This document shows positions 1 to 64,000 of a stretch of 64,000 nt of DNA, one piece after another (the stretch's first letter is position 1; each line of letters begins with the position of its first letter). Location: positions 62,001 through 126,000 of the forward strand of contig NZ_LXYE02000016.1 in NCBI RefSeq assembly GCF_001659685.2. Reading direction: 5' to 3'. Made by a program: the position numbers and the translations under genes. Under the pieces are notes generated by a model. That model worked only from the letters and a program-made list of their open reading frames with translations, was not told the DNA's origin and searched no databases. The stretch comes from Labilibacter marinus. Lineage in GTDB: Bacteria > Bacteroidota > Bacteroidia > Bacteroidales > Marinilabiliaceae.

Positions 1-5
1 TCCAT

Positions 6-941
6 ATGAACACTAAAAAGTACCTAATCATATTATTAGCCATTATTGGGGCTGGGGCAATTTATTATTTTACACAATCTAAAAGTACCATTGAAGATGA
101 GTTTGATATTGCCCTTGAGGATGTTGAGCTAGTAGATGAAATAAGTATTATTAAGGAAGGTGGAGAAGTAGAGTTAAGGCGAATCGATAGGCAATGGACT
201 TTAAAGGATTTTAATCAAGTTTCTCAAGCAAGAGTTCAAAACCTACTTTCTTTTTTAGAAACACTAGCTGTGAGTAGCCCAATTACTGGACCTAAAGGTC
301 AAGAGGGAATAAGTGAAGCAATAGGAGAAGGTATTCATATATCATGTAGTTCCGAAGGTAAAGAAATGTTTGAGCTTTTCCTGATACAAAACCCTAAAGG
401 TTTAAAGGGTAACTTTGCTTATAAGCCGAATCATAAATACCTGGTACAGTTAGTTGGTTCAGTTGACTTAAGTGAAATGATTTCAGGCGAGTCATCTTTT
501 TGGCAAAGCAAGTCTATATTCTCGGTTCAGGCCAGTATTATTAAAAAGATTGAGCTTGATTGGCAAGATGAAATGAAGAACTTTACAATTTCGTCTAACA
601 CAAAAGGTGGTTTTTATTTTTATCGAGATAAATCGAATGAAACAGCCAATGCCGATGAAAATAAGCTAAAGTATTATAGCTACGAGTTTGCCAATGTTCA
701 TATGGACATTAAAAATGAAAAATATAAGCAACTTGCGGGAAAACTGTTGTGTAGTGTTGAATTAATGGATACCAATGCCAGAAAATCAGGAGCTTCCTTT
801 TATCAATTGCTAAACAATAATAACGAAGTGGATAAAAACCATTTGGTAGTTCATATTCTCAATACAGAAGTATGGGGCAAAGTATCATATGTAAAGATGA
901 GCCCAATATTAAAACAAGCCGATTTTTTCCTATCTAAATAA
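6..941 (+). CDS. DUF4340-like membrane-anchored protein
   Basis: The 311-residue protein starts with a short basic N-terminus and one hydrophobic segment (about residues 6-23), so it is probably an inner-membrane-anchored protein facing the periplasm. The rest is soluble. The run of residues around 35-95, with the pattern of a strand, 'EVELRR', 'W.L' and an LLSFLETL helix, resembles the repeated unit of DUF4340 proteins, which often sit with gliding or ABC-exporter genes in Bacteroidota. No catalytic motif is visible. The ATG lies 6 bases from the window edge, so its promoter and any upstream operon partner are out of view. dnaN follows after a 251-nt gap, so co-transcription is uncertain. 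Family assignment is by resemblance only. Confidence 0.6.
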   Translation: MNTKKYLIILLAIIGAGAIYYFTQSKSTIEDEFDIALEDVELVDEISIIKEGGEVELRRIDRQWTLKDFNQVSQARVQNLLSFLETLAVSSPITGPKGQEGISEAIGEGIHISCSSEGKEMFELFLIQNPKGLKGNFAYKPNHKYLVQLVGSVDLSEMISGESSFWQSKSIFSVQASIIKKIELDWQDEMKNFTISSNTKGGFYFYRDKSNETANADENKLKYYSYEFANVHMDIKNEKYKQLAGKLLCSVELMDTNARKSGASFYQLLNNNNEVDKNHLVVHILNTEVWGKVSYVKMSPILKQADFFLSK

Positions 942-1192
942 TCTGTTATAGTTTAAAACATAGTGAAATAGCTGCTCTTTTTTACTGAATATTTATCTCC
1001 TCGAACGCTTATTTTTAATATATTTGAAGAGTGTTCATAAAAGCTAATAAGTACTTTGGCTTAATTTTGGTTAAATCAAAGAATTAGTTTATTATTACGT
1101 TCACTAAATAAATTAAAAAGTAAGTTTTTAAACTGTTCATTGCTAGGAGGTAAAAGGCGTAGTAAAGAACACTTAAAGTTAAATTATTCAAT

Positions 1193-2320
1193 ATGAAATT
1201 TGTAGTTTCAAGTTCTGAGCTTCTTTATCACTTACAGGCGGTAAGTCGTGTTGTTAGTAATAAAAGTACTATTCCAATTTTGGAGAATATTTTATTTGAG
1301 TTAGGCGAAGGGAAATTAACCATTACAGCATCAGATTTAGAATCAACCATGGTTACGTCTATGGCTCTTGATAATATTGAGGGTGATGGAACCATTGCTT
1401 TGCCAGCTAAAATTTTACTTGAAACGTTAAAGAAATTTCCAGAGCAACCTATCACTTTTGATATTGCAATGGATACCAAAAAAGTGGATATCATTACCGA
1501 TAAAGGTAAGTTTAGCGTAATAGGTTTAGATGGAGATGAGTTTCCTGAAATCCCATCGATTGATGCCGATAAAGCTTCTCGTCTACAAGTGCCAGCTTCG
1601 TTAGCTCTTTCAGGAATTAATAAAACATTATTTGCTACGGCAGATGACGAGCTTCGTCCGGTAATGAATGGTATTTTAATTGAAATGTCGCCTGAGAACT
1701 TGACTTTTGTGGCTAGTGATTCTCATAAGTTAGTACGTTACCAACGTACCGATGCTACTACTGAGTTTACGTCGTCGTTTATCTTACCTAAAAAACCAGC
1801 TTCGTTTTTAAAGAATGTGTTGGTAAAAGAAGATGGTGATATCTCTATTGAGTTTGACGATAAAAATGCTTTCTTCCAAATGGAAAACCACCAGTTGGTT
1901 TGTCGTTTAGTGGAAGGAAATTACCCAAGTTATAACGCTGTTATTCCTCAGGATAATCCAAATAAAATTATTATTAACCGTCAAGAGGTGGTTAACTCAT
2001 TAGGTAGAGTTTCATTATTCTCTAACCAAGCTAGTAACTTGGTAAAGTTATCTATTGATGGTGACGATTTAATGGTATCGGCTCAAGATATTGATTTCTC
2101 TATTTCAGCGTACGAAAAGCTAAGTTGTCAGTATGATGGAGAGCCAATTGAAATTGGTTTTAAGTCGGCTTTCTTAGCTGAATTATTGGATAATATTTCT
2201 TCGGAAGATGTAGTAATGGAGTTAGCTGATCCAGCGAGAGCAGGTATCTTCTTGCCAGTTGATAACGAAGGTCCAGAAGATGAATTGATGTTATTAATGC
2301 CGATGATGATTAATGCATAA
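1193..2320 (+). CDS. dnaN: DNA polymerase III sliding clamp, beta subunit
   Basis: The 375-residue product is the processivity clamp that encircles DNA and tethers the replicative polymerase. The N-terminus (MKFVVSSSELL) and the first-domain segment 'VSNKSTIPILENILFEL' are diagnostic of the family. The three clamp domains of about 120 residues follow, with 'LRPVMNGILIEM' opening domain 2, 'YPSYNAVIP' leading into domain 3, and the C-terminal 'LMLLMPMMINA' matching the usual clamp tail. Length is standard. An AGGAGG lies about 43 nt upstream at 1146-1151, too far to act as a ribosome binding site. No dnaA or recF is visible next to it, which is common in this phylum. A bidirectional terminator follows directly. 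Confidence 0.97.
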   Translation: MKFVVSSSELLYHLQAVSRVVSNKSTIPILENILFELGEGKLTITASDLESTMVTSMALDNIEGDGTIALPAKILLETLKKFPEQPITFDIAMDTKKVDIITDKGKFSVIGLDGDEFPEIPSIDADKASRLQVPASLALSGINKTLFATADDELRPVMNGILIEMSPENLTFVASDSHKLVRYQRTDATTEFTSSFILPKKPASFLKNVLVKEDGDISIEFDDKNAFFQMENHQLVCRLVEGNYPSYNAVIPQDNPNKIIINRQEVVNSLGRVSLFSNQASNLVKLSIDGDDLMVSAQDIDFSISAYEKLSCQYDGEPIEIGFKSAFLAELLDNISSEDVVMELADPARAGIFLPVDNEGPEDELMLLMPMMINA

Positions 2321-2337
2321 TCTGCATAAAAGATATA

Positions 2338-2371
2338 TTAAAAAAGGGAGCTTGTACGGCTCCCTTTTTTG
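2338..2371. terminator. Bidirectional intrinsic terminator between dnaN and a convergent gene
   Basis: An 11-bp stem with arms AAAAAGGGAGC and GGCTCCCTTTTT and a short loop is followed by a T run on the plus strand and preceded by an A run. It lies between the ends of dnaN (plus) and the 2392-2976 gene (minus), so it can stop both. Confidence 0.88.
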
Positions 2372-2391
2372 TTTTGTAATATTTTTCAGAA

Positions 2392-2976
2392 CTACTTTTT
2401 CTTCTTCTTTTCCTTTTTAGGTTCTTCCACGTAATTCAAATCCTCAATCGTATATTCCAATTCTTCCTTATAATAAGCTAGGTTAGCCTGTGCTTCTTTT
2501 AACGAACTTTTATAACCTCCTGCATAACCTTTTCCCTTATCTAAATTTCGTTTACCCGTACTTAATATCTTATCGTTTGCTTTAGTTTTGTTAGAAAGTA
2601 CCTTAGCATTTGCCTTGTATTTTGTGTCAATTTGCTTTAGTTCTGCTTTAGCTTCCGCAGCTTCGTCTCTATCCTTTGATTTAGATATTTTTACAAAAGG
2701 TTTACGATCCGTAGCATGTTGTTTGTCAAGAGTCTTGGTTTCAGCTTTAAGTTGTTTGGCCAACGTTTTTGCCTCGTTTAATTGCTCTGTACCTATTTGT
2801 ATTAGCGAATCGGCATAATCAACTTTTACTTGAGCTTTATCAACCTTGACTTTAGCTAATTCAATACTACGTTCAAATTTCTTAACAGTGGCAGAATCTC
2901 TGGCTGTCCAGGTGTTTTGAGCAGATGATAATAAAGAGAAAGTAATTGCAATTACTGTAAGTATGGTTGTTTTCAT
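2392..2976 (-). CDS. Exported coiled-coil protein, function unknown
   Basis: The 194-residue protein has a clear N-terminal signal peptide (MKTTILTVIAITFSLLSSAQ, probable cleavage after SSA). The remainder is strongly charged and helical, with heptad-like stretches rich in Lys, Ala, Glu and Gln across about residues 30-165. This predicts a periplasmic coiled coil. The C-terminus is a poly-Lys tail (KKEKKKKK). No catalytic motif is seen. It is monocistronic and converges on dnaN through the shared terminator. An adaptor or structural role in the envelope is possible, but nothing in the sequence fixes it. Confidence 0.7.
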   Translation of the reverse strand: MKTTILTVIAITFSLLSSAQNTWTARDSATVKKFERSIELAKVKVDKAQVKVDYADSLIQIGTEQLNEAKTLAKQLKAETKTLDKQHATDRKPFVKISKSKDRDEAAEAKAELKQIDTKYKANAKVLSNKTKANDKILSTGKRNLDKGKGYAGGYKSSLKEAQANLAYYKEELEYTIEDLNYVEEPKKEKKKKK

Positions 2977-3184
2977 GATTCTTAAAAATTACCTTGATGA
3001 ATAAAATAGAGAACTGCAAGTAGTACGTGTTCAGGTGTATAAAAGTTTAAGAATTGGGAATAATAAATAAGTAGAAAAATGTAAAAGCTCATTATCCGTA
3101 GTAAACAGTGGCATTCATATGTGTCTTCTTAATCAGATGAAGGACTAAAAACAAACGAGCCATTATTATATGACAGAATTAATA

Positions 3185-3192
3185 TATCTTTG
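3185..3192 (+). promoter_or_regulatory. Bacteroidota -7 element of mnmA
   Basis: TATCTTTG matches the TAnnTTTG element of the phylum's primary sigma factor and lies 33 nt before the mnmA start. No convincing TTG is seen 19-20 nt upstream, so this is a half-supported promoter. Confidence 0.5.
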
Positions 3193-3225
3193 TGCGCTAA
3201 ATTTTTGTAAGGAAAAGGAATAAAA

Positions 3226-4425
3226 ATGCAAAAGAAAAAAGTTGTCATAGGTTTATCTGGTGGAGTTGATTCAAGTGTTGCGGCTTATGTTTTAAAAGAA
3301 CAGGGGTATGAAGTGATAGGTCTGTTCATGAAAAACTGGCACGACACAACTGGGGTATTGGATTCGGACTGTCCTTGGTTAGAGGATAGGTTTGATGCAA
3401 TGGCTGTGGCAAAAAAGTTAGATATACCTTTTCATTTTGTAGATTTAAGTGAGCAATATCGAGCGCGCGTGGTAGATTATATGTTTGCCGAATACGAGAA
3501 AGGACGTACGCCAAATCCTGATGTGCTTTGTAATCGCGAAATTAAATTCGACGTTTTCTTGGATAAATGTTTTAAGTTGGGGGCGGACTATGTAGCTACC
3601 GGTCATTACTGTCGTAAGGAAACAATTATGAAGGATGGTAAAGAATACCATCGTTTGCTTGCGGGAAGCGATAATAATAAAGATCAGAGTTATTTCCTTT
3701 GCCAGCTTTCGCAGGAACAGCTTTCAAAAGCATTGTTCCCGGTGGGTGATATTGTTAAGCCAGAGGTTCGAAGAATAGCCAATGAGCTTAATTTAGTGAC
3801 GGCACATAAAAAGGATTCACAAGGTATATGCTTTGTAGGTAAGGTTGATTTGCCTGTGTTCTTGCAACAAAAATTGGAGTCTAAAAAAGGTAAGGTATTT
3901 TTGATAGATAAGGATTGTGAGCTTTATCAAAGAGATTGGAAGCAAGCTTTTGATATTCCAACGGATGAGGTGTTGGAGGAATTATCTCAGCCATATATGT
4001 TTCATCCTAAATTCGGAAAAAAGGTAGGAGAGCATGGAGGTGCACATTTTTATACCGTGGGCCAGCGTAAGGGATTGAATATTGGAGGGTTTCCAGAACC
4101 TTTGTTCATTATTGGTACCAACATCAATTACAATCAGATTTATGTTGGTATGGGTAAACAAAACCCAGGTTTATTCCGTCAAGTAATAAAAGTGAATGCG
4201 GATGAATTGCATTGGGTTCGTCCTGATTTAGCCATGGAAGTTGGCGAAAGTCGTAGATTAAGTATTCGTATTCGTTATCGCCAACCACTGCAAAATGGCG
4301 TTATTCATCGCCGTAAAGAAGGAATGTACGTGGTGTTCGACGAACCTCAAAGGGGAGTTGCAGCAGGACAGTTTGCTTCGTGGTACGTAGAGGATGAATT
4401 GATTGGATCAGGAGTGATTAATTAG
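3226..4425 (+). CDS. mnmA: tRNA-specific 2-thiouridylase MnmA
   Basis: The 399-residue enzyme thiolates the wobble uridine U34 of tRNAs for Lys, Glu and Gln, using ATP and a relayed sulfur. The N-terminal PP-loop SGGVDSS (residues 10-16) binds ATP. Cys102 in 'LCNREIKF' and Cys202 in 'GICFVGK' are the catalytic pair of the family. 'TGHYCR' (125-130) and 'DQSYFLCQL' are further MnmA signatures. The C-terminal half carries the usual 'YTVGQRKGLNIGG' segment. The protein is slightly longer than the Escherichia coli form. The start is the ATG after a TATCTTTG promoter element. It is monocistronic, and the convergent SixA-like gene lies across an unusual inverted-repeat spacer. Confidence 0.97.
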   Translation: MQKKKVVIGLSGGVDSSVAAYVLKEQGYEVIGLFMKNWHDTTGVLDSDCPWLEDRFDAMAVAKKLDIPFHFVDLSEQYRARVVDYMFAEYEKGRTPNPDVLCNREIKFDVFLDKCFKLGADYVATGHYCRKETIMKDGKEYHRLLAGSDNNKDQSYFLCQLSQEQLSKALFPVGDIVKPEVRRIANELNLVTAHKKDSQGICFVGKVDLPVFLQQKLESKKGKVFLIDKDCELYQRDWKQAFDIPTDEVLEELSQPYMFHPKFGKKVGEHGGAHFYTVGQRKGLNIGGFPEPLFIIGTNINYNQIYVGMGKQNPGLFRQVIKVNADELHWVRPDLAMEVGESRRLSIRIRYRQPLQNGVIHRRKEGMYVVFDEPQRGVAAGQFASWYVEDELIGSGVIN

Positions 4426-4429
4426 CTAT

Positions 4430-4612
4430 AAAGGTAATATGGTTAAAAGGTTCAGAGGTTTAATGGTGTAAAGGTAAGTTTTGAGTAATTGAGTATTTTA
4501 AGATAGTCAACTACTCAAATTATCAATTAATCAGATACTCAAAATTACACCGTTTAACCTTGGTGCCCTTAAACCTTACACCTTACAGCATTGTACCTTT
4601 ACATCTTATACC
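4430..4612. repeat. Long imperfect inverted repeat built from short words
   Basis: The spacer between mnmA and the convergent phosphatase gene is one large imperfect palindrome. The left arm contains GGTTTAATGGTGTAA and, a little later, GTTTTGAGTA. The right arm contains TACTCAAAATTACACC and GTTTAACC, their reverse complements apart from small gaps. Both arms also repeat AAGGT/ACCTT words outside the core. It could serve as a long terminator hairpin for both genes. I cannot tell whether copies occur elsewhere in the genome. Confidence 0.7.
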
Positions 4613-4618
4613 CTTATT

Positions 4619-5122
4619 CTAATCCTTAAACATTTTCGGGTAAATATATAACTCTACTTTTCCACTTCTGGCCTCAATTTCTTTCCAGGTATCCGCAGCA
4701 AAATTAATTACGGTAGTGCAGCTAGTAGGGAAGTGCCAAAGTTCTTCGGTAATTAGGTTAACCGTTAGGCTGGCAATATCGGGGTTATGACCAAACACAA
4801 TAATAGTATCATAATCTTCTCCAACACTGGCTAAATAACTGAGCATTTGTGTGGTAGTATAACCGTCGTATATAAACTGTTCCTTTAGTATTTTATCTTC
4901 AGGGTATTCTAGGTATTCAGCAAATAGCTTGGTGGTTTGCTGAGCGCGTTTGGCTTTGCTTGTAATAAACAATTCCGGACGAATACCTTTGTTTTTTAAC
5001 TGTTCCGCAATAATCTCAGAATCTTTATAACCACGCGGAAGAAGTTTCCTATCGAAATCAGATTTATCGAAATCGTATAACTGTTCTGTTTTGGCGTGAC
5101 GGGCTAATATTAGTTTTTTCAT
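4619..5122 (-). CDS. SixA-type histidine phosphatase family protein
   Basis: The 167-residue protein belongs to the histidine phosphatase (phosphoglycerate-mutase-like) superfamily. The N-terminal LARHAKTE holds the catalytic RHx motif (Arg8-His9). The second catalytic His lies in 'IIVFGHNPDI'. Its short length and the RHAK variant match the SixA subgroup, whose E. coli member removes phosphate from phosphohistidine on signalling or phosphotransfer proteins. No signal peptide is visible, so it should be cytoplasmic. It is monocistronic and converges with mnmA. The actual substrate cannot be read from sequence. Confidence 0.88.
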   Translation of the reverse strand: MKKLILARHAKTEQLYDFDKSDFDRKLLPRGYKDSEIIAEQLKNKGIRPELFITSKAKRAQQTTKLFAEYLEYPEDKILKEQFIYDGYTTTQMLSYLASVGEDYDTIIVFGHNPDIASLTVNLITEELWHFPTSCTTVINFAADTWKEIEARSGKVELYIYPKMFKD

Positions 5123-5255
5123 TATAAGTAAAGTATAAAGTAGTAAGTATAACGATAAATGATGTTTAGCCTGATTTAATAGGCTGTTTTTATCAACTCT
5201 CTTTTATATGTTGTCTAAAAATAGTCTATTTTCGGGCAAAATAAAACTTTACAAT

Positions 5256-5768
5256 ATGACACGCATTGGTCTTTTATCTGATACTCACTCTTTTTTCGAC
5301 CCTAAATTTGAAAGCTTATTTGCTGATTGTGACGAGATATGGCATGCTGGCGATATTGGCGATTTAAAGGTGTTAGATGCCATGCGAGATTTAAAACCTA
5401 CGCGGGCAGTCTTTGGGAATATAGATGATGCCCTGATTAGAGCCGACTTAAAGGAACATTTGCGCTTTGAATGCGATGGGGTAGATGTTTGGATGACTCA
5501 CATTGGTGGATATCCGGGTAAATACGCACCACAGGTAAAAGCAGAGATATTTAAAAATCCGCCTCAGCTTTTTATAACAGGCCATTCGCATATACTTAAG
5601 GTTATTTACGATGATAAGATAAATTGCCTTCATATGAATCCAGGGGCAGCTGGAAGGTCTGGATTTCATGCTGTAAGAACTGCATTAAGGTTTACCTTGG
5701 ATAAAGGAGAAATTAAGAACTTAGAAGTGATTGAGTTGGATGATAAACGCTTTGGCGGCCAAAAGTAA
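5256..5768 (+). CDS. YfcE/MJ0936-type metallophosphoesterase
   Basis: The enzyme is about 170 residues. The motifs of the calcineurin-like fold are in order: 'GLLSDTHS' (metal-binding Asp-x-His), 'WHAGDIGD' (GDxxD-like), 'VFGNID' (GN-D) and 'FITGHSH' (GHTH-like), ending with a conserved 'MNPGAAGRSG'. This is the small YfcE-like subgroup of metal-dependent phosphodiesterases. The frame is open from 5208, but I choose the ATG at 5256 because family members start directly with the 'RIGLLSDTH' strand. A 48-nt extension would add a segment with no homology I recognise. It is followed 11 nt later by a putative metallopeptidase gene, so the two probably form one transcript. Confidence 0.9.
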   Translation: MTRIGLLSDTHSFFDPKFESLFADCDEIWHAGDIGDLKVLDAMRDLKPTRAVFGNIDDALIRADLKEHLRFECDGVDVWMTHIGGYPGKYAPQVKAEIFKNPPQLFITGHSHILKVIYDDKINCLHMNPGAAGRSGFHAVRTALRFTLDKGEIKNLEVIELDDKRFGGQK

Positions 5769-5779
5769 AGATTAAACTA

Positions 5780-6577
5780 ATGAAAATACTTAAGGTAATG
5801 GGATATGCTTTTTCGGTTTTACTATTAACCATACTCACTCAAGTTGGTGGAGTGGTTTTTATTGTATCAAGTTTGGTTGCTGCAAGGTTAAAATTCAGAT
5901 TTCGAAAATTGGTTTCGTTTGTTGTTTTATATGTTGTAGCTACTTTTATCATAGTACCTATGTTGGCTTCTGTTATGGGGAGGGAACCAATTGGTAGTTT
6001 TACTAATGTAAAACCTGGTTCGTACCTTACAATACTTTTAAACAGAAACTATGTAACGCCAAAGCTTAATCAAACACTTAAAAATATTTCAGATGAACTG
6101 GCTCAAACGTCTCCGTCCATCAAGCTACAATATCTAGATGCATGTTTTCCGTTTATCAATAAGTTTCCCTTGCTACCTCACTTAAGTCATAACGATGGTA
6201 AAAAGATAGACTTTTGTTTGGTATATGAAGATGAGGATGGGGAGGTTAAAAATAGGATGAAATCTATTTCTGGCTATGGTGTATTTGAGAAGCCTGAGCC
6301 AAATGAGTTTAATCAAACGGCGTTTTGTAAAAAGAAGGGTTATTGGCAGTACGACTTTCCTAAATATCTAACATTAGGCGCAATTAACACAAATCTGCAA
6401 TTCTCACCCAATGGAAACCGTATGGTATTAGATATAATCATACGGAATAAAGCTGTGCAAAAGGTATTTGTAGAAAGGCATCTATTATCCCGTATAAATC
6501 TATCGCATCCTAAGTTAAGATTTCAAGGATGTGGGGCGGTTAGGCATGATGATCATATTCATATGCAGATTTACTAG
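5780..6577 (+). CDS. Membrane-anchored putative LAS-type (MepA/D-Ala peptidase-like) metallopeptidase
   Basis: The 265-residue protein has two or three hydrophobic segments in its first 68 residues and a soluble C-terminal part, probably periplasmic. Two motifs match the zinc site of the LAS superfamily (lysostaphin, D-Ala-D-Ala peptidases, MepA). His137 and Asp144 sit in SHNDGKKID with the His-x6-Asp spacing. His259 and His261 sit in HDDHIHMQ near the C-terminus, where these enzymes carry His-x-His. The upstream phosphodiesterase ends 11 nt before. Role in peptidoglycan cleavage is inferred from the motifs only. Overall similarity to named families is weak, and it may be annotated elsewhere as hypothetical. 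Confidence 0.65.
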   Translation: MKILKVMGYAFSVLLLTILTQVGGVVFIVSSLVAARLKFRFRKLVSFVVLYVVATFIIVPMLASVMGREPIGSFTNVKPGSYLTILLNRNYVTPKLNQTLKNISDELAQTSPSIKLQYLDACFPFINKFPLLPHLSHNDGKKIDFCLVYEDEDGEVKNRMKSISGYGVFEKPEPNEFNQTAFCKKKGYWQYDFPKYLTLGAINTNLQFSPNGNRMVLDIIIRNKAVQKVFVERHLLSRINLSHPKLRFQGCGAVRHDDHIHMQIY

Positions 6578-6661
6578 TAATGATGATGATGTAGTAACAT
6601 AAATTTGTTTATAGGTTAGCAATATGTATTTTTGTGCTTTTAATAGAATAAAAGCCATAAA

Positions 6662-7318
6662 ATGAAGAAATTAATCTTACTAAGCCTATTATTAATATTT
6701 CTAAGTGAAATTTATTGCCAGAGTTTTCAAATACATAAAGGTTATACAGGAAGAAGGCACAGAGGGTTCTATTTATCAATGGGACTGGGAGCAAGTAATA
6801 CTAACATAAAAGCAACGTCAGAGGCTTTTGGTACCACAACATTTAAAGGAATGGGGAGTATATTTGATTTAAAAGTTGGAGGTGCTGTTGTTGATAATGT
6901 AATATTACATGCTACTTTTATAGGGCAAGGGTTAGTAGGACCCCAAATCAATAATGAGGAGTTCGGTATTGACTATATTAAATCTGATAATAAGTATAGC
7001 ATAAGTCAGGGAATGATTGGTGTAGGAATAACGTATTATACTCCAATAAATATATTACTATCTGCTTCTGCTGGCATTGGTGGTTTTACCGTAATTGATG
7101 AAACAGATGATATTGATTTTACAACTAAAAATGGACCTTGTCTTCAATTAAAAGCTGGTAAAGAATGGTGGGTTTCACGAAAATGGTTATTAGGTGTAGC
7201 TGCCTATTATTATACTTGCGGAGTGGTGAATGACATGGGAGATTATGGCAATGAAGACGTAAGGTCTAATAATTTAGGATTAGTTTTTAATATTACTTAT
7301 AATGGTAGGAAAAGGTAA
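6662..7318 (+). CDS. Outer-membrane beta-barrel protein
   Basis: The 218-residue product starts with a signal peptide (MKKLILLSLLLIFLSEIYCQ). The mature part alternates hydrophobic and polar residues in glycine- and aromatic-rich strands ('LSMGLGASNTNIKA', 'MIGVGITYYTPINILLSASAGIG', 'GVAAYYYTCG', 'NNLGLVFNITYNGR'). This is typical of a small 8-stranded porin-like barrel of the phylum. It ends in basic residues rather than the classic C-terminal Phe. No ligand can be deduced. The gene is monocistronic, 84 nt after the putative metallopeptidase gene. Confidence 0.75.
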   Translation: MKKLILLSLLLIFLSEIYCQSFQIHKGYTGRRHRGFYLSMGLGASNTNIKATSEAFGTTTFKGMGSIFDLKVGGAVVDNVILHATFIGQGLVGPQINNEEFGIDYIKSDNKYSISQGMIGVGITYYTPINILLSASAGIGGFTVIDETDDIDFTTKNGPCLQLKAGKEWWVSRKWLLGVAAYYYTCGVVNDMGDYGNEDVRSNNLGLVFNITYNGRKR

Positions 7319-7499
7319 TGTTGCTCAAATTCATACACTATCGTTAATAGTACGTACTTTAGCTACCGTTAATTATAGGCTGGAGGTACGTAATGAAATA
7401 TGGAAAAGTAAAACCATAAGAGTGGTATTAACAAGCACTGTTTTTACTGCTATATCGGTAATGTATTGATTAAGAGTCTTTTGGAAAATAGATTAGCGC

Positions 7500-7545
7500 A
7501 TATGCCGCAAGTTTTCAACTTGTAACTATTAAAGTTATTACGCAT
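7500..7545. repeat. REP-like palindrome with CAAGTTTTCAACTTG core
   Basis: The spacer between 7319 and 7579 carries the palindrome CAAGTTTTCAACTTG and a weaker outer inverted repeat around GCATATGC and GCATG. The same type of core recurs at 7863-7894. Nothing else is recognisable in this spacer. Confidence 0.5.
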
Positions 7546-7579
7546 GTTATGTAAGTAAAATAACCCAAAGCCAAATAAG

Positions 7580-7825
7580 TTGAGAACAGAAAACCTTAAA
7601 GGATATAGTATTTGCGAATTAAATCAACAAAAGAGCTTGTTTAAAACAGCCTTATTTGCTTTTTCAATAGTTTATTTTTTATTAGTTGGAATAGTGATTT
7701 ACAACTGTATAAGCCATGAGATATCTCCAATGATTGCAGTGCCTGTAGCATTAGGTTATACCTTTGTATATATAATACAAAACTTAAATAGATTAAATAC
7801 AGAGTTAAGGTCAAGGCACTTATAA
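7580..7825 (+). CDS. Small two-helix membrane protein, unknown
   Basis: An 81-codon frame starting at TTG (no ATG exists between the upstream in-frame stop at 7556 and the body of the frame). It encodes two hydrophobic helices, about residues 24-46 and 52-66, with polar ends. No family is recognised. The 3' end and its terminator reappear, slightly diverged, at 10223-10262, which suggests that this gene or its tail has been duplicated and partly lost. The gene may itself be 5'-truncated. Moderate-to-low confidence that it is expressed. Confidence 0.4.
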   Translation: MRTENLKGYSICELNQQKSLFKTALFAFSIVYFLLVGIVIYNCISHEISPMIAVPVALGYTFVYIIQNLNRLNTELRSRHL

Positions 7826-7834
7826 AGTGCCTTT
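7813..7834 (+). terminator. Terminator hairpin after the small membrane protein gene
   Basis: AAGGCAC and GTGCCTT form a 7-bp stem with a 7-nt loop, followed by TTC. The stem overlaps the last codons of the 81-codon frame. A near-identical hairpin is at 10241-10261. Confidence 0.6.
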
Positions 7835-8198
7835 CAATAGTATCTATTATTAGGACTTTTACAGCAATTTCAAGTCTACAACTTGCAAATTGCTATGAAA
7901 CCTAGAAAACTCCAGTTTGTCCTCTAAAAGTGGAAATTGTACTTAATATATATAGTGCCTTAAAGTTTGAAAGCGACCATATGCTTAATGAACAGAGGTA
8001 CGAGAAATAAGCAAAACATATATAGCTCTCTATTCTTATTCATAGGCTTGTGCCTAAAAGTCGTTTAACTTTTGTATCATTCATATCATTTGTCGTCTTG
8101 GGGTATTGCTTTGTCTTTGAGGGATATTCAATAACTGTAATTCAGCCCATATTTGTATTAACAAAATAAAGGATGTTGAATCATTAAAACAAGCAGTT
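7826..8198. other. Intergenic region before the sulfatase gene
   Basis: This 373-nt gap contains a palindrome at 7863-7894 (AGCAATTTCAAGT paired with ACTTGCAAATTGCT), which looks like a REP element. I see no ORF, no RNA gene and no promoter with good spacing. The sulfatase promoter is presumably in the last 150 nt. Confidence 0.45.
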
Positions 8199-9826
8199 AT
8201 GAAAAATATGAATTTAATTTTAGCATTGGTTATTGCCTTTGCTGTACAAGTAGCAACAAGTGCCCAAGAGATTATTCACGATGCCGAACAAGTTCTTTTA
8301 CAAGAACAATATGGAGAGCAATGGGCAGAGCAGGACAAGGAAATCGATAAGCAGTTAAAAGCGCTGGAGAAAAAGCATGGTAAAAAGCCAAATATCATTC
8401 ACATTATGTGGGATGATAATAGTTTTGGCGAAGTGGGTATTAAGGAATTTAATTATATCAGGGGATTTAAAACACCTCACTTAAACCAAATGGCTGATGA
8501 AGGAATGACTTTCACTCGTATGTATTCCGAACCATCTTGTACACCAACACGAGCTGCTTGTTTAACAGGTCGTTTAGCAGTACGAAGCGGTATGCACACG
8601 GTATCTTTTCCACCTGAGGGTGCTGGGTTGCCAGAAGAGGAAGTTACCATTGCAGAAGTGTTATCTGAAGTAGGATATAGTACCTGTTTTATAGGCAAAG
8701 GTCACCAAGGTGATATTGAAGAAGCTTATTTGCATAATCAGGGTTTTGATGAAGCCAGGTTTTCTATGTATAATCAGTTTCCTCCTATTTTTTGGAATGA
8801 GGATGGAGAAGCAGCTAATTTTACTATTGGGTATAATGAAGAGCGATGGGAAAAAGATTATTTAGTAGATCATTACTGGAGACCGAAAGGCTACATTATG
8901 GAGATACAAGGTAAAAAGGGTGAGAAAGCAAGAGAAACACTAGCTCCATCATTAGATAATTATCGTCAAATCAATAAGGAGCACCAAGATGATGCCTTAT
9001 CTTATATTCGCAGAAAAGCGGATGATGATAACCCATTTTATTTAGCTTATTGGCCTAATGTGTACGATTTAAATAAGCGAGGGCAAACTATGACCACTAG
9101 CAATGCTACTCCATTTGCACAAAACATAGAACTGTTGGATCAATATATAGGGCAAATTGTTGAAGAATTACGGGAATTAGGAATTTCAGAGAATACATTG
9201 ATTGTTGCTATGGCTGATAATGGTCCAATGACAGAGGTGCCAAGTGCGATGTACCAGGTGGTATTTAATGGAGGTAAAGGTGATTATCGTGAAGGAGGTA
9301 TTAAGTAGCAGCCTTTGCTCAATGGGATGGTGTTATTGAGCCAGGAACAATTGTAGGAGATATGTTTGCGTGTCATGATTTGTATACCACATTTGCTAAG
9401 TTAGGTGGAGGTATGGATTTAATTCCTCGAGATAGAATTATTGATGGACTTAATCAAACAGCGGTATTTTTATACGGTGATGGGCAGTCGAGAAGAGACT
9501 ATTACCACGTATATACTGGTCCTTATCATGCGGCAACCATTAAACAACAATATAAGCGAGTTTGGATTGGAGGTAGACCAGGTTTAGTTAAGAATGACTT
9601 TTATGACTTATATCAAGATCCAAGAGAAATGAGAGGTATGATGGCTCAGTTTTTATGGGCGTGGGGACCGTTTGATATGATGAAGAAACGTCATGATAAA
9701 ATGATTGAATTATACCCTCACACACCAACACGACACGGTGTTCCGTTCGAAGGAATTGAAAACTTAAGACCAGAGAGTATACAATTTCAGAATACAGTTA
9801 AAAGAACCTTTGAGTTAGAGAAATAA
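8199..9826 (+). pseudogene. Arylsulfatase interrupted by a -1 frameshift
   Basis: Two frames join into one S1-type arylsulfatase of about 540 residues. The first (8199-9308) has a signal peptide (to about residue 22), metal ligands Asp72-Asp73 in 'IMWDDNSFG', and the sulfatase signature CTPTR at 114-118. Cys114 would become formylglycine. It ends at TAG after 'REGGIK'. If the ribosome or sequence gained one base there, the frame would continue 'VAAFAQWDGVIEPGT' and run into 9362-9826 ('FACHDLYTTFAKLGG...'), which ends naturally. One base appears missing near 9303-9307. No classical slippery heptamer precedes the stop, so a recent inactivating deletion or a sequencing error is most likely. A terminator follows. 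No sulfatase-maturing enzyme gene is in the window. Confidence 0.85.
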
Positions 9827-9837
9827 CTATAAAGACA

Positions 9838-9874
9838 GTCAAAAAGAGGATGCTTAAGGGTATCCTCTTTTCTT
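9838..9874 (+). terminator. Intrinsic terminator after the sulfatase
   Basis: AAAAGAGGAT pairs with ATCCTCTTTT around a loop of about 10 nt and is followed by a T-rich tract (TCTTTTTAT). Confidence 0.85.
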
Positions 9875-9947
9875 TTTATCTCAATTGTATTTTATTAGAT
9901 GAAAATAATCAATATGAATTGATTTTAGTAACAAAACAGTAGGACGC

Positions 9948-10020
9948 GGAGGGGTTTGTGTTGATAATAATCTCGATCAAATAGAAAAGTGGATGTGTTT
10001 AATTGTTAAGTTAAGGTATA
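9948..10020 (+). pseudogene. Relic of a patatin-like phospholipase gene
   Basis: Translated from 9948, this segment reads GGVCVDNNLDQIEKWMCLIV, then KL. The intact patatin gene downstream (10356-11243) has GGVYAAGKLNQLEKWMRAIT, then KL, at residues 53-74. The match covers about 24 codons and then ends. A GTAACAAAACAGT word at 9929-9941 also occurs near the 5' end of the intact gene (around 10379). The intervening patatin codons, including the nucleophile, are missing here and stops follow. This is a decayed fragment of a second copy. Confidence 0.7.
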
Positions 10021-10222
10021 TGCAAGTACATGAGAATTCAATAAAATGACAGATAAGGAGAAAAAGTATCTAAGTTATCACATAGAATGATTTGGAATTC
10101 TGAGTTGGTTAAAGAGGCTGCGAAAGAAGTGTGCTATGAAATTTTAAGAAGCATAGATAGCTTTGTGTTACTGATGGATTTGGAGTTGCAGCTGAGATTT
10201 TAAATTGAAATTTGCGTAAAAC

Positions 10223-10262
10223 AAATACAGAGTTAAAGTCAAGGCACCTATAAAGTGCCTTC
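10223..10262 (+). repeat. Second copy of a gene tail plus terminator hairpin
   Basis: This 40-nt segment matches 7795-7834 with two or three mismatches, including AAATACAGAGTTAA and the hairpin AAGGCAC/GTGCCTT. The first copy is the 3' end of the small membrane protein gene. Confidence 0.75.
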
Positions 10263-10355
10263 TAAAATAATTTAAAGTATTTCGTAAGTTTACATTGTTG
10301 GATATAAATACTTAAGGTAAAACCACTAAATTGAGCCTATATTATTTAATACGTT

Positions 10356-11243
10356 ATGGAACAAAAGACCTTAAACAGTAACAAAACAGTTTCCCTTGTA
10401 TTAGGAAGTGGAGGAGCCAGAGGGCTTGCACATATTGGTGTTATCAAATGGTTAGAAGAAAACAACTACCGGATAAAATCCATTTCGGGATGTTCCATAG
10501 GTTCTTTAATTGGTGGTGTTTATGCTGCTGGTAAATTAAATCAGCTAGAAAAATGGATGCGCGCCATTACTAAATTAGATATTGTAACGCTATTAGACTT
10601 TTCATGGGGTAATAGTGGAGGAGTTTTTAAAGGTGATAAGATAATAAAGACCTTAGTTGATCTTTTAGAAGATATTCAAATAGAAGATTTACCTATCCCG
10701 TACACTGCTGTAGCGGCAGATATAGTGACCGAAAAAGAAGTATGGATAAATTCAGGTTCCTTGTTTAACGCCATTAGGGCATCGGTCTCTCTTCCTTTGT
10801 TTTTTACTCCTATACCATATAAAGACAGTGTGTTAATTGATGGAGGAGTCTTGAACCCTGTGCCCATAGCGCCTGTTTTTCATGATGATACCGATTTAAC
10901 TATTGCAGTTAACTTAGGTGGTGCACTCATTAAAGAACCTGAAGAATCAAAAACAAGCCAGGAACTTACCGAAGGGCTGAATTTGCAAGAGAGTATCCGT
11001 AAGTTTATGCAGAACTTTGATAAAAAGAGTAAGGATGAAACCATTAAAAAGTGGGGCATGTACGATGTGGCTGATAAAGCATTTGATACCATGCAAAGCA
11101 CTATTGCTCGTTTAAAAATTGCAGCCTACCCACCCGATATAGAAATTGAAATAGCGCGTAATGCATGTGGTACACTGGAGTTTGATAGAGCCGAAGAGCT
11201 TATTCAATTGGGTTATGATAAAGCCAGTCAGATGTTAAAGTAG
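10356..11243 (+). CDS. Patatin-like phospholipase (RssA type)
   Basis: The 295-residue protein is a serine acyl hydrolase of the patatin family. The oxyanion loop GSGGARG is at residues 17-23. The nucleophile Ser47 sits in GCSIG (a GxSxG elbow with Cys in the second place). The catalytic Asp162 sits in DGGVLNPVP. The Ser/Asp dyad is therefore complete. There is no signal peptide, so it should be cytoplasmic or membrane-associated, like RssA/YchK-type proteins. Length fits that group. The C-terminal 100 residues are helical and unassigned. A fragment of a paralogue lies about 340 nt upstream. It is apparently monocistronic. Substrate is unknown but presumably a phospholipid or lysophospholipid. 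Confidence 0.92.
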   Translation: MEQKTLNSNKTVSLVLGSGGARGLAHIGVIKWLEENNYRIKSISGCSIGSLIGGVYAAGKLNQLEKWMRAITKLDIVTLLDFSWGNSGGVFKGDKIIKTLVDLLEDIQIEDLPIPYTAVAADIVTEKEVWINSGSLFNAIRASVSLPLFFTPIPYKDSVLIDGGVLNPVPIAPVFHDDTDLTIAVNLGGALIKEPEESKTSQELTEGLNLQESIRKFMQNFDKKSKDETIKKWGMYDVADKAFDTMQSTIARLKIAAYPPDIEIEIARNACGTLEFDRAEELIQLGYDKASQMLK

Positions 11244-11400
11244 TTGTTTTTAATATAACTTGAGTCTTAGAACCCTTTGTGGCTTTAAGCTTGCACCTTT
11301 TCACTCTTATTTTTAACATCCTATTAACACCATAGCACCGAACCATATGTTATGCAAAGTGTTATATTGCTGGTTCTATATTCATCTTAAAAATCAAGCA

Positions 11401-12576
11401 ATGAGCAAGCATAATAACTCTCGTAGAGCATTTTTTCAGAAATCGGCGGCAGCCACTTTAGGTTTATCGTTGGCTCCTTCCTTATTGGGTTGTGATAACA
11501 CCAAAGCAGCCACAGCTCCTGTAGTAGCAACACCTGAATGGAGGAATAAACAATCGGATATGCAATATCGCATGCTCGGAAAATCAGGATTAATGGTTTC
11601 TGAAATTGTGTTGGGTACATTCCCGTTTAACGACCCAAAGGATATTCCGATTATGGAAGCTGCTGTAGAAAGAGGAATAAACTATCTTGATACAGCTTCT
11701 GCTTATTCGCAAGGCGAGGTAGAGAAGGTTGTAGGACAATATATTAGTCAACCAGGTGTGCGCGAAAAGGTGTTTGTATCTACTAAGTTGAGTGGCTATT
11801 ATGGCTATATCGGAAAAGTAGCGAATGATATATTTAAGGGACTTCCTCAGGATAAAAAGAATGCCTTGCAAAAGAAAGCGCAGGATATGATTGCAGAACG
11901 CTGTGTGAAGCGACCAGGCTATCATATGAACTTTTTCAATGGTCAGGAAAACCAGTTTGATAAAACCTACTTGCGTTATGTAATAATGCAAGAATATGGA
12001 TATACCAAAGAGCATAAAACAAAAATGAAGGAACATGCTCGTAAGTTGTTAAACGAAGGCTTACAAAGATTGCAGACTGATTATGTAGATGTATTGCACT
12101 GTCCGCATGGAGTTGCCATGCCCGAGATGTTGGAGGATGAAGTACTGAGAGAAATACTTGCCGAGTTTAAAGAAAAAGGATTGGTTAAAAATGCAGCCGT
12201 ATCTTTTCATAATGATGTAACTGCTAATCTTCAAAAAGCAGTAGAGGTGGGCTATTACGATTTAGCTATGTTTGCCTATAATATTGCCAATCATGCTGCT
12301 TTAGATAGTACTGTTTATAAAGCTAAAGAAGCAGGTTTGGGTTTAATAGCCATGAAAGTAGGACGTTTATTTGTGATGCAAGATCAGCCTACTTGGCGAT
12401 TGGATAAACTCAATACTACCATTCCAGATGAAGACCTATCTAAGTTTGCTAAAGCTTATATGTGGGCACTTCAAAATCCAAATTTATCGTGCTGTGTATC
12501 TCAAATGGAAACAGTAGATAAAATTGAAGATAACCTTGCGGTGATTGGTAGAAAGTACGATGTGAAAAGTGTATAA
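11401..12576 (+). CDS. Tat-exported lipoprotein aldo/keto reductase
   Basis: I start at 11401 rather than the first in-frame ATG (11347) because the frame then begins with a textbook twin-arginine signal: SRRAFFQK with Arg8-Arg9, a hydrophobic stretch and a lipobox-like LLGC (Cys31). The 391-residue protein would be exported folded and lipidated. The aldo/keto reductase barrel begins at 'YRMLGKSGLMVSEIVLGT'. It contains Asp97 and Tyr102 of the catalytic set ('YLDTASAYSQGE'), a Lys in 'VSTKLSG', and 'DVLHCPHG' at the His position. Periplasmic AKRs of this kind are common in Bacteroidota and often sit with sugar-oxidation genes, but no such neighbour is present here. Cofactor (normally NADPH) for an exported enzyme is an open point. 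Confidence 0.88.
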   Translation: MSKHNNSRRAFFQKSAAATLGLSLAPSLLGCDNTKAATAPVVATPEWRNKQSDMQYRMLGKSGLMVSEIVLGTFPFNDPKDIPIMEAAVERGINYLDTASAYSQGEVEKVVGQYISQPGVREKVFVSTKLSGYYGYIGKVANDIFKGLPQDKKNALQKKAQDMIAERCVKRPGYHMNFFNGQENQFDKTYLRYVIMQEYGYTKEHKTKMKEHARKLLNEGLQRLQTDYVDVLHCPHGVAMPEMLEDEVLREILAEFKEKGLVKNAAVSFHNDVTANLQKAVEVGYYDLAMFAYNIANHAALDSTVYKAKEAGLGLIAMKVGRLFVMQDQPTWRLDKLNTTIPDEDLSKFAKAYMWALQNPNLSCCVSQMETVDKIEDNLAVIGRKYDVKSV

Positions 12577-12841
12577 TAGAGGAGGGGCTTTTTTATTAGG
12601 GTGTGAATACTAAGAAAATAGGGGATAAGTAAAATGTACCCTAAAATGAGTGTTTATATAATCCTATAGCTTTAAATGCTTGCTAGCTTGTGCTTTCAAT
12701 CAAAATGTATAGATATGAAAGAGTCTAGCAGGCCAGTTCAAACTAAGCCTTTTTTACTGTGTTAATGGCTTACCAGGAATTGCGGCTATAATTGTTCTAT
12801 TTTTTCATTACACCTAAGCTATTTTCGGAGTTGATTATGAT

Positions 12842-13534
12842 TTACATTTGAAGATCTAATTTATTACTTAATTCAATTCCAGTTGGGCTTACTTTAGCCA
12901 TGTAGGCGAACACCTCTACGCCATTATCCATAGCTTTTTTTAGCGCTAAGGCATAGGCCGGGTCAATTTCTTTAGCTGGGCCAAAGTAAGAAATATCTTG
13001 TCGTTGAATAACATAAAACATAACCGCTCTCAGACCTGACTTTTTAACTTCAATCAGTGTTTTAAGATGTTTCTGGCCGCGGGTAGTAATTGCATCTGGG
13101 AACAGGGCGGCATCTCCCACCTTCATTGTCACATTTTTTACTTCAATAAAACACTGCTCTTGCTCGTTTTCAGCATAAACATCAAACCTACTATCCTCAA
13201 ACTTTACCTCTCTCTTTACATGTTTGTATTTATCTAATCCAGGAATTATTCCATCTCTAATGGCTTCAAAAACTATTTGGTTAGGCAAACCAGTATTTAC
13301 GCCTACCCAAGAGTCATTTATCTGAATCATCTCCCAGGTAAACTTTGTTTTTCGCTTAGGGTCTTTAGCTCTAGATAGGTATACCGGAGCTCCTTCCTCA
13401 ATGCAGGTTTTCATGCTTCCTGAATTAGTACAGTGGGCAACCACCACCGAACCATCTTCCAGTTCTATGTCGCTCAAAAAGCGCTTGTATCGTTTTACTA
13501 ATTTACCAGGAACTAAGGGTGTTTCAAACTGCAT
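12842..13534 (-). CDS. sfsA: SfsA family DNA/RNA-binding nuclease-like protein
   Basis: The 230-residue protein matches SfsA across its length. The N-terminal OB-like part holds 'LVKRYKRFLSDIELEDG' and 'VAHCTNSGSM', and the C-terminal half holds 'FDVYAENEQEQCFIEVKNVTM' and 'FPDAITTRGQKHLKTL'. The Asp and Glu-x-Lys ('FIEVKNV') form a PD-(D/E)XK-like nuclease site. SfsA was named for sugar fermentation stimulation in E. coli and binds nucleic acid, and its physiological role remains unclear. Length is typical. The gene is divergent from the YkgJ-type gene. No terminator is obvious on its 3' side. Confidence 0.93.
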   Translation of the reverse strand: MQFETPLVPGKLVKRYKRFLSDIELEDGSVVVAHCTNSGSMKTCIEEGAPVYLSRAKDPKRKTKFTWEMIQINDSWVGVNTGLPNQIVFEAIRDGIIPGLDKYKHVKREVKFEDSRFDVYAENEQEQCFIEVKNVTMKVGDAALFPDAITTRGQKHLKTLIEVKKSGLRAVMFYVIQRQDISYFGPAKEIDPAYALALKKAMDNGVEVFAYMAKVSPTGIELSNKLDLQM

Positions 13535-13626
13535 ATATAGTATTGTTTAAGCTGTAAAAATAGTATTGTTTAGTTAAAGAATAGAACATTGCTTTTGTTT
13601 AAAATCTTTGTATAGCAATATGTCAT

Positions 13627-13658
13627 TTTGGAGTTTTTACGCGAATAATTTATTTTTG
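13627..13658 (+). promoter_or_regulatory. Consensus Bacteroidota promoter for the YkgJ/plsC pair
   Basis: TTTG at 13627-13630, a 20-nt spacer and TATTTTTG at 13651-13658 match the -33/-7 consensus. Transcription should start only a few bases before the ATG at 13669, so the mRNA would have almost no leader. Confidence 0.7.
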
Positions 13659-13668
13659 CAAATAAAAA

Positions 13669-13914
13669 ATGGAATGTAGAGTAGGATGTGCGGCATGTTG
13701 TATTGCACCTTCCATATCATCGGCAATGCCTAAAATGCCCCAAGGAAAACCAGCAGGCATTCCTTGTGCTCACCTTACGGAAGATTATAAATGTGAGCTG
13801 TTTGGTAAGACAGAACGACCAGCCGTTTGTGGAGGTTTTAAGGCAGAACTAGATTTTTGTGGGAACAGCAGACAGGAAGCCATTAAAATACTATCAGATT
13901 TAGAGAACGCATAA
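13669..13914 (+). CDS. YkgJ-type cysteine-cluster protein
   Basis: The 81-residue protein contains a Cys-rich N-terminus (MECRVGCAACC) and further cysteines in 'IPCAHL', 'YKCELF', 'AVCGGF' and 'DFCGNS'. This is the pattern of the YkgJ/UPF0153 zinc- or iron-chelating cluster family, though shorter than many members. The function is unknown, and a structural zinc site is the usual assumption. The start is supported by the consensus promoter just upstream. plsC starts 12 nt after the stop, so both are probably on one transcript. Confidence 0.82.
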   Translation: MECRVGCAACCIAPSISSAMPKMPQGKPAGIPCAHLTEDYKCELFGKTERPAVCGGFKAELDFCGNSRQEAIKILSDLENA

Positions 13915-13926
13915 AATTATTGCAGT

Positions 13927-14658
13927 ATGAAGCCTATTGGAAACTTCATTTATCAACTATATAAGTGGATTATTTTTATTCCTGTTTTTGCAGTGGCGAG
14001 TATAATCTTTTCCATTGGAGCTGCTTTATTGGCGATATTGATTTCTCCAAAAGCAGGAAGTTTAAGTGGAGTGATGTGGGCAAAAACGGTTGCTTTATTT
14101 ACTCCTATGCAAGTAAAAGTATATGGTCGAGAGCATATTGATAAAAAACAGTCCTACGTTATTATAGCTAATCACCAAAGTGCTTTCGATATCTTTGCTC
14201 TATATGGTTTTTTAGGCATTGACTTTCGATGGATCATGAAAAAAGAGCTAAGGCATGCCTTTGGAATTGGTCCAGCTAGTGCATTAGTAGGGCATATATT
14301 TATTGACCGCTCATCGCCTAAAGCGGCATATGAATCGATTAAAGAGGCCAAAGAAAAATTAGTAAAAGGTACATCAGTTGTTATTTTTCCTGAAGGAACT
14401 AGAACTGAAAGTAATACTCTAAAACGGTTTAAAACAGGTGCTTTTAAAATGGCCGAAGAACTTGAATTACCTATTCTTCCAGTTACTATAAAGGATACGT
14501 ACAAGGTTTATAGTGGAGGTAAATTTAATGTTCGCCCTGGTAGGGTTAATATAACTATTAGTCCAAGTATTGATACTTCAAAATATAAAGGTGATGTTCG
14601 CGCTTTAATGGAGGTTTCTAAAGAGGCCTTAATTCAACCAATTAAAGAGTATAATTAA
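13927..14658 (+). CDS. plsC: 1-acyl-sn-glycerol-3-phosphate acyltransferase
   Basis: The 243-residue enzyme transfers an acyl chain to lysophosphatidate to make phosphatidate in membrane lipid synthesis. The acyltransferase motifs are present: NHQSAFD (residues 82-88, catalytic His-x4-Asp) and FPEGTR (154-159, glycerophosphate binding), with 'ILPVTIKDTY' further on. A strongly hydrophobic segment at about 15-40 anchors it to the inner membrane. Length is typical. It lies 12 nt behind the YkgJ-type gene and shares its promoter. Confidence 0.94.
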   Translation: MKPIGNFIYQLYKWIIFIPVFAVASIIFSIGAALLAILISPKAGSLSGVMWAKTVALFTPMQVKVYGREHIDKKQSYVIIANHQSAFDIFALYGFLGIDFRWIMKKELRHAFGIGPASALVGHIFIDRSSPKAAYESIKEAKEKLVKGTSVVIFPEGTRTESNTLKRFKTGAFKMAEELELPILPVTIKDTYKVYSGGKFNVRPGRVNITISPSIDTSKYKGDVRALMEVSKEALIQPIKEYN

Positions 14659-14750
14659 GTTTTGTTGATTTTTATTGTTGCAAGAATAAATAATTGCAAG
14701 ATTGTTCTGTTAATCAGTTTACTAAATTTTCACTATTAAGACTGATTATC

Positions 14751-14822
14751 ATGAAAAAACAACAAAAATCGTTAAGATGTTTACTTATTGTATGTTTGGT
14801 ATTAGCTCCAACTAATAAATAA
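14751..14822 (+). CDS. 23-residue peptide ORF, possibly a small membrane peptide
   Basis: A short frame, too small for routine gene calling, encodes MKKQQKSLRCLLIVCLVLAP plus TNK. The layout is a basic N-terminus, an 11-residue hydrophobic core and a polar tail, as in a signal-anchor or leader peptide. It sits between plsC and a strong terminator at 14833-14862, with no plus-strand gene after the terminator. It is therefore not an attenuator leader for a downstream gene. No Shine-Dalgarno is seen. It could be a genuine small membrane peptide, a truncated lipoprotein start, or chance. Confidence 0.35.
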   Translation: MKKQQKSLRCLLIVCLVLAPTNK

Positions 14823-14832
14823 AATATACAAA

Positions 14833-14862
14833 ATCGGGTAATATAGTTTATCCGGTTTTTTT
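14833..14862. terminator. Intrinsic terminator downstream of the peptide ORF
   Basis: ATCGGGTAA pairs with TTATCCGGT (one G-T pair) around a 5-nt loop and is followed by eight T residues on the plus strand. It also lies just past the end of the minus-strand pseudouridine synthase gene. Confidence 0.8.
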
Positions 14863-14880
14863 TCATCGTTTTGCGAAGGC

Positions 14881-16569
14881 TTAAAAACTAGCTTCTACTT
14901 TTACTTTAATTCTTTTATCTGTGATAGGATGAGTGAACTCAAGAAACTCAGCATGAAGATGCAAGCGATTAGCTTTTACGCCATACAAATCGTCACCTAG
15001 AATAGCTGTGTTAAGTCCTTTAGGATGCGCAGCATGAACTCTTAATTGATGTGTCCTTCCGGTGATAGGGTAAAACTGAATACGTGTTTTACCATCCTTA
15101 TGCTCCACAACTTTATACTTAGTTTTTGCAGGCTTACCATATTCGTAACATACCAATTGTCGTGGCCTATCTTCTAAATCAACGCGTAAAGGTAGGTCAA
15201 TAATACCTTCGTTTTCTTTAATGATTCCATCCAATACAGCTACGTACCTTTTTTGCACAGTACGTTCTAAAAACTGCTGTTGAAGGTTTTTATGTACGTC
15301 TTTGGTTTTGGCGGCTAACAACAAACCAGAAGTAGACATATCCAAGCGATGCACCAGTATTGGGCCTGTAGCTTCAGGATACTTTTGTTGTAAACGATAT
15401 AGAACAGAATCTTCTGTTTCTTTGCCAGGTACAGATAGGAATTCTGCAGGCTTATTAATGACCACCAAGTAATCATCTTCAAAAATCACCTCAAGTTCAT
15501 TTTGTATGCTTGGCGATTGAATAGGGTTTTCATCCATTTCAATACCTTTTAGCATATGCCCTAAAATGGGTTGGCACTTTCCTTTACAGGATGGGTAAAA
15601 GTTTTTATGCTTTCTTATTTCGGATTTAGGTGATTGACCCCACCAAAACTCGGCCATGGCTATAGGAGTCATTCCTTGTTGAAAAGCGAACTGAAATAGC
15701 TTGGGAGCTGCACAATCACCTGCTCCTGCTGGAACTCCTTGGGGTGAATTGGCAAATATTTCGCTCACACCTTTGCTTTCGCCATGGATGTTTAAAAACT
15801 GATATTGGTCGAATAGTTTTTGCTGTAATGCAGCAGAGCGAGTTTTACGTTCTTCTTTGAGCCTTTCTATTTTATTGGTAAAGATATCTAGCTCTAGTTT
15901 GTTATTATGTAGTCGGTCAACCCAACTCTTTTTTAACTGTTTGTAATCGTATTGATGCTTTAGGCTTTCTTGCTTTAATTCCTCAATAAATGCTTCAAGT
16001 TCCTGAGCATTCATTTTGTTTTGAGCTGAATTTCTACGAATTTTTCGGGCATCTTTTTCCTTTTTCATCCACTGTCTAAATTCCTTGAGCTCCGTTTCAC
16101 TATTTTGTACTTCCTCTTTATTTTTAGATAAACAGTTTAGATAGTCTTCAGCATTTGATAGGGTTTCTATTTGATGATTAATAGCACTGATTTTATCCTC
16201 TTCAATCTTAAAAAAACCATCCTTGTTTAATAAATCGTAAATGGGAGGAACAAAACCAGGAAGTAAATTCGATTCCGCCATTTTACCACTAAAGGCCGAA
16301 ATATATCCAAGTTCGTTGTTATTATTTTTGACCACCAATACACCAAACATTTTTCCAATGTTTGTTCCCTCTACATATTCATCGATACCAAAATTGTGTT
16401 CCCAATCTGTTTGAGAAAGAAGATGTTGTTGGAGTTGTTCTGCTGCCGCAATGCATAAGGGGTGTGGCTCGTAATAAAAAGGATATGTAAACCTTTTAGG
16501 TAGTTCGATTGTACTTATATCGATGTTAAAACAAGTGAAACAATTTTTTATGGAATATGCTTGTGACAT
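14881..16569 (-). CDS. RluA-family pseudouridine synthase with a long N-terminal extension
   Basis: The 562-residue protein has its RluA-type catalytic domain in the last 210 residues. 'VIFEDDYLVVINKPAEFLSVPG' opens it, and the catalytic Asp410 lies in HRLDMSTSGLLLAA. 'RTHQLRVHAAH' and 'ILGDDLYG' follow. It should convert uridines in rRNA or tRNA to pseudouridine. The first 350 residues are extra: a Cys-bearing N-terminus, a charged coiled coil at about 120-260, and a segment 'PAGAGDCAAPKLFQFAFQQG' followed by Cys residues (328-332). Long RluA relatives of this form exist in marine bacteria. No S4 domain is seen. RNA target cannot be deduced. Confidence 0.88.
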   Translation of the reverse strand: MSQAYSIKNCFTCFNIDISTIELPKRFTYPFYYEPHPLCIAAAEQLQQHLLSQTDWEHNFGIDEYVEGTNIGKMFGVLVVKNNNNELGYISAFSGKMAESNLLPGFVPPIYDLLNKDGFFKIEEDKISAINHQIETLSNAEDYLNCLSKNKEEVQNSETELKEFRQWMKKEKDARKIRRNSAQNKMNAQELEAFIEELKQESLKHQYDYKQLKKSWVDRLHNNKLELDIFTNKIERLKEERKTRSAALQQKLFDQYQFLNIHGESKGVSEIFANSPQGVPAGAGDCAAPKLFQFAFQQGMTPIAMAEFWWGQSPKSEIRKHKNFYPSCKGKCQPILGHMLKGIEMDENPIQSPSIQNELEVIFEDDYLVVINKPAEFLSVPGKETEDSVLYRLQQKYPEATGPILVHRLDMSTSGLLLAAKTKDVHKNLQQQFLERTVQKRYVAVLDGIIKENEGIIDLPLRVDLEDRPRQLVCYEYGKPAKTKYKVVEHKDGKTRIQFYPITGRTHQLRVHAAHPKGLNTAILGDDLYGVKANRLHLHAEFLEFTHPITDKRIKVKVEASF

Positions 16570-16754
16570 GCAGGAATGATAGATAAATATTGGGACAAAA
16601 GTACAAAGTATTCGTTCATATTAAAACGGCATATCTGCTTTTTGTTTTTTTGCTAAAAAATAGATATATTATTAAATAAATATTAGAATAAAAGACAATG
16701 TCATAGCATTGATATTAAGCATATATCATAGTATTCACTTAAAACAAATGTATT

Positions 16755-16973
16755 ATGAAAAGGATAATTTACGGACATCTGGTAGAAATAGAGATGTATA
16801 GAGATATGTTAGAAAAGGAAAATATTACTTGTATGATTAAAAATGAATTCGAAGAAGCTTCACATGCTGGTTTTGGTTCAGGACTTCCAGGTAATGTTGA
16901 CTTATTTGTAGATGAGGAAAATATTGAAAAGGCAAGTTTTATTATTAACGCGCATAAGGAAAGCCAGAAGTAA
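16755..16973 (+). CDS. DUF2007 family putative signal-transducing protein
   Basis: The 72-residue protein shows the DUF2007 pattern: a strand, the helix 'VEIEMYRDMLEKENI', 'CMIKNE', and the hinge 'GFGSGLPGNVDLFVDEENIEKA'. This is a ferredoxin-like, PII-like fold of unknown role. There is no signal peptide. A DUF423 membrane protein gene begins 5 nt after its stop, so the two are surely co-transcribed. Confidence 0.82.
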   Translation: MKRIIYGHLVEIEMYRDMLEKENITCMIKNEFEEASHAGFGSGLPGNVDLFVDEENIEKASFIINAHKESQK

Positions 16974-16978
16974 TTAAA

Positions 16979-17362
16979 ATGAAGAAGTTAGTATTATTGT
17001 TTGGTGCTTCGTATGGATTGCTATCTGTTATATTTGGAGCCTTTGGAGCGCATGCCTTAAAAAAAGTTTTACCCGAAACAGCATTGCAAAGTTTTGAAAC
17101 AGGCGTAAGGTATCAAATGTACCATGGTATACTATTATTGCTAATAGGTTTTTTCTTTGCTTTTGAAACAAAGCTCGAAAATTATATGGCATGGTCATTT
17201 ATTGTAGGAACCATATTATTTTCGTTTAGCATATACTTGTTAGCCTTAAATAACCAATGGGGTTATCAGCTCCGTTTTCTTGGTCCGATAACCCCATTAG
17301 GTGGTTTATTTTTAATAATAGGCTGGCTATTATTGCTTGTTCTTGTCTTCAGAAGATTTTAA
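16979..17362 (+). CDS. DUF423 family membrane protein (YgdD-like)
   Basis: The 127-residue protein has four hydrophobic helices and the family signature 'FGAFGAHALKK' followed by 'FETGVRYQMYHGILLL' and 'LGPITPLGGLFLIIGWL'. Length is typical for YgdD/DUF423 inner-membrane proteins, whose role is unknown. It overlaps by 33 nt, tail to tail, with the minus-strand glycosyltransferase gene. Confidence 0.9.
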   Translation: MKKLVLLFGASYGLLSVIFGAFGAHALKKVLPETALQSFETGVRYQMYHGILLLLIGFFFAFETKLENYMAWSFIVGTILFSFSIYLLALNNQWGYQLRFLGPITPLGGLFLIIGWLLLLVLVFRRF

Positions 17363-18307
17363 GGAATCAAATAAGGTTTTCTCAACAAAATACTTTGGCC
17401 TGTCTTTACTTTCGGTATAAATCTTACCAATATATTCGCCGATAACTCCAAGTGCTAACAGAATAACAGAACCCAAGAACCATACAGAGATGATTACTGA
17501 TGTCCAACCTGCAACGCGCACCCCATAAAAATATGAGCCTAGTGCATAAAACATGGCTAATATGGATAATATTAATGTTATTATTCCTAACCAAAATACA
17601 ATGCGTAAAGGTTTAATACTGAATGAAGTTATCCCGTTTATGGCCAAAGAGATAAGTTTACTAATCGGATATTTAGATTCTCCAGCAAAGCGTTCTGCAC
17701 GAGGGTATTCTACAATGGATGAGTTGTAACCAATTTGGGGAATAATTCCTCTGATGTATAAGTTACTTTCTTTATATTCTTGAAAATGGTTTAATACTTT
17801 GTTGCTCATTAATCGAAAATCTGCATGGTTATATACAGAGTCCACTCCTAGTGAGCGCATAAAATTATAAAAGCCATATGAAGCGTGCTTAGTAAAGAAG
17901 GTATCAACATCTCTTGAGCTACGAGCACCATATACGATCTCGTCTCCATTATCATAGCGATCAACCATTTGTTGTATCACTTCAATATCATCTTGTAAGT
18001 CCGCATCAATCGAAACAGCTGCATCACAATTGTCTGTTACATGCTTAAGGCCAGCTAATAGTGCAAATTGGTGCCCTACATTACGCGAAAGTTTTAAACC
18101 CTTAACGTAAGTGTTGCTTTGGTGCAACTCCTCAATCATAGGCCAAGTGTTATCCTTACTTCCATCATTGATATATAAAATATAGCTATCGCTACCAACC
18201 TTGTTGGCTTTAATCATTCTATCTAGTAAATCAGATAGTCTTTTGGTAGTTTCAGGAAGTACCTCTTGCTCGTTATAGCAAGGGACAACAATTGCTAAGG
18301 TATTCAT
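17330..18307 (-). CDS. GtrB/DPM-like family 2 glycosyltransferase
   Basis: The 325-residue protein is a GT2 enzyme: 'AIVVPCYNEQEVLPET' at the N-terminus, 'LYINDGSKDNTW' (nucleotide-binding Asp), 'SIDADLQDD' (the DxD metal motif at about 98-103) and 'FRLMSNKVL'. Two C-terminal transmembrane helices (about 235-260 and 270-295) are typical of the GtrB/dolichol-phosphate-sugar synthase subgroup. That subgroup loads a hexose on undecaprenyl phosphate. The upstream gene, 15 nt away on the same strand, encodes a polytopic membrane protein that could be the matching transferase. No GtrA-type flippase is visible. It converges with DUF423 with a 33-nt overlap. Confidence 0.88.
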   Translation of the reverse strand: MNTLAIVVPCYNEQEVLPETTKRLSDLLDRMIKANKVGSDSYILYINDGSKDNTWPMIEELHQSNTYVKGLKLSRNVGHQFALLAGLKHVTDNCDAAVSIDADLQDDIEVIQQMVDRYDNGDEIVYGARSSRDVDTFFTKHASYGFYNFMRSLGVDSVYNHADFRLMSNKVLNHFQEYKESNLYIRGIIPQIGYNSSIVEYPRAERFAGESKYPISKLISLAINGITSFSIKPLRIVFWLGIITLILSILAMFYALGSYFYGVRVAGWTSVIISVWFLGSVILLALGVIGEYIGKIYTESKDRPKYFVEKTLFDSLKSSEDKNKQ

Positions 18308-18322
18308 ATAAATATTTGATTA

Positions 18323-19810
18323 TTAATTTATCTTATACAGAAAATACTCTGGGTTGGAATGCTTTAATGTTAAGTAATCTTGGTTTAGTTTTTCTTTACT
18401 AATTAAATAATGAATAGGATACTCAGATTTTATATCGATTAGAGTATTTACATTTTCTCTAAATTCATTTAATAACTCCATGCGAATATACCATTCGTAT
18501 ATTTTTTCGCCACCACCAGGCACCATTTTAAAATTAACAAATGTTTCTCGCTCTGTTCTTCTTAAAAGACTTAAAGGCATCTTACAATGCTCAATAAGGA
18601 TATCTGATTGTTTGGTATTCTTTTTTATATAATCAACTAACTCGATGTAATTAGGATTGGGTTCTCTTAAGAATCCTCTTTTTATATTACCTGTAGTTCT
18701 TCCGATTAGTGAAGGGATAAATAGTAAGAAAAATGCAAAGTATGTTGCTTTACGCGCAAATTTAGGGTGATATCTTTTTATCCACCAAAATAAATAAATG
18801 TAGAACATTAAAGCTCCAACAGTATTTATTCGGAATAAATAATATTTTAGAAAAGAACCAGATGTGTTGATTACGGATGTGAATAGAGCTATCCAAATCA
18901 TGGTAAATAACACTAAGTTCATTATGTATAGTTTATTTGTATATAGCCCTTTATTTTTTCTCATGACTGAGATAATAAAAATCATCATTACAATCATTTG
19001 AATAATGGAAGGCCATACTACTTTTAAAGCATCAGGACGAGAAAGGGGAGCTGTATGATGAGGATTTCTATAAAACGTATAAACCCAATCAATATTTACT
19101 CCATTGATTAAACTGCCACTTTCAAAAATATGTTGCGATAGGTAATAAACAAACGGAGATACGATTACCACGTACATTATGCCTAGTTTAATAGGAAGTA
19201 TAAACTTCTTTTCGTAAGCTAGAATATAAGTTAATGCAAATGCGGTATACCATCCACCTACTAATATATGAAAATAGCTTGCTAAACTAGCTAATGCAAT
19301 GCTTTGCCAATATTTGCCTTTAACTAATAAATGCAAGGAAAAAAGAACAAAAATGTAAGCAAAAGATTTTGGTTCAAAATTCTCGAATATATATTCTCCA
19401 CCTATCCATGATTGACTAATGAGGAAAATCTCTAATAAAATAAGAAAACTAATGTTTGAAAATTTAAACAGCTTAAATAGTTTGGTAAGAGGATAAGCAG
19501 ATATCAAAAAGATGATTAATCGTCCGTAAAATGCTACATTTTCAAAGGACATATATTTTAGCATAAAGCCAGCAATGTACTGGTATAACACTCTAGTTCC
19601 TGGCCACTCCTTAACAACAAATGAATGTGAAAGCCAAGAAGGATCTGCAAAATGTTTGGCCAGAGGAAAATATATTTCTTCGTTACTGGTTAGGGTAAAT
19701 CCAAGGTAATGCGCTGAAATTATCAGTACCGTTAAAAAATAAGGATTTACACTATTAATATAGGTGAAAATATTTTCTACTCTTGCTGCAAAACTGTTTG
19801 TTGGCTTCAT
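18323..19810 (-). CDS. Polytopic membrane protein, possible GT-C glycosyltransferase
   Basis: I prefer the second ATG (19810) to the first (19840) because it begins 'MKPTNSFAARV' without an odd 10-residue lead. Roughly eleven hydrophobic helices span residues 25-370, followed by a soluble domain of about 110 residues at the C-terminus. The first periplasmic loop has acidic residues ('TSNEEIYFPLAKHF'), as GT-C enzymes that use lipid-linked sugars have in that position. The gene lies 15 nt upstream of a GtrB-like enzyme, which supports a role in transferring a lipid-linked sugar to an envelope acceptor. There is no strong family match, so the function is inferred. Confidence 0.65.
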   Translation of the reverse strand: MKPTNSFAARVENIFTYINSVNPYFLTVLIISAHYLGFTLTSNEEIYFPLAKHFADPSWLSHSFVVKEWPGTRVLYQYIAGFMLKYMSFENVAFYGRLIIFLISAYPLTKLFKLFKFSNISFLILLEIFLISQSWIGGEYIFENFEPKSFAYIFVLFSLHLLVKGKYWQSIALASLASYFHILVGGWYTAFALTYILAYEKKFILPIKLGIMYVVIVSPFVYYLSQHIFESGSLINGVNIDWVYTFYRNPHHTAPLSRPDALKVVWPSIIQMIVMMIFIISVMRKNKGLYTNKLYIMNLVLFTMIWIALFTSVINTSGSFLKYYLFRINTVGALMFYIYLFWWIKRYHPKFARKATYFAFFLLFIPSLIGRTTGNIKRGFLREPNPNYIELVDYIKKNTKQSDILIEHCKMPLSLLRRTERETFVNFKMVPGGGEKIYEWYIRMELLNEFRENVNTLIDIKSEYPIHYLISKEKLNQDYLTLKHSNPEYFLYKIN

Positions 19811-19893
19811 TATTTTGTCACGTAAATTATGCGAAGCCAAAAGTAGAAAAATATTGCGTAGATACCTTATTCATACTTATTATAACTTTTTAC

Positions 19894-19943
19894 CAAAAAA
19901 CGCCAATAGATTTTTGCAAGTAATAATCTATTGGCGTTTTTAA
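19894..19943 (-). terminator. Terminator of the BlaI/M56 operon
   Basis: AAAACGCCAATAGATT pairs with AATCTATTGGCGTTTT around a loop of about 12 nt, with T/A runs at both ends. It sits past the 3' end of the minus-strand M56 gene. Confidence 0.88.
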
Positions 19944-19965
19944 TAATTGTGTATTTTTTAAGCTT

Positions 19966-21867
19966 TTAATCTTGTTCTATCTCTTTTAATTCTTTTTTGA
20001 GTTCTTTCTTCATTTTTTCCATTTCCTTTTTCAGCTGTTCCATTTCTTTTTTGAGTTCTTCTTGCTCACGAAGCATCTGTTTTTTCTCGCGCTCCATTTC
20101 TTTTCTATCTCTTTTTATTTCATCCTTGTCAATTTCTAATTCTGCGGCTTCCAGTTCTGCTGATACAAGGGAATCGATATTCATATTTTCTATTTGCTCG
20201 TGGGCAATTTCTATGGCGATATTAGCTGCTTCCATCGAAGTTTCTACAATCGCTTCTATATCTAAATTTTTAAGCACATCAGCAGCAATCTCTAAACCCG
20301 CTTCAGCAGCTTCCAAAGATAGCTCCGTAATTTCACCTACCTCTTCTAAATCTTTTAATTCGTGCTTGCTTTCTTTCATCGCTTCACGAATTTCTTTTCT
20401 AGCTTCTTTCAATTCCTGACGAACCTCTTTTTGAATAGAATCATGATTGATTTCTTCTAAGGCTAAATCAATATCAATGCGAGCCTCATTTAAAGCTTCG
20501 TCAACAATCACATCAAAATTGATATCCTTTAATGCAGCATTCACTTCCGAAATAATTTCGGCAGAAAGCTGTAGATCCTTCTCTGATAAAGCAATTTCGA
20601 TGGCTTGCTCAATTTCTTCAGAAAGCTCGTCGTTTTCTTTAGCTATTTCAATATTTTTCTCTACCTCAATAAGCATACTGTCCTTTTTTGCCTTTACTAC
20701 AGCTGGTGCAACTGGCTTTTCAGGAGAAATACTTGCTGCAGGCGGACTTGGAAAAGCAGGAGTCTCAACACTTGTTTTGCTTTCTTTATTAGGGATTAAG
20801 TTGTTGCTGAATTGACTTCCTACAGAAAATGATACAAGGAAGATACTACTAATGATAATGCAGGCTGCAATTAGCCCTTCGGATGTATTTGTTTTCATGG
20901 CTCTTTCTTTTTGAATTCGTTTAATTCTTTCTAACAGGCTTCCCTTTTTCTTTGAGAAAGCCATTGAAAGGTTTTCTTGTTGATAACTAAAAATGTGGGC
21001 ATGCGTTAATGCTTTGGCATAGTTTATTTGGTCGCCAGTAACATTTATAGCAATATCATCACATGCATGTTCGCGTTCGGTTCGTATATGGTTTGAAATA
21101 CTCCAAACTGCAGGATGGTAAAAGAATAAAATCTCGATAACCGACTGTATAATATTAAATAAGTAATCGTTACGTACTATATGCGCTAGCTCGTGAGCTA
21201 TGATGGCTTCAATTTCTTTATCGCTTAAGCCTGTAAAAGCTTTAACAGGAAATAAAATAATCGGTTTTACAAAGCCTAATGTAAGCGGTGTTGAAGTGTG
21301 GGGAGATTGATAAGCATTTACGTTTTTTTTGATATTTAGAGTATGTGCATACTCCTTTAATTTGGTCATCCATTTTTCTTCAAAAGGTAAAAGTTGCAGG
21401 GTTCTAAGGCGTCTGTTATAGGCTAGTCCTCCTAAGAGTCTTACTGTAAAGAGCCCAATGCCAATTAACCAAATAGATAGAAATAAAGGGAAGCTACGTT
21501 GAAACCAAGCCCGCACTTTTATAAATCGGATGTTGTAACTGCTGCTAATTGCGGTTGTTTCTTGGCCAGATATATCTTGTTTTGCCGCTTTAAAATAGTT
21601 AGGATTATTTAAAAGTTCTGTCCTAAGTGCTTGTTTATCGATGGCGTAGTTGTATGCACTTACAAATGTAGAAACGGACCAGCCAAGTAATATTACTAAG
21701 GCAGTAAAAGATATAAAATACCGCACTTGAGCGCTGTATTTGTTTAAAATAGCTAATAACATAAGTAGGCCAATTAATACAACAAATCCTTGCCAAATGG
21801 CATGTATAATGGTCCAGCCTAGCGCTTCTGTAATAGCTGGAGAAAAAATACTCTGAATAGAATTCAT
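19966..21867 (-). CDS. BlaR1/MecR1-like M56 metallopeptidase with a coiled-coil C-terminus
   Basis: The 633-residue membrane protein has four helices in its first 350 residues and the M56 zinc site HELAH (225-229), with Glu266/Asp270 in 'EREHACDD' as the likely third ligand. In BlaR1/MecR1 such a protease cleaves or triggers loss of the BlaI repressor after sensing a signal. Here the penicillin-binding sensor domain is absent. Residues about 395-633 are instead a very Glu/Lys-rich helical region, nearly all heptads, ending in repeats of EMEQLKKEMEK type. The blaI-like gene lies 33 nt upstream. The sensed signal is therefore not deducible. Confidence 0.88.
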   Translation of the reverse strand: MNSIQSIFSPAITEALGWTIIHAIWQGFVVLIGLLMLLAILNKYSAQVRYFISFTALVILLGWSVSTFVSAYNYAIDKQALRTELLNNPNYFKAAKQDISGQETTAISSSYNIRFIKVRAWFQRSFPLFLSIWLIGIGLFTVRLLGGLAYNRRLRTLQLLPFEEKWMTKLKEYAHTLNIKKNVNAYQSPHTSTPLTLGFVKPIILFPVKAFTGLSDKEIEAIIAHELAHIVRNDYLFNIIQSVIEILFFYHPAVWSISNHIRTEREHACDDIAINVTGDQINYAKALTHAHIFSYQQENLSMAFSKKKGSLLERIKRIQKERAMKTNTSEGLIAACIIISSIFLVSFSVGSQFSNNLIPNKESKTSVETPAFPSPPAASISPEKPVAPAVVKAKKDSMLIEVEKNIEIAKENDELSEEIEQAIEIALSEKDLQLSAEIISEVNAALKDINFDVIVDEALNEARIDIDLALEEINHDSIQKEVRQELKEARKEIREAMKESKHELKDLEEVGEITELSLEAAEAGLEIAADVLKNLDIEAIVETSMEAANIAIEIAHEQIENMNIDSLVSAELEAAELEIDKDEIKRDRKEMEREKKQMLREQEELKKEMEQLKKEMEKMKKELKKELKEIEQD

Positions 21868-21900
21868 GATGAAGGAGTTATAGTTAATACTCGTGGTTAG

Positions 21901-22281
21901 TTATGGTTGTTTATTCTCCATTTGTTCGATAATCTGTTTTATCTCATTCAGCTCTTCTTTCGAAGTTGTTTTATTACCTAATAGCTGCATAACTAGCGAG
22001 CTAGCCGAGCCGGCAAAGGCTGAATCAATAAATCTATCTAACAACCTACCTCGTGTTTCCTCTTTAGCGTAATTACTAAAGTATAGATGACTCTTACCAT
22101 TAGGCTCTCTTCTTAAAAGACCTTTGGTGTTCATCTTCTGCATTATTTTCAAAGTAGTAGTATATCCTACGTCCTTTGTTTTACAAATATGCTCATGTAT
22201 CTCTTTTACAGTCAAAGGTTCCTTTTTCCATAAAATATTAAGTATATCGAGCTCAGCAGCTGTTGGTGCTATCTTTTCCAT
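21901..22281 (-). CDS. BlaI/MecI/CopY-family repressor
   Basis: The 126-residue protein is a winged-helix repressor: 'PTAAELDILNILWKKEPLTVKEI' (helix-turn-helix start), 'VGYTTTLKIMQKMNTKGLLRRE' (recognition helix and wing), and a C-terminal dimerisation part with 'AFAGSASSLVMQLL'. BlaI cleavage in staphylococci occurs between two residues in that linker. It is the first gene of an operon with the M56 protease, and two perfect operators flank its promoter. Autorepression is strongly implied. Confidence 0.93.
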   Translation of the reverse strand: MEKIAPTAAELDILNILWKKEPLTVKEIHEHICKTKDVGYTTTLKIMQKMNTKGLLRREPNGKSHLYFSNYAKEETRGRLLDRFIDSAFAGSASSLVMQLLGNKTTSKEELNEIKQIIEQMENKQP

Positions 22282-22299
22282 CCTACTTCTTTTTTTTAT

Positions 22300-22315
22300 T
22301 ACGACTCTTGTCGTA
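22300..22315. promoter_or_regulatory. BlaI-type operator, promoter-proximal copy
   Basis: TACGACTCTTGTCGTA is a 6-bp inverted repeat (TACGAC/GTCGTA) with a 4-nt centre. It covers the expected transcription start, just downstream of the -7 element on the minus strand. Confidence 0.85.
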
Positions 22316-22347
22316 CAAATATATACGACTCTTGTCGTAATAGCAAA
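22316..22347 (-). promoter_or_regulatory. Promoter of the BlaI/M56 operon
   Basis: Read on the minus strand: TTTG (22347-22344), a 20-nt spacer, then TATATTTG (22323-22316). This is a full-consensus Bacteroidota promoter. Its spacer contains the distal operator and its -7 element fills exactly the gap between the two operators. Confidence 0.82.
22324..22339. promoter_or_regulatory. BlaI-type operator, promoter-distal copy
   Basis: This is an identical copy of TACGACTCTTGTCGTA, with its centre 24 bp from the first, lying inside the -33/-7 spacer. Two dimers bound here would block RNA polymerase. Confidence 0.85.
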
Positions 22348-22581
22348 TTTTTATTCAGAATTATAGTGAAGTAAATACGGTTTTGATTTCTTTCTGTTTA
22401 TAAGAAGACGCCTGATATAGTATTTGAGATGAGTGAAGAAAACGTTATTGAAACCCTCAATCTGATAATTAAGATACTTAACTCTTGTTTAGAATAAATA
22501 CTATTCAAGTAAAATAAGTCAATCAGAATGACCTGTTTTTGTTAGAGAAATAATTTTTTTTCAAAAAAAATGGCTTTAACC

Positions 22582-22593
22582 GCAAACGGTTGC
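22582..22593. promoter_or_regulatory. Possible LacI-family operator
   Basis: GCAAACGGTTGC is centred on CG and palindromic at 5 of 6 positions, close to the GCAAACGTTTGC-type sites bound by LacI/GalR repressors. It lies about 50 nt upstream of the GH13 promoter. Maltodextrin-responsive LacI regulation is plausible, but no such regulator gene is in the window. Confidence 0.45.
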
Positions 22594-22641
22594 AAACAGG
22601 AGGAGTGCTTATAAGTTAGTGTAGGGCAGTGGTGTAGGGCT

Positions 22642-22671
22642 TTTGAGAGCGTTGGTATATTATTAACTTTG
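22642..22671 (+). promoter_or_regulatory. Promoter of the GH13 gene
   Basis: TTTG at 22642-22645, an 18-nt spacer and TAACTTTG at 22664-22671 give a near-consensus promoter 30 nt before the ATG. Confidence 0.65.
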
Positions 22672-22700
22672 GTTCATAAAATCAAAAAAAATATATCAAA

Positions 22701-24371
22701 ATGATGACAAGAAATCTACTGATTGCAATTGTTTTAATATTAGCTGCTAGTTGTGCTCCTAAAAAAACGGAGAAGTCTCAGGTAATTCCCGAAGCTCCTT
22801 TTGCTTGGGAAAATGCGAATGTTTATTTTCTTCTTACCGACCGCTTTAATAATGGAGATGTGAATAATGACATCAACTTTGAAAGAACCAAAGAAACAGG
22901 TTTGTTAAGAGGTTTTATGGGTGGCGACTTTAAAGGAATTATAGAAAAAATTGAGGAAGGCTATTTTACCGATTTAGGTGTAAATGCATTATGGTTTTCA
23001 CCCATTGCAGAACAAATTCATGGAAGCGTGGATGAAGGAACCGGGAGTACTTATGGTTACCATGGTTACTGGGCTTGCGACTGGACCAGTATTGAACCCA
23101 ATTGGGGAACGGAAGAAGAGTTTGCTAACCTAGTGGAAGCAGCCCATAGCAAAGGCATTAGAGTGGTAATGGATGTGGTGATTAATCATACAGGTCCTGT
23201 AACAGAAAAAGACCCTGTTTATGATGCTGATTGGGTACGTACTACGCCACAATGTACTTACGATAATTATGAATCTACAGTTACTTGTACGCTGGTAGAA
23301 AACCTACCAGATGTAAAAACAGAAAGCGATAAAGAGGTAGACTTACCACAAGTGTTGATTGAAAAGTGGACCAAGGAAGGGCGTTTAGAGCAAGAGATGG
23401 AAGAGCTGAATGCTTTTTTTGCACAATCTGGCTACCCACGTGCTCCGCGTTATTATATCATGAAATGGTTAACCGATTTTGTGCGTAAGTACGGTATTGA
23501 TGGTTATAGAATTGATACCGCTAAACATACTGAAGAATCTATTTGGGGCGACCTATATAAAGAGGCCGTTAAAGCATTTGCCGAATGGAAAACTGCTAAT
23601 CCTGATAAAGTATTAGATGATAATGAGTTTTACTCGGTGGGAGAGGTGTACAATTATGGTATTTCAACAGGAAGAATGTTTGATAATGGAGGAGTTCAGG
23701 TAGATTATTATAGCCACGGCATGGATGCGTTAATTAATTTTGAGTTAAAGTATGATGCCGATAAGTCCTACGATTCAATATTTACTAAGTATTCTAATTT
23801 ATTAAATAATGAATTAAAAGGTAAGTCTGTATTAAACTACTTAACCTCGCACGATGATGGTCAGCCATACGACCAAAATAGAGAAAAAGCAATTAGAGCA
23901 GCTAATGTATTATTGCTTTGTCCTGGTGCCTCTCAAATTTATTATGGAGACGAAACCAACCGAAACCTAGTCGTTGAAGGAACCGTTGGAGACGCTACCT
24001 TACGTTCATTTATGAACTGGGAGAGTATTAGAACGAATGATGTAGTTAATGGCATTGGTGCAGATGATTTATTGTTGCACTATAAAAAGTTAGGTCAGTT
24101 TAGAGCTAAGAATCCTTCTGTAGGAGCTGGTGTACATGCACAAATTACAGCTCAGCCATATGTGTTTAAAAGAGAATGGACCAAAGGTGATTATATCAAC
24201 AAAGTAGTGGTTGGTTTAGATTTACCTAAAGGCAAGAGAGAGATCTCAGTAGCAGGCGTATTTGAAAATGGAACTGTGTTAACAGATGCCTACTCGGGGC
24301 AAACTGTTGAAGTAAAAAACAATAAAGTAGTTATTGAATCAGAATTTGATATTGTTCTATTGTCTTTATAG
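22701..24371 (+). CDS. GH13 alpha-amylase-family lipoprotein
   Basis: The 556-residue glycosidase acts on alpha-glucans at the cell envelope. The N-terminus is a lipoprotein signal with LAASC (Cys18). The GH13 barrel regions are in order: 'VVMDVVINHTG' (region I), 'GYRIDTAKH' (region II, nucleophile Asp272), 'SVGEVYNYG' (region III, acid/base Glu315) and 'TSHDDGQPY' (region IV, Asp385). All three catalytic acids are present. Length suits a single-domain amylase with a short C-terminal beta domain. There is no susC/susD pair nearby. A LacI-like site and a consensus promoter precede it. The exact specificity (amylase, neopullulanase or other) cannot be read. Confidence 0.93.
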   Translation: MMTRNLLIAIVLILAASCAPKKTEKSQVIPEAPFAWENANVYFLLTDRFNNGDVNNDINFERTKETGLLRGFMGGDFKGIIEKIEEGYFTDLGVNALWFSPIAEQIHGSVDEGTGSTYGYHGYWACDWTSIEPNWGTEEEFANLVEAAHSKGIRVVMDVVINHTGPVTEKDPVYDADWVRTTPQCTYDNYESTVTCTLVENLPDVKTESDKEVDLPQVLIEKWTKEGRLEQEMEELNAFFAQSGYPRAPRYYIMKWLTDFVRKYGIDGYRIDTAKHTEESIWGDLYKEAVKAFAEWKTANPDKVLDDNEFYSVGEVYNYGISTGRMFDNGGVQVDYYSHGMDALINFELKYDADKSYDSIFTKYSNLLNNELKGKSVLNYLTSHDDGQPYDQNREKAIRAANVLLLCPGASQIYYGDETNRNLVVEGTVGDATLRSFMNWESIRTNDVVNGIGADDLLLHYKKLGQFRAKNPSVGAGVHAQITAQPYVFKREWTKGDYINKVVVGLDLPKGKREISVAGVFENGTVLTDAYSGQTVEVKNNKVVIESEFDIVLLSL

Positions 24372-24383
24372 GATTGTATAAAT

Positions 24384-24424
24384 GCAGAGCGGGCACTCGT
24401 TAATTCGAATGCCCGCTCTTTGTT
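24384..24424. terminator. Strong bidirectional terminator
   Basis: AGAGCGGGCA pairs with TGCCCGCTCT around a 14-nt loop (which itself has CTCG/CGAA pairing), followed by TTGTTTTTG. It separates the convergent GH13 gene and the minus-strand barrel gene. Confidence 0.9.
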
Positions 24425-24442
24425 TTTGTATAATCTTAGTGG

Positions 24443-25021
24443 TTAGTTTTTACCACCACCAATTTCAAATCCTAATTTAATAGATAAATAGTTTTTGTTA
24501 TCAAGTTCTGAAATACCAGTGTCTATTCCTGTAATGACATTGTACTCTAAGGCAGCTCTAAAGTGTCCCATTAAAAGACCTACACGTGGAGCAAAACCAA
24601 ATTTAGAACCAAAATCATAAGCAAATGGATCTTCTCCTGCTGCCGCCGATACAACATCAGTTTCTACAGAACCTAAAGAGTAAATACCGATTCCTAGTCC
24701 AGCGAAAGGACGAACTTTGTTTTCACTAAAATAATAATCTCCAGTTAACTGATAGCTACCAACTGCTGAAATACTAACGTTATCATAATCACTTGAAGCT
24801 CCCATGATAGCCCATTCCATTTTTAAACCCACTGCAATATTGTTTGTTACATTGTACTTAGGTTCTAAATAAAAACCAGCACCAGCGCTTACAGCTTCTC
24901 CACCAGGGATAGCATAAAGAGCACCAACGTCTACTTTGAATGGTTTGTAATCAGTACTCTGAGCAAAAGATGTTGCAACTGTAGCTAAAGCTACTACTAA
25001 GATTAATAAAATCTTCTTCAT
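24443..25021 (-). CDS. Outer-membrane beta-barrel protein
   Basis: The 192-residue protein begins with a signal peptide (MKKILLILVVALATVATSFA). The body consists of amphipathic strands such as 'VSAGAGFYLEPKYNVTNNIAVGLKMEWA', 'AVGSYQLTGDYYFSENKVRPFAGLGIGIY' and 'FAPRVGLLMGHFRAALEYNVI', the pattern of small OmpW/OmpX-like barrels. Extracellular loops are short. It is monocistronic with a shared terminator at the 3' side. No ligand is deducible. Confidence 0.82.
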   Translation of the reverse strand: MKKILLILVVALATVATSFAQSTDYKPFKVDVGALYAIPGGEAVSAGAGFYLEPKYNVTNNIAVGLKMEWAIMGASSDYDNVSISAVGSYQLTGDYYFSENKVRPFAGLGIGIYSLGSVETDVVSAAAGEDPFAYDFGSKFGFAPRVGLLMGHFRAALEYNVITGIDTGISELDNKNYLSIKLGFEIGGGKN

Positions 25022-25404
25022 AATTTTTAATAGTTAAATTTAAAATGCGTGTAATTTTTGTTTCGAGAGGTGATACGCCTTGCCTAAGTATAGGTTACAA
25101 AAAGAATAATCGTGTTGCATTATTTAACATCGTTTTTTCAATTGTAAAATGATTCTATTGTATAGTATAACTATTTTAAATTCAGCTATAAAAACACTTA
25201 TTAAAAGATGTTAAAAATGTACCAAAAAAATATTAACTTTTTTTGAATATATTTTTTAAATAGTTGAAATTATAGTAAAAGAATAACCAAAGTTTAATCT
25301 ATCAATTAAGGATGCTGATAATAGATGTTAGCTTGTAAGACATACAGACTTTATCTTTTGAACGAAAAAGTTTAAACTCAGTACTTGACTAAAAACTTTC
25401 TAGT
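25022..25404. other. AT-rich divergent intergenic region
   Basis: 383 nt between the divergent barrel gene and the TPR/PD40 gene. It is very AT-rich and must hold both promoters. The only near-match I find is TATCTTTTG at 25352-25360, one base longer than the consensus. No ORF or RNA gene is recognised. Confidence 0.4.
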
Positions 25405-25446
25405 TTGTTTAAAGTGTTATATTTTAGATGCCAAATGTTTATATTC

Positions 25447-26997
25447 ATGCTTAGATATGTTATTGTAATCTGTTTAACTCTTATTTGTAGTGTTCATTCG
25501 TTGAATGCGCAAAGCAAAAAAAAGAATGGCGATTTCTATTATAAAATAAAAACGTACGATAGAGCTATTCGTGAGTTTAAGCGAGAGCTCAAAAAGAAAC
25601 CAGGAGATATCAAAATCCTACACAAAATAGTAAACAGCTATTTGAGTTCTAACTTAGATAAATCTAAAGCTTTTCCATATGCAAGCCAGTTGTTGCAACG
25701 AGATTCCACGGCTATAAACATGCTAAACTATGGTAAGGTGTTGTTTTATTCACACGATTATAATTATGCCTTAGAACTTTTAGATAAGGTGAAAAAAAAT
25801 GCTGGTGAGGAAAGTGAAGAGATTGATGAGGCTAATAAATATATTAATTGGATTATTAATGCCCAAGCTTATGAAGCTAAACCTGTAGATGTATCCTTCG
25901 TTAACCTAGGTAAAAAAATAAATACCTCAAAAAATGAATTAAACCCTATGATTTCGGGAGATGATAAATTGTTGGTTTACTCAAATAATAAAAGATATCA
26001 CTCGCATATAGCCATTTACTATTATAATATTAACGTATCGCATAACGAGAATTTGAAGTGGTTAAAACCTAAAACAATTGGTAGTACTATTAATTCAGGG
26101 TATGATGAGATAGTATCTGGTCTTACCCAAGATGGCTCTCGATTATTTGTTTATCACAACAGAGATTGGGTAGAACAAATTGGATTTTCAGATTATTCGG
26201 GCAATTATAAATTCTCGCGATTAGAGCCTTTTGATAAAGGATGGAATAAAAAGAAAGGAACTTTTGGTGTTTGGCAATCGTCCTCTCAGGATACTTTATT
26301 GTTTGTTGGAGAAACGGAAAGAGGAGATACTGACATATTTTATATGTTAAGACTTCCTAATGGTGAGTATGGAGAAGCCAGATCAATAGTAGGAGGTGTA
26401 AATTCTGAGGCTGAGGAGAATTTTCCAGTTCTTTCTTCTGATGGGAACAGGCTCTATTTTTCATCTAATAATAGTGCTTCTATGGGAGGCTTTGATTTAT
26501 TTTATTCCGATTGGAATGCAGAAAAGCAAGAGTGGGGCAACCCAGTAAACCTAGGCTATCCTATTAATGATGTATATGATAATTATACCATTGCACATAA
26601 TAAGAGTAGTAGATATGCGTATGTAGCAGCTATTAGACCAGAAGGTTATGGGGAGCGTGATATTTACAAAGTAATTTATAATGAAGAAGCTCCCTCTGAT
26701 ATAATACTTAAGTGCGATACACGTTTACAAACAGATAGCGGTAAAATAATACCTCCCTTTCGTTTGAGGGCAGAATTATCAGATTCTGTTTCTGGTTCGT
26801 TGATGGGTGAGTATACCACATCGTTGGATTCTTCGAAGTTTGTGTTAGTTGTTGAGCCTGGTAATTATGAAGTAAAGTTCTATCAAGAAGAAACCATGCT
26901 ATTCTCTACCTATATTTCTATTCCTGAATTATGGTTTGGAAACACACCTTATCGTCGAACATTTATAATCCCTTCTCCTATAAAAGAAGAAGACTAA
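25447..26997 (+). CDS. TPR plus PD40 beta-propeller periplasmic protein
   Basis: I start at the ATG of 'MLRYVIVICLTLICSVHSLNAQ', a clean signal peptide. The frame is open from 25405. Mature residues about 20-135 form TPR-like helices ('AIREFKRELKKKPGDIKILHKIVNSYL'). Residues about 155-415 contain WD40-like PD40 strands ('LSSDGNRLYFSSNNSASMGGFDLFYS', 'GQR'-less). The last 100 residues are beta-rich and unassigned. TPR+PD40 proteins in this phylum include PorE of the type IX secretion system, which ends in an OmpA domain that binds peptidoglycan. That domain is missing here. An envelope scaffold role is likely. The gene is monocistronic. Confidence 0.75.
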   Translation: MLRYVIVICLTLICSVHSLNAQSKKKNGDFYYKIKTYDRAIREFKRELKKKPGDIKILHKIVNSYLSSNLDKSKAFPYASQLLQRDSTAINMLNYGKVLFYSHDYNYALELLDKVKKNAGEESEEIDEANKYINWIINAQAYEAKPVDVSFVNLGKKINTSKNELNPMISGDDKLLVYSNNKRYHSHIAIYYYNINVSHNENLKWLKPKTIGSTINSGYDEIVSGLTQDGSRLFVYHNRDWVEQIGFSDYSGNYKFSRLEPFDKGWNKKKGTFGVWQSSSQDTLLFVGETERGDTDIFYMLRLPNGEYGEARSIVGGVNSEAEENFPVLSSDGNRLYFSSNNSASMGGFDLFYSDWNAEKQEWGNPVNLGYPINDVYDNYTIAHNKSSRYAYVAAIRPEGYGERDIYKVIYNEEAPSDIILKCDTRLQTDSGKIIPPFRLRAELSDSVSGSLMGEYTTSLDSSKFVLVVEPGNYEVKFYQEETMLFSTYISIPELWFGNTPYRRTFIIPSPIKEED

Positions 26998-27156
26998 TAC
27001 CATTTTTCTTTTGAGTTAGCTTATGATTTTTTAGAGGGATAGTATTTAATCAAGGCCAAAAGCTGATGCATAGCTATAGCTACGCTAAAGCTTTTTAACG
27101 ATGAGGAAATGCTAAAGAATCAAATTATAAAGCTCATTCGAAGGTAATATTGGTAT
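26995..27156. mobile_element. MITE-like element with terminal inverted repeats
   Basis: The segment begins AATACCATTTTTC and ends with AATATTGGTAT. Its outer ~35 nt on each side pair imperfectly, for example GAGTTAGCTTAT against ATAAAGCTC. Its centre is a nested hairpin of AGCT-rich words (AAAGCT...AGCTTTTT). There is no ORF inside. Size, terminal repeats and internal palindrome fit a miniature transposable element. The stop codon of the upstream gene overlaps the left end. Copies elsewhere in the genome would confirm it. Confidence 0.5.
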
Positions 27157-27278
27157 ATAAGGTTGCAAACATCTACATTTAATTTATTTTTGTGCTGATT
27201 AAAAGATATCGTTTTCAATCTAAAGCAGATAAATTAATAAGGTACTGCGGTTGAAATTCAATTTTACACGTATTTATA

Positions 27279-28046
27279 ATGAAGCTTAATTTAAAGAACC
27301 CTATAGTATTTTTTGATTTAGAAACCACAGGAATTAATGTTTCTGCCGATAGAATAGTTGAAATTGGTGCTATAAAAATTAATTTGGATGGATCGGAAGA
27401 GACCTATAAGGCAGTGGTTAATCCAGAAATGCATATTCCTAAAAAAACATCCGAGATACATGGGTTTTATGATGAAGATGTAAAGGACTGTCCTACTTTT
27501 AAAGAAATAGCCAAAAAAGTCGCTAAGTTTATTGAAGGGTGCGATTTAGCAGGTTATAACTCCAACAAATTTGATATTCCTTTATTGGCAGAGGAATTTT
27601 TAAGAGTGGGTGTAGATATTGATATGAAAAAGCGAAAGTTTGTTGATGTACAAACCATCTTTCATAAAAAGGAGAAAAGAACCTTAGAGGCTGCCTATAA
27701 ATTTTACTGTGATAAAGATTTAACGGATGCACATAGTGCAGAAGCCGATACTCGTGCTACCTATGAGGTATTAATGGGACAGTTGGATAGATATGAGGAT
27801 TTAAAAAATGATATTGATTATTTAGCAGAGTTCTCCTCATATAACAAACATGCCGATTTTGCGGGTAGGTTAGTATATGATGCTGATGGGGATGAGTGTA
27901 TTAACTTTGGTAAGCATAAAGGAAAAAAAGTAAAGGATATTTTAAATTCTGATCCTGGATATTATGGATGGATTATGCAAGGCGATTTTCCATTATATAC
28001 AAAAAAGGTATTTACAAACATCAAGTTAAGAAGCTTTAATAAGTAA
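27279..28046 (+). CDS. DnaQ-type 3'-5' exonuclease with ExoX-like C-terminal domain
   Basis: The 255-residue protein is a DEDDh exonuclease: Asp13 and Glu15 in 'VFFDLETTGIN', a later Asp in 'AGYNSNKFDIPLL', and His152 with Asp157 in 'DAHSAEADTRAT'. After about residue 190 it carries the small domain 'INFGKHKGKKVKDILNSDPGYYGWIMQGDFP', seen at the C-terminus of exonuclease X-like proteins. It should degrade DNA (or RNA) 3' to 5' in repair or RNA processing. There is no polymerase domain. The stop TAA shares its last A with the ATG of the next gene, so translation is likely coupled. Confidence 0.92.
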   Translation: MKLNLKNPIVFFDLETTGINVSADRIVEIGAIKINLDGSEETYKAVVNPEMHIPKKTSEIHGFYDEDVKDCPTFKEIAKKVAKFIEGCDLAGYNSNKFDIPLLAEEFLRVGVDIDMKKRKFVDVQTIFHKKEKRTLEAAYKFYCDKDLTDAHSAEADTRATYEVLMGQLDRYEDLKNDIDYLAEFSSYNKHADFAGRLVYDADGDECINFGKHKGKKVKDILNSDPGYYGWIMQGDFPLYTKKVFTNIKLRSFNK

Positions 28047-28660
28047 TGAAGATTATTTGTATTGGACGTAATTATGCAGACCATGCTAAGGAGTTAGGTA
28101 ATCAAGTACCTAGCGAACCTGTTATATTCTTAAAACCAGATACGGCACTTCTGCGCAATAACGACCCGTTTTTTGTGCCCGATTTTGCAGAGGAGTTTCA
28201 TTACGAAACTGAGTTGGTGGTGAAGATTAATCGCTTGGGTAAAAATATTTCTAAGCAGTTTGCTCCTCGTTATTACGAAGAAGTAGGAATGGGGATGGAT
28301 TTTACGGCACGCGATTTACAAAGCAAACTTAAGGCAAAAGGTTTACCGTGGGAGCGAGCCAAAGCTTTTGACCATTCTGCTGGTATCTCTAAAAGCTTTA
28401 TCTCAAAACAAAGCTTTAAGGATATTCAAAACCTAAACTTTAAGTTGTTGGTTAATGGCGAAGAGCGTCAGATAGGGTATACAGGTGATATGTTATTTAA
28501 AGTGGATGAAATTATCGCTTATGTATCTAAGTTTTTTACTTTAAAAATTGGCGATTTAATATATACTGGAACGCCTGCTGGTGTAGGACGAGTAAATATT
28601 GGAGAGCGATTTGAGGTATTCTTAGAGAACCAGAAAATGATGGATTTTTTAATCAAGTAG
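28046..28660 (+). CDS. Fumarylacetoacetate hydrolase family protein
   Basis: The 204-residue enzyme is a short FAH-fold protein of the YcgM/FAHD1 type. It opens with 'IICIGRNYADHAKELG'. The divalent-metal ligands Glu54 and Glu56 are in 'HYETELVV' and Asp85 is in 'GMDFTARDLQ'. 'DLIYTGTPAGVG' closes the active site. Relatives hydrolyse acylpyruvates or decarboxylate oxaloacetate, and the exact substrate cannot be told. It overlaps the exonuclease gene by one base (TAATG). A terminator follows. Confidence 0.93.
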   Translation: MKIICIGRNYADHAKELGNQVPSEPVIFLKPDTALLRNNDPFFVPDFAEEFHYETELVVKINRLGKNISKQFAPRYYEEVGMGMDFTARDLQSKLKAKGLPWERAKAFDHSAGISKSFISKQSFKDIQNLNFKLLVNGEERQIGYTGDMLFKVDEIIAYVSKFFTLKIGDLIYTGTPAGVGRVNIGERFEVFLENQKMMDFLIK

Positions 28661-28688
28661 AAAGTAAAAAAAAACGCTTATAAATATT

Positions 28689-28721
28689 AAATGCCAGTTG
28701 ATTACTCAGCTGGCATTTTTA
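28689..28721. terminator. Intrinsic terminator
   Basis: AAATGCCAG pairs with CTGGCATTT around a 12-nt loop, with T runs on the plus strand and A runs on the other. It serves the FAH operon and perhaps the convergent small gene. Confidence 0.88.
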
Positions 28722-28756
28722 GTTTAACAAATTTTTCACAATACTAACGTTTACGA

Positions 28757-28966
28757 TTAATATAAATCCTCTTCGTCAAAATAGTAATCATCATCCATTC
28801 CATGAAAACCATCTCCTAATACTTCTCCAAAATCATCAGCCAAATCGTCTTGAATTACTTTTGGTTTCTTTCTTGACATTGGATTTGGACGATTTCCTTT
28901 CATTTCTTCAAACCCTTCGTATGAAGAAACATTTGGTTTCCCCGTTTCAACTTTTTTCGATTTCAT
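28757..28966 (-). CDS. Small acidic-tailed protein, unknown
   Basis: The 69-residue protein has a basic N-terminal half (KSKKVETGKP, RKKPKV) and an acidic C-terminal half ending in DDYYFDEEDLY. It is probably disordered, soluble and cytoplasmic. No family is recognised. Unlike its neighbours it has a perfect Shine-Dalgarno sequence, AGGAGGA, 7-13 nt before the ATG (28974-28980), which decides the start and argues that it is a real, well-translated gene. It stands alone between a terminator and the NfeD gene. Confidence 0.65.
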   Translation of the reverse strand: MKSKKVETGKPNVSSYEGFEEMKGNRPNPMSRKKPKVIQDDLADDFGEVLGDGFHGMDDDYYFDEEDLY

Positions 28967-28973
28967 AACAAAG

Positions 28974-28980
28974 TCCTCCT
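28974..28980 (-). promoter_or_regulatory. Strong Shine-Dalgarno sequence
   Basis: AGGAGGA on the minus strand, 7 nt before the ATG of the small acidic protein gene. Such sites are rare in this phylum and I saw none as good at the other genes here. Confidence 0.75.
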
Positions 28981-29117
28981 ATGCTTTATTGATGCTTTAA
29001 TTTTACAATCTCAAATTACATGTTTTATATTAATTAATACTTGAAATGTCATTAAAAAGTTGTGATTTTTAGATGATTTTTATCAACACATTTAAACTTT
29101 ATTTTAGCTGATGGTTT

Positions 29118-30527
29118 TTATCCATGTTTTACCACATATAACTGGCCAGAAGCATATCTAATTACCTTGACTTGATCACCTTTGTCTATCATTCCTATTT
29201 CTGCTACGGCATCGTATATTTCATCCTTTAAAACCACCTTTCCTGATGGACGTAATGTTGTTTCTGCTGTTCCTATCTCCCCAATAAAACTCATTGGTGC
29301 TGCATCAACACTAATGTAGCCTAATTCAGTGTCTTGAGTAGTTTGTAATGCTACTTTTGCCAATGGTCCTGTGGTAAATAATTTTTGGCTGAGCGGTATG
29401 GCTATTATAAAGGATAAAAATGTTCCTGCCGAGACGATGATTAAAGATAGGAATAATTCTTTAGTAGGTACGTTTGAAAAATCAAAAACTACATTATCTA
29501 CCAAACCTAAGGTTAAGCCTGTAAAAACCAATATAATTCCAGATACGCCAGCAATTCCAAATCCAGGTATCACAAATATCTCCAGTGCAATTAGCACTAT
29601 TCCTAAAACAAAGATGATGATTTCCCAGTTTGCGGCTAAACCATCAATATACAGCGGAGCAAAATATAATATAGCTGCAATGGCTGAGGCAAGTAAAGGA
29701 AAGCCTATTCCAGGTGATTGAAGCTCAAAATACAAACCTCCAATTATAACTAATATCAATATTCCATGAAAAACAGGATTGGTTAAAAAGCCTTTTATTC
29801 CGCTGTAAAATGAAGGTTTAAACTCCACTATTTGGTATTCCTTATAACCTAATTTTTCAATTACCTCTTTCACATTTTCTGCCTGACCTTCACAAAAACC
29901 ATGTTCTATCGCTTCAAGTGTAGTAAAGGTTAATATTTTACCTGTGTCGATGATGCCAGCAATGTAAATGCTTTCATCTACCATGGCTTCTGCAATATGA
30001 GGGTCTCTTCGCCAGATATAGGTAGTGTCTTGTCCGTTTACAATGGTATCTTTCCCATGTGCTTCGGCGGTGGCTCTTATTGTAGATCGCATATAGCTTT
30101 GGTATTTGTCGGGCATCTTTTCACCAGACTGATTCACCACCGTGGCAGCACCAATATTGGCTCCCGCGCGCATATAAATACTATCGCAGGCTACAGAGAT
30201 CAATGCTCCTGCAGATGCTGCATTATTATCTATAAATACATGAACGGGTATTTTGCTATTTAATATCTTGGTGCGAATAGAATCGGCAAAAACAACCTGA
30301 CCTCCATAGGTATTTAAATGCAGTAAAACCATGTCGGCTTGCATTTTATTGGCCTCCTTAAACGCATTTTGTGTATGAACCCAAGAAGTACTTCCTATTT
30401 CTCTATTAATACTATATTTATAAACAATAGCTTGATTAAATGTACTATCTATTTCAATACTATCGTTTTGAGCTAATGCCGCTGTAGTAATTAAAAGAAG
30501 AGTTATAATGTAGGTCAGTCTGTTCAT
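29118..30527 (-). CDS. NfeD-family membrane serine protease (long form)
   Basis: The 469-residue protein is a membrane-bound ClpP-class protease fused to an NfeD module. A signal peptide (to about residue 20) precedes the ClpP-like domain, with 'LHLNTYGGQV' and the nucleophile Ser105 in 'DNNAASAGALIS'. Four or five transmembrane helices follow at about 240-370, and a C-terminal OB-fold NfeD domain at about 400-469 ('GEIGTAETTLRPSGKVVL'). Long NfeD proteins usually pair with a stomatin-like partner (STOPP), but none is adjacent here. They are thought to act in membrane quality control. The EI24-like gene lies 73 nt upstream on the same strand. Confidence 0.92.
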   Translation of the reverse strand: MNRLTYIITLLLITTAALAQNDSIEIDSTFNQAIVYKYSINREIGSTSWVHTQNAFKEANKMQADMVLLHLNTYGGQVVFADSIRTKILNSKIPVHVFIDNNAASAGALISVACDSIYMRAGANIGAATVVNQSGEKMPDKYQSYMRSTIRATAEAHGKDTIVNGQDTTYIWRRDPHIAEAMVDESIYIAGIIDTGKILTFTTLEAIEHGFCEGQAENVKEVIEKLGYKEYQIVEFKPSFYSGIKGFLTNPVFHGILILVIIGGLYFELQSPGIGFPLLASAIAAILYFAPLYIDGLAANWEIIIFVLGIVLIALEIFVIPGFGIAGVSGIILVFTGLTLGLVDNVVFDFSNVPTKELFLSLIIVSAGTFLSFIIAIPLSQKLFTTGPLAKVALQTTQDTELGYISVDAAPMSFIGEIGTAETTLRPSGKVVLKDEIYDAVAEIGMIDKGDQVKVIRYASGQLYVVKHG

Positions 30528-30600
30528 TATTATTATGTATTTATTTATACCACTAAAAGTACTTATTTTATAGAGAAGAGAGATGAGTATTTATAATTAT

Positions 30601-31389
30601 TTACTGATTCAGTTCGTTATCAACAAAAGCTTGGGTGGTTGAAATGGTGGCTGCCGTTACACTAATGATAGAAACGAAACTAGAAATTAACACCCCGACA
30701 AATGGAATAAGAAGTACCAGTGAAAAAATGGTTCCATTCCCAATAGATAAGCCCTTATTGGTTTTCACGAAAGCAATACTTTCTTTAATGTCCATTTTTT
30801 TACGTTCTAAGGAGTAATCGATAAACGAAAAACCATAGAAGTATGCAGAAATAAAAAACAGGGCTATGCTGGTAAAGAAACCAATTACAGGAATAAAACT
30901 CAGCATAAATAAAATGACAGTAAGAAATAGCTCAATACCTAAATTTCGGAGTGCTAAACGAACTCCACGCCATATATCTTTTAAAAGCTGCTTGAGGTTG
31001 AATGGATATTCGTTTCCTGTTAATATGCTTTCTACTTTTTCTGATAAGAATGCAAAAACAGGAGACATCAGTATAAGAACTATATAGCCACCAATGTAGG
31101 CGAAGAGCAGAAAAAAGAGCAATCGAACCACCACATACATCACAATTTCTATTACAGAACTTAAGAATCCTGACCCCCAAAACTCCCAACTGTCCACATT
31201 CATCCAATCGGTAACATATACATACCATTGTGTACTTAGGGCAATTGTGGATGAATAACCCAGAGCAAATAATATAATATTAAGCAATAATGGAAATAGA
31301 AAGTACCATGTTAAGCGATTCTTTCTTAAAAATTTAAATGCTTTTGAATAACTCTTTATACCTAATGAAAATCCTTTTCTAAATGTCAT
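30601..31389 (-). CDS. EI24/CysZ-like membrane protein
   Basis: The 262-residue protein has four to five long hydrophobic segments. It begins with 'FSLGIKSYSKAFKFLRKNRLTWYFLFPLLLN' and contains 'YGFSFIDYSLERKKM', both characteristic of the EI24 domain family. The family includes CysZ, a sulfate channel in proteobacteria. No cysteine-biosynthesis gene is nearby, so the transported substrate is unknown. Length is typical. Confidence 0.85.
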   Translation of the reverse strand: MTFRKGFSLGIKSYSKAFKFLRKNRLTWYFLFPLLLNIILFALGYSSTIALSTQWYVYVTDWMNVDSWEFWGSGFLSSVIEIVMYVVVRLLFFLLFAYIGGYIVLILMSPVFAFLSEKVESILTGNEYPFNLKQLLKDIWRGVRLALRNLGIELFLTVILFMLSFIPVIGFFTSIALFFISAYFYGFSFIDYSLERKKMDIKESIAFVKTNKGLSIGNGTIFSLVLLIPFVGVLISSFVSIISVTAATISTTQAFVDNELNQ

Positions 31390-31536
31390 GGTTGGTTCTT
31401 TTTGTCATTACAAAAATATTAAAGAAATTAAGTCAGCAAGCGTTAATCTGTAAGTATTCTATGTAGGATAGTCATTTTTTTTAATCAACACCTACATGTA
31501 TTTGATAGATTCTTAATTTGATTATTCAAATTTTGT

Positions 31537-31544
31537 TAATTTTG
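31537..31544 (+). promoter_or_regulatory. Probable -7 element of purB
   Basis: TAATTTTG fits TAnnTTTG and lies 19 nt before the ATG. TTTG at 31517-31520 is closer (16 nt) than the usual -33 spacing, so support is partial. Confidence 0.45.
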
Positions 31545-31562
31545 CACTTTAAAATTTAAAAA

Positions 31563-32912
31563 TTGATGATGGATATACAGTTATTAACAGCAATTTCGCC
31601 TGTTGACGGAAGGTACAGAAGCAAAGTGGATGGATTGGCACTATATTTTTCGGAATATGCCTTAATTAGATATCGTGTTTTGGTTGAGATAGAATATTTT
31701 ATCACTTTATGTGAGCAACCATTACCTCAATTGGCCGATTTTGATAAAGGTTTATATGAGGATCTAAGAAAAATTTACAAGGAATTTCAATTAGAAGATG
31801 CTGAACGTATCAAAGAAATTGAAAGTGTAACTAACCATGATGTCAAAGCTGTTGAGTATTTCATTAAAGAAAAATTTGACGTTCTTAAATTAGAAAAATA
31901 TAAAGAGTTTATCCACTTTGGGTTAACCTCTCAAGATATCAATAATACAGCTATCCCTTATTCTTTAAAGGATGCAGTTAATGATTATTACTACCCATTA
32001 TTAGAAGAATTAATTGACCAGTTAAGTAATTTAGCTGAGGACTGGAAAGATATTTCTATGTTGGCTAAAACACATGGTCAGCCAGCTTCACCTACTCGTT
32101 TAGGTAAAGAGATGATGGTGTTTGTAGAGCGATTAAAAACACAATTGTCTTTATTAAAAGGAATCCCTTGCTCGGCTAAATTTGGTGGTGCTACCGGAAA
32201 CTTTAATGCACACAAAGTAGCCTATCCTGAAATTAACTGGGTTGACTTTGGAAATAACTTTGTGAACAATGTATTGAAATTAGATAGAGAGCAGTATACT
32301 ACTCAAATATCTAATTACGATAATATGGGTGCTATTTTTGATAACTTGAAACGCATCAATACCATTATGTTGGATCTTTCCAGAGATTTCTGGACCTACA
32401 TTATGATGGAATACTTCAAGCAAAAAATTAAAAAAGGAGAAGTCGGTTCAAGTGCTATGCCGCATAAAGTTAATCCTATCGATTTTGAAAACGCAGAGGG
32501 TAACTTAGGTATTGCAAATTCAATTTACGAGCACCTGTCGGCTAAATTGCCTGTTTCTAGATTACAACGCGATTTAACAGATTCAACTGTATTAAGAAAT
32601 ATTGGTGTACCATTAGCTCATACGGTAATTGCTATTAAATCCTTGCAAAAAGGATTGGGTAAAATGTTATTGAATAAGGATGCTATCGAGAAAGATTTAG
32701 AGAGTAACTGGGCAGTTGTGGCTGAGGCTATTCAAACTATTCTTCGTCGTGAGGCTTATCCAAACCCTTACGAAGCGCTAAAAGCATTAACCAGAACCAA
32801 TGAAGGAATTAATGCTAAAACTATTGCCGAATTCATCTCAACATTAGATGTGTCTGAGGAGATTAAAGACGAACTTCGTTCTATCTCTCCGCAATCTTAT
32901 ACTGGAGTTTAA
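31563..32912 (+). CDS. purB: Adenylosuccinate lyase
   Basis: The 449-residue enzyme cleaves SAICAR and adenylosuccinate in purine synthesis. N-terminal 'ISPVDGRYRSK', 'ESVTNHDVKAVEYFIKE', 'FIHFGLTSQDINNTA' (catalytic His region), 'LAKTHGQPASPTRLGKE', and the flexible catalytic-Ser signature 'GSSAMPHKVNPIDFENAEGN' are all present and in order. Length and motif set match the PurB class typified by E. coli. The start is the first of two adjacent ATGs. It is monocistronic, ending in a good terminator. Confidence 0.97.
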   Translation: MMMDIQLLTAISPVDGRYRSKVDGLALYFSEYALIRYRVLVEIEYFITLCEQPLPQLADFDKGLYEDLRKIYKEFQLEDAERIKEIESVTNHDVKAVEYFIKEKFDVLKLEKYKEFIHFGLTSQDINNTAIPYSLKDAVNDYYYPLLEELIDQLSNLAEDWKDISMLAKTHGQPASPTRLGKEMMVFVERLKTQLSLLKGIPCSAKFGGATGNFNAHKVAYPEINWVDFGNNFVNNVLKLDREQYTTQISNYDNMGAIFDNLKRINTIMLDLSRDFWTYIMMEYFKQKIKKGEVGSSAMPHKVNPIDFENAEGNLGIANSIYEHLSAKLPVSRLQRDLTDSTVLRNIGVPLAHTVIAIKSLQKGLGKMLLNKDAIEKDLESNWAVVAEAIQTILRREAYPNPYEALKALTRTNEGINAKTIAEFISTLDVSEEIKDELRSISPQSYTGV

Positions 32913-32935
32913 ACGTTTCAGAACAATATTTTTTG

Positions 32936-32977
32936 AAGTCAGCTCGCTTAAGATTACTTTAGCAGCTGACTTTTTTA
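32936..32977 (+). terminator. Intrinsic terminator of purB
   Basis: AAGTCAGCT pairs with AGCTGACTT, loop about 18 nt, followed by six T residues, 15 nt before the next ATG. Confidence 0.85.
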
Positions 32978-32990
32978 TTTAATATCAAGA

Positions 32991-34811
32991 ATGAAAGAAT
33001 TCATTAAAGTATTAAAACGCTTTATCCCACCATATAGGCGTAATTTAACATTGGGAATTACTTTTAATATACTGTGCTCTATCTTTGGAGGTGTGGCCAT
33101 GGTATTAATGATTCCAGTATTAGATATACTGTTTGAGTCGGCCAATGAGGTTACTGAGATGATGGCCTGGGAATTTAGTCAGGATGCGATAAAAAACAAC
33201 TTATATTATTACGTAACAGTAGTGAAATATGAATACGGTGTTATGGTTGTAATGCCCTTTGTGGGAGCCTTAATGTTGATAGCTACTCTGTTTAAAGTTG
33301 GGTTTGCTTATTTAGGATCGCACCAAATGATTGCTATCAGAAATGGTGTTGTAAAAGATATAAGAACACAAATATTTGCCAAGTTAATGGCACTACCATT
33401 AGCTTTTTATTCCGATGAACGAAAAGGAGATGTGATGTCTCGTGCAACGGGCGATGTTGTTGAGGTGGAGGTTTCTATTATGTCTTCCATCGATATGATG
33501 TTTAAAAATCCTATTCAGATAATTGTTTCTGTTGGGTTTATGCTTGCCATAAGTGTAAAGCTTACTCTTTTTGTTTTTGTGATGTTACCTATAGCGGGAT
33601 GGATTATTGGTAAAACAGGAAAATCCCTTAAGCAAAAATCCAGACTTACCCAAAGCAAGATGGGTGATTTGTTGGGTATTATAGAGGAGTCTTTAGGTGG
33701 ATTAAGAATCATCAAGGCGTTTAATGCTGAAAACAGAATGAGAACGCGTTTTGATGGCGAAACCGAATCTTATAGGCAGCATATGAATAGGTTGCAACGT
33801 AGGTATGTATTGGCGCATCCCTTAAGTGAGTTTTTAGGAACGGTTGTAATGGTTGTATTGGTGTGGTTTGGCGCTTTTTTAATTTCAGAACCAGATGCTA
33901 CTTTAAAAGGAACCGTATTTTTAGCCTACATTGGTATTTTCTATCAAATTATTCAGCCAGCAAAAAGCTTCTCAACAGCCTTTTTTAATATTCAAAAAGG
34001 ATTAGCTGCCATGGAACGTATTGATAAAATACTATTGGCCGATAATAAAATACTAGAGCAAGATGGTGCTAAACATGTTTCTTCATTTAATAAACACATC
34101 GAGTATAAAAATGTATCCTTTGCTTATAATGAGCATAAGGTATTAAAAGATGTATCACTTGAAATAGAGAAAGGCAAGATGGTGGCTTTGGTAGGGCAAT
34201 CGGGTTCGGGTAAAACTACCTTTGTAGATTTATTGCCTCGTTTCCACGATATTCAGGAAGGAAGTATTGCTATTGATGGCACTGATATTCGTGATATGAA
34301 AGTGCATGACCTGCGTGGATTGATGGGTAATGTAAATCAGGAAGCTATACTTTTTAATGATACCTTTTTTAATAATATTGCTTTTGGTGTTGAGGATGCT
34401 ACCATAGAGCAGGTGGAGCAAGCTGCTAAAGTAGCCAATGCACACGATTTTATTTCCGCTACGGATGATGGTTATCAATCTATGGTGGGCGATAGAGGAG
34501 GTAAACTTTCGGGTGGGCAAAGACAACGCATCAGTATTGCCCGAGCTGTTCTTAAGAATCCTGATATTCTTATTTTAGATGAGGCCACTTCTGCCTTAGA
34601 TACAGAGTCGGAAAAATTGGTTCAGGAAGCTTTGGAAAACTTAATGAGTTCAAGAACTTCAGTTGTTATTGCGCATAGACTTTCAACCGTTCGTAATGCC
34701 GATTTAATTTGTGTGTTTAGCGAAGGTGAAATTGTAGAGAAAGGTAGTCACGATGAATTAGTTAAAAAAGGTGGAACCTACAGTAAATTGCACGAACTAC
34801 AGGTGAGATAA
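32991..34811 (+). CDS. MsbA-type ABC exporter (fused permease and ATPase)
   Basis: The 606-residue half-transporter has six transmembrane helices in residues 15-330 and a nucleotide-binding domain after about 370. Walker A is GQSGSGKT (402-409), the signature LSGGQRQR is near 505, and Walker B is 'ILILDEATSALD' near 528-535 with its catalytic Glu. It would act as a homodimer in the inner membrane. Bacteroidota proteins of this type at single loci are usually assigned to lipid-A or lipid export, but drug or other lipid substrates are equally possible. It follows the purB terminator by 14 nt, so it must have its own promoter or depend on read-through. Confidence 0.93.
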   Translation: MKEFIKVLKRFIPPYRRNLTLGITFNILCSIFGGVAMVLMIPVLDILFESANEVTEMMAWEFSQDAIKNNLYYYVTVVKYEYGVMVVMPFVGALMLIATLFKVGFAYLGSHQMIAIRNGVVKDIRTQIFAKLMALPLAFYSDERKGDVMSRATGDVVEVEVSIMSSIDMMFKNPIQIIVSVGFMLAISVKLTLFVFVMLPIAGWIIGKTGKSLKQKSRLTQSKMGDLLGIIEESLGGLRIIKAFNAENRMRTRFDGETESYRQHMNRLQRRYVLAHPLSEFLGTVVMVVLVWFGAFLISEPDATLKGTVFLAYIGIFYQIIQPAKSFSTAFFNIQKGLAAMERIDKILLADNKILEQDGAKHVSSFNKHIEYKNVSFAYNEHKVLKDVSLEIEKGKMVALVGQSGSGKTTFVDLLPRFHDIQEGSIAIDGTDIRDMKVHDLRGLMGNVNQEAILFNDTFFNNIAFGVEDATIEQVEQAAKVANAHDFISATDDGYQSMVGDRGGKLSGGQRQRISIARAVLKNPDILILDEATSALDTESEKLVQEALENLMSSRTSVVIAHRLSTVRNADLICVFSEGEIVEKGSHDELVKKGGTYSKLHELQVR

Positions 34812-34835
34812 TTATTTAAAATCATAATATTATTT

Positions 34836-34868
34836 AAAGCTGTCGAATTTATTCGGTGGCTTTTTTTG
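34836..34868 (+). terminator. Intrinsic terminator of the ABC exporter gene
   Basis: AAAGCTGTCGAAT pairs with ATTCGGTGGCTTT with a few G-T pairs, followed by seven T residues. Confidence 0.78.
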
Positions 34869-34944
34869 TGGTTTAAACACTGGTACTAACATCTTATTTT
34901 AGTAGGAAATCGAAAATTATGTTCGATTATCAAAAAACTTTACA

Positions 34945-34952
34945 TACTTTTG
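34945..34952 (+). promoter_or_regulatory. -7 element for the first cobalamin riboswitch transcript
   Basis: TACTTTTG fits TAnnTTTG. TTCG lies 19 nt upstream as a weak -33. The riboswitch begins about 10 nt downstream. Confidence 0.5.
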
Positions 34953-34961
34953 ACAGCGTTT

Positions 34962-35126
34962 TGTGATTAACAAGGTATCCAATCTTGTTAATAAAGGGAA
35001 TTCGGTTAAAGTCCGAAACTGTACCCGCAGCTGTAAGCTCAACATGATGTTTAATACTACAAAAGCCACTATCATTTTTAATGATGGGAAGGCATATTAA
35101 ACAAAGAGCAAGTCAGAAGACCTACA
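34962..35126 (+). ncRNA. Cobalamin riboswitch (first copy)
   Basis: The conserved blocks of the adenosylcobalamin aptamer are in order: a P2-like stem TTAACAAG/CTTGTTAA, 'AAAGGGAATTCGG', 'AAGTCCGAAACTGTACCCGC', 'CTGTAAG', 'AAAAGCCACT', 'GATGGGAAGGC', and the B12-box end 'GTCAGAAGACCT' (35112-35123). It lies in the leader of a BtuB-type receptor gene, 83 nt before its ATG. When bound it should lower receptor expression, either by blocking translation or by a downstream hairpin. No clear terminator follows, which favours translational control. Confidence 0.93.
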
Positions 35127-35208
35127 AAACAAAGCTAGTACAATAATAAATTTCGGGTGAAGATTTTTATTGTAAACGATATTATTCAACAGTATTTAGA
35201 TTTTTTTG

Positions 35209-37488
35209 ATGACGCGAGTATTCGTTATTGCTTTTATGCAATTGTGTTTGTGTGCTAATGTTATATTGGCTCAGCAAGTTGTTTTAAATGGTCAGGTTAC
35301 CGATAATAATACAACTAAGGCTATTGTGTTTGCACATGTTTTTTTGGAAGGAACAGATTGCGCTTCGTATACACAAAAGGATGGTAAGTTTAAATGCGAT
35401 TTGCTAAAAGAAGGAACATACAATCTATGCGTAACTTGTATTGGTTATCATCCCATTAAACAGCAAGTAGAGCTAAAATGGGGGACAAATACTTACGATA
35501 TTGCTTTAACTCCTTCTGTAGAAAATCTTTCTCCCATTGTAATAACAGGAACAGGTACTAGGTATCGTATTGAGAATGTTCCGGTTCAAACAGAGATTAT
35601 TTCAAGCAAAAGCATTGAAGAAATGTCGGGTAGAAATGTAGAGGAGATCATAGCTAGCTTGTCTTCTTCATTCGACTACTCCAGCAGCTCTATGGGCTCC
35701 TATATTAAAATTAATGGTTTGGGTAAAGACTATGTTTTGGTGTTGGTAAATGGCAAACGCCTTACGGGAGGAATTGGAGGAAATGTAGATTTAAGTCGCA
35801 TAAATTCCGAAGATATTGAGCAAATTGAAATAGTGAAAGGAGCTTCCTCTACCTTGTATGGTTCCGATGCTATTTCGGGTGTTATCAATATCATCACTAA
35901 AAAGCCAAAGCAAAAGATTACGGTAACTAACAACACGCGTTATGGAGCTTATCAGGATTGGAAACAGCTAAATACTTTTAGTTACAATAAAGGAGATTGG
36001 TCCAGTAAAACGTCTTTTTCGTGGAAGCAAAATGATGGGTACCAACTCAATGATATGATGTATAATCATAAATGGGAGAGCAATAAGGATTTACCTTATC
36101 TGATTCGTACCTATGATATGCCGGTTAACAAAAAGAAATCTTACACGCTTATTCAAACGTTGGGTTATGATGTAAACAAAAAACTAAGCCTAAATAGTGA
36201 GTTTTCTATTTACGAAAAAACACTGTTCTTCCCTTTTTTAGGACGAATGCACAACCTGTATTATAATAATCTAGGAGCTTCTGTTGGTGGAAAATACAAA
36301 TTGAAGGAAAAAGACTTTATTGATTTTAGTATGGATTACGGTAATTACAAATATTACAATGAATATCCATACAAATATAACGAGCGCTATATTACTCCAG
36401 ATGGACTCGTTAGGGAGACTTATTATCCTGGCGATAGGTTTAAAAATTCAGAACAAAAAAACTTGGTTGTATTGGGCAAGGGCGTATTTCATATAAATGA
36501 TAAAAATACCCTAAGTGCAGGGCTTGAATATTTAGGCGATTTTCTGGAAGCTAAATATCGTTTGGTTCAGGATGAGGCTGAATCGCACACTGCTTCTTTG
36601 TTTGTACAAGATGAATATGAGCTGAATAAGAAAGTAACTTTAGTTGGTGGTGTTCGTGTCATCTACCATAATCAGTTCGGGGTAATTGCCACTCCTAAGA
36701 TTTCGGCCATGTACAAAACAGGTAAATTTACCCATAGAGCCACCTATGCAAATGGTTTTAAAAGTCCCACATTAAAGGAGTTGTATTATTATTACGAAAG
36801 CCAGCGAATGGGCATGCGTCGTTTATATCTGGGTAATGATGATTTAAAACCACAACAGTCGCATTATTATAATATCTCAACCGAGTATAAATACAAAAAA
36901 ATTAGGACTAACCTAAGCTTGTATGTCAACCGATTAAAAAATAAGATTGATTATAAAATCATTGAAACCAAGCCAGAGCATATTAGGCAAGGTATTGAAG
37001 AAACGAAATTCCGATATAATATTTCTGATGCGCAGAGTACCGGATTTGATTGGTCTATTAATGTTGGGTTAGCCAATGGTTTTTCTTTGGCAGGAGGATA
37101 TAGTTATGTGGATGCTCGCAATATAACAGAAGATATACGTTTAAATGGTATTTCGGAGCACAGTGCTACGCTAAAAGCGAGTTGGATAAAGAATTGGAAT
37201 ACCTACGGACTAAACATGAATCTTTCGGCCAATTATAAATCGGATAAGTTTTATTTAGAAGAAGACTTGGAACGTTATTACGCTGCTCCATATCAGCTAT
37301 GGAAGTTAACCACCAGTCATACTTTTAAAAAGTTTAAGGACTGCAATATGGTATTTATAGCAGGGGTGGATAATATTTTAGATTATGTGGATGATGCACC
37401 TTATGGTTCACATTATGGAACCTTGAATCCTGGGCGAAGCTTATTTGTTGGGCTCAATATAAAATTTACAAAGGGAGATAAAAAATAG
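35209..37488 (+). CDS. btuB: TonB-dependent receptor, BtuB-type corrinoid transporter
   Basis: The outer-membrane receptor (about 759 residues) should import B12 or related corrinoids. I start at the ATG 35209 rather than the TTG at 35206. A signal peptide ends near 'VILAQQ'. A carboxypeptidase-regulatory-like domain follows (about 25-105), then the TonB plug ('VPVQTEIISSKSIEEMSGRNVEEIIASL', 'IEQIEIVKGASSTLYGSDAISGVINIITKKP') and a 22-strand barrel ending 'GRSLFVGLNIKFTKGDKK'. The plug motifs match BtuB/FepA-like receptors. The B12 riboswitch in its leader is the main evidence for the ligand. An exported CbiK gene follows after a 416-nt gap. Confidence 0.93.
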   Translation: MTRVFVIAFMQLCLCANVILAQQVVLNGQVTDNNTTKAIVFAHVFLEGTDCASYTQKDGKFKCDLLKEGTYNLCVTCIGYHPIKQQVELKWGTNTYDIALTPSVENLSPIVITGTGTRYRIENVPVQTEIISSKSIEEMSGRNVEEIIASLSSSFDYSSSSMGSYIKINGLGKDYVLVLVNGKRLTGGIGGNVDLSRINSEDIEQIEIVKGASSTLYGSDAISGVINIITKKPKQKITVTNNTRYGAYQDWKQLNTFSYNKGDWSSKTSFSWKQNDGYQLNDMMYNHKWESNKDLPYLIRTYDMPVNKKKSYTLIQTLGYDVNKKLSLNSEFSIYEKTLFFPFLGRMHNLYYNNLGASVGGKYKLKEKDFIDFSMDYGNYKYYNEYPYKYNERYITPDGLVRETYYPGDRFKNSEQKNLVVLGKGVFHINDKNTLSAGLEYLGDFLEAKYRLVQDEAESHTASLFVQDEYELNKKVTLVGGVRVIYHNQFGVIATPKISAMYKTGKFTHRATYANGFKSPTLKELYYYYESQRMGMRRLYLGNDDLKPQQSHYYNISTEYKYKKIRTNLSLYVNRLKNKIDYKIIETKPEHIRQGIEETKFRYNISDAQSTGFDWSINVGLANGFSLAGGYSYVDARNITEDIRLNGISEHSATLKASWIKNWNTYGLNMNLSANYKSDKFYLEEDLERYYAAPYQLWKLTTSHTFKKFKDCNMVFIAGVDNILDYVDDAPYGSHYGTLNPGRSLFVGLNIKFTKGDKK

Positions 37489-37581
37489 ATTAATTAATCA
37501 ATAGGGGTCTAGGTTGCTAGATCATTAACAACAGTACAAATAAATGTTATTTACTGTACATCTTGTTTAGTATCGACATCA

Positions 37582-37613
37582 GTCATTGATCCAAAAAACA
37601 GGATTGAAATGAC
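37582..37613. repeat. REP-like inverted repeat
   Basis: GTCATTGATCC pairs with GGATTGAAATGAC (one bulge) around AAAAAACA. It has no T tract, so it is not a classic terminator. Confidence 0.55.
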
Positions 37614-37731
37614 GATTAAGAATTGTTTTTTGTTTGAACACTTTGAGGAACGAGAAGGTGTGAGTTTAAAACAATTTCAGTCATGAAACCTAGTTTTTTG
37701 AGTGAAATGGGTGCAGTCGACGGTCTTTGGG

Positions 37732-37775
37732 CTTACTTTTTTGACTGTAGAAAAAAGTAAGAGCCTTCACGGCTC
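37732..37775. repeat. Nested palindromes CTTACTTTTTT/AAAAAAGTAAG and GAGCC/GGCTC
   Basis: Two adjacent hairpins, the first an 11-bp perfect stem with an 8-nt loop. Resembles dispersed intergenic repeats of Bacteroidota. Confidence 0.5.
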
Positions 37776-37904
37776 GAGTGAAAAGAGAATGTGGACAATG
37801 TTGATTTCAGATAATAGATATTGCATTGATTAACAATCTATTTAAAACAAAATATTATTAAAATAACAGACAAATATTGACAATCAAACTAAAATTTTAA
37901 AAAG

Positions 37905-38840
37905 ATGAACTTAATTAAAAAAGCATTTTGCGTTTGCGGTGCAGCCGCACTAATGTTCACATCGTGTGAAAAGGACGATACTACTAAACCAATTACATTA
38001 GGAGATAAAGAAGGTATTTTATTAGTTACTTTTGGTTCTACTTATGAAGCTCCTCAAGCTACTTTTAATAATATGGATAAGGCCGCCAAAACCAAGTATG
38101 CTGGCGAAGAAATCCGTTGGGGATATACTTCTACAGATATCCTAAATAAGCTACGTAAAGGTTTAGGCGAAAACGGAATTCAAAAGGATAATGATACCCC
38201 TGAGGAAGCCATGACTCAAATGGTAAAAGATGGATATGCTAAATTTAATGTTCAATCCTTACATGTTATTCCGGGCGAAGAGTATGATGAGTTACTAGAG
38301 GCCAATGAAAAGGTTGAAAAAGAGTTTCCTGGAGTTGAGATTGTAGTAGGCAAACCTTTATTGGATAGCGATGAAGATATTAAAGTGGTGGCTAAAATAT
38401 TAGCCAATAAGTTTAATGATTTAGTAACTATGGGGCCAGTATTATTTATGGGGCACGGAACACCTCATGCCGCTGATGATAGGTACCTTAAGTTAGATGC
38501 AGAGCTAAAGAAGTTAAATGCTAACTTTTTTGTTGGTACGGTTGAAGGTATTGGTTTTGATGCGGGCACAACTTCAATTGGTGCCATTGTTACAAAACTA
38601 CAAGCTCTTACTCCACAACCAACAAGCGTTACTATTACTCCTTTAATGTCTATTGCAGGAGACCATGCCAATAACGATATGAATGGTAATACTGGCGAAA
38701 TCGATGTTAATGAGCAATCGTGGAGAGAACGATTAGTGGGAGCCGGTTACACTGTAAATAGTGTAATGAAAGGTTTAGGCGATTACGACGAAATCAACCA
38801 AATTTGGTTAAATCATTTAGAAGCAGTTAAAATCAAATAA
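37905..38840 (+). CDS. cbiK: Exported CbiK-family cobalt/tetrapyrrole chelatase (lipoprotein)
   Basis: The 311-residue protein belongs to the CbiK anaerobic cobaltochelatase family (ferrochelatase-like fold), whose classical role is to insert cobalt into sirohydrochlorin. Seen here: 'GILLVTFGSTYEAPQ' at the start of the fold, His120 in 'SLHVIPGEEYDEL', His184 in 'MGHGTPHA', Glu214 in 'GTVEGIG', and His254 in 'AGDHANND'. The last three correspond to the family's metal-binding His/Glu/His set, with an insert between the last two. The N-terminus is a lipoprotein signal with Cys21, so the enzyme lies outside the cytoplasm, like CbiK-P of Desulfovibrio. It follows a riboswitch-controlled btuB, and no sirohydrochlorin-pathway gene is present. 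A role in handling exogenous tetrapyrroles is inferred. Confidence 0.88.
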   Translation: MNLIKKAFCVCGAAALMFTSCEKDDTTKPITLGDKEGILLVTFGSTYEAPQATFNNMDKAAKTKYAGEEIRWGYTSTDILNKLRKGLGENGIQKDNDTPEEAMTQMVKDGYAKFNVQSLHVIPGEEYDELLEANEKVEKEFPGVEIVVGKPLLDSDEDIKVVAKILANKFNDLVTMGPVLFMGHGTPHAADDRYLKLDAELKKLNANFFVGTVEGIGFDAGTTSIGAIVTKLQALTPQPTSVTITPLMSIAGDHANNDMNGNTGEIDVNEQSWRERLVGAGYTVNSVMKGLGDYDEINQIWLNHLEAVKIK

Positions 38841-39188
38841 AATACATCCATAAACTAAAGCGGTTGAGCTTTATAGACAAACACTAATTAGATATTGCTA
38901 TATTTTTATTTCGAGATGTTATCCTCTTCTGGCTTTGGCCAGGAGGGGATTATTAACAGTTTTCTTGTTGTTTACCCACAGTTCTTCTGTAATGTAAAAG
39001 ATATTTCTAAGATTGGCAGCGCTAAAGCTTATCGTCTTTTTTATTAATAACTATCGTAATATTAGATAGAAGAGAAAAAAGTTTTTTTTAATGAAACAAG
39101 TATACGTTATGCCCGTAACAGTAGCAGTAATTTATAAAATTTATTCTGGCATTAGTTAGAATAATAAACCTTACAAAATAATAAACTA
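38841..39188. other. Intergenic region with a strong hairpin
   Basis: The 348-nt gap contains one good hairpin (38921-38950) likely to end the CbiK transcript. The rest is AT-rich leader for the acidic lipoprotein gene with no recognisable element. Confidence 0.5.
38921..38950 (+). terminator. Probable terminator hairpin after the CbiK-type gene
   Basis: ATCCTCTTCTGGC pairs with GGCCAGGAGGGGAT through 13 positions (three G-T pairs) around a 3-nt loop. The tract after it is only moderately T-rich. Confidence 0.6.
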
Positions 39189-40439
39189 ATGAAAAAACTA
39201 AGATTCCTACCAGCCTTATTTTTGGCAACTGTATGTACATTTACAGCATGTAAAGACGATGAGAAAAAAGAAAATGTCTATAGTGATTTAACCATTGAAG
39301 AGAATAAAAAAGAAATTGAAAATGAAGCTGTATCCTTGGTAAGTACCATGGGTGAGGTTACTGATTTACAAATTTATGATGTAATATCAAAACTATCTTC
39401 AAATATGGAAAATTCTTCTTTTATGGAAGAAGAAGGTGTAGTAGCTGGTATTAATATCGTTATAAACGAAATTGAGTCTGTAAAGTCAGCTCCGAAAACG
39501 ACTTTGCAATTGAAGTCTGTAGCCATGGAAGATGAAGATTCCCCATCTACTTTATTTGCAGAAAATTCAGGTATTTATACTTGGAATGGTGAAGACTGGG
39601 ATAAGGAAGAGTCTGCAACAGAATTAACATTTAAATTTAATGTTGAAGAGCAACCAGCAGTTGTAAGTATTAGTAAGTTTGAGTTTATAGCAACTTCTTC
39701 TCAAGTTGAAGATATAACTAACCTAGAGCTTCCTACTAATATTAAAATGAATGTTACTTTAACTGGAGTTGAATTATGTAGCTTTAGTTTAGAAGGTAAG
39801 TATAGTAGTGATGACATGCCAGAATCATTGGTTGAGAAAATTACTTTAGAAGGGTTTACGCATGAATCTTCGTTAAAAATTAATCAAGGATCTTCTATTA
39901 AGTCAGATATGTCATTTGATTATAATGGTACTATGATTTATGCTAATGGAGTTGAAGTAAATGGCGATATTACAGTTGAGGATATTGAGGGTACTGGTGA
40001 TCCTATGGAAGGGGTGGATATTCTTGAAAATGCGAATGTATACTTTCAGTTGGGTAATATTAAAGCAGATGCATCAGCAGATTTTGTTGGCATGCTTAAT
40101 GATATGGAAAAAGCAGGCAAGTCAATGGATGAAGAAATGACTGAAGATGCTCTTAATGCTATCATGATTGATATCTATAACAACAACATCAAAGCTTTTA
40201 TTAGATATGCTGATAGTAAAGAGGTAATTGCAAAGAGTGAGTTTTATCTTAAGACTATCGTTGATGATTTCTATGGAGATACATATACTTCAATGGATAT
40301 CAAGATGGTATTTGAAGATGGAACAAGTATTGATGATAGTTTCTTTGGCGAAGGTTTTGCTGACTTTATTACTGAGGCGAATGACATGATTAAGGAGTTA
40401 AATGAGAATTACGACTTAGAATTAGATCTTATCGAGTAA
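39189..40439 (+). CDS. Acidic lipoprotein of unknown family
   Basis: The 416-residue protein has a lipoprotein signal ending in 'FTACKDD' (Cys21). The mature part is rich in Asp and Glu. It begins with a helical segment ('EENKKEIENEAVSLVSTMGEVTDLQIYDVISKLSSNM'), then a beta-rich body with 'SGIYTWNGEDWDKEESATELTFKFNV' and 'SSIKSDMSFDYNGTMIYANG', and ends 'ELNENYDLELDLIE'. I recognise no named domain. Similar lipoproteins of about 400 residues occur in Bacteroidota as hypothetical proteins. A terminator follows, so it is separate from the TonB receptor downstream. It is probably surface- or periplasm-exposed. Confidence 0.7.
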   Translation: MKKLRFLPALFLATVCTFTACKDDEKKENVYSDLTIEENKKEIENEAVSLVSTMGEVTDLQIYDVISKLSSNMENSSFMEEEGVVAGINIVINEIESVKSAPKTTLQLKSVAMEDEDSPSTLFAENSGIYTWNGEDWDKEESATELTFKFNVEEQPAVVSISKFEFIATSSQVEDITNLELPTNIKMNVTLTGVELCSFSLEGKYSSDDMPESLVEKITLEGFTHESSLKINQGSSIKSDMSFDYNGTMIYANGVEVNGDITVEDIEGTGDPMEGVDILENANVYFQLGNIKADASADFVGMLNDMEKAGKSMDEEMTEDALNAIMIDIYNNNIKAFIRYADSKEVIAKSEFYLKTIVDDFYGDTYTSMDIKMVFEDGTSIDDSFFGEGFADFITEANDMIKELNENYDLELDLIE

Positions 40440-40461
40440 GTTTTAAAATGATTATAATTGC

Positions 40462-40501
40462 AAGAGTTGAAGAATAATAGTTTCTTCAACTCTTTTTTTT
40501 G
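40462..40501 (+). terminator. Intrinsic terminator
   Basis: AAGAGTTGAAGAA pairs with TTCTTCAACTCTT around a 7-nt loop and is followed by a long T run. Confidence 0.92.
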
Positions 40502-40515
40502 TTATTAAAGTTCCC

Positions 40516-42846
40516 ATGCTAAGTAGAATATTCATATTTACCATTCTTTTAATATCGCTTGCTCCGGCATGGTCGCAAACAAAAACATGGTGCGTTTCGG
40601 GTAAAGTCGTAGATAGTGAAAGTGGCGAAGGAATAGCTTTTGTGCATGTAGCAACTTCCGACCTGTTACAAGGAACAACATCAAATGAGCATGGTGCTTT
40701 TGAGTTATGCCTGCCTACTAGTGATAGTGTTACTATAAACTTTTTTCATACTGCTTTTCAAACACTAAAAATTAATTTAACACCATCTGAAACCAGTTTT
40801 GTTGAGGTAAAACTGGAAACAAAAAAGTACCTAACAGAAGAAGTCACCGTAAAAGGCCGCGGCCAATCTATGGTTAAAACTATTGTGCCTGGAAAAATTG
40901 AGCTTAAACAACAAGATATATTATTAACTCCTTCTGTACTTGGGACACCTGATCTGGTGCGTACCCTGCAGTTAATGCCAGGTATCCAATCTGTAAATGA
41001 AGGTAATTCTGGTATTTATGTAAGGGGTGGTTCTCCGGGGCATAATTATATTGTGTTCGATGATATTGAATTGATGAATCCTTCGCACTTAATGGGGATT
41101 TACTCTGTATTTAATCCTTTATTGGTTGATAAAGTGGAGTTTTATAAAGGGAATGCTCCTGTTCATCAATCCGAACGTTTGGCTTCCTCTATTATTGTAA
41201 CGTCAAAAAAACAAAAAGGTCAAGGCTATAACTGGTCTGGAAATTTGGGTAATATTTCATCTAATATTACTTATCAAGGATTATCTAAAAATAAAAAATG
41301 GTACGTTAACATAGGTTTTAGAAGAAGCTACTTAGAGTTAATTCAGGCATTGGCAGAACCTATTATTCAAGAAGAAGAAAATTACTTTAAGCGAAATAAG
41401 TTTAACTTCTTCGATTTTAATGGTAGGGTTCAATACCGTAGTGGTGGATCTACCGTTGCTTTATCGTGGTATAAAGGAAAAGATATTTTTCAATTTAATA
41501 ATTCCGGAAATGCTATTCAATTAAATAACGATTGGGGAAATGAAGGAATGGCTATTTCATGGAATTATATGTTTGATGAAAATTTATCCATGAAAAATAG
41601 CATCTCATATACTGGTTATAGTTCATCATTAAATGTTGATTTTATCGATCAGAATTTAACATTCAAAACGGACTATAATCACCTTCAGTTTAAAACCGAT
41701 TGGTTGTATCAGTATAACAGACATTTATTTAGATGGGGAGCATATGTTAAAAATAGAACTATTTCGCCGCAAGATTTAGATATTTCCTTAAATATTAGTT
41801 CAGGAACTTCTTATAATGCCTATGAGCATTTGTCTATCAAAGTACCATTTAGTGATCGTTATACCTTTTCTGAAAAATTTGATATGTATTTTGGAGCTGC
41901 TTTAGAGTATTATCATTTACTAAATGTAAAAAAGGAAAACCTGGCTAAGTCAGCTACGCTTACCGATGACAATGAGTATGATATATTGATGAATGGCGTT
42001 TTAATGGCTAATTATAATGTAAGTAAAACGCAATCTGTAAAAGCTTCGTATAGCTATATTTCGCAGAATATTCACCTAACATCAATAGCGTCTATTCCTT
42101 TGCCCTCGGATGTATGGATGCCAGCTACAAAAAAAGTACCCTCCGAACAAGGACATCAATTTACCCTAGGATATTTTAAAGAAGTAAGTAAATGGGGTTT
42201 GGAGTACGGCATTGAAGGATATGGAAAGTTTTCTAATAATGCTTTGATGTTGCGGGTTAATGTAGAGGGAGAAGAAGTGAATGATTTTGAGGATAATTTT
42301 TTTAATGGCAACAATAAAGCCTTTGGTTCTGAGTTTTCATTAAAAAAGAGTACCAATAAGCTAGATGCTAATGTTTCTTATACTTTAGGATGGGTAAAAC
42401 AAAGGTTTGATGAAATTAACCAAGGGGCATGGCACGATGCTAAATACGATAGGCGACATGATTTAAATATAATGTGTAGTTATCATCTTAATTCGAGGAT
42501 TGAACTAGGCGGTGTATTTGTGTATGCAACAGGAAATAAAGCTACGCTTCCTAAAGGTAGATATTGGATGATGGGCGATATTGCTAACGATTATGATGGA
42601 ATTAATAACTATCGTATGCCTGTATATCATCGCTTAGATTTATCTGTGAGTTATAAGTTAAAATCTAAGTTATTTCACGAGTCTGTTTTAAATTTTTCAT
42701 TAATAAATGCATTAAATAGGAGCAACCCATATTTTGTTTATTATAGTATTGAAGATGGAGAAGGAAGGTACGAATTAGATATTACTGCCCGTCAGGTTTC
42801 GTTGTTCCCAATACTACCTTCATTAAGTTGGAGATATAAATTTTAG
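40516..42846 (+). CDS. TonB-dependent receptor with carboxypeptidase-regulatory-like domain
   Basis: The 776-residue outer-membrane receptor has a signal peptide (to about residue 20, 'APAWSQT'). A CarboxypepD_reg-like domain spans about 25-105 ('VSGKVVDSESGEGIAFVHVAT'). The plug follows with 'LGTPDLVRTLQLMPGIQSVNEGNSGIYVRGGSPGHNYIVFDD' (quoted in part as seen in the frame), then a barrel ending 'LPSLSWRYKF', with the terminal Phe recognised by the BAM machinery. The plug type is the one commonly paired with DUF4249 lipoproteins, and such a gene follows after 2 nt. Substrate is unknown, though iron complexes are frequent for this group. Confidence 0.9.
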   Translation: MLSRIFIFTILLISLAPAWSQTKTWCVSGKVVDSESGEGIAFVHVATSDLLQGTTSNEHGAFELCLPTSDSVTINFFHTAFQTLKINLTPSETSFVEVKLETKKYLTEEVTVKGRGQSMVKTIVPGKIELKQQDILLTPSVLGTPDLVRTLQLMPGIQSVNEGNSGIYVRGGSPGHNYIVFDDIELMNPSHLMGIYSVFNPLLVDKVEFYKGNAPVHQSERLASSIIVTSKKQKGQGYNWSGNLGNISSNITYQGLSKNKKWYVNIGFRRSYLELIQALAEPIIQEEENYFKRNKFNFFDFNGRVQYRSGGSTVALSWYKGKDIFQFNNSGNAIQLNNDWGNEGMAISWNYMFDENLSMKNSISYTGYSSSLNVDFIDQNLTFKTDYNHLQFKTDWLYQYNRHLFRWGAYVKNRTISPQDLDISLNISSGTSYNAYEHLSIKVPFSDRYTFSEKFDMYFGAALEYYHLLNVKKENLAKSATLTDDNEYDILMNGVLMANYNVSKTQSVKASYSYISQNIHLTSIASIPLPSDVWMPATKKVPSEQGHQFTLGYFKEVSKWGLEYGIEGYGKFSNNALMLRVNVEGEEVNDFEDNFFNGNNKAFGSEFSLKKSTNKLDANVSYTLGWVKQRFDEINQGAWHDAKYDRRHDLNIMCSYHLNSRIELGGVFVYATGNKATLPKGRYWMMGDIANDYDGINNYRMPVYHRLDLSVSYKLKSKLFHESVLNFSLINALNRSNPYFVYYSIEDGEGRYELDITARQVSLFPILPSLSWRYKF

Positions 42847-42848
42847 TT

Positions 42849-43739
42849 ATGCGTATTATAATATTTGCTTTATTACTATTGCTGACTGTAAGTTGTTCTA
42901 AAAATATTGAGATAGAGCAGCCCTACTACGAACCCAAAATTGTGGTTGATGGATGGATAGCTGAGGGTGGTTTTGCAAATATATATTTAACCAAAAGCTC
43001 TCCGTTTTTAACTAATTACGATTCTGCCTCTATACGAGCTACCTTTGTTAATTATGCCAAGTTAACAGTATCCAATAGTAAGGGGCAATCAGAAATATTA
43101 ACTCTATTCCGAAAAGAGCAGTTCTTTCCTCCCTTTGTATATAAAACAACGCAACTAAGAGGCGAGGTTGGAGAAACATATCACCTAAAAATAGAGGTGG
43201 AAGGAAAAGTAATTACCAGTACTACCACCATTCCTGACTTGCCTAATGTTACTAATATTGTAACAGAAGAGGTATCTGATACTACCATGAATATTGAAGT
43301 AGAAGTGCAGGATGAGGCATCAATAAATAATTATTACTATTCAGAGATAAAAGTACAAAGTTGGGATTCTATTTTTCATCCTTCATCTTTGCCTTTAACG
43401 CGCGATACTGAGTTTAACGGAAAAGAAGGTTTAATTAGGATATACCGCAGTAGCCAACCCGATCCTTTAAATATTTATAACATCGAGAGCCATCGAAATT
43501 TACCCTTGTATGAGTTTTCTCAAAAGGATACAGCTTTTTTAAAGTTTTCATGTGTTGATGCATCCTCCTTTCATGTATTAAACGATATTTATTTAGATGG
43601 AGTAAATAGTTCAAACCCATTTGCCTTTGTAAATAAAAAAACTGGAACTAATATTTCTGGAGGAATAGGACGTTGGACCGGATTAGCAACAAAGTATTTT
43701 GTGATTTCGAAAGAAGATGTGGTGTGGTCAAATAGGTAG
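42849..43739 (+). CDS. DUF4249 family lipoprotein
   Basis: The 296-residue lipoprotein (signal ending 'LLLTVSCSKN', Cys16) shows the DUF4249 layout. 'YEPKIVVDGWIAEGGFANIYLTKSSPF' opens the first beta domain, 'GEVGETYHLKIEVEGKVITSTTTIP' follows, and a C-terminal part ends 'GIGRWTGLATKYFVIS'. These proteins partner the preceding type of TonB receptor, probably as a surface-exposed accessory or lid. The 2-nt spacing indicates translational coupling. It is slightly shorter than many members. Confidence 0.88.
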   Translation: MRIIIFALLLLLTVSCSKNIEIEQPYYEPKIVVDGWIAEGGFANIYLTKSSPFLTNYDSASIRATFVNYAKLTVSNSKGQSEILTLFRKEQFFPPFVYKTTQLRGEVGETYHLKIEVEGKVITSTTTIPDLPNVTNIVTEEVSDTTMNIEVEVQDEASINNYYYSEIKVQSWDSIFHPSSLPLTRDTEFNGKEGLIRIYRSSQPDPLNIYNIESHRNLPLYEFSQKDTAFLKFSCVDASSFHVLNDIYLDGVNSSNPFAFVNKKTGTNISGGIGRWTGLATKYFVISKEDVVWSNR

Positions 43740-43812
43740 TTGAGTGGCTATAATTTCATTTTACAGCTTGCTTATTTTTAATTAAAAGCCTTAAGTCTAA
43801 ACATAACGCCCA

Positions 43813-43870
43813 TCAGCTCTCCTCCTTTTAAAGGAGGAGTACCGCGAAGTATGAGTGGGGAGGTGGTTTA
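43813..43870. repeat. Dispersed repeat with CTCCTCCTTTTAAAGGAGGAG palindrome
   Basis: The perfect palindrome at 43819-43839 is followed by ACCGCGAAGT, ATGAGTGGGG and AGGTGGTTT. This arrangement resembles short dispersed repeats I associate with Bacteroidota intergenic DNA. It has no T tract on either side and does not look like a terminator. Confidence 0.55.
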
Positions 43871-44025
43871 AATACCTTTTTTATTATTTGTCTCCAATAA
43901 TTACCAACCTCAACATATCCTATGCGTTAATATTATATATTCAGTTCTGTTTTTTATAACCATATTCTTCTTTTTAAGTATAAATGGTGTAATTAAACAG
44001 AACATCATAAAACAACACCACACAT

Positions 44026-45174
44026 ATGAAAAATCTATTTACTTTTTTCGCCATACTATTAGTTGCAACGGGAAGTTACGCACAGGAAGATGAATACTTA
44101 GTTAAAGTAGTTAGAGAGAGTGATTACCGTACCAACTGTTTAGATTTAAATAAAGACAATACGCAATTGTTGATTGGAGGAGAAAATAAAACCGTAGAGA
44201 TACTGGATTTAAATACCCATAAAACGGTATTTCAGACCGAGGCACATTATCAACCGCTTATTGATGTTAAGTATTCCGAAGTAGAAAATACTTTTTACAC
44301 CATTGGCGATAGAAGTATTAAATACTGGCAGGTAGGGGCGGAGAAACCTACAAAAATATATACTGGAACCAATACTAATATTACCTCTTGGGTGTGTTCT
44401 CCTCGCGAAGACTGTTTTGTGGCTAGCTCATATGCTAAAAAGTATAGGTATTGGGATGCAACAGAGTTAAAGGCCATTAAAACGGTGGATACAGGCCATA
44501 AAAAGAGTATTATATCTATTGCCATGAGTAGCGATAAAAAATATGTGGCTACGGGAGCTTTAGATACTTCTATAGAGATATGGGAGAACGAAACGGCCAT
44601 TAAAAAACATCTTTTATTGGCACATTCACGACCTGTATCTTGTCTTCAGTTTGTAAGTGGAAACCAGTATCTTATTTCTGCTTCGCACGACGGAAATGGT
44701 CGATTGTGGGATGTGCAAAAAGGAGAGTCTGTAAAGCTTTATTTGGGGCACACCAAGCCCATAAGCGCTATAGCCGTTAGTCCTTGCGGAAAGTACCTGT
44801 TGATGGCTTCCTTCGATAATACCATCAGCTTGTTTAATATTGCTACTGGCGACCGTTTGCATAACTATAAGCATCACGAATTTCCTGTTTTAGATGTGGT
44901 TTGGAAAAATAATGGCGATGGTTTTTATGCCTGCGATAAAGAAGGTGTAATTACAGAGTGGTCGGTTACCAAACAAGTGTTTGTTGATTATTACTATGCT
45001 AAAGAGATGGATGCCGAAATGGTGGAAAGTAAGTTATTTGTTCCCCGTAAAAAAGGTGAAAGTAAAGATAGCTATAAATCACGTTTAGCTAGAGCTAATA
45101 AGTTTAAAAACAAGCTTACCGAAAAGTATTATTTACAATATCAGGAGTTGGAGAAGGATCAAGTGATTAAATAA
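44026..45174 (+). CDS. Periplasmic WD40-repeat protein
   Basis: The 382-residue protein has a signal peptide (MKNLFTFFAILLVATGSYAQ) and about seven WD40 blades: 'YRTNCLDLNKDNTQLLIGGENKTVEILDL', 'SIISIAMSSDKKYVATGALDTSIEIWE', 'PVSCLQFVSGNQYLISASHDGNGRLWDV', 'PISAIAVSPCGKYLLMASFDNTISLFNI' (each seen as a unit in the frame). A basic helical tail follows (about 325-382) with 'KKGESKDSYKSRLARANKFK'. It should form a seven-bladed propeller for protein contacts outside the inner membrane. No partner is adjacent. Confidence 0.85.
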   Translation: MKNLFTFFAILLVATGSYAQEDEYLVKVVRESDYRTNCLDLNKDNTQLLIGGENKTVEILDLNTHKTVFQTEAHYQPLIDVKYSEVENTFYTIGDRSIKYWQVGAEKPTKIYTGTNTNITSWVCSPREDCFVASSYAKKYRYWDATELKAIKTVDTGHKKSIISIAMSSDKKYVATGALDTSIEIWENETAIKKHLLLAHSRPVSCLQFVSGNQYLISASHDGNGRLWDVQKGESVKLYLGHTKPISAIAVSPCGKYLLMASFDNTISLFNIATGDRLHNYKHHEFPVLDVVWKNNGDGFYACDKEGVITEWSVTKQVFVDYYYAKEMDAEMVESKLFVPRKKGESKDSYKSRLARANKFKNKLTEKYYLQYQELEKDQVIK

Positions 45175-45263
45175 AGTGCAACGATTGAAAGCTGTAAAGA
45201 TAAAAAGCTTATTTGAGCGATAAGATAATAGAGAATGATAAGGCCAATGGTCTTTTTGTAATA

Positions 45264-45291
45264 GCCCAGTGTACAACGCTGGGTTTTGTGT
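45264..45291 (+). terminator. Intrinsic terminator
   Basis: GCCCAGTG pairs with CGCTGGGT (one mismatch) around TACAA and is followed by TTTTG. Likely ends the WD40 transcript. Confidence 0.65.
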
Positions 45292-45734
45292 ATAATCCCA
45301 TATTATAGGTCAGAAGGAGTAAAAGCTATATTGTACTCTACTCAATAATCCTTTTAGAAAATACCTTCTTAATGCCTAGAAAGTGAACCGTTGGTTTAGT
45401 ATTTAATCCCTTTGCCTAGAGCTTAAATCAGTCTACAATATCATTGTTCTATCCACTACAAGAGCTAAAACCTACAACAGTACATAAAAAGTAGCCTTGA
45501 ACTTCTTTGCTTGCGTTTCTTGCCTCAAGGCAAAAAATAAACTTGGGTTTGGGCGAAGCACCAATTTGTTTAGTCTAATATAGTTCTAAGGTTAACCTGC
45601 CTTATTACAGGTTGTTGCTGATATGATTAGGAATAGTAGTGTGCTAATACCTTTCTTCATAACTCTAAAAATCACCATTATGCTTACTATACTTAGTAGG
45701 GGAACTCAGGCCATTAATTTATAATATCTTGGTA

Positions 45735-45742
45735 TATCTTTG
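45735..45742 (+). promoter_or_regulatory. -7-like element facing the tandem array
   Basis: TATCTTTG matches TAnnTTTG and points into the array 39 nt downstream. No good -33 partner is seen. Confidence 0.4.
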
Positions 45743-45780
45743 TGTAGAATAGTTAACAGCGTGTTTCCTTCTATTACTCG

Positions 45781-46033
45781 GTAAAAATAGATCCCAAACA
45801 GGTAATAACTTCAAACAAAGGCGTAATTATTCATCCCAATTCCGTAAAAATACGTCTCAACAAGGTAATTATTCATCCCAATATGGTAAAAATTTTCCCC
45901 AAGGGCGTCAGCATAACTCCCAAAGGCGTTATTATCATTCCCAATAAAGTAAAGAGAATAACCCAAGTAGGAAGATATACCATACAAATAGGTAGAGCAA
46001 GCTCCCAAGTGTAAAGTGAGACAGCGCAAGTAG
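45781..46033. repeat. Degenerate 21-nt tandem repeat array, 12 units
   Basis: Twelve contiguous units can be laid out: starts at 45781, 45802, 45823, 45844, 45865, 45886, 45907, 45928, 45949, 45971, 45992 and 46013. All are 21 nt except the ninth, which is 22. Most begin GTAAWWAT and have a CCCAA block at about positions 13-17, followed by a variable 4-nt end. The two best-matched units (45823 and 45865) share their first 17 nt. The period equals seven codons, or about two turns of the DNA helix. Units are too diverged, and spacers absent, for a CRISPR. Confidence 0.85.
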
Positions 46034-46242
46034 TTTTAGATAAAATTTTAGCTTTTGTAAAAATCCATTAATCTGACTCAAAATTTCTAAAAAGGTCTGT
46101 TAATAATTAATTAGATATTGATAAATAGTTTTTATACGTTTATACACCATATGTTATGACAAATGTATTGGGCTAATTAGAATGTAAAAGCAGTATGTTT
46201 TTAATGTAGCGAAGTATTTTACAATATAGGGTTGAATAAAAT

Positions 46243-46902
46243 ATGAGTGAATTTAAAGTAACAGGAGGAGCAAGGATAGGAAGAGCAAACGCTACTGCCC
46301 CTTTTGCCAGTTTAATAGTAAATAAGGATAGCTTGGAGTTAAATGCTTCTATTATCGGAAATTTAATATTTCAAGCTTCAGATATCACTTCCATTGAAGC
46401 CTATTCAGTTATACCAATGTTAGGGCAAGGGCTTAAGATTAATCATAAGGTAGAAAGCTACAACGAGAAAGTGATATTTTGGTCATCAACAAGCCCAGCT
46501 GTGCTTATGCAGCATATAAAAGCTACGGGTTTTTCAAGTAATACAGATTGTATTAATGAGGAGCTATGTAAGTCCATATTATTAAAGCAAAAAGGAGGGA
46601 GTTTCCCACTAAAAAAATGGGTAGCTAAATGGGCTATTATTATATGGAATGTGTTACTGCTATCAGATATTATTCCATTTATCATACATAGAGAGGGATT
46701 TCCCATTGGTAAAGGTGCAATCGTTGCACTCGGTTTATTCTTTACAACAGCCTTATTGGGTTTGGTATCCTCTGGTTTTAGACAGATACTATTAAAAGAA
46801 GGGCGAGAACTTAAGGATATAGATAGATTCTTATATTTTTTATTGTTTATTAGCGGATTTATGTTCGTTTCATTTAGTATTGTGTTTTCTACTATTGGAT
46901 AG
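46243..46902 (+). CDS. Membrane protein with an N-terminal PH-like domain, unknown
   Basis: The 219-residue protein starts with a soluble part of about 120 residues that reads like a small beta-rich domain ('FASLIVNKDSLELNASIIGNLIFQASDITSIEAY'), similar in pattern to bacterial PH-like domains. Three transmembrane helices follow (about 128-150, 158-180, 196-216). I recognise no named family. It begins a probable three-gene operon with a GNAT acetyltransferase (21 nt later) and a lipoprotein (26 nt after that). Confidence 0.65.
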   Translation: MSEFKVTGGARIGRANATAPFASLIVNKDSLELNASIIGNLIFQASDITSIEAYSVIPMLGQGLKINHKVESYNEKVIFWSSTSPAVLMQHIKATGFSSNTDCINEELCKSILLKQKGGSFPLKKWVAKWAIIIWNVLLLSDIIPFIIHREGFPIGKGAIVALGLFFTTALLGLVSSGFRQILLKEGRELKDIDRFLYFLLFISGFMFVSFSIVFSTIG

Positions 46903-46923
46903 TTATTATTGTAATTTAAAAAG

Positions 46924-47448
46924 ATGCAATTAGCAACAGAAAGATTAATTATAAGACCCATACTTTTAGATGATGCTGCAGCGGTATTTAAGTATAGGTG
47001 CGATAAAGAAACCAATCAATACCAAGGCTGGATTCCAGAAACGGTAGATGATGTAGTTACTTTTATAGGAAAAGTAGCCAAGCAATTTAATGTGCCCGAA
47101 ACTTGGTTTCAAATGGTTATCGTTGAGCGGGAGTCTAAAAATATTATTGGTGATATAGGCATTCATTTTTTGGATGATGACCAAGTTGAAATAGGATGTA
47201 CTTTGGATGTAAACAAACAAGCTAAGGGTTATGCCACTGAAGCCTTACGTGCTGCATTTAATCACTTATTTAAGGAGTTAGGCAAGCATAGAATCACTGC
47301 TTCTATAGATCCTGCAAATACAAAATCTATTGCTTTGGTACAACGATTAGGCTTTAGAAAAGAAGCTCATTTTGTGGAGAGTTTATGGATGAATGGAGTA
47401 TGGGTAGATGATGTTGTTTTTGCCATATTAAAAAGAGAATGGGCTTAA
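46924..47448 (+). CDS. GNAT family N-acetyltransferase (RimJ/RimL type)
   Basis: The 174-residue protein has the RimJ/RimL layout: 'LATERLIIRPILLDDAAAVFKYRCD' at the N-terminus, 'IIGDIGIHFLDDDQVEIGCTLDVNKQAKGYATEAL' (motif A with the acetyl-CoA loop QAKGYA), and 'HRITASIDPANTKSIALVQRLGFRKEAHFVES' (motif B). It should transfer an acetyl group to an amine of unknown identity. It is complete and of typical length, in an operon with a membrane protein and a lipoprotein. Confidence 0.93.
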   Translation: MQLATERLIIRPILLDDAAAVFKYRCDKETNQYQGWIPETVDDVVTFIGKVAKQFNVPETWFQMVIVERESKNIIGDIGIHFLDDDQVEIGCTLDVNKQAKGYATEALRAAFNHLFKELGKHRITASIDPANTKSIALVQRLGFRKEAHFVESLWMNGVWVDDVVFAILKREWA

Positions 47449-47474
47449 TAGTTGTACTATTTAAATAAAATAAA

Positions 47475-48035
47475 ATGAGAATTGTATTGGCTGTTTTATT
47501 GTTGGTCGGCTTGAGTTCTTGCCAAACAAAGAAAGGTATTGACCCTTCTAAACATCCTATTATTACGCGAGTGAGCGAACTGGCCGAGTACTTCAATCTA
47601 AACATAGATTGTTCTGAGCAACTTGAAGAAACATCCATAACTAAATTTTTTGATGGCTCTAAATCCATAGACTATTCTTATGAATTATTGGATTCGGAAG
47701 AGTATCTACCCTTGGTTTACTCTATAACCATTGATATAGAAAGAACCATCAAAGATGCCAAAGAGACATATACAATAGGAAAAGGGGCATTGGCTATAGG
47801 AGGAAAAATATCGGGGCAAGGAGCCATTGAAATTGATAGTTTGAATTTGCAGGGAGATGATACATATTATGCCTTGCGTACCTATGGTGATGAACCAAAC
47901 GGACACTTTTACATGCTAAGAAAGGGCCGAAGAGTGTACACCCTAATTATTTCGGGAGTATATACTTCGGACCATAGTTTATTAACGGAGCTTATTTTAC
48001 CTAAGGTAGAAAAGTTGGAAACAGTAGAGTTGTAA
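47475..48035 (+). CDS. Small lipoprotein, unknown
   Basis: The 186-residue protein has a lipoprotein signal (MRIVLAVLLLVGLSSCQTKK, Cys16). The mature part has mixed helix and strand ('FDGSKSIDYSYELLDSEEYLPLVYSITIDIERTIKDAKETYT') and 'YMLRKGRRVYTLIISGVY' near the end. I recognise no family. It is the last gene of the operon that starts at 46243 and is followed by a tract of short pyrimidine-rich words before the convergent methyltransferase gene. Confidence 0.68.
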   Translation: MRIVLAVLLLVGLSSCQTKKGIDPSKHPIITRVSELAEYFNLNIDCSEQLEETSITKFFDGSKSIDYSYELLDSEEYLPLVYSITIDIERTIKDAKETYTIGKGALAIGGKISGQGAIEIDSLNLQGDDTYYALRTYGDEPNGHFYMLRKGRRVYTLIISGVYTSDHSLLTELILPKVEKLETVEL

Positions 48036-48070
48036 TTCCCTTTTCCTGTCTCCCTTGTTCCTATCTCCCT

Positions 48071-49117
48071 TTAATTCTTCTTAGCCACAATAATATCCCG
48101 TTTAATGGAGCGATCTACCATATGCTCAAACTCATTAAAAGGTGCCTCAGATAGTACTTCTAAACCATGGGTTTTAAAAGTATCTGATAACCTGTTTCTG
48201 CCAACGATAAAGGAGTTCCATGCCATTACAATAACGCCTCCTTTTTTTAGCACTTTGCTCCATTCAGGTAAACATTCGTCCAATAAGTCGGAAGGATTGC
48301 GGGTTTTAGAAGCCGACTTTTTATCCTTCACATTACCGTGAGCAATACCATAAGGCAAATCACCTACTATAAGGTTAAACATTGGCTTTTTAAAATACTT
48401 AAAGGCATGGGTAGAATTGCCATTAACAATGCCCAGGGTTTTAACCAAGTCTGGGTTTTTAAAATCCTCTTTGTTGTTGGCAAATTCAAACTTATCCATC
48501 ATTATAGCCTCGTGTTTGTTAGGGCCATAAATTTGGTTTTTACTCGCTTGGTGTTTGATGCGTTCCGTTTGTAAGTACTTTTTAAAGAAAATCAAAGTTT
48601 CATGTACCGACTTGGATTCTAATTCAATACCATATGCATCAAAGCCATAAACTCCAGCTTCAAAAAGAGTGGTGCCTTTACCTGCCACCGGATCCAACAT
48701 TTTTATGGAATCGGAGTAGTTAAAATCACTAGCAAGTAAAGCCACGTTAATCATCATCTTAGTAAAAAGCTCATTGGTTTTGCCTGGATACTTTAGGAGT
48801 GAACTTATCTTATTATCCAGATATTGGTGTTCATGTTGAGCTATTGGAACCAAACATTCATGTCCGTCTTTTTCATCCAATATAAACAAGGCAAAAACAA
48901 AGGATAATCGCGAAAGGATTTGAATATCATCATCATTTAAGATGCTCTCTGTTTCAAGTGATAGATATCGGATGTTTTTGATTTCTGCAATGTCGATATT
49001 GATGCAGTCTACCGATAGTTTTTTGCTTGCTAGTTTTAATTCGGCTAAAGCTAGCTTGTCAGCCACGTTGTAGTAAACCCTGTTGTGGCCAGGGTGTTGT
49101 AATATTAAGTATTTCAT
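48071..49117 (-). CDS. TRM11-like SAM-dependent methyltransferase
   Basis: The 348-residue protein carries a class I methyltransferase domain after residue 100. Motif I is LDPVAGKGTT (141-150), the acidic end of strand 2 is in 'YGIELESKSVHE', and motif IV is DLPYG (253-257), the N6/N2-methyltransferase signature in the (D/N)LPYG form seen in TRM11/THUMP-related RNA methyltransferases. The first 100 residues could be a RNA-binding module but show no clear THUMP domain. A tRNA guanine-N2 or related RNA target is likely, and DNA cannot be excluded. It is monocistronic. Confidence 0.8.
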   Translation of the reverse strand: MKYLILQHPGHNRVYYNVADKLALAELKLASKKLSVDCINIDIAEIKNIRYLSLETESILNDDDIQILSRLSFVFALFILDEKDGHECLVPIAQHEHQYLDNKISSLLKYPGKTNELFTKMMINVALLASDFNYSDSIKMLDPVAGKGTTLFEAGVYGFDAYGIELESKSVHETLIFFKKYLQTERIKHQASKNQIYGPNKHEAIMMDKFEFANNKEDFKNPDLVKTLGIVNGNSTHAFKYFKKPMFNLIVGDLPYGIAHGNVKDKKSASKTRNPSDLLDECLPEWSKVLKKGGVIVMAWNSFIVGRNRLSDTFKTHGLEVLSEAPFNEFEHMVDRSIKRDIIVAKKN

Positions 49118-49187
49118 TGTCTGATATAAAAATCTATCAACAGATAAACAAATTCCTATTTATTTCGGGGAGTTCAGAAATCCCCTG

Positions 49188-49236
49188 CGCGAAAAAAAGA
49201 AAGGCCATTGATTTACCTGCGTAAAGCCAATGGCCA
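49188..49236 (-). terminator. Terminator of the ABC-F gene
   Basis: On the minus strand GGCCATTGG pairs with CAATGGCC (loop about 17 nt) and is followed by TTTCTTTTTTTC. It lies about 80 nt past the end of the ABC-F frame. Confidence 0.75.
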
Positions 49237-49316
49237 TTAGTATCGTGATTCAGGTGCGTGCTACTGCTGTATTACACTACCTTTAGTATTGTGATAACCT
49301 ATATTTCAGGTAAGCA

Positions 49317-50930
<1,614 letters not shown>

Positions 50931-51150
50931 TTATATTTTATTTTTCTTTTGTTCTGATTGTGACAAAAATGCGCGCAAAAATACACATTATAATTGAGCT
51001 AGTAAGGGTGTTGTTAAAGATTAATTGTTAAGGAATGTTTAATGCTATAAAAATACTTAGCGTATTGAGTAAATTTGCCACTTGGCATTAAAATTGACTG
51101 TTGTTAATCGAATATTTCTTAAATTAGTATTAACATTCGTTTAAAACTAT

Positions 51151-51945
51151 ATGGGTATGATAAGAAACTATATAATAGCGCTTATTTTTATTGGCGTATC
51201 GGCTTGTGGAAGTGTAAAGAATACAGATAGTGTTACTGAGGGAAATACATTACCAGATCCTACAACCATGCATTACGAAATGCAGAAAAGAGGCATTGAT
51301 TTTTATGCCAAGGATGCGGATAATAAATGGCAGCTCGAAATTGATTATCAGAAGACGGTTAAATTTTCGGCTGATGATTTAAAAAAAGATTTTTCGGTAA
51401 ATATTTTAACACTCGGTAATGGGTTAAAGGGTTCTGAGGCTACTCATGTGGTACGAAATAGAGATGCCCAATTAACTATAACCATCACAACGAGCGAAAC
51501 ACCTTTTGATGTGAATGGCGGAGGTGCTTACGAAGTTAGTTTGGTTTATCACGATTTTAGAACTAGCCAAGAAACAGAATATAATGGAAAGGGGAAATTT
51601 TACGGAGCTATTCAGTTGCACGATATTTGGAAATTAGCAACGATAAATGGAGCAGGTTTTGATACAACTCACCTGCATAAACATCCATACATGGAAATAC
51701 ATTTAGACAATGGACGTGTAATGGGGTTTTTAGGCTGTAATAGTTTTTCTACCAGCGTTTATTTTGGCCGAGATGAAATGACTTTTGGAATGACCATGAG
51801 TACCAAAATGGCTTGTCCAAGAATGGATATTGAGGATAAATTTGGAAGCCTAATTAGCAACAACACTTTAAGTTATAGATTGGAGGGCTTAAATCTTTAT
51901 CTGGAGAATGAAACCGATACCTTGAAGTTTAAAAAGGTAGATTAA
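51151..51945 (+). CDS. META-domain (HslJ-like) lipoprotein
   Basis: The 264-residue lipoprotein has a signal ending 'FIGVSACGSV' (Cys20). Residues about 155-260 form a META domain: 'IWKLATINGAGFD', 'PYMEIHLDNGRVMGFLGCNSFSTSV', 'MTFGMTMSTKMACPRMDIEDKF', 'SYRLEGLNLYLENETDTLKFKKV'. This is the fold of E. coli HslJ, linked to novobiocin resistance and heat shock. The first half is an unassigned beta-rich domain, possibly a repeat with 'GNGLKGSEATHVV'. It stands alone. Confidence 0.87.
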   Translation: MGMIRNYIIALIFIGVSACGSVKNTDSVTEGNTLPDPTTMHYEMQKRGIDFYAKDADNKWQLEIDYQKTVKFSADDLKKDFSVNILTLGNGLKGSEATHVVRNRDAQLTITITTSETPFDVNGGGAYEVSLVYHDFRTSQETEYNGKGKFYGAIQLHDIWKLATINGAGFDTTHLHKHPYMEIHLDNGRVMGFLGCNSFSTSVYFGRDEMTFGMTMSTKMACPRMDIEDKFGSLISNNTLSYRLEGLNLYLENETDTLKFKKVD

Positions 51946-52066
51946 GGGAATTTGTTATTAGATTAGTGTAGGATACTATAAAGTAAGATTGCGTAATTAA
52001 TGTTGAAGTGTTCTTTTAAGTAAAAACTCTTTATACTTTTGCCCTTATACTTGATACTTGTAGCAA

Positions 52067-52915
52067 ATGAATATAGTTAAGTTTAAGGAAGTAGTACAGC
52101 AATATAAAGTAGTGTTTTTTGATGCCTATGGCGTGCTAAAAAAACATGATGGGATGATAGAAGGAGTAAAGGAAATGCTTCACTTTTTAAAAGATGAGGG
52201 TATTGAATTTTACATTATCACCAATGATGCTTCTCGCTCCACGGAGTTATTGGCCGCTAACTACCACAAAGCAGGTATTGATATTATACAGGCAGATAAT
52301 CTGGTTTCTTCAGCCGTGATGAGTATGGAGTTTTTAAAAGAAAATATTCAGCCTGGCTCTTCAGTGGCCTACTTAGGGCGCGAGACTTCAGAGTTTTTTA
52401 TAAAAGGAGCCGATTTAATTCCGGTACGAATAGAAAATGTTGAGCGTAAAGATTATAATACGCTAGGAGCTGTTATGTTGTTTGATGATGGAGGTTACGA
52501 TTTTCATCCTACCATTAATAAAACTTTAAACGTTATTCGAGGAACGGATGTGCCAGTTGTGGTGGCTAATCCTGATTTAGTTTATCCAGTAAGTGATGGT
52601 GAAACTGCCATAGCAATAGGTAGTATTGCTAATATGTTTGAAGCGGTGGCTAACCGTAAGTTCTTTAGATTCGGAAAACCTGATGTGGCTGTTTTTAAGT
52701 ATGCCTTTGATACAGTTAATGCGAAAAGAAAAGTAGCTAAACGTGATATTTTAATGGTGGGAGATACTTTGGCGACAGATATTCTTGGTGGAAATAATTT
52801 TGGTGTTGATACCGCTTTAGTATTATCTGGAAGTACCATTGAAAAGCAAGCAGAGCATATGATTGCTGATTCAGGAATTATACCAACACATATTTGTAAT
52901 TCGGTGGTGGATTAA
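52067..52915 (+). CDS. HAD-IIA family hydrolase (NagD-like)
   Basis: The 282-residue protein is a class IIA HAD protein: Asp19 nucleophile in 'VVFFDAYGVLKKHDG', 'EFYIITNDASRS' (motif II), a cap domain in the middle, and 'FRFGKPDVAVFKYAF' (motif III Lys) followed by 'ILMVGDTLATDILGGNNFGVDTALVLSG' (motif IV). Motif I has Tyr21 where most phosphatases have the second Asp (DxD), so the acid/base step is unusual. Sugar or nucleotide phosphates are typical substrates. The last 4 nt overlap, tail to tail, with the minus-strand SpoIIAA-like gene. Confidence 0.88.
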   Translation: MNIVKFKEVVQQYKVVFFDAYGVLKKHDGMIEGVKEMLHFLKDEGIEFYIITNDASRSTELLAANYHKAGIDIIQADNLVSSAVMSMEFLKENIQPGSSVAYLGRETSEFFIKGADLIPVRIENVERKDYNTLGAVMLFDDGGYDFHPTINKTLNVIRGTDVPVVVANPDLVYPVSDGETAIAIGSIANMFEAVANRKFFRFGKPDVAVFKYAFDTVNAKRKVAKRDILMVGDTLATDILGGNNFGVDTALVLSGSTIEKQAEHMIADSGIIPTHICNSVVD

Positions 52916-53286
52916 GCTAGACCTAACCATATACGCGCAGCATCTTCAGTACTAAAAACTCTAAATTTGTACTTTCCTAAATCAAGATACTTGTCTTGAA
53001 ACATGGTTGCAATAACGGTGGATTGAGGTAAGTCGACTAAAATAGCTTCTTTAAAATATTTAATATGCCCAATAATATTGCTTAGTTTAGGTAATATTAA
53101 ATCCAAGTCATTGGGGTGTACATTTATCTTAAATCCTCTACAATCAATTAACACATTTAACTCTTCGTGTTCCGAAATGATACTTTCTATATAATGATAA
53201 TGCGATATAATGTCGTATATATCTGCTGCACCTAAAAGGTGTGTCTCCAACAAATCTGCTTTTTTATAGTAATTAAATTTCAACAT
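52912..53286 (-). CDS. SpoIIAA-like/STAS-type protein
   Basis: The 124-residue soluble protein has the alternating strand and helix order of the SpoIIAA-like family: 'FNYYKKADLLETHLLGAADIYDIISHYHYIESII' then 'LNVLIDCRGFKINVHPNDLDLILPKL' and 'YFKEAILVDLPQSTVIATMF', closing 'FRVFSTEDAARIWLGLA'. The last motif is typical of the group. These proteins share a fold with anti-anti-sigma factors but mostly have unknown roles. It overlaps the HAD gene by 4 nt at the stops. Confidence 0.7.
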   Translation of the reverse strand: MLKFNYYKKADLLETHLLGAADIYDIISHYHYIESIISEHEELNVLIDCRGFKINVHPNDLDLILPKLSNIIGHIKYFKEAILVDLPQSTVIATMFQDKYLDLGKYKFRVFSTEDAARIWLGLA

Positions 53287-53475
53287 TCTAAAACAATATA
53301 TGCTCTTATAATAATTATATTAGCCTTTCAAAAACAACAATATTCCACATTAACTATCAATTTATGAATAGTTTTTAGGATAGTAAAGTTTTTTATTAAA
53401 TAATGGGGTAGACGTGCGTTATTATTTGATTATTAAAGTTATCTGAAGTATAAACCAAGAAAACCAAACTTACAA

Positions 53476-54132
53476 ATGGAATCAATCATAGATTATTTTA
53501 AGAAACATAGTCATCAGCATAATTTTAAAGTTAAGGATGCTAAAGTAAAGAAGAGTCTGTCTGCGTTAAACCATCACGGACGAAAAGAACTACGTGAAAA
53601 AATATTGCATGAAGCCACGCAGATGTCTACCGATAAAACCACGATTAGCTGGTTGCAGAGTTGTTTCGAGGAATTAGATAAACATGCCTTTAGAATGCAT
53701 AAAGTGTTTTTTAGTCCAGGTACCGAGATTGGAGAAACATTGAGCAATTTGTTACGTGATGCGGAAGATACTGTGCAGATATGTGTGTTTACAATTACAG
53801 ATAACCGATTAGCCAAAGAGATTTTAAATTGCCATAGAAGAGGGGTGAAAGTAGAAGTGATAACCGATGACCAAAAAATATTCGATAGAAGTTCTGAGAT
53901 TCAAGATATGCGACAAGCAGGTGTAGATATAAAAATAGACCATTCGCAATATCATATGCACAATAAATTTGGCATCATCGACAATAAAATAGTTTTTACG
54001 GGCAGTTTTAATTGGACTTATACGGCCTCTAAACATAACCAGGAAAACTTATTGGTAACTACTAACGGAGCCATTGTTCAGCAGTTTTCAGAGGAGTTTG
54101 ATAAGCTTTGGGATGAGATGTATACTTTGTAA
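53476..54132 (+). CDS. Single-HKD phospholipase D-like nuclease
   Basis: The 218-residue protein has one HKD motif: His162, Lys164 and Asp169 in 'HMHNKFGIIDNKIVFTGSFNWT'. With one motif it must dimerise to form an active site, like the Nuc endonuclease. The N-terminal 75 residues are basic and helical ('HSHQHNFKVKDAKVKKSLSALNHHGRKELREKI') and may bind nucleic acid. 'EIGETLSNLLRDAEDTVQICVFTIT' starts the fold. No signal peptide is seen, so a cytoplasmic role on DNA or RNA is more likely than an exported nuclease. The cvfB promoter starts 57 nt later. Confidence 0.85.
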   Translation: MESIIDYFKKHSHQHNFKVKDAKVKKSLSALNHHGRKELREKILHEATQMSTDKTTISWLQSCFEELDKHAFRMHKVFFSPGTEIGETLSNLLRDAEDTVQICVFTITDNRLAKEILNCHRRGVKVEVITDDQKIFDRSSEIQDMRQAGVDIKIDHSQYHMHNKFGIIDNKIVFTGSFNWTYTASKHNQENLLVTTNGAIVQQFSEEFDKLWDEMYTL

Positions 54133-54188
54133 AACGTCGAGAAACAAGCATTATCGGAGTTAATTATAATCATCTTGATATTTGTGTC

Positions 54189-54218
54189 TTGCTACTTGCT
54201 ACTTTAAAAGTATCTTTG
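54189..54218 (+). promoter_or_regulatory. Promoter of cvfB
   Basis: TTG at 54189-54191, a 19-nt spacer and TATCTTTG at 54211-54218 give a consensus promoter 21 nt before the ATG at 54239. Its position inside the longer open frame argues against the upstream start. Confidence 0.72.
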
Positions 54219-54238
54219 CACTCTTAAAACATACAAGC

Positions 54239-55075
54239 ATGACAGAAATAGGTAAATATAACGTATTAAAAGTAGTTAAGGATTTAGATTTTGGTCTTTA
54301 TTTAGATGGAGGTGAGGAGTTAGGTGAAATTCTTATACCACGCAGATATGTGCCTGTTAACTGCTCTGTAGATGATGAGTTGGAAGTATTTATTTACTTG
54401 GATTCTGAGGATAGATTAATTGCTACCACGGAGATGCCTGAAGTTACGGTGGGTGAGTTTGCATTCTTGGAAGCTGTGGCCGTAGGTAAAGTGGGTGCTT
54501 TTTTAGATTGGGGTTTGCCTAAAGATTTGTTAGTTCCTTTCCGTGAGCAAAAAATGGACATGGAAAAGGGGAAGAGTTATGTGGTGTATGTGTATCTGGA
54601 TGATGAGAGTAGTAGAATTGCAGCTTCTTCAAAAATTGAGAAATTTTTAGATAATTTACCTCCAGAATATGAAGAAGGGCAAGAGGTTGATCTAATGATT
54701 TATCATCAATCGGAATTAGGTTATAAAGCCATTATAAACGGTGCTCATACAGGTATTTTATACGATAATGAAGTGTTTCGTAATCTTCATAAAGGAGATA
54801 AAATGAAAGGCTACGTTAAAAAAGTTCGAGAGGATGATAAAATTGATTTAATACTTGAGAAACCTGGTTACGGAAAAGTAGATGGAATAGCTCAAGGACT
54901 TTTGGATAGGTTGAATAAAGCCAGTGGTTTTATTGATATTACCGATAAGAGCCCAGCTGACGAAATTACCCGTAGATTAGGCATTAGTAAAAAGAATTTT
55001 AAAAAGGCAGTAGGCTCATTGTATAAGCAAAAAATTATTGCACTGGAAAAAGAAGGAATAAGGTTATTAAAGTAA
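54239..55075 (+). CDS. cvfB: CvfB-family S1 RNA-binding protein
   Basis: The protein is about 278 residues from the ATG at 54239 (MTEIGKYNVLKVVKD). The frame is open from 54182, but a consensus promoter lies in that extension. It matches the CvfB family: an S1-like first domain ('LYLDGGEELGEILIPRRYVP'), a canonical S1 domain ('AVAVGKVGAFLDWGLPKDLLVPFREQ'), a third S1-like region ('GYKAIINGAHTGILYDNEVF'), and a C-terminal winged helix ('EITRRLGISKKNFKKAVGSLYKQKII'). Staphylococcal CvfB is an RNA-binding virulence regulator, and the general role is RNA binding. A terminator follows. Confidence 0.93.
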   Translation: MTEIGKYNVLKVVKDLDFGLYLDGGEELGEILIPRRYVPVNCSVDDELEVFIYLDSEDRLIATTEMPEVTVGEFAFLEAVAVGKVGAFLDWGLPKDLLVPFREQKMDMEKGKSYVVYVYLDDESSRIAASSKIEKFLDNLPPEYEEGQEVDLMIYHQSELGYKAIINGAHTGILYDNEVFRNLHKGDKMKGYVKKVREDDKIDLILEKPGYGKVDGIAQGLLDRLNKASGFIDITDKSPADEITRRLGISKKNFKKAVGSLYKQKIIALEKEGIRLLK

Positions 55076-55087
55076 TGATATAAACAG

Positions 55088-55126
55088 AAAAGCTGGACAA
55101 TATAATTTGTGCCAGCTTTTTTTTGA
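55088..55126. terminator. Intrinsic terminator of cvfB
   Basis: AAAAGCTGG pairs with CCAGCTTTT around a loop of about 14 nt, then a long T run. Confidence 0.88.
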
Positions 55127-55139
55127 AAAATATTAAGAA

Positions 55140-55994
55140 TTAATTTCCTATGTAATCTCGAACTATTCTAAAGCCAATTTCTTTGGATTTAGTATCAAGA
55201 GGAACTACTTGCCTAAGATCGCTATTACACCATGAATTCCCCTTAGCTATATTATGGTTTTCACCGTTAATCTCTGCCAAGTTTAAAACCCATTCTGAAA
55301 TATTACCAGTCAGGTTATAGAATCCAAAACCGTTTAAAACACCTTCATTTATAGGATGAAGTTCAGAAGTGATTTTTTTATGTTTTTTGACCACGCCTTG
55401 TGAGTTAACATATTCCCACTCTGCTTCTGTAGGTAAACGATAGCTCATTATATGTGGCTTGCCTTTTTCTGTAAGTTTATCATTTTCTGTTTTAGTTTTC
55501 CAAATGCAATAGGCCATAGCCGCTTTTTTACTCATACCCACTGCAGGATAATTATCAAATTTTGAGTCAAGAAAGTAATTCTCTTTATCAGCATCGTTCT
55601 TAAAAACATCCGTAGAAATATGATTTGCAAATAAATCCTGATGAGGAATTTTTACGATTGTTGGCTGAGCCGAATCGTTATTAATATTAGATATATTTTT
55701 ACCTGCTAGCGGATTCAGGTCAACATATTCTATAGATTTATTAGGATTAGTCTTTAAGTAGTCATAAAACACTCTAAACTCCTTATTACTTATCTCATCA
55801 CTCATCCAAAAAGAACGCAAATGAACTGTAGATTTTATGGTGTCCCCGTTACTAATTCTATCCATTTCAAAGCTTCCTTGTGGGCAGAATGACATGCCTT
55901 TGGGATTCTTTTCGTATTTATTATTTCGCTTGCTTGCCGTAAGGCTAATGAAAACAACAAGAGCAACTATGGTAATGATCTTAAATTTCATCAT
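55140..55994 (-). CDS. SUMF1-fold protein (GldJ/GldK-like), without the catalytic cysteines
   Basis: The 284-residue protein has an N-terminal signal-like segment and an FGE-sulfatase (SUMF1) domain: 'MSFCPQGSFEMDRI', 'FWMSDEISNKEFRVFYDYL', 'YPAVGMSKKAAMAYCIWKT', 'SYRLPTEAEWEYVNSQG', 'FGFYNLTGNISEWVLNL' and 'KEIGFRIVRDY'. True formylglycine-generating enzymes have a Cys pair near the C-terminal GFR(C) motif, and here it is GFRIV. So this is a structural member like GldJ/GldK rather than a sulfatase activator. Its signal region shows no lipobox Cys at the usual place ('ISLTASKRNN'). The hybrid histidine kinase gene lies 47 nt upstream on the same strand. Confidence 0.85.
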   Translation of the reverse strand: MMKFKIITIVALVVFISLTASKRNNKYEKNPKGMSFCPQGSFEMDRISNGDTIKSTVHLRSFWMSDEISNKEFRVFYDYLKTNPNKSIEYVDLNPLAGKNISNINNDSAQPTIVKIPHQDLFANHISTDVFKNDADKENYFLDSKFDNYPAVGMSKKAAMAYCIWKTKTENDKLTEKGKPHIMSYRLPTEAEWEYVNSQGVVKKHKKITSELHPINEGVLNGFGFYNLTGNISEWVLNLAEINGENHNIAKGNSWCNSDLRQVVPLDTKSKEIGFRIVRDYIGN

Positions 55995-56041
55995 GTATAA
56001 TTACGTTGGTTTTTGAGATAACGCAGTTACATAAGTATTTA

Positions 56042-59014
56042 TTATACTTCCGAGATATTAAATTTGGGTTGTAAATGCATTTGTAAAAGAGCACCAAGTA
56101 TGCTTTTGTCAATGGGTTTTGATATATAGTCAATACAGCCAGCTTCTAAGCATTTAATTCTTTCATCGTCAAAAGCGTTGGCTGTTTGTGCTATAATGGG
56201 TAAGCCTGGTCGTGCATCTTTAATTTCGTAAGTTGCTTGAATACCATCCATCTGTGGCATTTGAATATCCATTAGTATCAAGTCAATACTTTTATCATAT
56301 ACCGCTTTGTTAACGGCCTCTAAACCTGTTTCTGCACGCCATACCTTTAAGTTGTACTCAGAGAGTACTTTCTTTAAAAATAAGTAACTAACGTCGTCGT
56401 CCTCAGCAATTAAAATATTCTCCCCACTAAATTCAATCTCTTCTATATCTTTGTTTTTTGTAGTAACCCCTTGCTTGTTGGGTACATAATCAATGTCAAA
56501 AAAGAAGGTTGATCCATCCCCTGGTTTCGACTTCACCCAAACATCTCCGCCTAATAGATTAACGCATGCTTTAGTTATTGATAATCCTAGTCCAGTACCT
56601 CCATATAGTTTTTCGGTTTTTGTACTAGCTTGTACAAAACGGTCAAATATTTTACTTTGTTTTTCTTCGGCAATCCCAATGCCAGTATCCTTAACAAAGA
56701 ATTGTATTTTACTTCCATCCAGCTGATAGCCAAAAGAAATATTTCCATTGGCCGTAAACTTAATGGCGTTACTAAGTAGGTTTTCCAACACCTGTCTTAA
56801 TCGAGTTCCATCGGTATCTATAACCACATCATCGTAGTTGTTAATCAGATTTATACGTATATTTTTATCTGATTCTTCGAGGCGTTCCTTGTATAATTCG
56901 TAAAGATCAAATAACAGGTGTTTTAAGTTAATAGGTTCTATAACTGGGATGATATGACCTGCATCAAATTTTGAAATGTAAATAATATCATTGATGATGT
57001 TTAAAAGGTGATTACCACTATTGGATACAATATTCGCATACCTTTTAACTTCTTCTCGTGAGAGTTCCCCATCTTCGGCTAGGAAGGATGAAAAACCTAT
57101 AATTCCGTTTAAAGGACTCCTAATTTCGTGACTCATATTGGCTAAAAATGCAGACTTCAATTGGTCGCTCTCTTCTGCCTTTTCTTTGGCTCGCTTTAGC
57201 TCGTGAATAATGGATTTACGCGCTGTAATATCTTCTTGTATGGATACAAAATGGGATATCTTTTCATCTTTTATAATTGGAGATATAATGGTATTTTCCC
57301 AAATAAGTTCACCGTTTTTCTTTTTGTTTAACAATTCTCCTTTCCATGTTTTGTTTTTGAGAATAGTTGTCCATAGATCATTGTAAAATGCATCATGATG
57401 AATTCCAGATTTAAAGATGCTTGTTTTTTCTCCAATTAATTCTGTCTTTTTATATCCAGATACTTCTGCCGCAATAGGATTTACATACTCTATAGTTCCA
57501 TTTCTATCGGTAATAATAATGCTAGTAGGGCTTTGTTCAATAGCCATTAAACGTTTAGTATTGTTTTCTTCTGCTATAATGCGTTGCTGTACATTCACCA
57601 TCATTTGAGCAAACATTTCAAGCATTTCAATTTGATCAGTATAAAATTCATGAAACTCAGATACAAAATCGAAACCAACAAATCCAATACATGTACCATT
57701 AGTGATCAAAGGTGTTGCAATTAAACTTTTTATTCCTTGTTTTTTCAGTATGCTTTTAACATTGGGGTCCTCAAAATCATTGATATTCTCTATAACAATA
57801 TTTTTTTCGTCTAAATGAAGGTCTATCCAATATTGGATAGATGAAAATGGAATATTTTGTAGATTAGAAATTTCTGCACTTATGTTGTCTTTGGTATATT
57901 CAAAAGTGTTAGAACTTATTTGATTTTCGTAATCATAATTAAACAAGTAACCTCGATCAGCCCCTATAAAATGGGTTAGTTTTTTTATTGCATTATTAAT
58001 AGCGCAATGCGACTTGTTTAACGGTATATTAATAAATGTAGAAGATAATTCCATCATGAGTTGTCGCAAGTCAAACTGATAATGCAAATTTCTTTCGGCC
58101 TGTTTCTTTTCGGTAATATCTCGTACAGTGCAAATAACACAGGTTTCTCCTTCGAAAAGGAGTGATTTACCTGTTATTTCAACATCTACTAAATGACCCT
58201 TTTTATGAAATATCTTACTTTCGAATTTCTCAATGGTTTTTTCAGTTACCGCTAGGTTGAGCTTTTCAAATAACATAGGAATTTCAGTTTCTGGAGCAAA
58301 TATGGTAAATGAAGTCTGAATAATTTCACCTGTTTCATAACCAAGTCTTTCAAGTTTACTATCATTCACAAATAATATATCTCCAAGGGTGTTGATAACC
58401 ACTATAATATCCGAAGTGTTTTCTATAATAAGTTTATATTTTTCCTTTGAACGTTCGAGTTTGTCTTTTTTAAGTTTGTTTTTTGTGATGTCGCGAGCGG
58501 TAAGTATAAGTACATCTTTTCCAAAGTAATAACCTTTGTTAATGTTAACTGCTTGTAAGAATACTGAACCATCCCATCGTTTTGTCCAAAACTCAATGTA
58601 TGCAGACTTTCCAGTTTGTAATACTTGCTTAAAAGTGTGATCTAATAGATTTAGGTCATTTTTGCCATCAACTGCACAATTTTCGGCATTAATACCAATT
58701 AAATATTCCTTTTTAGTTTTAAAAAGTTTTGTAGCTCCTTTGTTGGTATCAATCACATGAAAGGTGTCATCTAAAATATAAATAGCTTCGGTTACCGAGT
58801 TAAAAATATCAAGATAGGTATGCTTCATATCATCTAAACGCTCGTCGATTTTACAAGTGTTTAATATATGCTTTACGGGATTATCCTCAGATAACTGACT
58901 CGTGAATTTTTTTAATGAAAGATCATTAGTAATAAACTTATTGATTACAGAAGTAGTTTTTTCGATGGCTTTATGACTTACAAAAATACCATCATTAGGA
59001 TGTACGTTGTTCAT
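56042..59014 (-). CDS. Hybrid sensor histidine kinase with PAS and GAF domains
   Basis: The 990-residue soluble kinase has PAS domains at about 65-180, 187-305 and 485-600, a GAF domain at about 318-478, a HisKA domain with phosphoacceptor His629 in 'NMSHEIRSPLNG', an HATPase domain at about 735-845 (N-box 'NLLSNAIKF', 'DTGIGIAEEKQSKIFDRF', 'GGTGLGLSI'), and a receiver at 866-985 with Asp916 in 'LILMDIQMPQMDG'. No transmembrane helix is present, so it senses cytoplasmic signals, perhaps redox, light or small ligands through PAS. No output regulator is adjacent. It shares the strand with the SUMF1-fold gene and could be co-transcribed. Confidence 0.94.
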   Translation of the reverse strand: MNNVHPNDGIFVSHKAIEKTTSVINKFITNDLSLKKFTSQLSEDNPVKHILNTCKIDERLDDMKHTYLDIFNSVTEAIYILDDTFHVIDTNKGATKLFKTKKEYLIGINAENCAVDGKNDLNLLDHTFKQVLQTGKSAYIEFWTKRWDGSVFLQAVNINKGYYFGKDVLILTARDITKNKLKKDKLERSKEKYKLIIENTSDIIVVINTLGDILFVNDSKLERLGYETGEIIQTSFTIFAPETEIPMLFEKLNLAVTEKTIEKFESKIFHKKGHLVDVEITGKSLLFEGETCVICTVRDITEKKQAERNLHYQFDLRQLMMELSSTFINIPLNKSHCAINNAIKKLTHFIGADRGYLFNYDYENQISSNTFEYTKDNISAEISNLQNIPFSSIQYWIDLHLDEKNIVIENINDFEDPNVKSILKKQGIKSLIATPLITNGTCIGFVGFDFVSEFHEFYTDQIEMLEMFAQMMVNVQQRIIAEENNTKRLMAIEQSPTSIIITDRNGTIEYVNPIAAEVSGYKKTELIGEKTSIFKSGIHHDAFYNDLWTTILKNKTWKGELLNKKKNGELIWENTIISPIIKDEKISHFVSIQEDITARKSIIHELKRAKEKAEESDQLKSAFLANMSHEIRSPLNGIIGFSSFLAEDGELSREEVKRYANIVSNSGNHLLNIINDIIYISKFDAGHIIPVIEPINLKHLLFDLYELYKERLEESDKNIRINLINNYDDVVIDTDGTRLRQVLENLLSNAIKFTANGNISFGYQLDGSKIQFFVKDTGIGIAEEKQSKIFDRFVQASTKTEKLYGGTGLGLSITKACVNLLGGDVWVKSKPGDGSTFFFDIDYVPNKQGVTTKNKDIEEIEFSGENILIAEDDDVSYLFLKKVLSEYNLKVWRAETGLEAVNKAVYDKSIDLILMDIQMPQMDGIQATYEIKDARPGLPIIAQTANAFDDERIKCLEAGCIDYISKPIDKSILGALLQMHLQPKFNISEV

Positions 59015-59287
59015 GGGCCGGTTTTAAAAAATTAAATAAAATAATCTGCAGACAAGACTACTCCAAGTTATTAATGTGCCCAATGACCGTTAATAGTAAT
59101 ATAGTAATTTTTTTTGAGATATGAAAGTTGCAAGAGTTTGCAATTTAGGATATTTGGCGATGTTGGAATGTTTGTGTTATTTGTTCAAATAGATAGAAGT
59201 GTGATTTTTACTGTTACTATGCAACCCTTTAAGTTTAGAATTGTCATTAGGGTGCTAACAATTTAGAAGAATTTAAAATAACATAGC

Positions 59288-60064
59288 ATGAAAAGTTTAA
59301 GAATAGGAATAATAGCCATAGTTTTTGCATCATTTTTAATTTCCTGTCAGGATAATATTGAAGGAACAGGACCTGTAATTACCAAAGAACTTGATGTAAT
59401 GGAGTTTGATAGTTTTGAGTTAGATGGCTCCTTTGATGTAGAAGTCCATTATGGAGAAGAGCAAAAGGTAGTGGCCGTAGGGCAAGAAAATATTATTGAT
59501 CGTTTAAATACTTGGGTTGATAATGACCATTGGAATATCCAGTTGGAAAATGGCAATTATCGTCACTTTAGTTTAAAAGTAATAATTACCATACCTAGCT
59601 TGCGCAGAGCTATTGTGGATGGTTCAGGGGATATTCGTATCGAGTCCGCTTTGTTTGCGGATAAAACGAGCTTGATAGTTGAAGGTAGCGGTAATATGGA
59701 TGTAGTAGCTGATGTGGATGCCAGCGACGAACTTCTTTTAATAATTGATGGAAGTGGAAATATAAGTGCTTCTCATATTGAAACAACTAAACTAGATACT
59801 CGAATAGAAGGCTCTGGAAATATTTCATTAGCAGGAGAAGTAGATACTCAATCCATAGTAATCGATGGTTCTGGTAATTATAAGGCTTTTGATTTAACTT
59901 CCGACACTTGTAATGTGAGAGTTGAAGGTTCAGGAAATGTGCAAGTTACTGTCGGTGATAGATTAAATGTAAATATAGAAGGCAGTGGAGATGTACATTA
60001 CAAAGGCGATGCTATAACAGATATAAATATTGATGGATCTGGAAGAGTAAAAAAAGTAGGATAG
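59288..60064 (+). CDS. DUF2807 (GIN-domain) lipoprotein
   Basis: The 258-residue lipoprotein (signal ending 'FLISCQDN', Cys20) contains the DUF2807 head-GIN beta-helix. It begins with 'ELDVMEFDSFELDGSFDVEVHYGEEQKVVAVGQENIID', followed by a series of strands each ending in GSGN or GSGD ('IVEGSGNMD', 'IIDGSGNIS', 'RIEGSGNIS', 'VIDGSGNYK', 'RVEGSGNVQ', 'NIEGSGDVH'). These turns recur every 18-25 residues and make a right-handed beta-solenoid. The role in the envelope is unknown. A terminator follows. Confidence 0.9.
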   Translation: MKSLRIGIIAIVFASFLISCQDNIEGTGPVITKELDVMEFDSFELDGSFDVEVHYGEEQKVVAVGQENIIDRLNTWVDNDHWNIQLENGNYRHFSLKVIITIPSLRRAIVDGSGDIRIESALFADKTSLIVEGSGNMDVVADVDASDELLLIIDGSGNISASHIETTKLDTRIEGSGNISLAGEVDTQSIVIDGSGNYKAFDLTSDTCNVRVEGSGNVQVTVGDRLNVNIEGSGDVHYKGDAITDINIDGSGRVKKVG

Positions 60065-60091
60065 AATAAACTCTTTATTAGGATGATGGGG

Positions 60092-60141
60092 TAATGGTCG
60101 GCAAAATATGCTTAGGTATATTTTAGTCGGCCATTTTTTGT
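60092..60141 (+). terminator. Intrinsic terminator after the DUF2807 gene
   Basis: AATGGTCGGC and AAAATAT pair with ATATTTT and GTCGGCCATT (with G-T pairs), and six T residues follow. It isolates the riboswitch transcript downstream. Confidence 0.82.
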
Positions 60142-60155
60142 TTAAATAATTGTTC

Positions 60156-60163
60156 TATATTTG
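60156..60163 (+). promoter_or_regulatory. -7 element for the second cobalamin riboswitch transcript
   Basis: TATATTTG is an exact TAnnTTTG. A TTTG lies 15 nt upstream, shorter than usual. The aptamer starts about 5-15 nt downstream. Confidence 0.55.
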
Positions 60164-60167
60164 CAAC

Positions 60168-60358
60168 GCTTTTTGGTGATTATACACAATTACAATGTGT
60201 ATAATAAAAGGGAATCCGGTTAAACTCCGGAACAGTACCCGCTACTGTAAGTCCTATTCGGCATCAGCCGATTATGTTTTTTCATACCACAAGCCACTGA
60301 CAATATTTAATTTGTTGGGAAGGCGCGAAAAAACGGGATAAGTCAGGAAACCTGCCAA
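60168..60358 (+). ncRNA. Cobalamin riboswitch (second copy)
   Basis: All conserved blocks are present: the stem TTATACACA/TGTGTATAA, 'AAAGGGAATCCGGTTAAACT', 'CCGGAACAGTACCCGC', 'ACTGTAAGTCC', 'AAGCCACTG', 'TTGGGAAGGCGC' and 'GTCAGGAAACCTGCC' (60342-60356). It is a better match to the consensus than the first copy. It heads the operon of small ORF, cbiK, btuF, btuC and btuD, so B12 should repress that operon. No terminator follows within 80 nt, suggesting translational or mixed control. Confidence 0.95.
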
Positions 60359-60483
60359 GTAAGAAGCTTAGATATGATTGCTTCCGGGTAAGAAGTTGAT
60401 GTTTAGGAATTACTTTTCCGATTACATTATTTTTCCAATGGATGCAAGGTTATGTTATAACAAGATTGTTAACAAAGAAAACC

Positions 60484-60780
60484 ATGCACAATTACAAATT
60501 TTTGTCGGTTATCCTGTATCAGGGTTTCTACAATTATAAAAAATCAGGTAACTCTTATTTTCCTTTGCCAGGATTTAGGGTTGCTATTGATGCTCAATTT
60601 AATCACTGTTTGTTTGTAAATCCACTTTCGGGAAAGACTGTTTCTGCCATAAATAATGGTCGTGCTCGGAGGTGGTTTTATATGAACCTATCTTTGGTTA
60701 AAACCTATTTAGAGCTTGTTGTTTGCGTGGTAAAAAACATAAATCGAGTAATAAACAATAGTCTGAATTATGTGTCGTAG
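60484..60780 (+). CDS. Small ORF between the B12 riboswitch and cbiK, unknown
   Basis: From the ATG at 60484 (the frame is open from 60442) the product is 98 residues: 'MHNYKFLSVILYQGFYNYKK', then a polar middle ('FPLPGFRVAIDAQFNHC', 'SGKTVSAINNGRARRW') and a hydrophobic helix ('LSLVKTYLELVVCVVKNI'). I recognise no family. It ends 11 nt inside the following cbiK frame, so if it is real its translation is coupled to cbiK. It could also be a translated leader that relays riboswitch control. Confidence that it is a gene is moderate. Confidence 0.5.
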   Translation: MHNYKFLSVILYQGFYNYKKSGNSYFPLPGFRVAIDAQFNHCLFVNPLSGKTVSAINNGRARRWFYMNLSLVKTYLELVVCVVKNINRVINNSLNYVS

Positions 60781-61639
60781 ATATATTAGTTTATTATTGT
60801 GTTTCATTTTAATAGGAACTTCGCTTATGGCATCTACTCATAAAAAAGAAAAACCAACGAAAAAAGGCATTTTATTAGTTGCATTCGGAACGACTGTTCC
60901 TTCTGCAAAAGTGGCTTTGGTCAATATGTACCAAAAGGTTGAAAAAGCTTTTCCAGATACAGAAATACGTTGGGCATATACATCTGCTTTTATCCGAAAA
61001 AAGCTTAAAAAGCAAGGTGAGGATATTGATTCTCCTATTGTGGCTATTTCAAAAATGGCGGATGAGGGATTTACTCATATTGCTGTTCAGTCCATGCATA
61101 CTATTCCGGGCTTGGAGTATGAATACTTGGAGCAAACGGTAAAAAGCATTATGGAGATTCCTAAGGGACCCCGAAAAATAGAAATTGGTAGGCCTTTATT
61201 GTACGCTCATGAGGATATTGAAGTAACTGTAAAAGCGATGATAGCTAACTTTCCTGAAAGGAAAAAGGATGAAGCGATGATATTGATGGGGCATGGAACG
61301 CCACATATTTCAAATGTGTTTTATCCAGCCATGAACTATTATTTTGCAGAGGAATGTGAGCATGTTTATATGGGAACGGTAGAGGGTTACCCAAGCATTG
61401 AGGATGTAATTGCTAAGTTAAAACTGAATGGTATTAAAAAAGCCTTTATGATGCCTTTTATGAGTGTAGCTGGCGATCATGCTAAAAATGATATGTGTGG
61501 AGAAGGTGAGGATAGTTGGTACAATATGCTAACAGCTGCAGGAATAGAAGTAGAATGTATTATAAAAGGTACTGGCGAAATGAATGAGGTAGTTTCCATT
61601 TGGGTGGAGCATTTAAAAGATTCCTTTGATAAATTATAA
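60770..61639 (+). CDS. cbiK: Exported CbiK-family cobalt/tetrapyrrole chelatase
   Basis: The 289-residue paralogue of the 37905 gene begins with a signal peptide ('ISLLLCFILIGTSLMAS', no clear lipobox), so it is probably soluble in the periplasm. The fold starts 'GILLVAFGTTVPSAK'. His175 ('MGHGTPH'), Glu205 ('GTVEGYP') and His237 ('AGDHAKND') are spaced 30 and 32 residues apart, the spacing I recall for the metal-binding triad of known CbiK enzymes. 'VQSMHTIPGLEYEYL' is also conserved. It is the first clear gene after the second B12 riboswitch and lies 4 nt before the corrinoid-binding protein gene. Cobalt insertion, cobalt removal or heme/tetrapyrrole binding are all possible. Confidence 0.9.
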   Translation: MCRRYISLLLCFILIGTSLMASTHKKEKPTKKGILLVAFGTTVPSAKVALVNMYQKVEKAFPDTEIRWAYTSAFIRKKLKKQGEDIDSPIVAISKMADEGFTHIAVQSMHTIPGLEYEYLEQTVKSIMEIPKGPRKIEIGRPLLYAHEDIEVTVKAMIANFPERKKDEAMILMGHGTPHISNVFYPAMNYYFAEECEHVYMGTVEGYPSIEDVIAKLKLNGIKKAFMMPFMSVAGDHAKNDMCGEGEDSWYNMLTAAGIEVECIIKGTGEMNEVVSIWVEHLKDSFDKL

Positions 61640-61643
61640 TTGA

Positions 61644-62789
61644 ATGAGCGAGATAATTTTTTGTAAACACAAAAACGTATTTGTACTGTGGTGCATTTTA
61701 ATTCATCTTTTGATGGGATGCACTTCAAAACCTAAATCATCTAACACAGAGGATTCTACTCAGTGGCAAATTGTTCCTTTAAAATATGCTACTGGTTTTA
61801 CCATCGAGAAATCGGATTATAAAACCAGACTCACCATTAAAAATCCTGCAGATTCTTCAAAAATTATTAAGCAGGTTATATTAGTCTCAAATACCTCAAA
61901 ACAGAAACTAAAGGCTGGAGAGATTGCTGTTCCTGCACACAAAATTATTTGTTCTTCCTCCACGCAGCTAGCTTATTTTATGGAGCTAAACGCATACGAA
62001 AGTATTGTTGGCGTAAATAGTTCTCGTTATCTCCACGATAAAATGATGAATGCATTTATTATGGATGGCAAAGTTTCACGTATTGGTAAAGAGGGAAGTT
62101 TTAACAAGGAATTGATCGTAAGCCTAGAGCCAGAAATTATTATGGTTTCTCCATTTAAGGCCGGAGGTTATGATGCCATGAAGAATTTGGAGATTAATCT
62201 GATTCCTATGGCTGCCCATAAAGAAATGACTCCATTGGCTAAAGCCGAATGGATTAAAATGGTGGCTTTGTTTTTAGATAAAGAACAGGAAGCGGATAAG
62301 ATATTTTCAAATATAGATGCCAAATACAATGAGTTGAAACAACTAGCATCGGAAGTAAATAACAAACCGAGCATTTTTAGTGGTAAACTTATTGGAGATA
62401 AATGGTATGTTCCTGGCGGCAATAGCTTTTATGCGCATTACTTTAAGGACGCAGGTGCTGAGTATGTTTTTAAAAATGGCAAAACAGGAGCCGAACCAAT
62501 GGATTTTGAGGTGGTTTTTGAAGAGGCACAAAATGCGGATTATTGGCGGGTTTTAACTAGTAGTCCAGTTGGTTTTAGTAAAGCATCGTTTTTATCAGAG
62601 GACAGACGTTACGACGATTTTAAGGCTTTTCGTGAGAATCATATTTTAGCCTGTAATATCCGTCAAGTTCCTTTTTACGAGCAAAACCCAGTTAAACCTC
62701 ATATCATCTTAGCCGATTATATTTATCATTTTCATCACGAGTTATTACCGTCCGATTATCAACCTTTTTTCTGGACTTCTTTAAAATAA
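61644..62789 (+). CDS. btuF: Corrinoid ABC-transporter substrate-binding lipoprotein
   Basis: The 381-residue protein has a lipoprotein signal ending 'LLMGCTSKP' (Cys27) and a class III periplasmic binding fold: 'KIICSSSTQLAYFMELNAYESIVGVNSSRYLHD', 'LIVSLEPEIIMVSPF', and a long central helix before 'GKLIGDKWYVPGGNSFYAHYFKDAGAEYVF'. This fold carries B12 (BtuF), siderophores or heme. The B12 riboswitch upstream and the FecCD permease 3 nt downstream support a corrinoid or cobalt-tetrapyrrole ligand. It is longer than E. coli BtuF (about 266 residues), as is usual in this phylum. Confidence 0.88.
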   Translation: MSEIIFCKHKNVFVLWCILIHLLMGCTSKPKSSNTEDSTQWQIVPLKYATGFTIEKSDYKTRLTIKNPADSSKIIKQVILVSNTSKQKLKAGEIAVPAHKIICSSSTQLAYFMELNAYESIVGVNSSRYLHDKMMNAFIMDGKVSRIGKEGSFNKELIVSLEPEIIMVSPFKAGGYDAMKNLEINLIPMAAHKEMTPLAKAEWIKMVALFLDKEQEADKIFSNIDAKYNELKQLASEVNNKPSIFSGKLIGDKWYVPGGNSFYAHYFKDAGAEYVFKNGKTGAEPMDFEVVFEEAQNADYWRVLTSSPVGFSKASFLSEDRRYDDFKAFRENHILACNIRQVPFYEQNPVKPHIILADYIYHFHHELLPSDYQPFFWTSLK

Positions 62790-62792
62790 GCA

Positions 62793-63842
62793 ATGACGGA
62801 AAACTCATCTATTTCAAACGGCATACCATTTACCACCAAAGTGATTGGTTTAATTTTACTGCTCATTATTCTGTTTTTAGGAAACTTAATATTGGGATCC
62901 GTTCATATTCCTTTGCCTGAAACTTTAAAGGTTTTGTTGGGACAATCCATCGAGCACAGAAGCTGGGAACTGATTATTTTACGAACTCGACTTCCACAAG
63001 CTATTGTTGCTTTAAGTGCGGGTATGGCTTTAGGTGTGGCAGGATTGTTTATGCAAACGCTATTTCATAACCCTTTGGCCGGACCATCGGTATTGGGTAT
63101 TTCTTCTGGCGCAAGTTTAGGGGTTGGATTTGTTGTAATGGTAGCTGGCCAAGTATTCGGATTATCATTTAGCACTATCGGTTTTTGGGGCGACTTTTCT
63201 GTGGTAATAGCATCTATGTTAGGTGCGTTAGGTATTCTCATGTTAATCCTTTTTATCAGCAGAAAAATTGGAGGAACACTTCCTGTGCTTATTATGGGAG
63301 TAATGGTAGGTTATCTGTCCAATTCAATTGTAGGAATTTTAAAGTTTTATAGCCTCGAAGAAGATGTTCATAATTACGTGATATGGGGTTTGGGTAGTTT
63401 CAGTCGTTTATCATTAACCTCTGCTCTAAACTTTGGATTTGTTACAGTAGGTATTTCCTTGTTAACCATATTTTTATCTAAACCATTAAACCTAATTTCT
63501 TTAGGAGATAGATATGCGAAAAACTTAGGCTTAAATATAAAAAGAGCCCGTTTTGTAATTATCATGACGGCTGGGATATTAACAGCGGTAGTCACTTCCT
63601 TTTGCGGACCAATCATTTTTATAGGAATGGCTGTTCCACACATGGCAAAAATGCTGATTAAAACATCTAATCATATAAAATTAATTATCATGGCAGGAGT
63701 GCTTGGTGCTGCAACAGCTTTATTGTGTAGCATATTAGCTCGCATGCCTGGTTTAGATAATGCTTTACCCATTAATTCTGTTACGGCATTTGTGGGTGCA
63801 CCCGTGGTTATTTCAGTTATCTGGAAAAGAAGGAAGCAGTAA
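62793..63842 (+). CDS. btuC: FecCD-family ABC permease (BtuC)
   Basis: The 349-residue permease has about ten transmembrane helices and family signatures: 'LIILRTRLPQAIVALSAGMALGVAGLFMQTLFHNPLAGPSVLGISSGASLGVG', and 'FCGPIIFIGMAVPHMAKML' with the coupling region, ending 'NALPINSVTAFVGAPVVISVIWKR'. As a dimer with BtuD it would import the corrinoid across the inner membrane. It is 3 nt behind btuF and in the B12-riboswitch operon. The ATPase gene begins 90 nt later across a short tract of repeated words. Confidence 0.94.
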   Translation: MTENSSISNGIPFTTKVIGLILLLIILFLGNLILGSVHIPLPETLKVLLGQSIEHRSWELIILRTRLPQAIVALSAGMALGVAGLFMQTLFHNPLAGPSVLGISSGASLGVGFVVMVAGQVFGLSFSTIGFWGDFSVVIASMLGALGILMLILFISRKIGGTLPVLIMGVMVGYLSNSIVGILKFYSLEEDVHNYVIWGLGSFSRLSLTSALNFGFVTVGISLLTIFLSKPLNLISLGDRYAKNLGLNIKRARFVIIMTAGILTAVVTSFCGPIIFIGMAVPHMAKMLIKTSNHIKLIIMAGVLGAATALLCSILARMPGLDNALPINSVTAFVGAPVVISVIWKRRKQ

Positions 63843-63932
63843 AGGAGTATTTAGTACGTAGTTGGCAGTGTATAGTACACAGTTTAAGGCTGAAAAATAT
63901 ATTGCTAGAAGCTAATAGGTAAAAATAAATAA
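63843..63932 (+). other. Short spacer of repeated words inside the btu operon
   Basis: The gap between btuC and btuD contains TAGTACGTAG, TTGGCAGTG and TATAGTACACAG, a wordy low-complexity stretch like several others in this window. It has no terminator. Confidence 0.4.
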
Positions 63933-64000
63933 ATGAACAAACTCATAAACATAAATAACGTTTCAACGGGATATAAAAATTCTAACGAAACCAAAGTTGT
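63933..64000 (+). CDS. btuD: ABC-transporter ATPase (BtuD-like), cut by the window end
   Basis: The ATG at 63933 opens a frame that runs off the end: MNKLINI-NNVSTGYKNSNE (given in two parts) and then TKVV. 'INNVSTGYK' is the usual first strand of FecE/BtuD-type ATPases. Position behind btuC supports the call. Walker motifs are out of view. Confidence 0.75.
   Translation, partial: MNKLININNVSTGYKNSNETKV

Follow-up and report, generated by a model that had tools for sequence, protein, structure and literature searches.

A predicted exported CbiK in the riboswitch-controlled B12 operon of Labilibacter marinus, and a possible extracytoplasmic route for cobalt insertion

Metalation of B12 is described as taking place in the cytosol (PMC10206600), and a locus in Labilibacter marinus raises the question of whether this always holds. 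Near the end of the 64,000 nucleotides analysed here (the window; part of contig NZ_LXYE02000016.1, C8 in our numbering), a cobalamin riboswitch precedes a CbiK-family cobaltochelatase with a predicted export signal and a BtuFCD importer (Table 1). What would an exported chelatase do beside a putative corrinoid importer? The preliminary description of this DNA assigned it to uptake and not to synthesis.

The operon and its first intact gene

The riboswitch, exported CbiK, BtuF, BtuC and start of BtuD named in the preliminary description are borne out by matches to RF00174, PF06180, Peripla_BP_2, FecCD and ABC_tran, export being predicted. Of the 3-4 nt spacings it gave, those between CbiK and BtuF (4 nt) and between BtuF and BtuC (3 nt) stand, but BtuD begins 90 nt further on. 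The btuD frame is 342 aa long with an ABC_tran match; the BtuFCD layout is complete, with binding protein, FecCD permease and ATPase in order.

Past the window edge the same operon runs on into cbiA-cbiL-cbiHC on C8 and, across a contig end lying inside cbiE, into cbiET-cbiGF-cbiJD on contig C9, bringing together the anaerobic (early cobalt) set of CbiD, CbiG, CbiF, CbiL, CbiH, CbiC, CbiE/T, CbiJ and CbiA. CbiE and CbiT score above NCBI cut-offs, and the best CbiL match, 152 bits, lies below its cut-off of 163; CbiH and CbiF were named through TP_methylase domains and their fusion partners. The assignment to uptake thus fails: the whole-genome look for cbi genes found a synthesis pathway linked to these CbiK proteins, the outcome that the preliminary description had itself named as contradicting it. 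Judged by its gene content, this is a riboswitch-controlled anaerobic de novo B12 synthesis operon with an importer, not an uptake-only operon, and its first intact gene is that of the predicted exported CbiK. Genome searches turned up neither CbiX nor a CbiK lacking an export signal, the two forms that count as the cytosolic cobaltochelatase of the anaerobic pathway, and no CbiM cobalt importer; both CbiK copies are exported by prediction.

Table 1. Features of the window at the CbiK-BtuFCD operon and at the second CbiK locus
Feature	Positions	Strand	Evidence
Second cobalamin riboswitch, ahead of TonB receptor and second exported CbiK	34944..35143	+	93.1 bits
BtuB-like TonB-dependent receptor	35206..37488	+	TonB_dep_Rec 122 bits, Plug 80.2 bits
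Second CbiK-family protein, predicted lipoprotein (FTSC by eye)	37905..38840	+	PF06180 198.7 bits
Cobalamin riboswitch aptamer, RF00174	60157..60373	+	94 bits against a gathering score of 31.5; whole model 1-189
PepSY_TM gene remnant, C-terminal part (112-aa ORF)	60442..60780	+	tblastn and a model built in this analysis
cbiK, CbiK-family cobaltochelatase with predicted signal sequence	60770..61639	+	PF06180 261.2 bits
btuF-like substrate-binding lipoprotein	61644..62789	+	Peripla_BP_2 76.9 bits; lipoprotein by eye
btuC-like permease	62793..63842	+	FecCD 234.9 bits
btuD-like ATPase, first codons	63933..64000	+	gene crosses the window edge (C8:125933 onward)

The window CbiK covers positions 1-260 of the 262 of PF06180 (cut-off 26.2 bits). 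The NCBI equivalog SiroCoChCbiK (NF047852, cut-off 400 bits) was reached neither by this protein (202.6) nor by the second copy (146.6), to which it is 35% identical. Three solved relatives were found: 2xvx, a putative chelatase, as the best; 9b86, FetB, as second best; and 1qgo, the cobalt chelatase CbiK. The motif histidines of the chelatase site, H175 (GHGT) and H237 (AGDH), are invariant in 23 of 23 aligned proteins. Ahead of the conserved GILLVAFG strand lies a hydrophobic 12-mer with a mean Kyte-Doolittle value of 2.68; over 50 CbiK of relatives this value falls into two separate groups, at most 0.71 and at least 1.70. Export calls follow a hydrophobicity rule devised in this analysis rather than a trained predictor, with a cut of 1.5 that replaced 1.9 because two lipoproteins (1.70 and 1.86) then fell on the wrong side. 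By this rule the window CbiK is predicted to carry an N-terminal export signal, typed as a signal peptide and not as a lipoprotein. That its signal-sequence codons might be non-coding was considered and rejected, since their score of -0.313 lies within the range (-0.02 to -0.344) of nine other start regions of the window.

Two features nevertheless count against extracytoplasmic action: a methionine, M20, stands just past the hydrophobic stretch, and the nearest relatives (G338_L104, 66%; G340_L114, 54%) are cytosolic by prediction. Both would fit one gene giving two forms, with a short CbiK begun at M20, or protein left behind by inefficient export, inserting cobalt in the cytosol and the exported form secondary; begun at M20, the window protein would have an N-terminus about as long as those of its cytosolic homologues. 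A methionine past the hydrophobic stretch occurs in 28 of 91 exported CbiK but is missing from 63 (a count of methionines), among them some lipoproteins and all CbiK of G301, G303, G313 and G324, genomes with neither CbiX above 90 bits nor a cytosolic CbiK. Two forms would also leave the missing CbiM unexplained, and we consider this explanation quite improbable.

The ORF between riboswitch and cbiK, listed earlier as a small unknown, overlaps the cbiK start by 11 nt. Its codon score of -0.041 is intermediate (5% point of in-frame pieces, 0.040; 95% point of wrong-frame pieces, -0.017), and neither Pfam nor NCBIfam gave a match at E 0.01. Its tblastn matches fall in 14 loci and represent 11 different genes, with L119 as the best (45% over 51 aa, E 5e-9). 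Searching in reverse from the PepSY_TM proteins of eight loci recovered it as well, and a 490-position PepSY_TM model made for this analysis matches it at positions 369-440 (33 bits). Several relatives have an intact PepSY_TM gene at the same place; in G339, receptor and CbiK have no PepSY gene between them. By these matches the ORF is what remains of the C-terminal end of a decayed PepSY_TM gene. Elsewhere in the genome, another riboswitch-linked BtuFCD lies on C40, with no CbiK within the stretch fetched there and with a BtuF 29% identical to that of the window.

A proposed route and the distribution of its parts

The window CbiK is likely to be the cobaltochelatase of the operon's B12 pathway, and we propose the following route. 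A tetrapyrrole at the level of precorrin-2 or sirohydrochlorin, made by the cell or taken up, would reach the periplasm, where CbiK would insert Co(II); BtuF would bind the resulting cobalt-sirohydrochlorin and BtuCD would import it, so that CbiL and the following enzymes could complete the ring in the cytoplasm. Exported CbiK and BtuFCD would then replace the usual pair of cytosolic CbiX and cobalt importer CbiMNQO. The observations behind this are which genes occur and in what order, the export signals predicted for CbiK, its near mutual exclusion with CbiX, the near absence of CbiM and the frequent BtuFC(D) linkage. We infer from them the reaction, its extracytoplasmic location and the re-import by BtuFCD, and would give the model as a whole about an even chance. 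To our knowledge no exporter of such a tetrapyrrole has been described, which counts against it. The comparative data favour the earlier suggestion of cobalt insertion into a tetrapyrrole that CbiK then passes to BtuF, although this would be the cobalt-loading step of synthesis and not an alternative to it.

CbiD occurs in 30 of 71 sampled genomes of the family, and family and order together gave 48 sampled cbiD+ genomes. Among the 30, CbiX above 90 bits was found in 12 and full-length CbiK in 19, with both in one and neither in none (Fisher 2.2e-7); an exported CbiK is the sole CbiK/CbiX-type chelatase in 15 of the 30, and in 24 of the 48. CbiM, which our search for cobalt importers covered, accompanies CbiX in 19 of 19 genomes and is present in one of 24 export-only genomes (Fisher 2.5e-11, not corrected for kinship). 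On the CbiD tree the export-only state requires seven changes; over six independent pairs, CbiM was opposite to that state in 4.8 on average, the same in 0.0 and without difference in 1.2. The kinship-corrected test gives p of about 0.06, which counts against the extracytoplasmic model, as do several genomes: G313 combines an exported CbiK with CbiM, whose gene lies 2 Mb away from the cbi operon; G082, G186 and G275 have CbiX alongside exported CbiK; G143 and G334 have a cytosolic CbiK yet no CbiM; and in G105 CbiD is present and no chelatase was found.

That CbiM loss accompanies exported CbiK would also be expected if CbiK were a periplasmic cobalt carrier and BtuFCD imported cobalt on a small ligand, replacing only CbiMNQO; Rodionov 2004 noted delta-proteobacteria with cbiK and without known cobalt transporters, and proposed cbtX (PMC545781). 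CbiX, however, is missing from the same genomes, so that a chelatase would still be required, and CbiK keeps its motif histidines; we therefore hold this reading to be very unlikely.

In the export-only genomes and related ones, weak matches to PF01903 (CbiX), scoring 21.5 to 38.2 bits, were not counted as CbiX. Most lie on CbiK genes, and the three that do not, in export-only G302, G165 and G133, are ferrochelatase HemH (225 to 276 bits, cut-off 124.6). HemH of these three genomes could in principle replace the missing cytosolic chelatase, which counts against the model.

Neighbours of CbiK in relatives and in other phyla

The 31 exported-CbiK loci fetched from relatives hold a TonB receptor in 30 cases, BtuC in 22 and CbiM in none, and the 20 fetched CbiX loci hold CbiM in 17 and BtuC in none. 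Within one genus, G303 and G309 share the block cbiL-HC-ET-GF-JD and its downstream neighbours. In G309 the block is flanked by met8, cobA, cbiX and cbiMQO, which G303 lacks there; on another contig G303 has two exported CbiK with BtuFCD. In G339 and G341 receptor, CbiK and BtuFCD stand ahead of an unfused type of cbi operon that in G337 starts cbiX-cbiM. Some loci count against the model: the stretches fetched for G059, G165 and G290, all export-only, show no BtuC, and in G329-G333 there is no BtuD beside BtuFC.

The frequency of the receptor accords with a salvage form of the model, in which the tetrapyrrole would be scavenged through the TonB receptor rather than exported by the cell, loaded with cobalt by CbiK and then imported. 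The joint absence of cobA and met8 with cbiX and cbiMQO at the cbi block of G303 (at that block only) points the same way, as do the window genome, with no clear Met8 (six PF13241 matches, at most 27.2 bits), and the fetched stretches, where Met8-like genes (14 matches) occur only in CbiX+ genomes. Porphyromonas gingivalis is described as lacking precorrin-2 synthesis (PMC6461909) though listed with a cbi pathway (PMC8123684), and has a CbiK-like IhtB with receptor and ABC importer (PMC10913741). Against salvage, hemA, C, B, L, E and cobA are present in the window genome, with a weaker hemD match, so that it can probably make precorrin-2; in Clostridia locus L198, one operon places an exported CbiK behind BtuC and an ATPase and also holds met8 and, by eye, hemA and hemC. 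We regard salvage as unlikely.

IhtB and FetB bear on a further possibility, that exported CbiK serves heme or porphyrin scavenging in the manner of FetB/IhtB and shares only B12 regulation, cobalt being inserted by another cytosolic enzyme, a ferrochelatase or one unrecognised. Among the solved relatives FetB ranks second, and it reportedly exchanges metals in porphyrins (PMC13402209); the IhtA-E operon has the receptor-CbiK-BtuFCD plan, and the HemH genes of G302, G165 and G133 would be candidates for the cytosolic enzyme. Of the 20 CbiK loci fetched for this question, 17 have a cobalamin riboswitch, which speaks against it, as do the linkage of exported CbiK to cbi genes and its exchanges with CbiX within genera; IhtB itself is stated to lie outside Fur control (PMC10913741). 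Scavenging of this kind seems to us distinctly improbable.

Units similar to that of the window occur, with exceptions, in named Desulfobacterota and Bacillota records, among the best 80 of at least 564 loci from an alignment-based search; L209 and L213, among these 80, have no CbiK row and were not counted. A single-protein search of genome contigs found no relative. Exported CbiK and CbiM share one locus in L190 and L191, and many Desulfobacterota loci have an exported CbiK without BtuC or cbi genes; both count against the model. Among cbi-linked CbiK, BtuC or BtuF lies within 4 kb on the same strand for 30 of the 44 exported proteins and for 2 of the 23 cytosolic ones (Fisher 2.4e-6, uncorrected), a count over the 67 of 135 rows with cbi genes in reach; L170 and L193, wrongly anchored by one rule, fall outside the 67, and the window's own row was omitted because its cbi genes lie beyond the window. 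Taken alone, the relatives give 16/26 exported against 0/3 cytosolic (p 0.08) and the named records 14/18 against 2/20. The CbiK tree offers only four independent pairs for export and this adjacency, too few to be informative, and nothing was drawn from the BtuF tree, which three very long branches make unreliable.

Known systems and what the route would mean

The best solved match of the window protein, 2xvx, we take to be CbiK-P of Desulfovibrio vulgaris (2xvx, 2xvy, 2xvz), exported like the window CbiK. D. vulgaris reportedly has two CbiK (Lobo 2008); one is cytosolic, whereas the window genome has no cytosolic copy. CbiK-P is also said to have been described as a haem binding protein (Lobo 2017). 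CbiK-P has been called a periplasmic cobaltochelatase (PMC4063343), and one B12 element in Desulfovibrio is reported to control cbiK-cbiL and btuCDF (PMC545781).

FetB/IhtB of P. gingivalis (9b86) combines an exported CbiK-family lipoprotein with a TonB receptor and a binding-protein ABC importer, and the second CbiK of the window genome is likewise a predicted lipoprotein behind a TonB receptor; the first CbiK is not called a lipoprotein. FetB/IhtB is described for heme or iron acquisition, but for the window CbiK riboswitch and cbi linkage speak for B12, and the portion seen on the Iht operon mentions no riboswitch. Cytosolic CbiK, as in Salmonella, shares family, motif histidines and pathway step with the window CbiK, and CbiX shares the pathway step, but neither has an export signal; CbiX and several cytosolic CbiK accompany a cobalt ECF importer, where the window CbiK accompanies BtuFCD. 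The window BtuFCD has the three components and riboswitch control of the known corrinoid importer, but its genes lie with those of a chelatase and of the cbi pathway.

In a partial coverage of the literature we found no proposal of cobalt insertion outside the cytoplasm with re-import by BtuFCD. We tentatively suggest, at somewhat less than even confidence, a widespread unrecognised branch of B12 synthesis in Bacteroidota, Desulfobacterota and some Bacillota, in which cobalt would be inserted in the periplasm or on the outward-facing side of the membrane, BtuFCD would import cobalt-sirohydrochlorin as a committed intermediate, CbiX and CbiMNQO would both be replaced, and cobalt for B12 would enter only inside the tetrapyrrole; this may explain how P. 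gingivalis feeds its B12 pathway. If so, one step of B12 synthesis would occur outside the cytoplasm, sparing the cell free cobalt in the cytosol and competition from other metals, and BtuFCD would gain a new substrate. Rules that infer B12 production from a cobalt transporter in the genome, or treat every CbiK as cytosolic, would need revision. The model is a testable answer to how bacteria without precorrin-2 synthesis could use a retained corrin pathway, and would give one explanation for periplasmic CbiK-P, the CbiK-like FetB/IhtB and B12 makers without a known cobalt importer.

The window operon and the corrin pathway

In the draft genome of Labilibacter marinus (6.03 Mb, 81 contigs, completeness 99.8%), a riboswitch of the known cobalamin class is followed by cbiK, btuF, btuC and btuD, in that order. 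The window spans G000:C8:62001-126000. The preliminary description had the coordinates and gene calls of this series right, save for the spacing before btuD, where the gap is 90 nt and not 3-4 nt. Its interpretation, that the chelatase belongs to uptake and not to synthesis, was only half right, as the operon runs on into cbiA-cbiL-cbiHC-cbiET-cbiGF-cbiJD. Contig C8 extends 4.6 kb past the window, through btuD, cbiA, cbiL and a cbiH-cbiC fusion, and its final bases translate as MKFKIIGISDH, read here as the beginning of cbiE. Contig C9 starts within cbiE-cbiT (CbiE matches from model position 10, and both CbiE and CbiT exceed the NCBI cut-offs) and continues with cbiG-cbiF, a YbbL/YbbM-type ABC pair and cbiJ-cbiD. 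The best cbiL match, at 152 bits, lies below its cut-off of 163, and cbiL, cbiH and cbiF were named by domains and position. Together, the genes of C8 and C9 make up the anaerobic corrin pathway.

Features of the window genome (G000) and of fetched loci (L) from related genomes
Feature	Location	Remarks
Cobalamin riboswitch	window 60157-60373	Operon start; 94 bits
cbiK, copy 1	window operon	Predicted Sec-type signal
cbiK, copy 2	window 37905-38840	Predicted lipoprotein; behind second riboswitch and TonB receptor
Second riboswitch-controlled unit	window 34944-38840	TonB receptor and CbiK-family lipoprotein
Small ORF	window 60442-60780	PepSY_TM remnant
DUF2807 (head GIN domain) protein	window 59288-60064	Immediately 5' of operon riboswitch; apparently unrelated
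Cobalamin riboswitch	G000:C2:46710-46902	
Cobalamin riboswitch	C34:47651-47865	Near TonB receptor
YbbL/YbbM-type ABC pair (UPF0014)	L015:3030-4455 (G000:C9)	Between cbiGF and cbiJD
Tandem exported CbiK paralogues	L121:12195-14092 (G303)	By TonB receptors
Tandem exported CbiK paralogues	L074:7001-9162 (G059)	By TonB receptors
PepSY gene	L103:2459-3931	In exported-CbiK locus

A PF06180 search of this genome found two CbiK, both predicted to be exported, and there is no CbiX. Our hydrophobicity rule, when applied to 50 CbiK from relatives, separated a cytosolic group (maximum 0.71) from an exported group (minimum 1.70). The second CbiK lies in a unit with the plan that opens the P. gingivalis Iht operon. 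Five cobalamin riboswitches are present in all, and a second BtuFCD, not far from its own riboswitch, can serve ordinary B12 uptake. Among the tetrapyrrole genes, hemA, C, B, L and E exceed the NCBI cut-offs, the hemD match (63.9 bits) is below its cut-off, and CobA (TIGR01469) scores 240.7 bits; PF13241, the precorrin-2 dehydrogenase domain, gave six hits, none above 27.2 bits, and three of these six loci, on inspection, encode a reductase-like protein, HemA and a 262-aa Rossmann-like protein.

Exchange with CbiX and the cobalt importer

CbiD is encoded by 30 of the 71 family genomes, with CbiX (>90 bits) in 12 and full-length CbiK in 19; none lacks both, and only G340 has both. Every CbiK is predicted to be exported in 15 of the 30, while G338 has exported and cytosolic copies, and G340, G143 and G334 have cytosolic CbiK, which in the latter two lies within the cbi operon, with no BtuFCD in the fetched stretch. 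Eight genomes have a CbiK without export signal (that of G315 in two pieces) and no CbiD; here CbiK is perhaps for siroheme. In the order sample CbiD exceeded its cut-off in 21 of 295 genomes (three common to the family sample): seven have CbiX (>90 bits), three of these (G082, G186, G275) with an exported lipoprotein CbiK as well, nine further genomes have exported CbiK only, and G087 has a CbiK without signal. No CbiK, CbiX or CbiM was found in G105, where a riboswitch-BtuFCD stretch adjoins the cbi genes (L145); this organism may import an intermediate that others have already loaded with cobalt. In three genomes whose only CbiK/CbiX-type chelatase is exported CbiK ("export-only"), the weak CbiX hits that lie outside CbiK genes proved to be the ferrochelatase HemH.

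CbiM, the cobalt importer scored, was searched in 56 genomes (48 with CbiD and eight with CbiK only) and found in all 19 with CbiX, versus one of 24 export-only genomes (G313, in which it lies 2 Mb away from the cbi genes). It lies directly after cbiK in G087, followed by genes that look by eye like CbiQO, HemA and HemC, and was not found in G143, G334, G338, G105 or any of the eight genomes with CbiK only. The export-only label needs seven changes on a tree of CbiD from the 48 genomes, and the six independent pairs (G105 and G338 left out) scored CbiM as opposite in 4.8, same in 0.0 and no difference in 1.2; this supports a coupled swap of chelatase and CbiM, short of significance (median p 0.0625, range 0.0625-0.125).

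Among relatives, the 31 fetched loci with exported CbiK include a TonB receptor in 30, BtuC in 22, PepSY in 14 and CbiM in none; the 13 with only signal-less CbiK include a receptor in two, BtuC in none and CbiM in one; and the 20 CbiX loci include CbiM in 17 and BtuC in none, the three pieces without CbiM coming from G308 and G310, whose CbiM is on another piece. Within the fetched stretches of the 23 export-only relatives, BtuC was seen in 20, all but G059, G165 and G290, and a TonB receptor in 22, all but G029. In G329-G333 BtuF and BtuC are present there and BtuD was not seen, and in four (G133, G277, G106, G189) of six genomes with a more distant CbiK type BtuFCD or BtuCD lies further along or on another stretch. 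Cobalamin riboswitches occur in 17 of the 20 first-fetched CbiK loci (absent from L063, L069 and L073), and are found with CbiX operons too.

Two natural swaps illustrate the exchange. G303 and G309, of the same genus label, share cbiL-cbiHC-cbiET-cbiGF-cbiJD and (by eye) like downstream genes of 230 and then 293 aa. In G309 the block is bordered by met8-cobA-cbiX and cbiM-cbiQ-cbiO; in G303 a riboswitch directly precedes cbiL and all of these bordering genes are absent at this place (CbiX and CbiM from the whole genome as well), and another contig carries receptor-CbiK-CbiK-receptor-PepSY-BtuFCD. Similarly, in G337 an unfused cbi operon type opens with cbiX-cbiM plus genes interpreted as cbiN-Q-O; this type is preceded by receptor-PepSY-CbiK-BtuFCD in G341 and by receptor-CbiK-BtuFCD in G339.

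Origin and spread of the exported chelatase

At E 0.01, neither Pfam nor NCBIfam matched the small ORF behind the window riboswitch. By tblastn its translation matched 14 loci, or 11 different genes (three occurring in two loci each), with a best E of 5e-9; PepSY_TM proteins of eight of these loci found it in reverse search, and a PepSY_TM model (15 hits and seed) matched it at 33 bits over positions 369-440 of 490. Several relatives have the order receptor-PepSY_TM-CbiK-BtuF-BtuC (one PepSY_TM identified by Pfam); in others, G339 for example, no PepSY_TM gene lies at this place. The window operon has lost the receptor and keeps only the end of the PepSY gene, leaving the riboswitch about 400 bases 5' of cbiK. 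The PepSY_TM membrane protein, frequent alongside receptor and exported CbiK, is a candidate metal reductase.

In a tree of 51 CbiK, exported and cytosolic forms are intermixed, which means that export was gained or lost repeatedly, and the window CbiK clusters with the cytosolic copies of G338 and G340 (support 100/100). The G338 copy (L104) adjoins YbbL-YbbM genes, as found within the window-genome cbi operon, and so may descend from such an operon. The window CbiK may thus also act in the cytosol.

In a scan of named genomes across phyla, among the best 80 of at least 564 loci, Desulfobacter latus (L169) has riboswitch-CbiK-BtuC-ATPase-binding-protein-like gene-CbiA and Desulfosarcina widdelii (L184) riboswitch-CbiK-BtuC-ATPase-CbiL. 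In Bacillota, L198 (Clostridia) reads riboswitch-BtuC-ATPase-lipoprotein CbiK-474-aa protein (read as binding protein)-CbiL-Met8 (161.6 bits, above cut-off)-HemA-HemC (the last two by eye), and L214 riboswitch-BtuC-ATPase-lipoprotein CbiK-BtuF; cytosolic CbiK of this phylum follows CbiM-CbiQ-CbiO in L216, L228, L229 and L230. There are exceptions among these 80: exported CbiK with CbiM (L190, L191), cytosolic CbiK near BtuC (L232, L235), exported cbi-linked CbiK without BtuC or BtuF within 4 kb (L199, L203, L206, L234), and many Desulfobacterota loci where exported CbiK stands with no BtuC and no cbi genes within reach (including L174, L160, L162 and L179; in L174 a cobalamin riboswitch directly precedes CbiK). 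All eight loci tested, hand-picked from the 80, had a riboswitch. A Methanosaeta record (L200) holds two CbiK, of which one bears a signal, together with a BtuF-like gene; judged by this predicted signal, the exported form may reach archaea.

Proposed cobalt loading outside the cytoplasm

Corrinoids are moved by BtuFCD-type importers, and cobalt-factor II is the substrate of CbiL. We propose that CbiK, which inserts cobalt into sirohydrochlorin (as described in PMC10206600), would do so outside the cytoplasm, and that the importer would bring the cobalt-loaded product into the cell; the tetrapyrrole would either leave the cell or be scavenged. PMC6461909 describes bacteria that salvage tetrapyrrole precursors, and P. 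gingivalis as without precorrin-2 synthesis.

The individual pieces were already known. Rodionov 2004 (PMC545781) reported that a single B12 element controls cbiK-cbiL and btuCDF in Desulfovibrio, that CbiMNQO occurs only in Geobacter, close to cbiX, and that delta-proteobacteria with cbiK have no known cobalt transporter, for which cbtX was proposed; as far as these passages go, they anticipate the pattern described above, with the export step missing. A table in a 2020 paper lists CbiK-BtuC-BtuD-BtuF-CbiC-CbiD for Sulfurospirillum (PMC7755780). Our literature search saw no statement of a model combining outside cobalt insertion and product import. What would be new is their combination (riboswitch, exported CbiK and BtuFCD) serving a complete B12 pathway as its sole CbiK/CbiX-type route for cobalt loading, and being exchanged, as a unit, with CbiX-CbiMNQO. 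This variant is worth testing.
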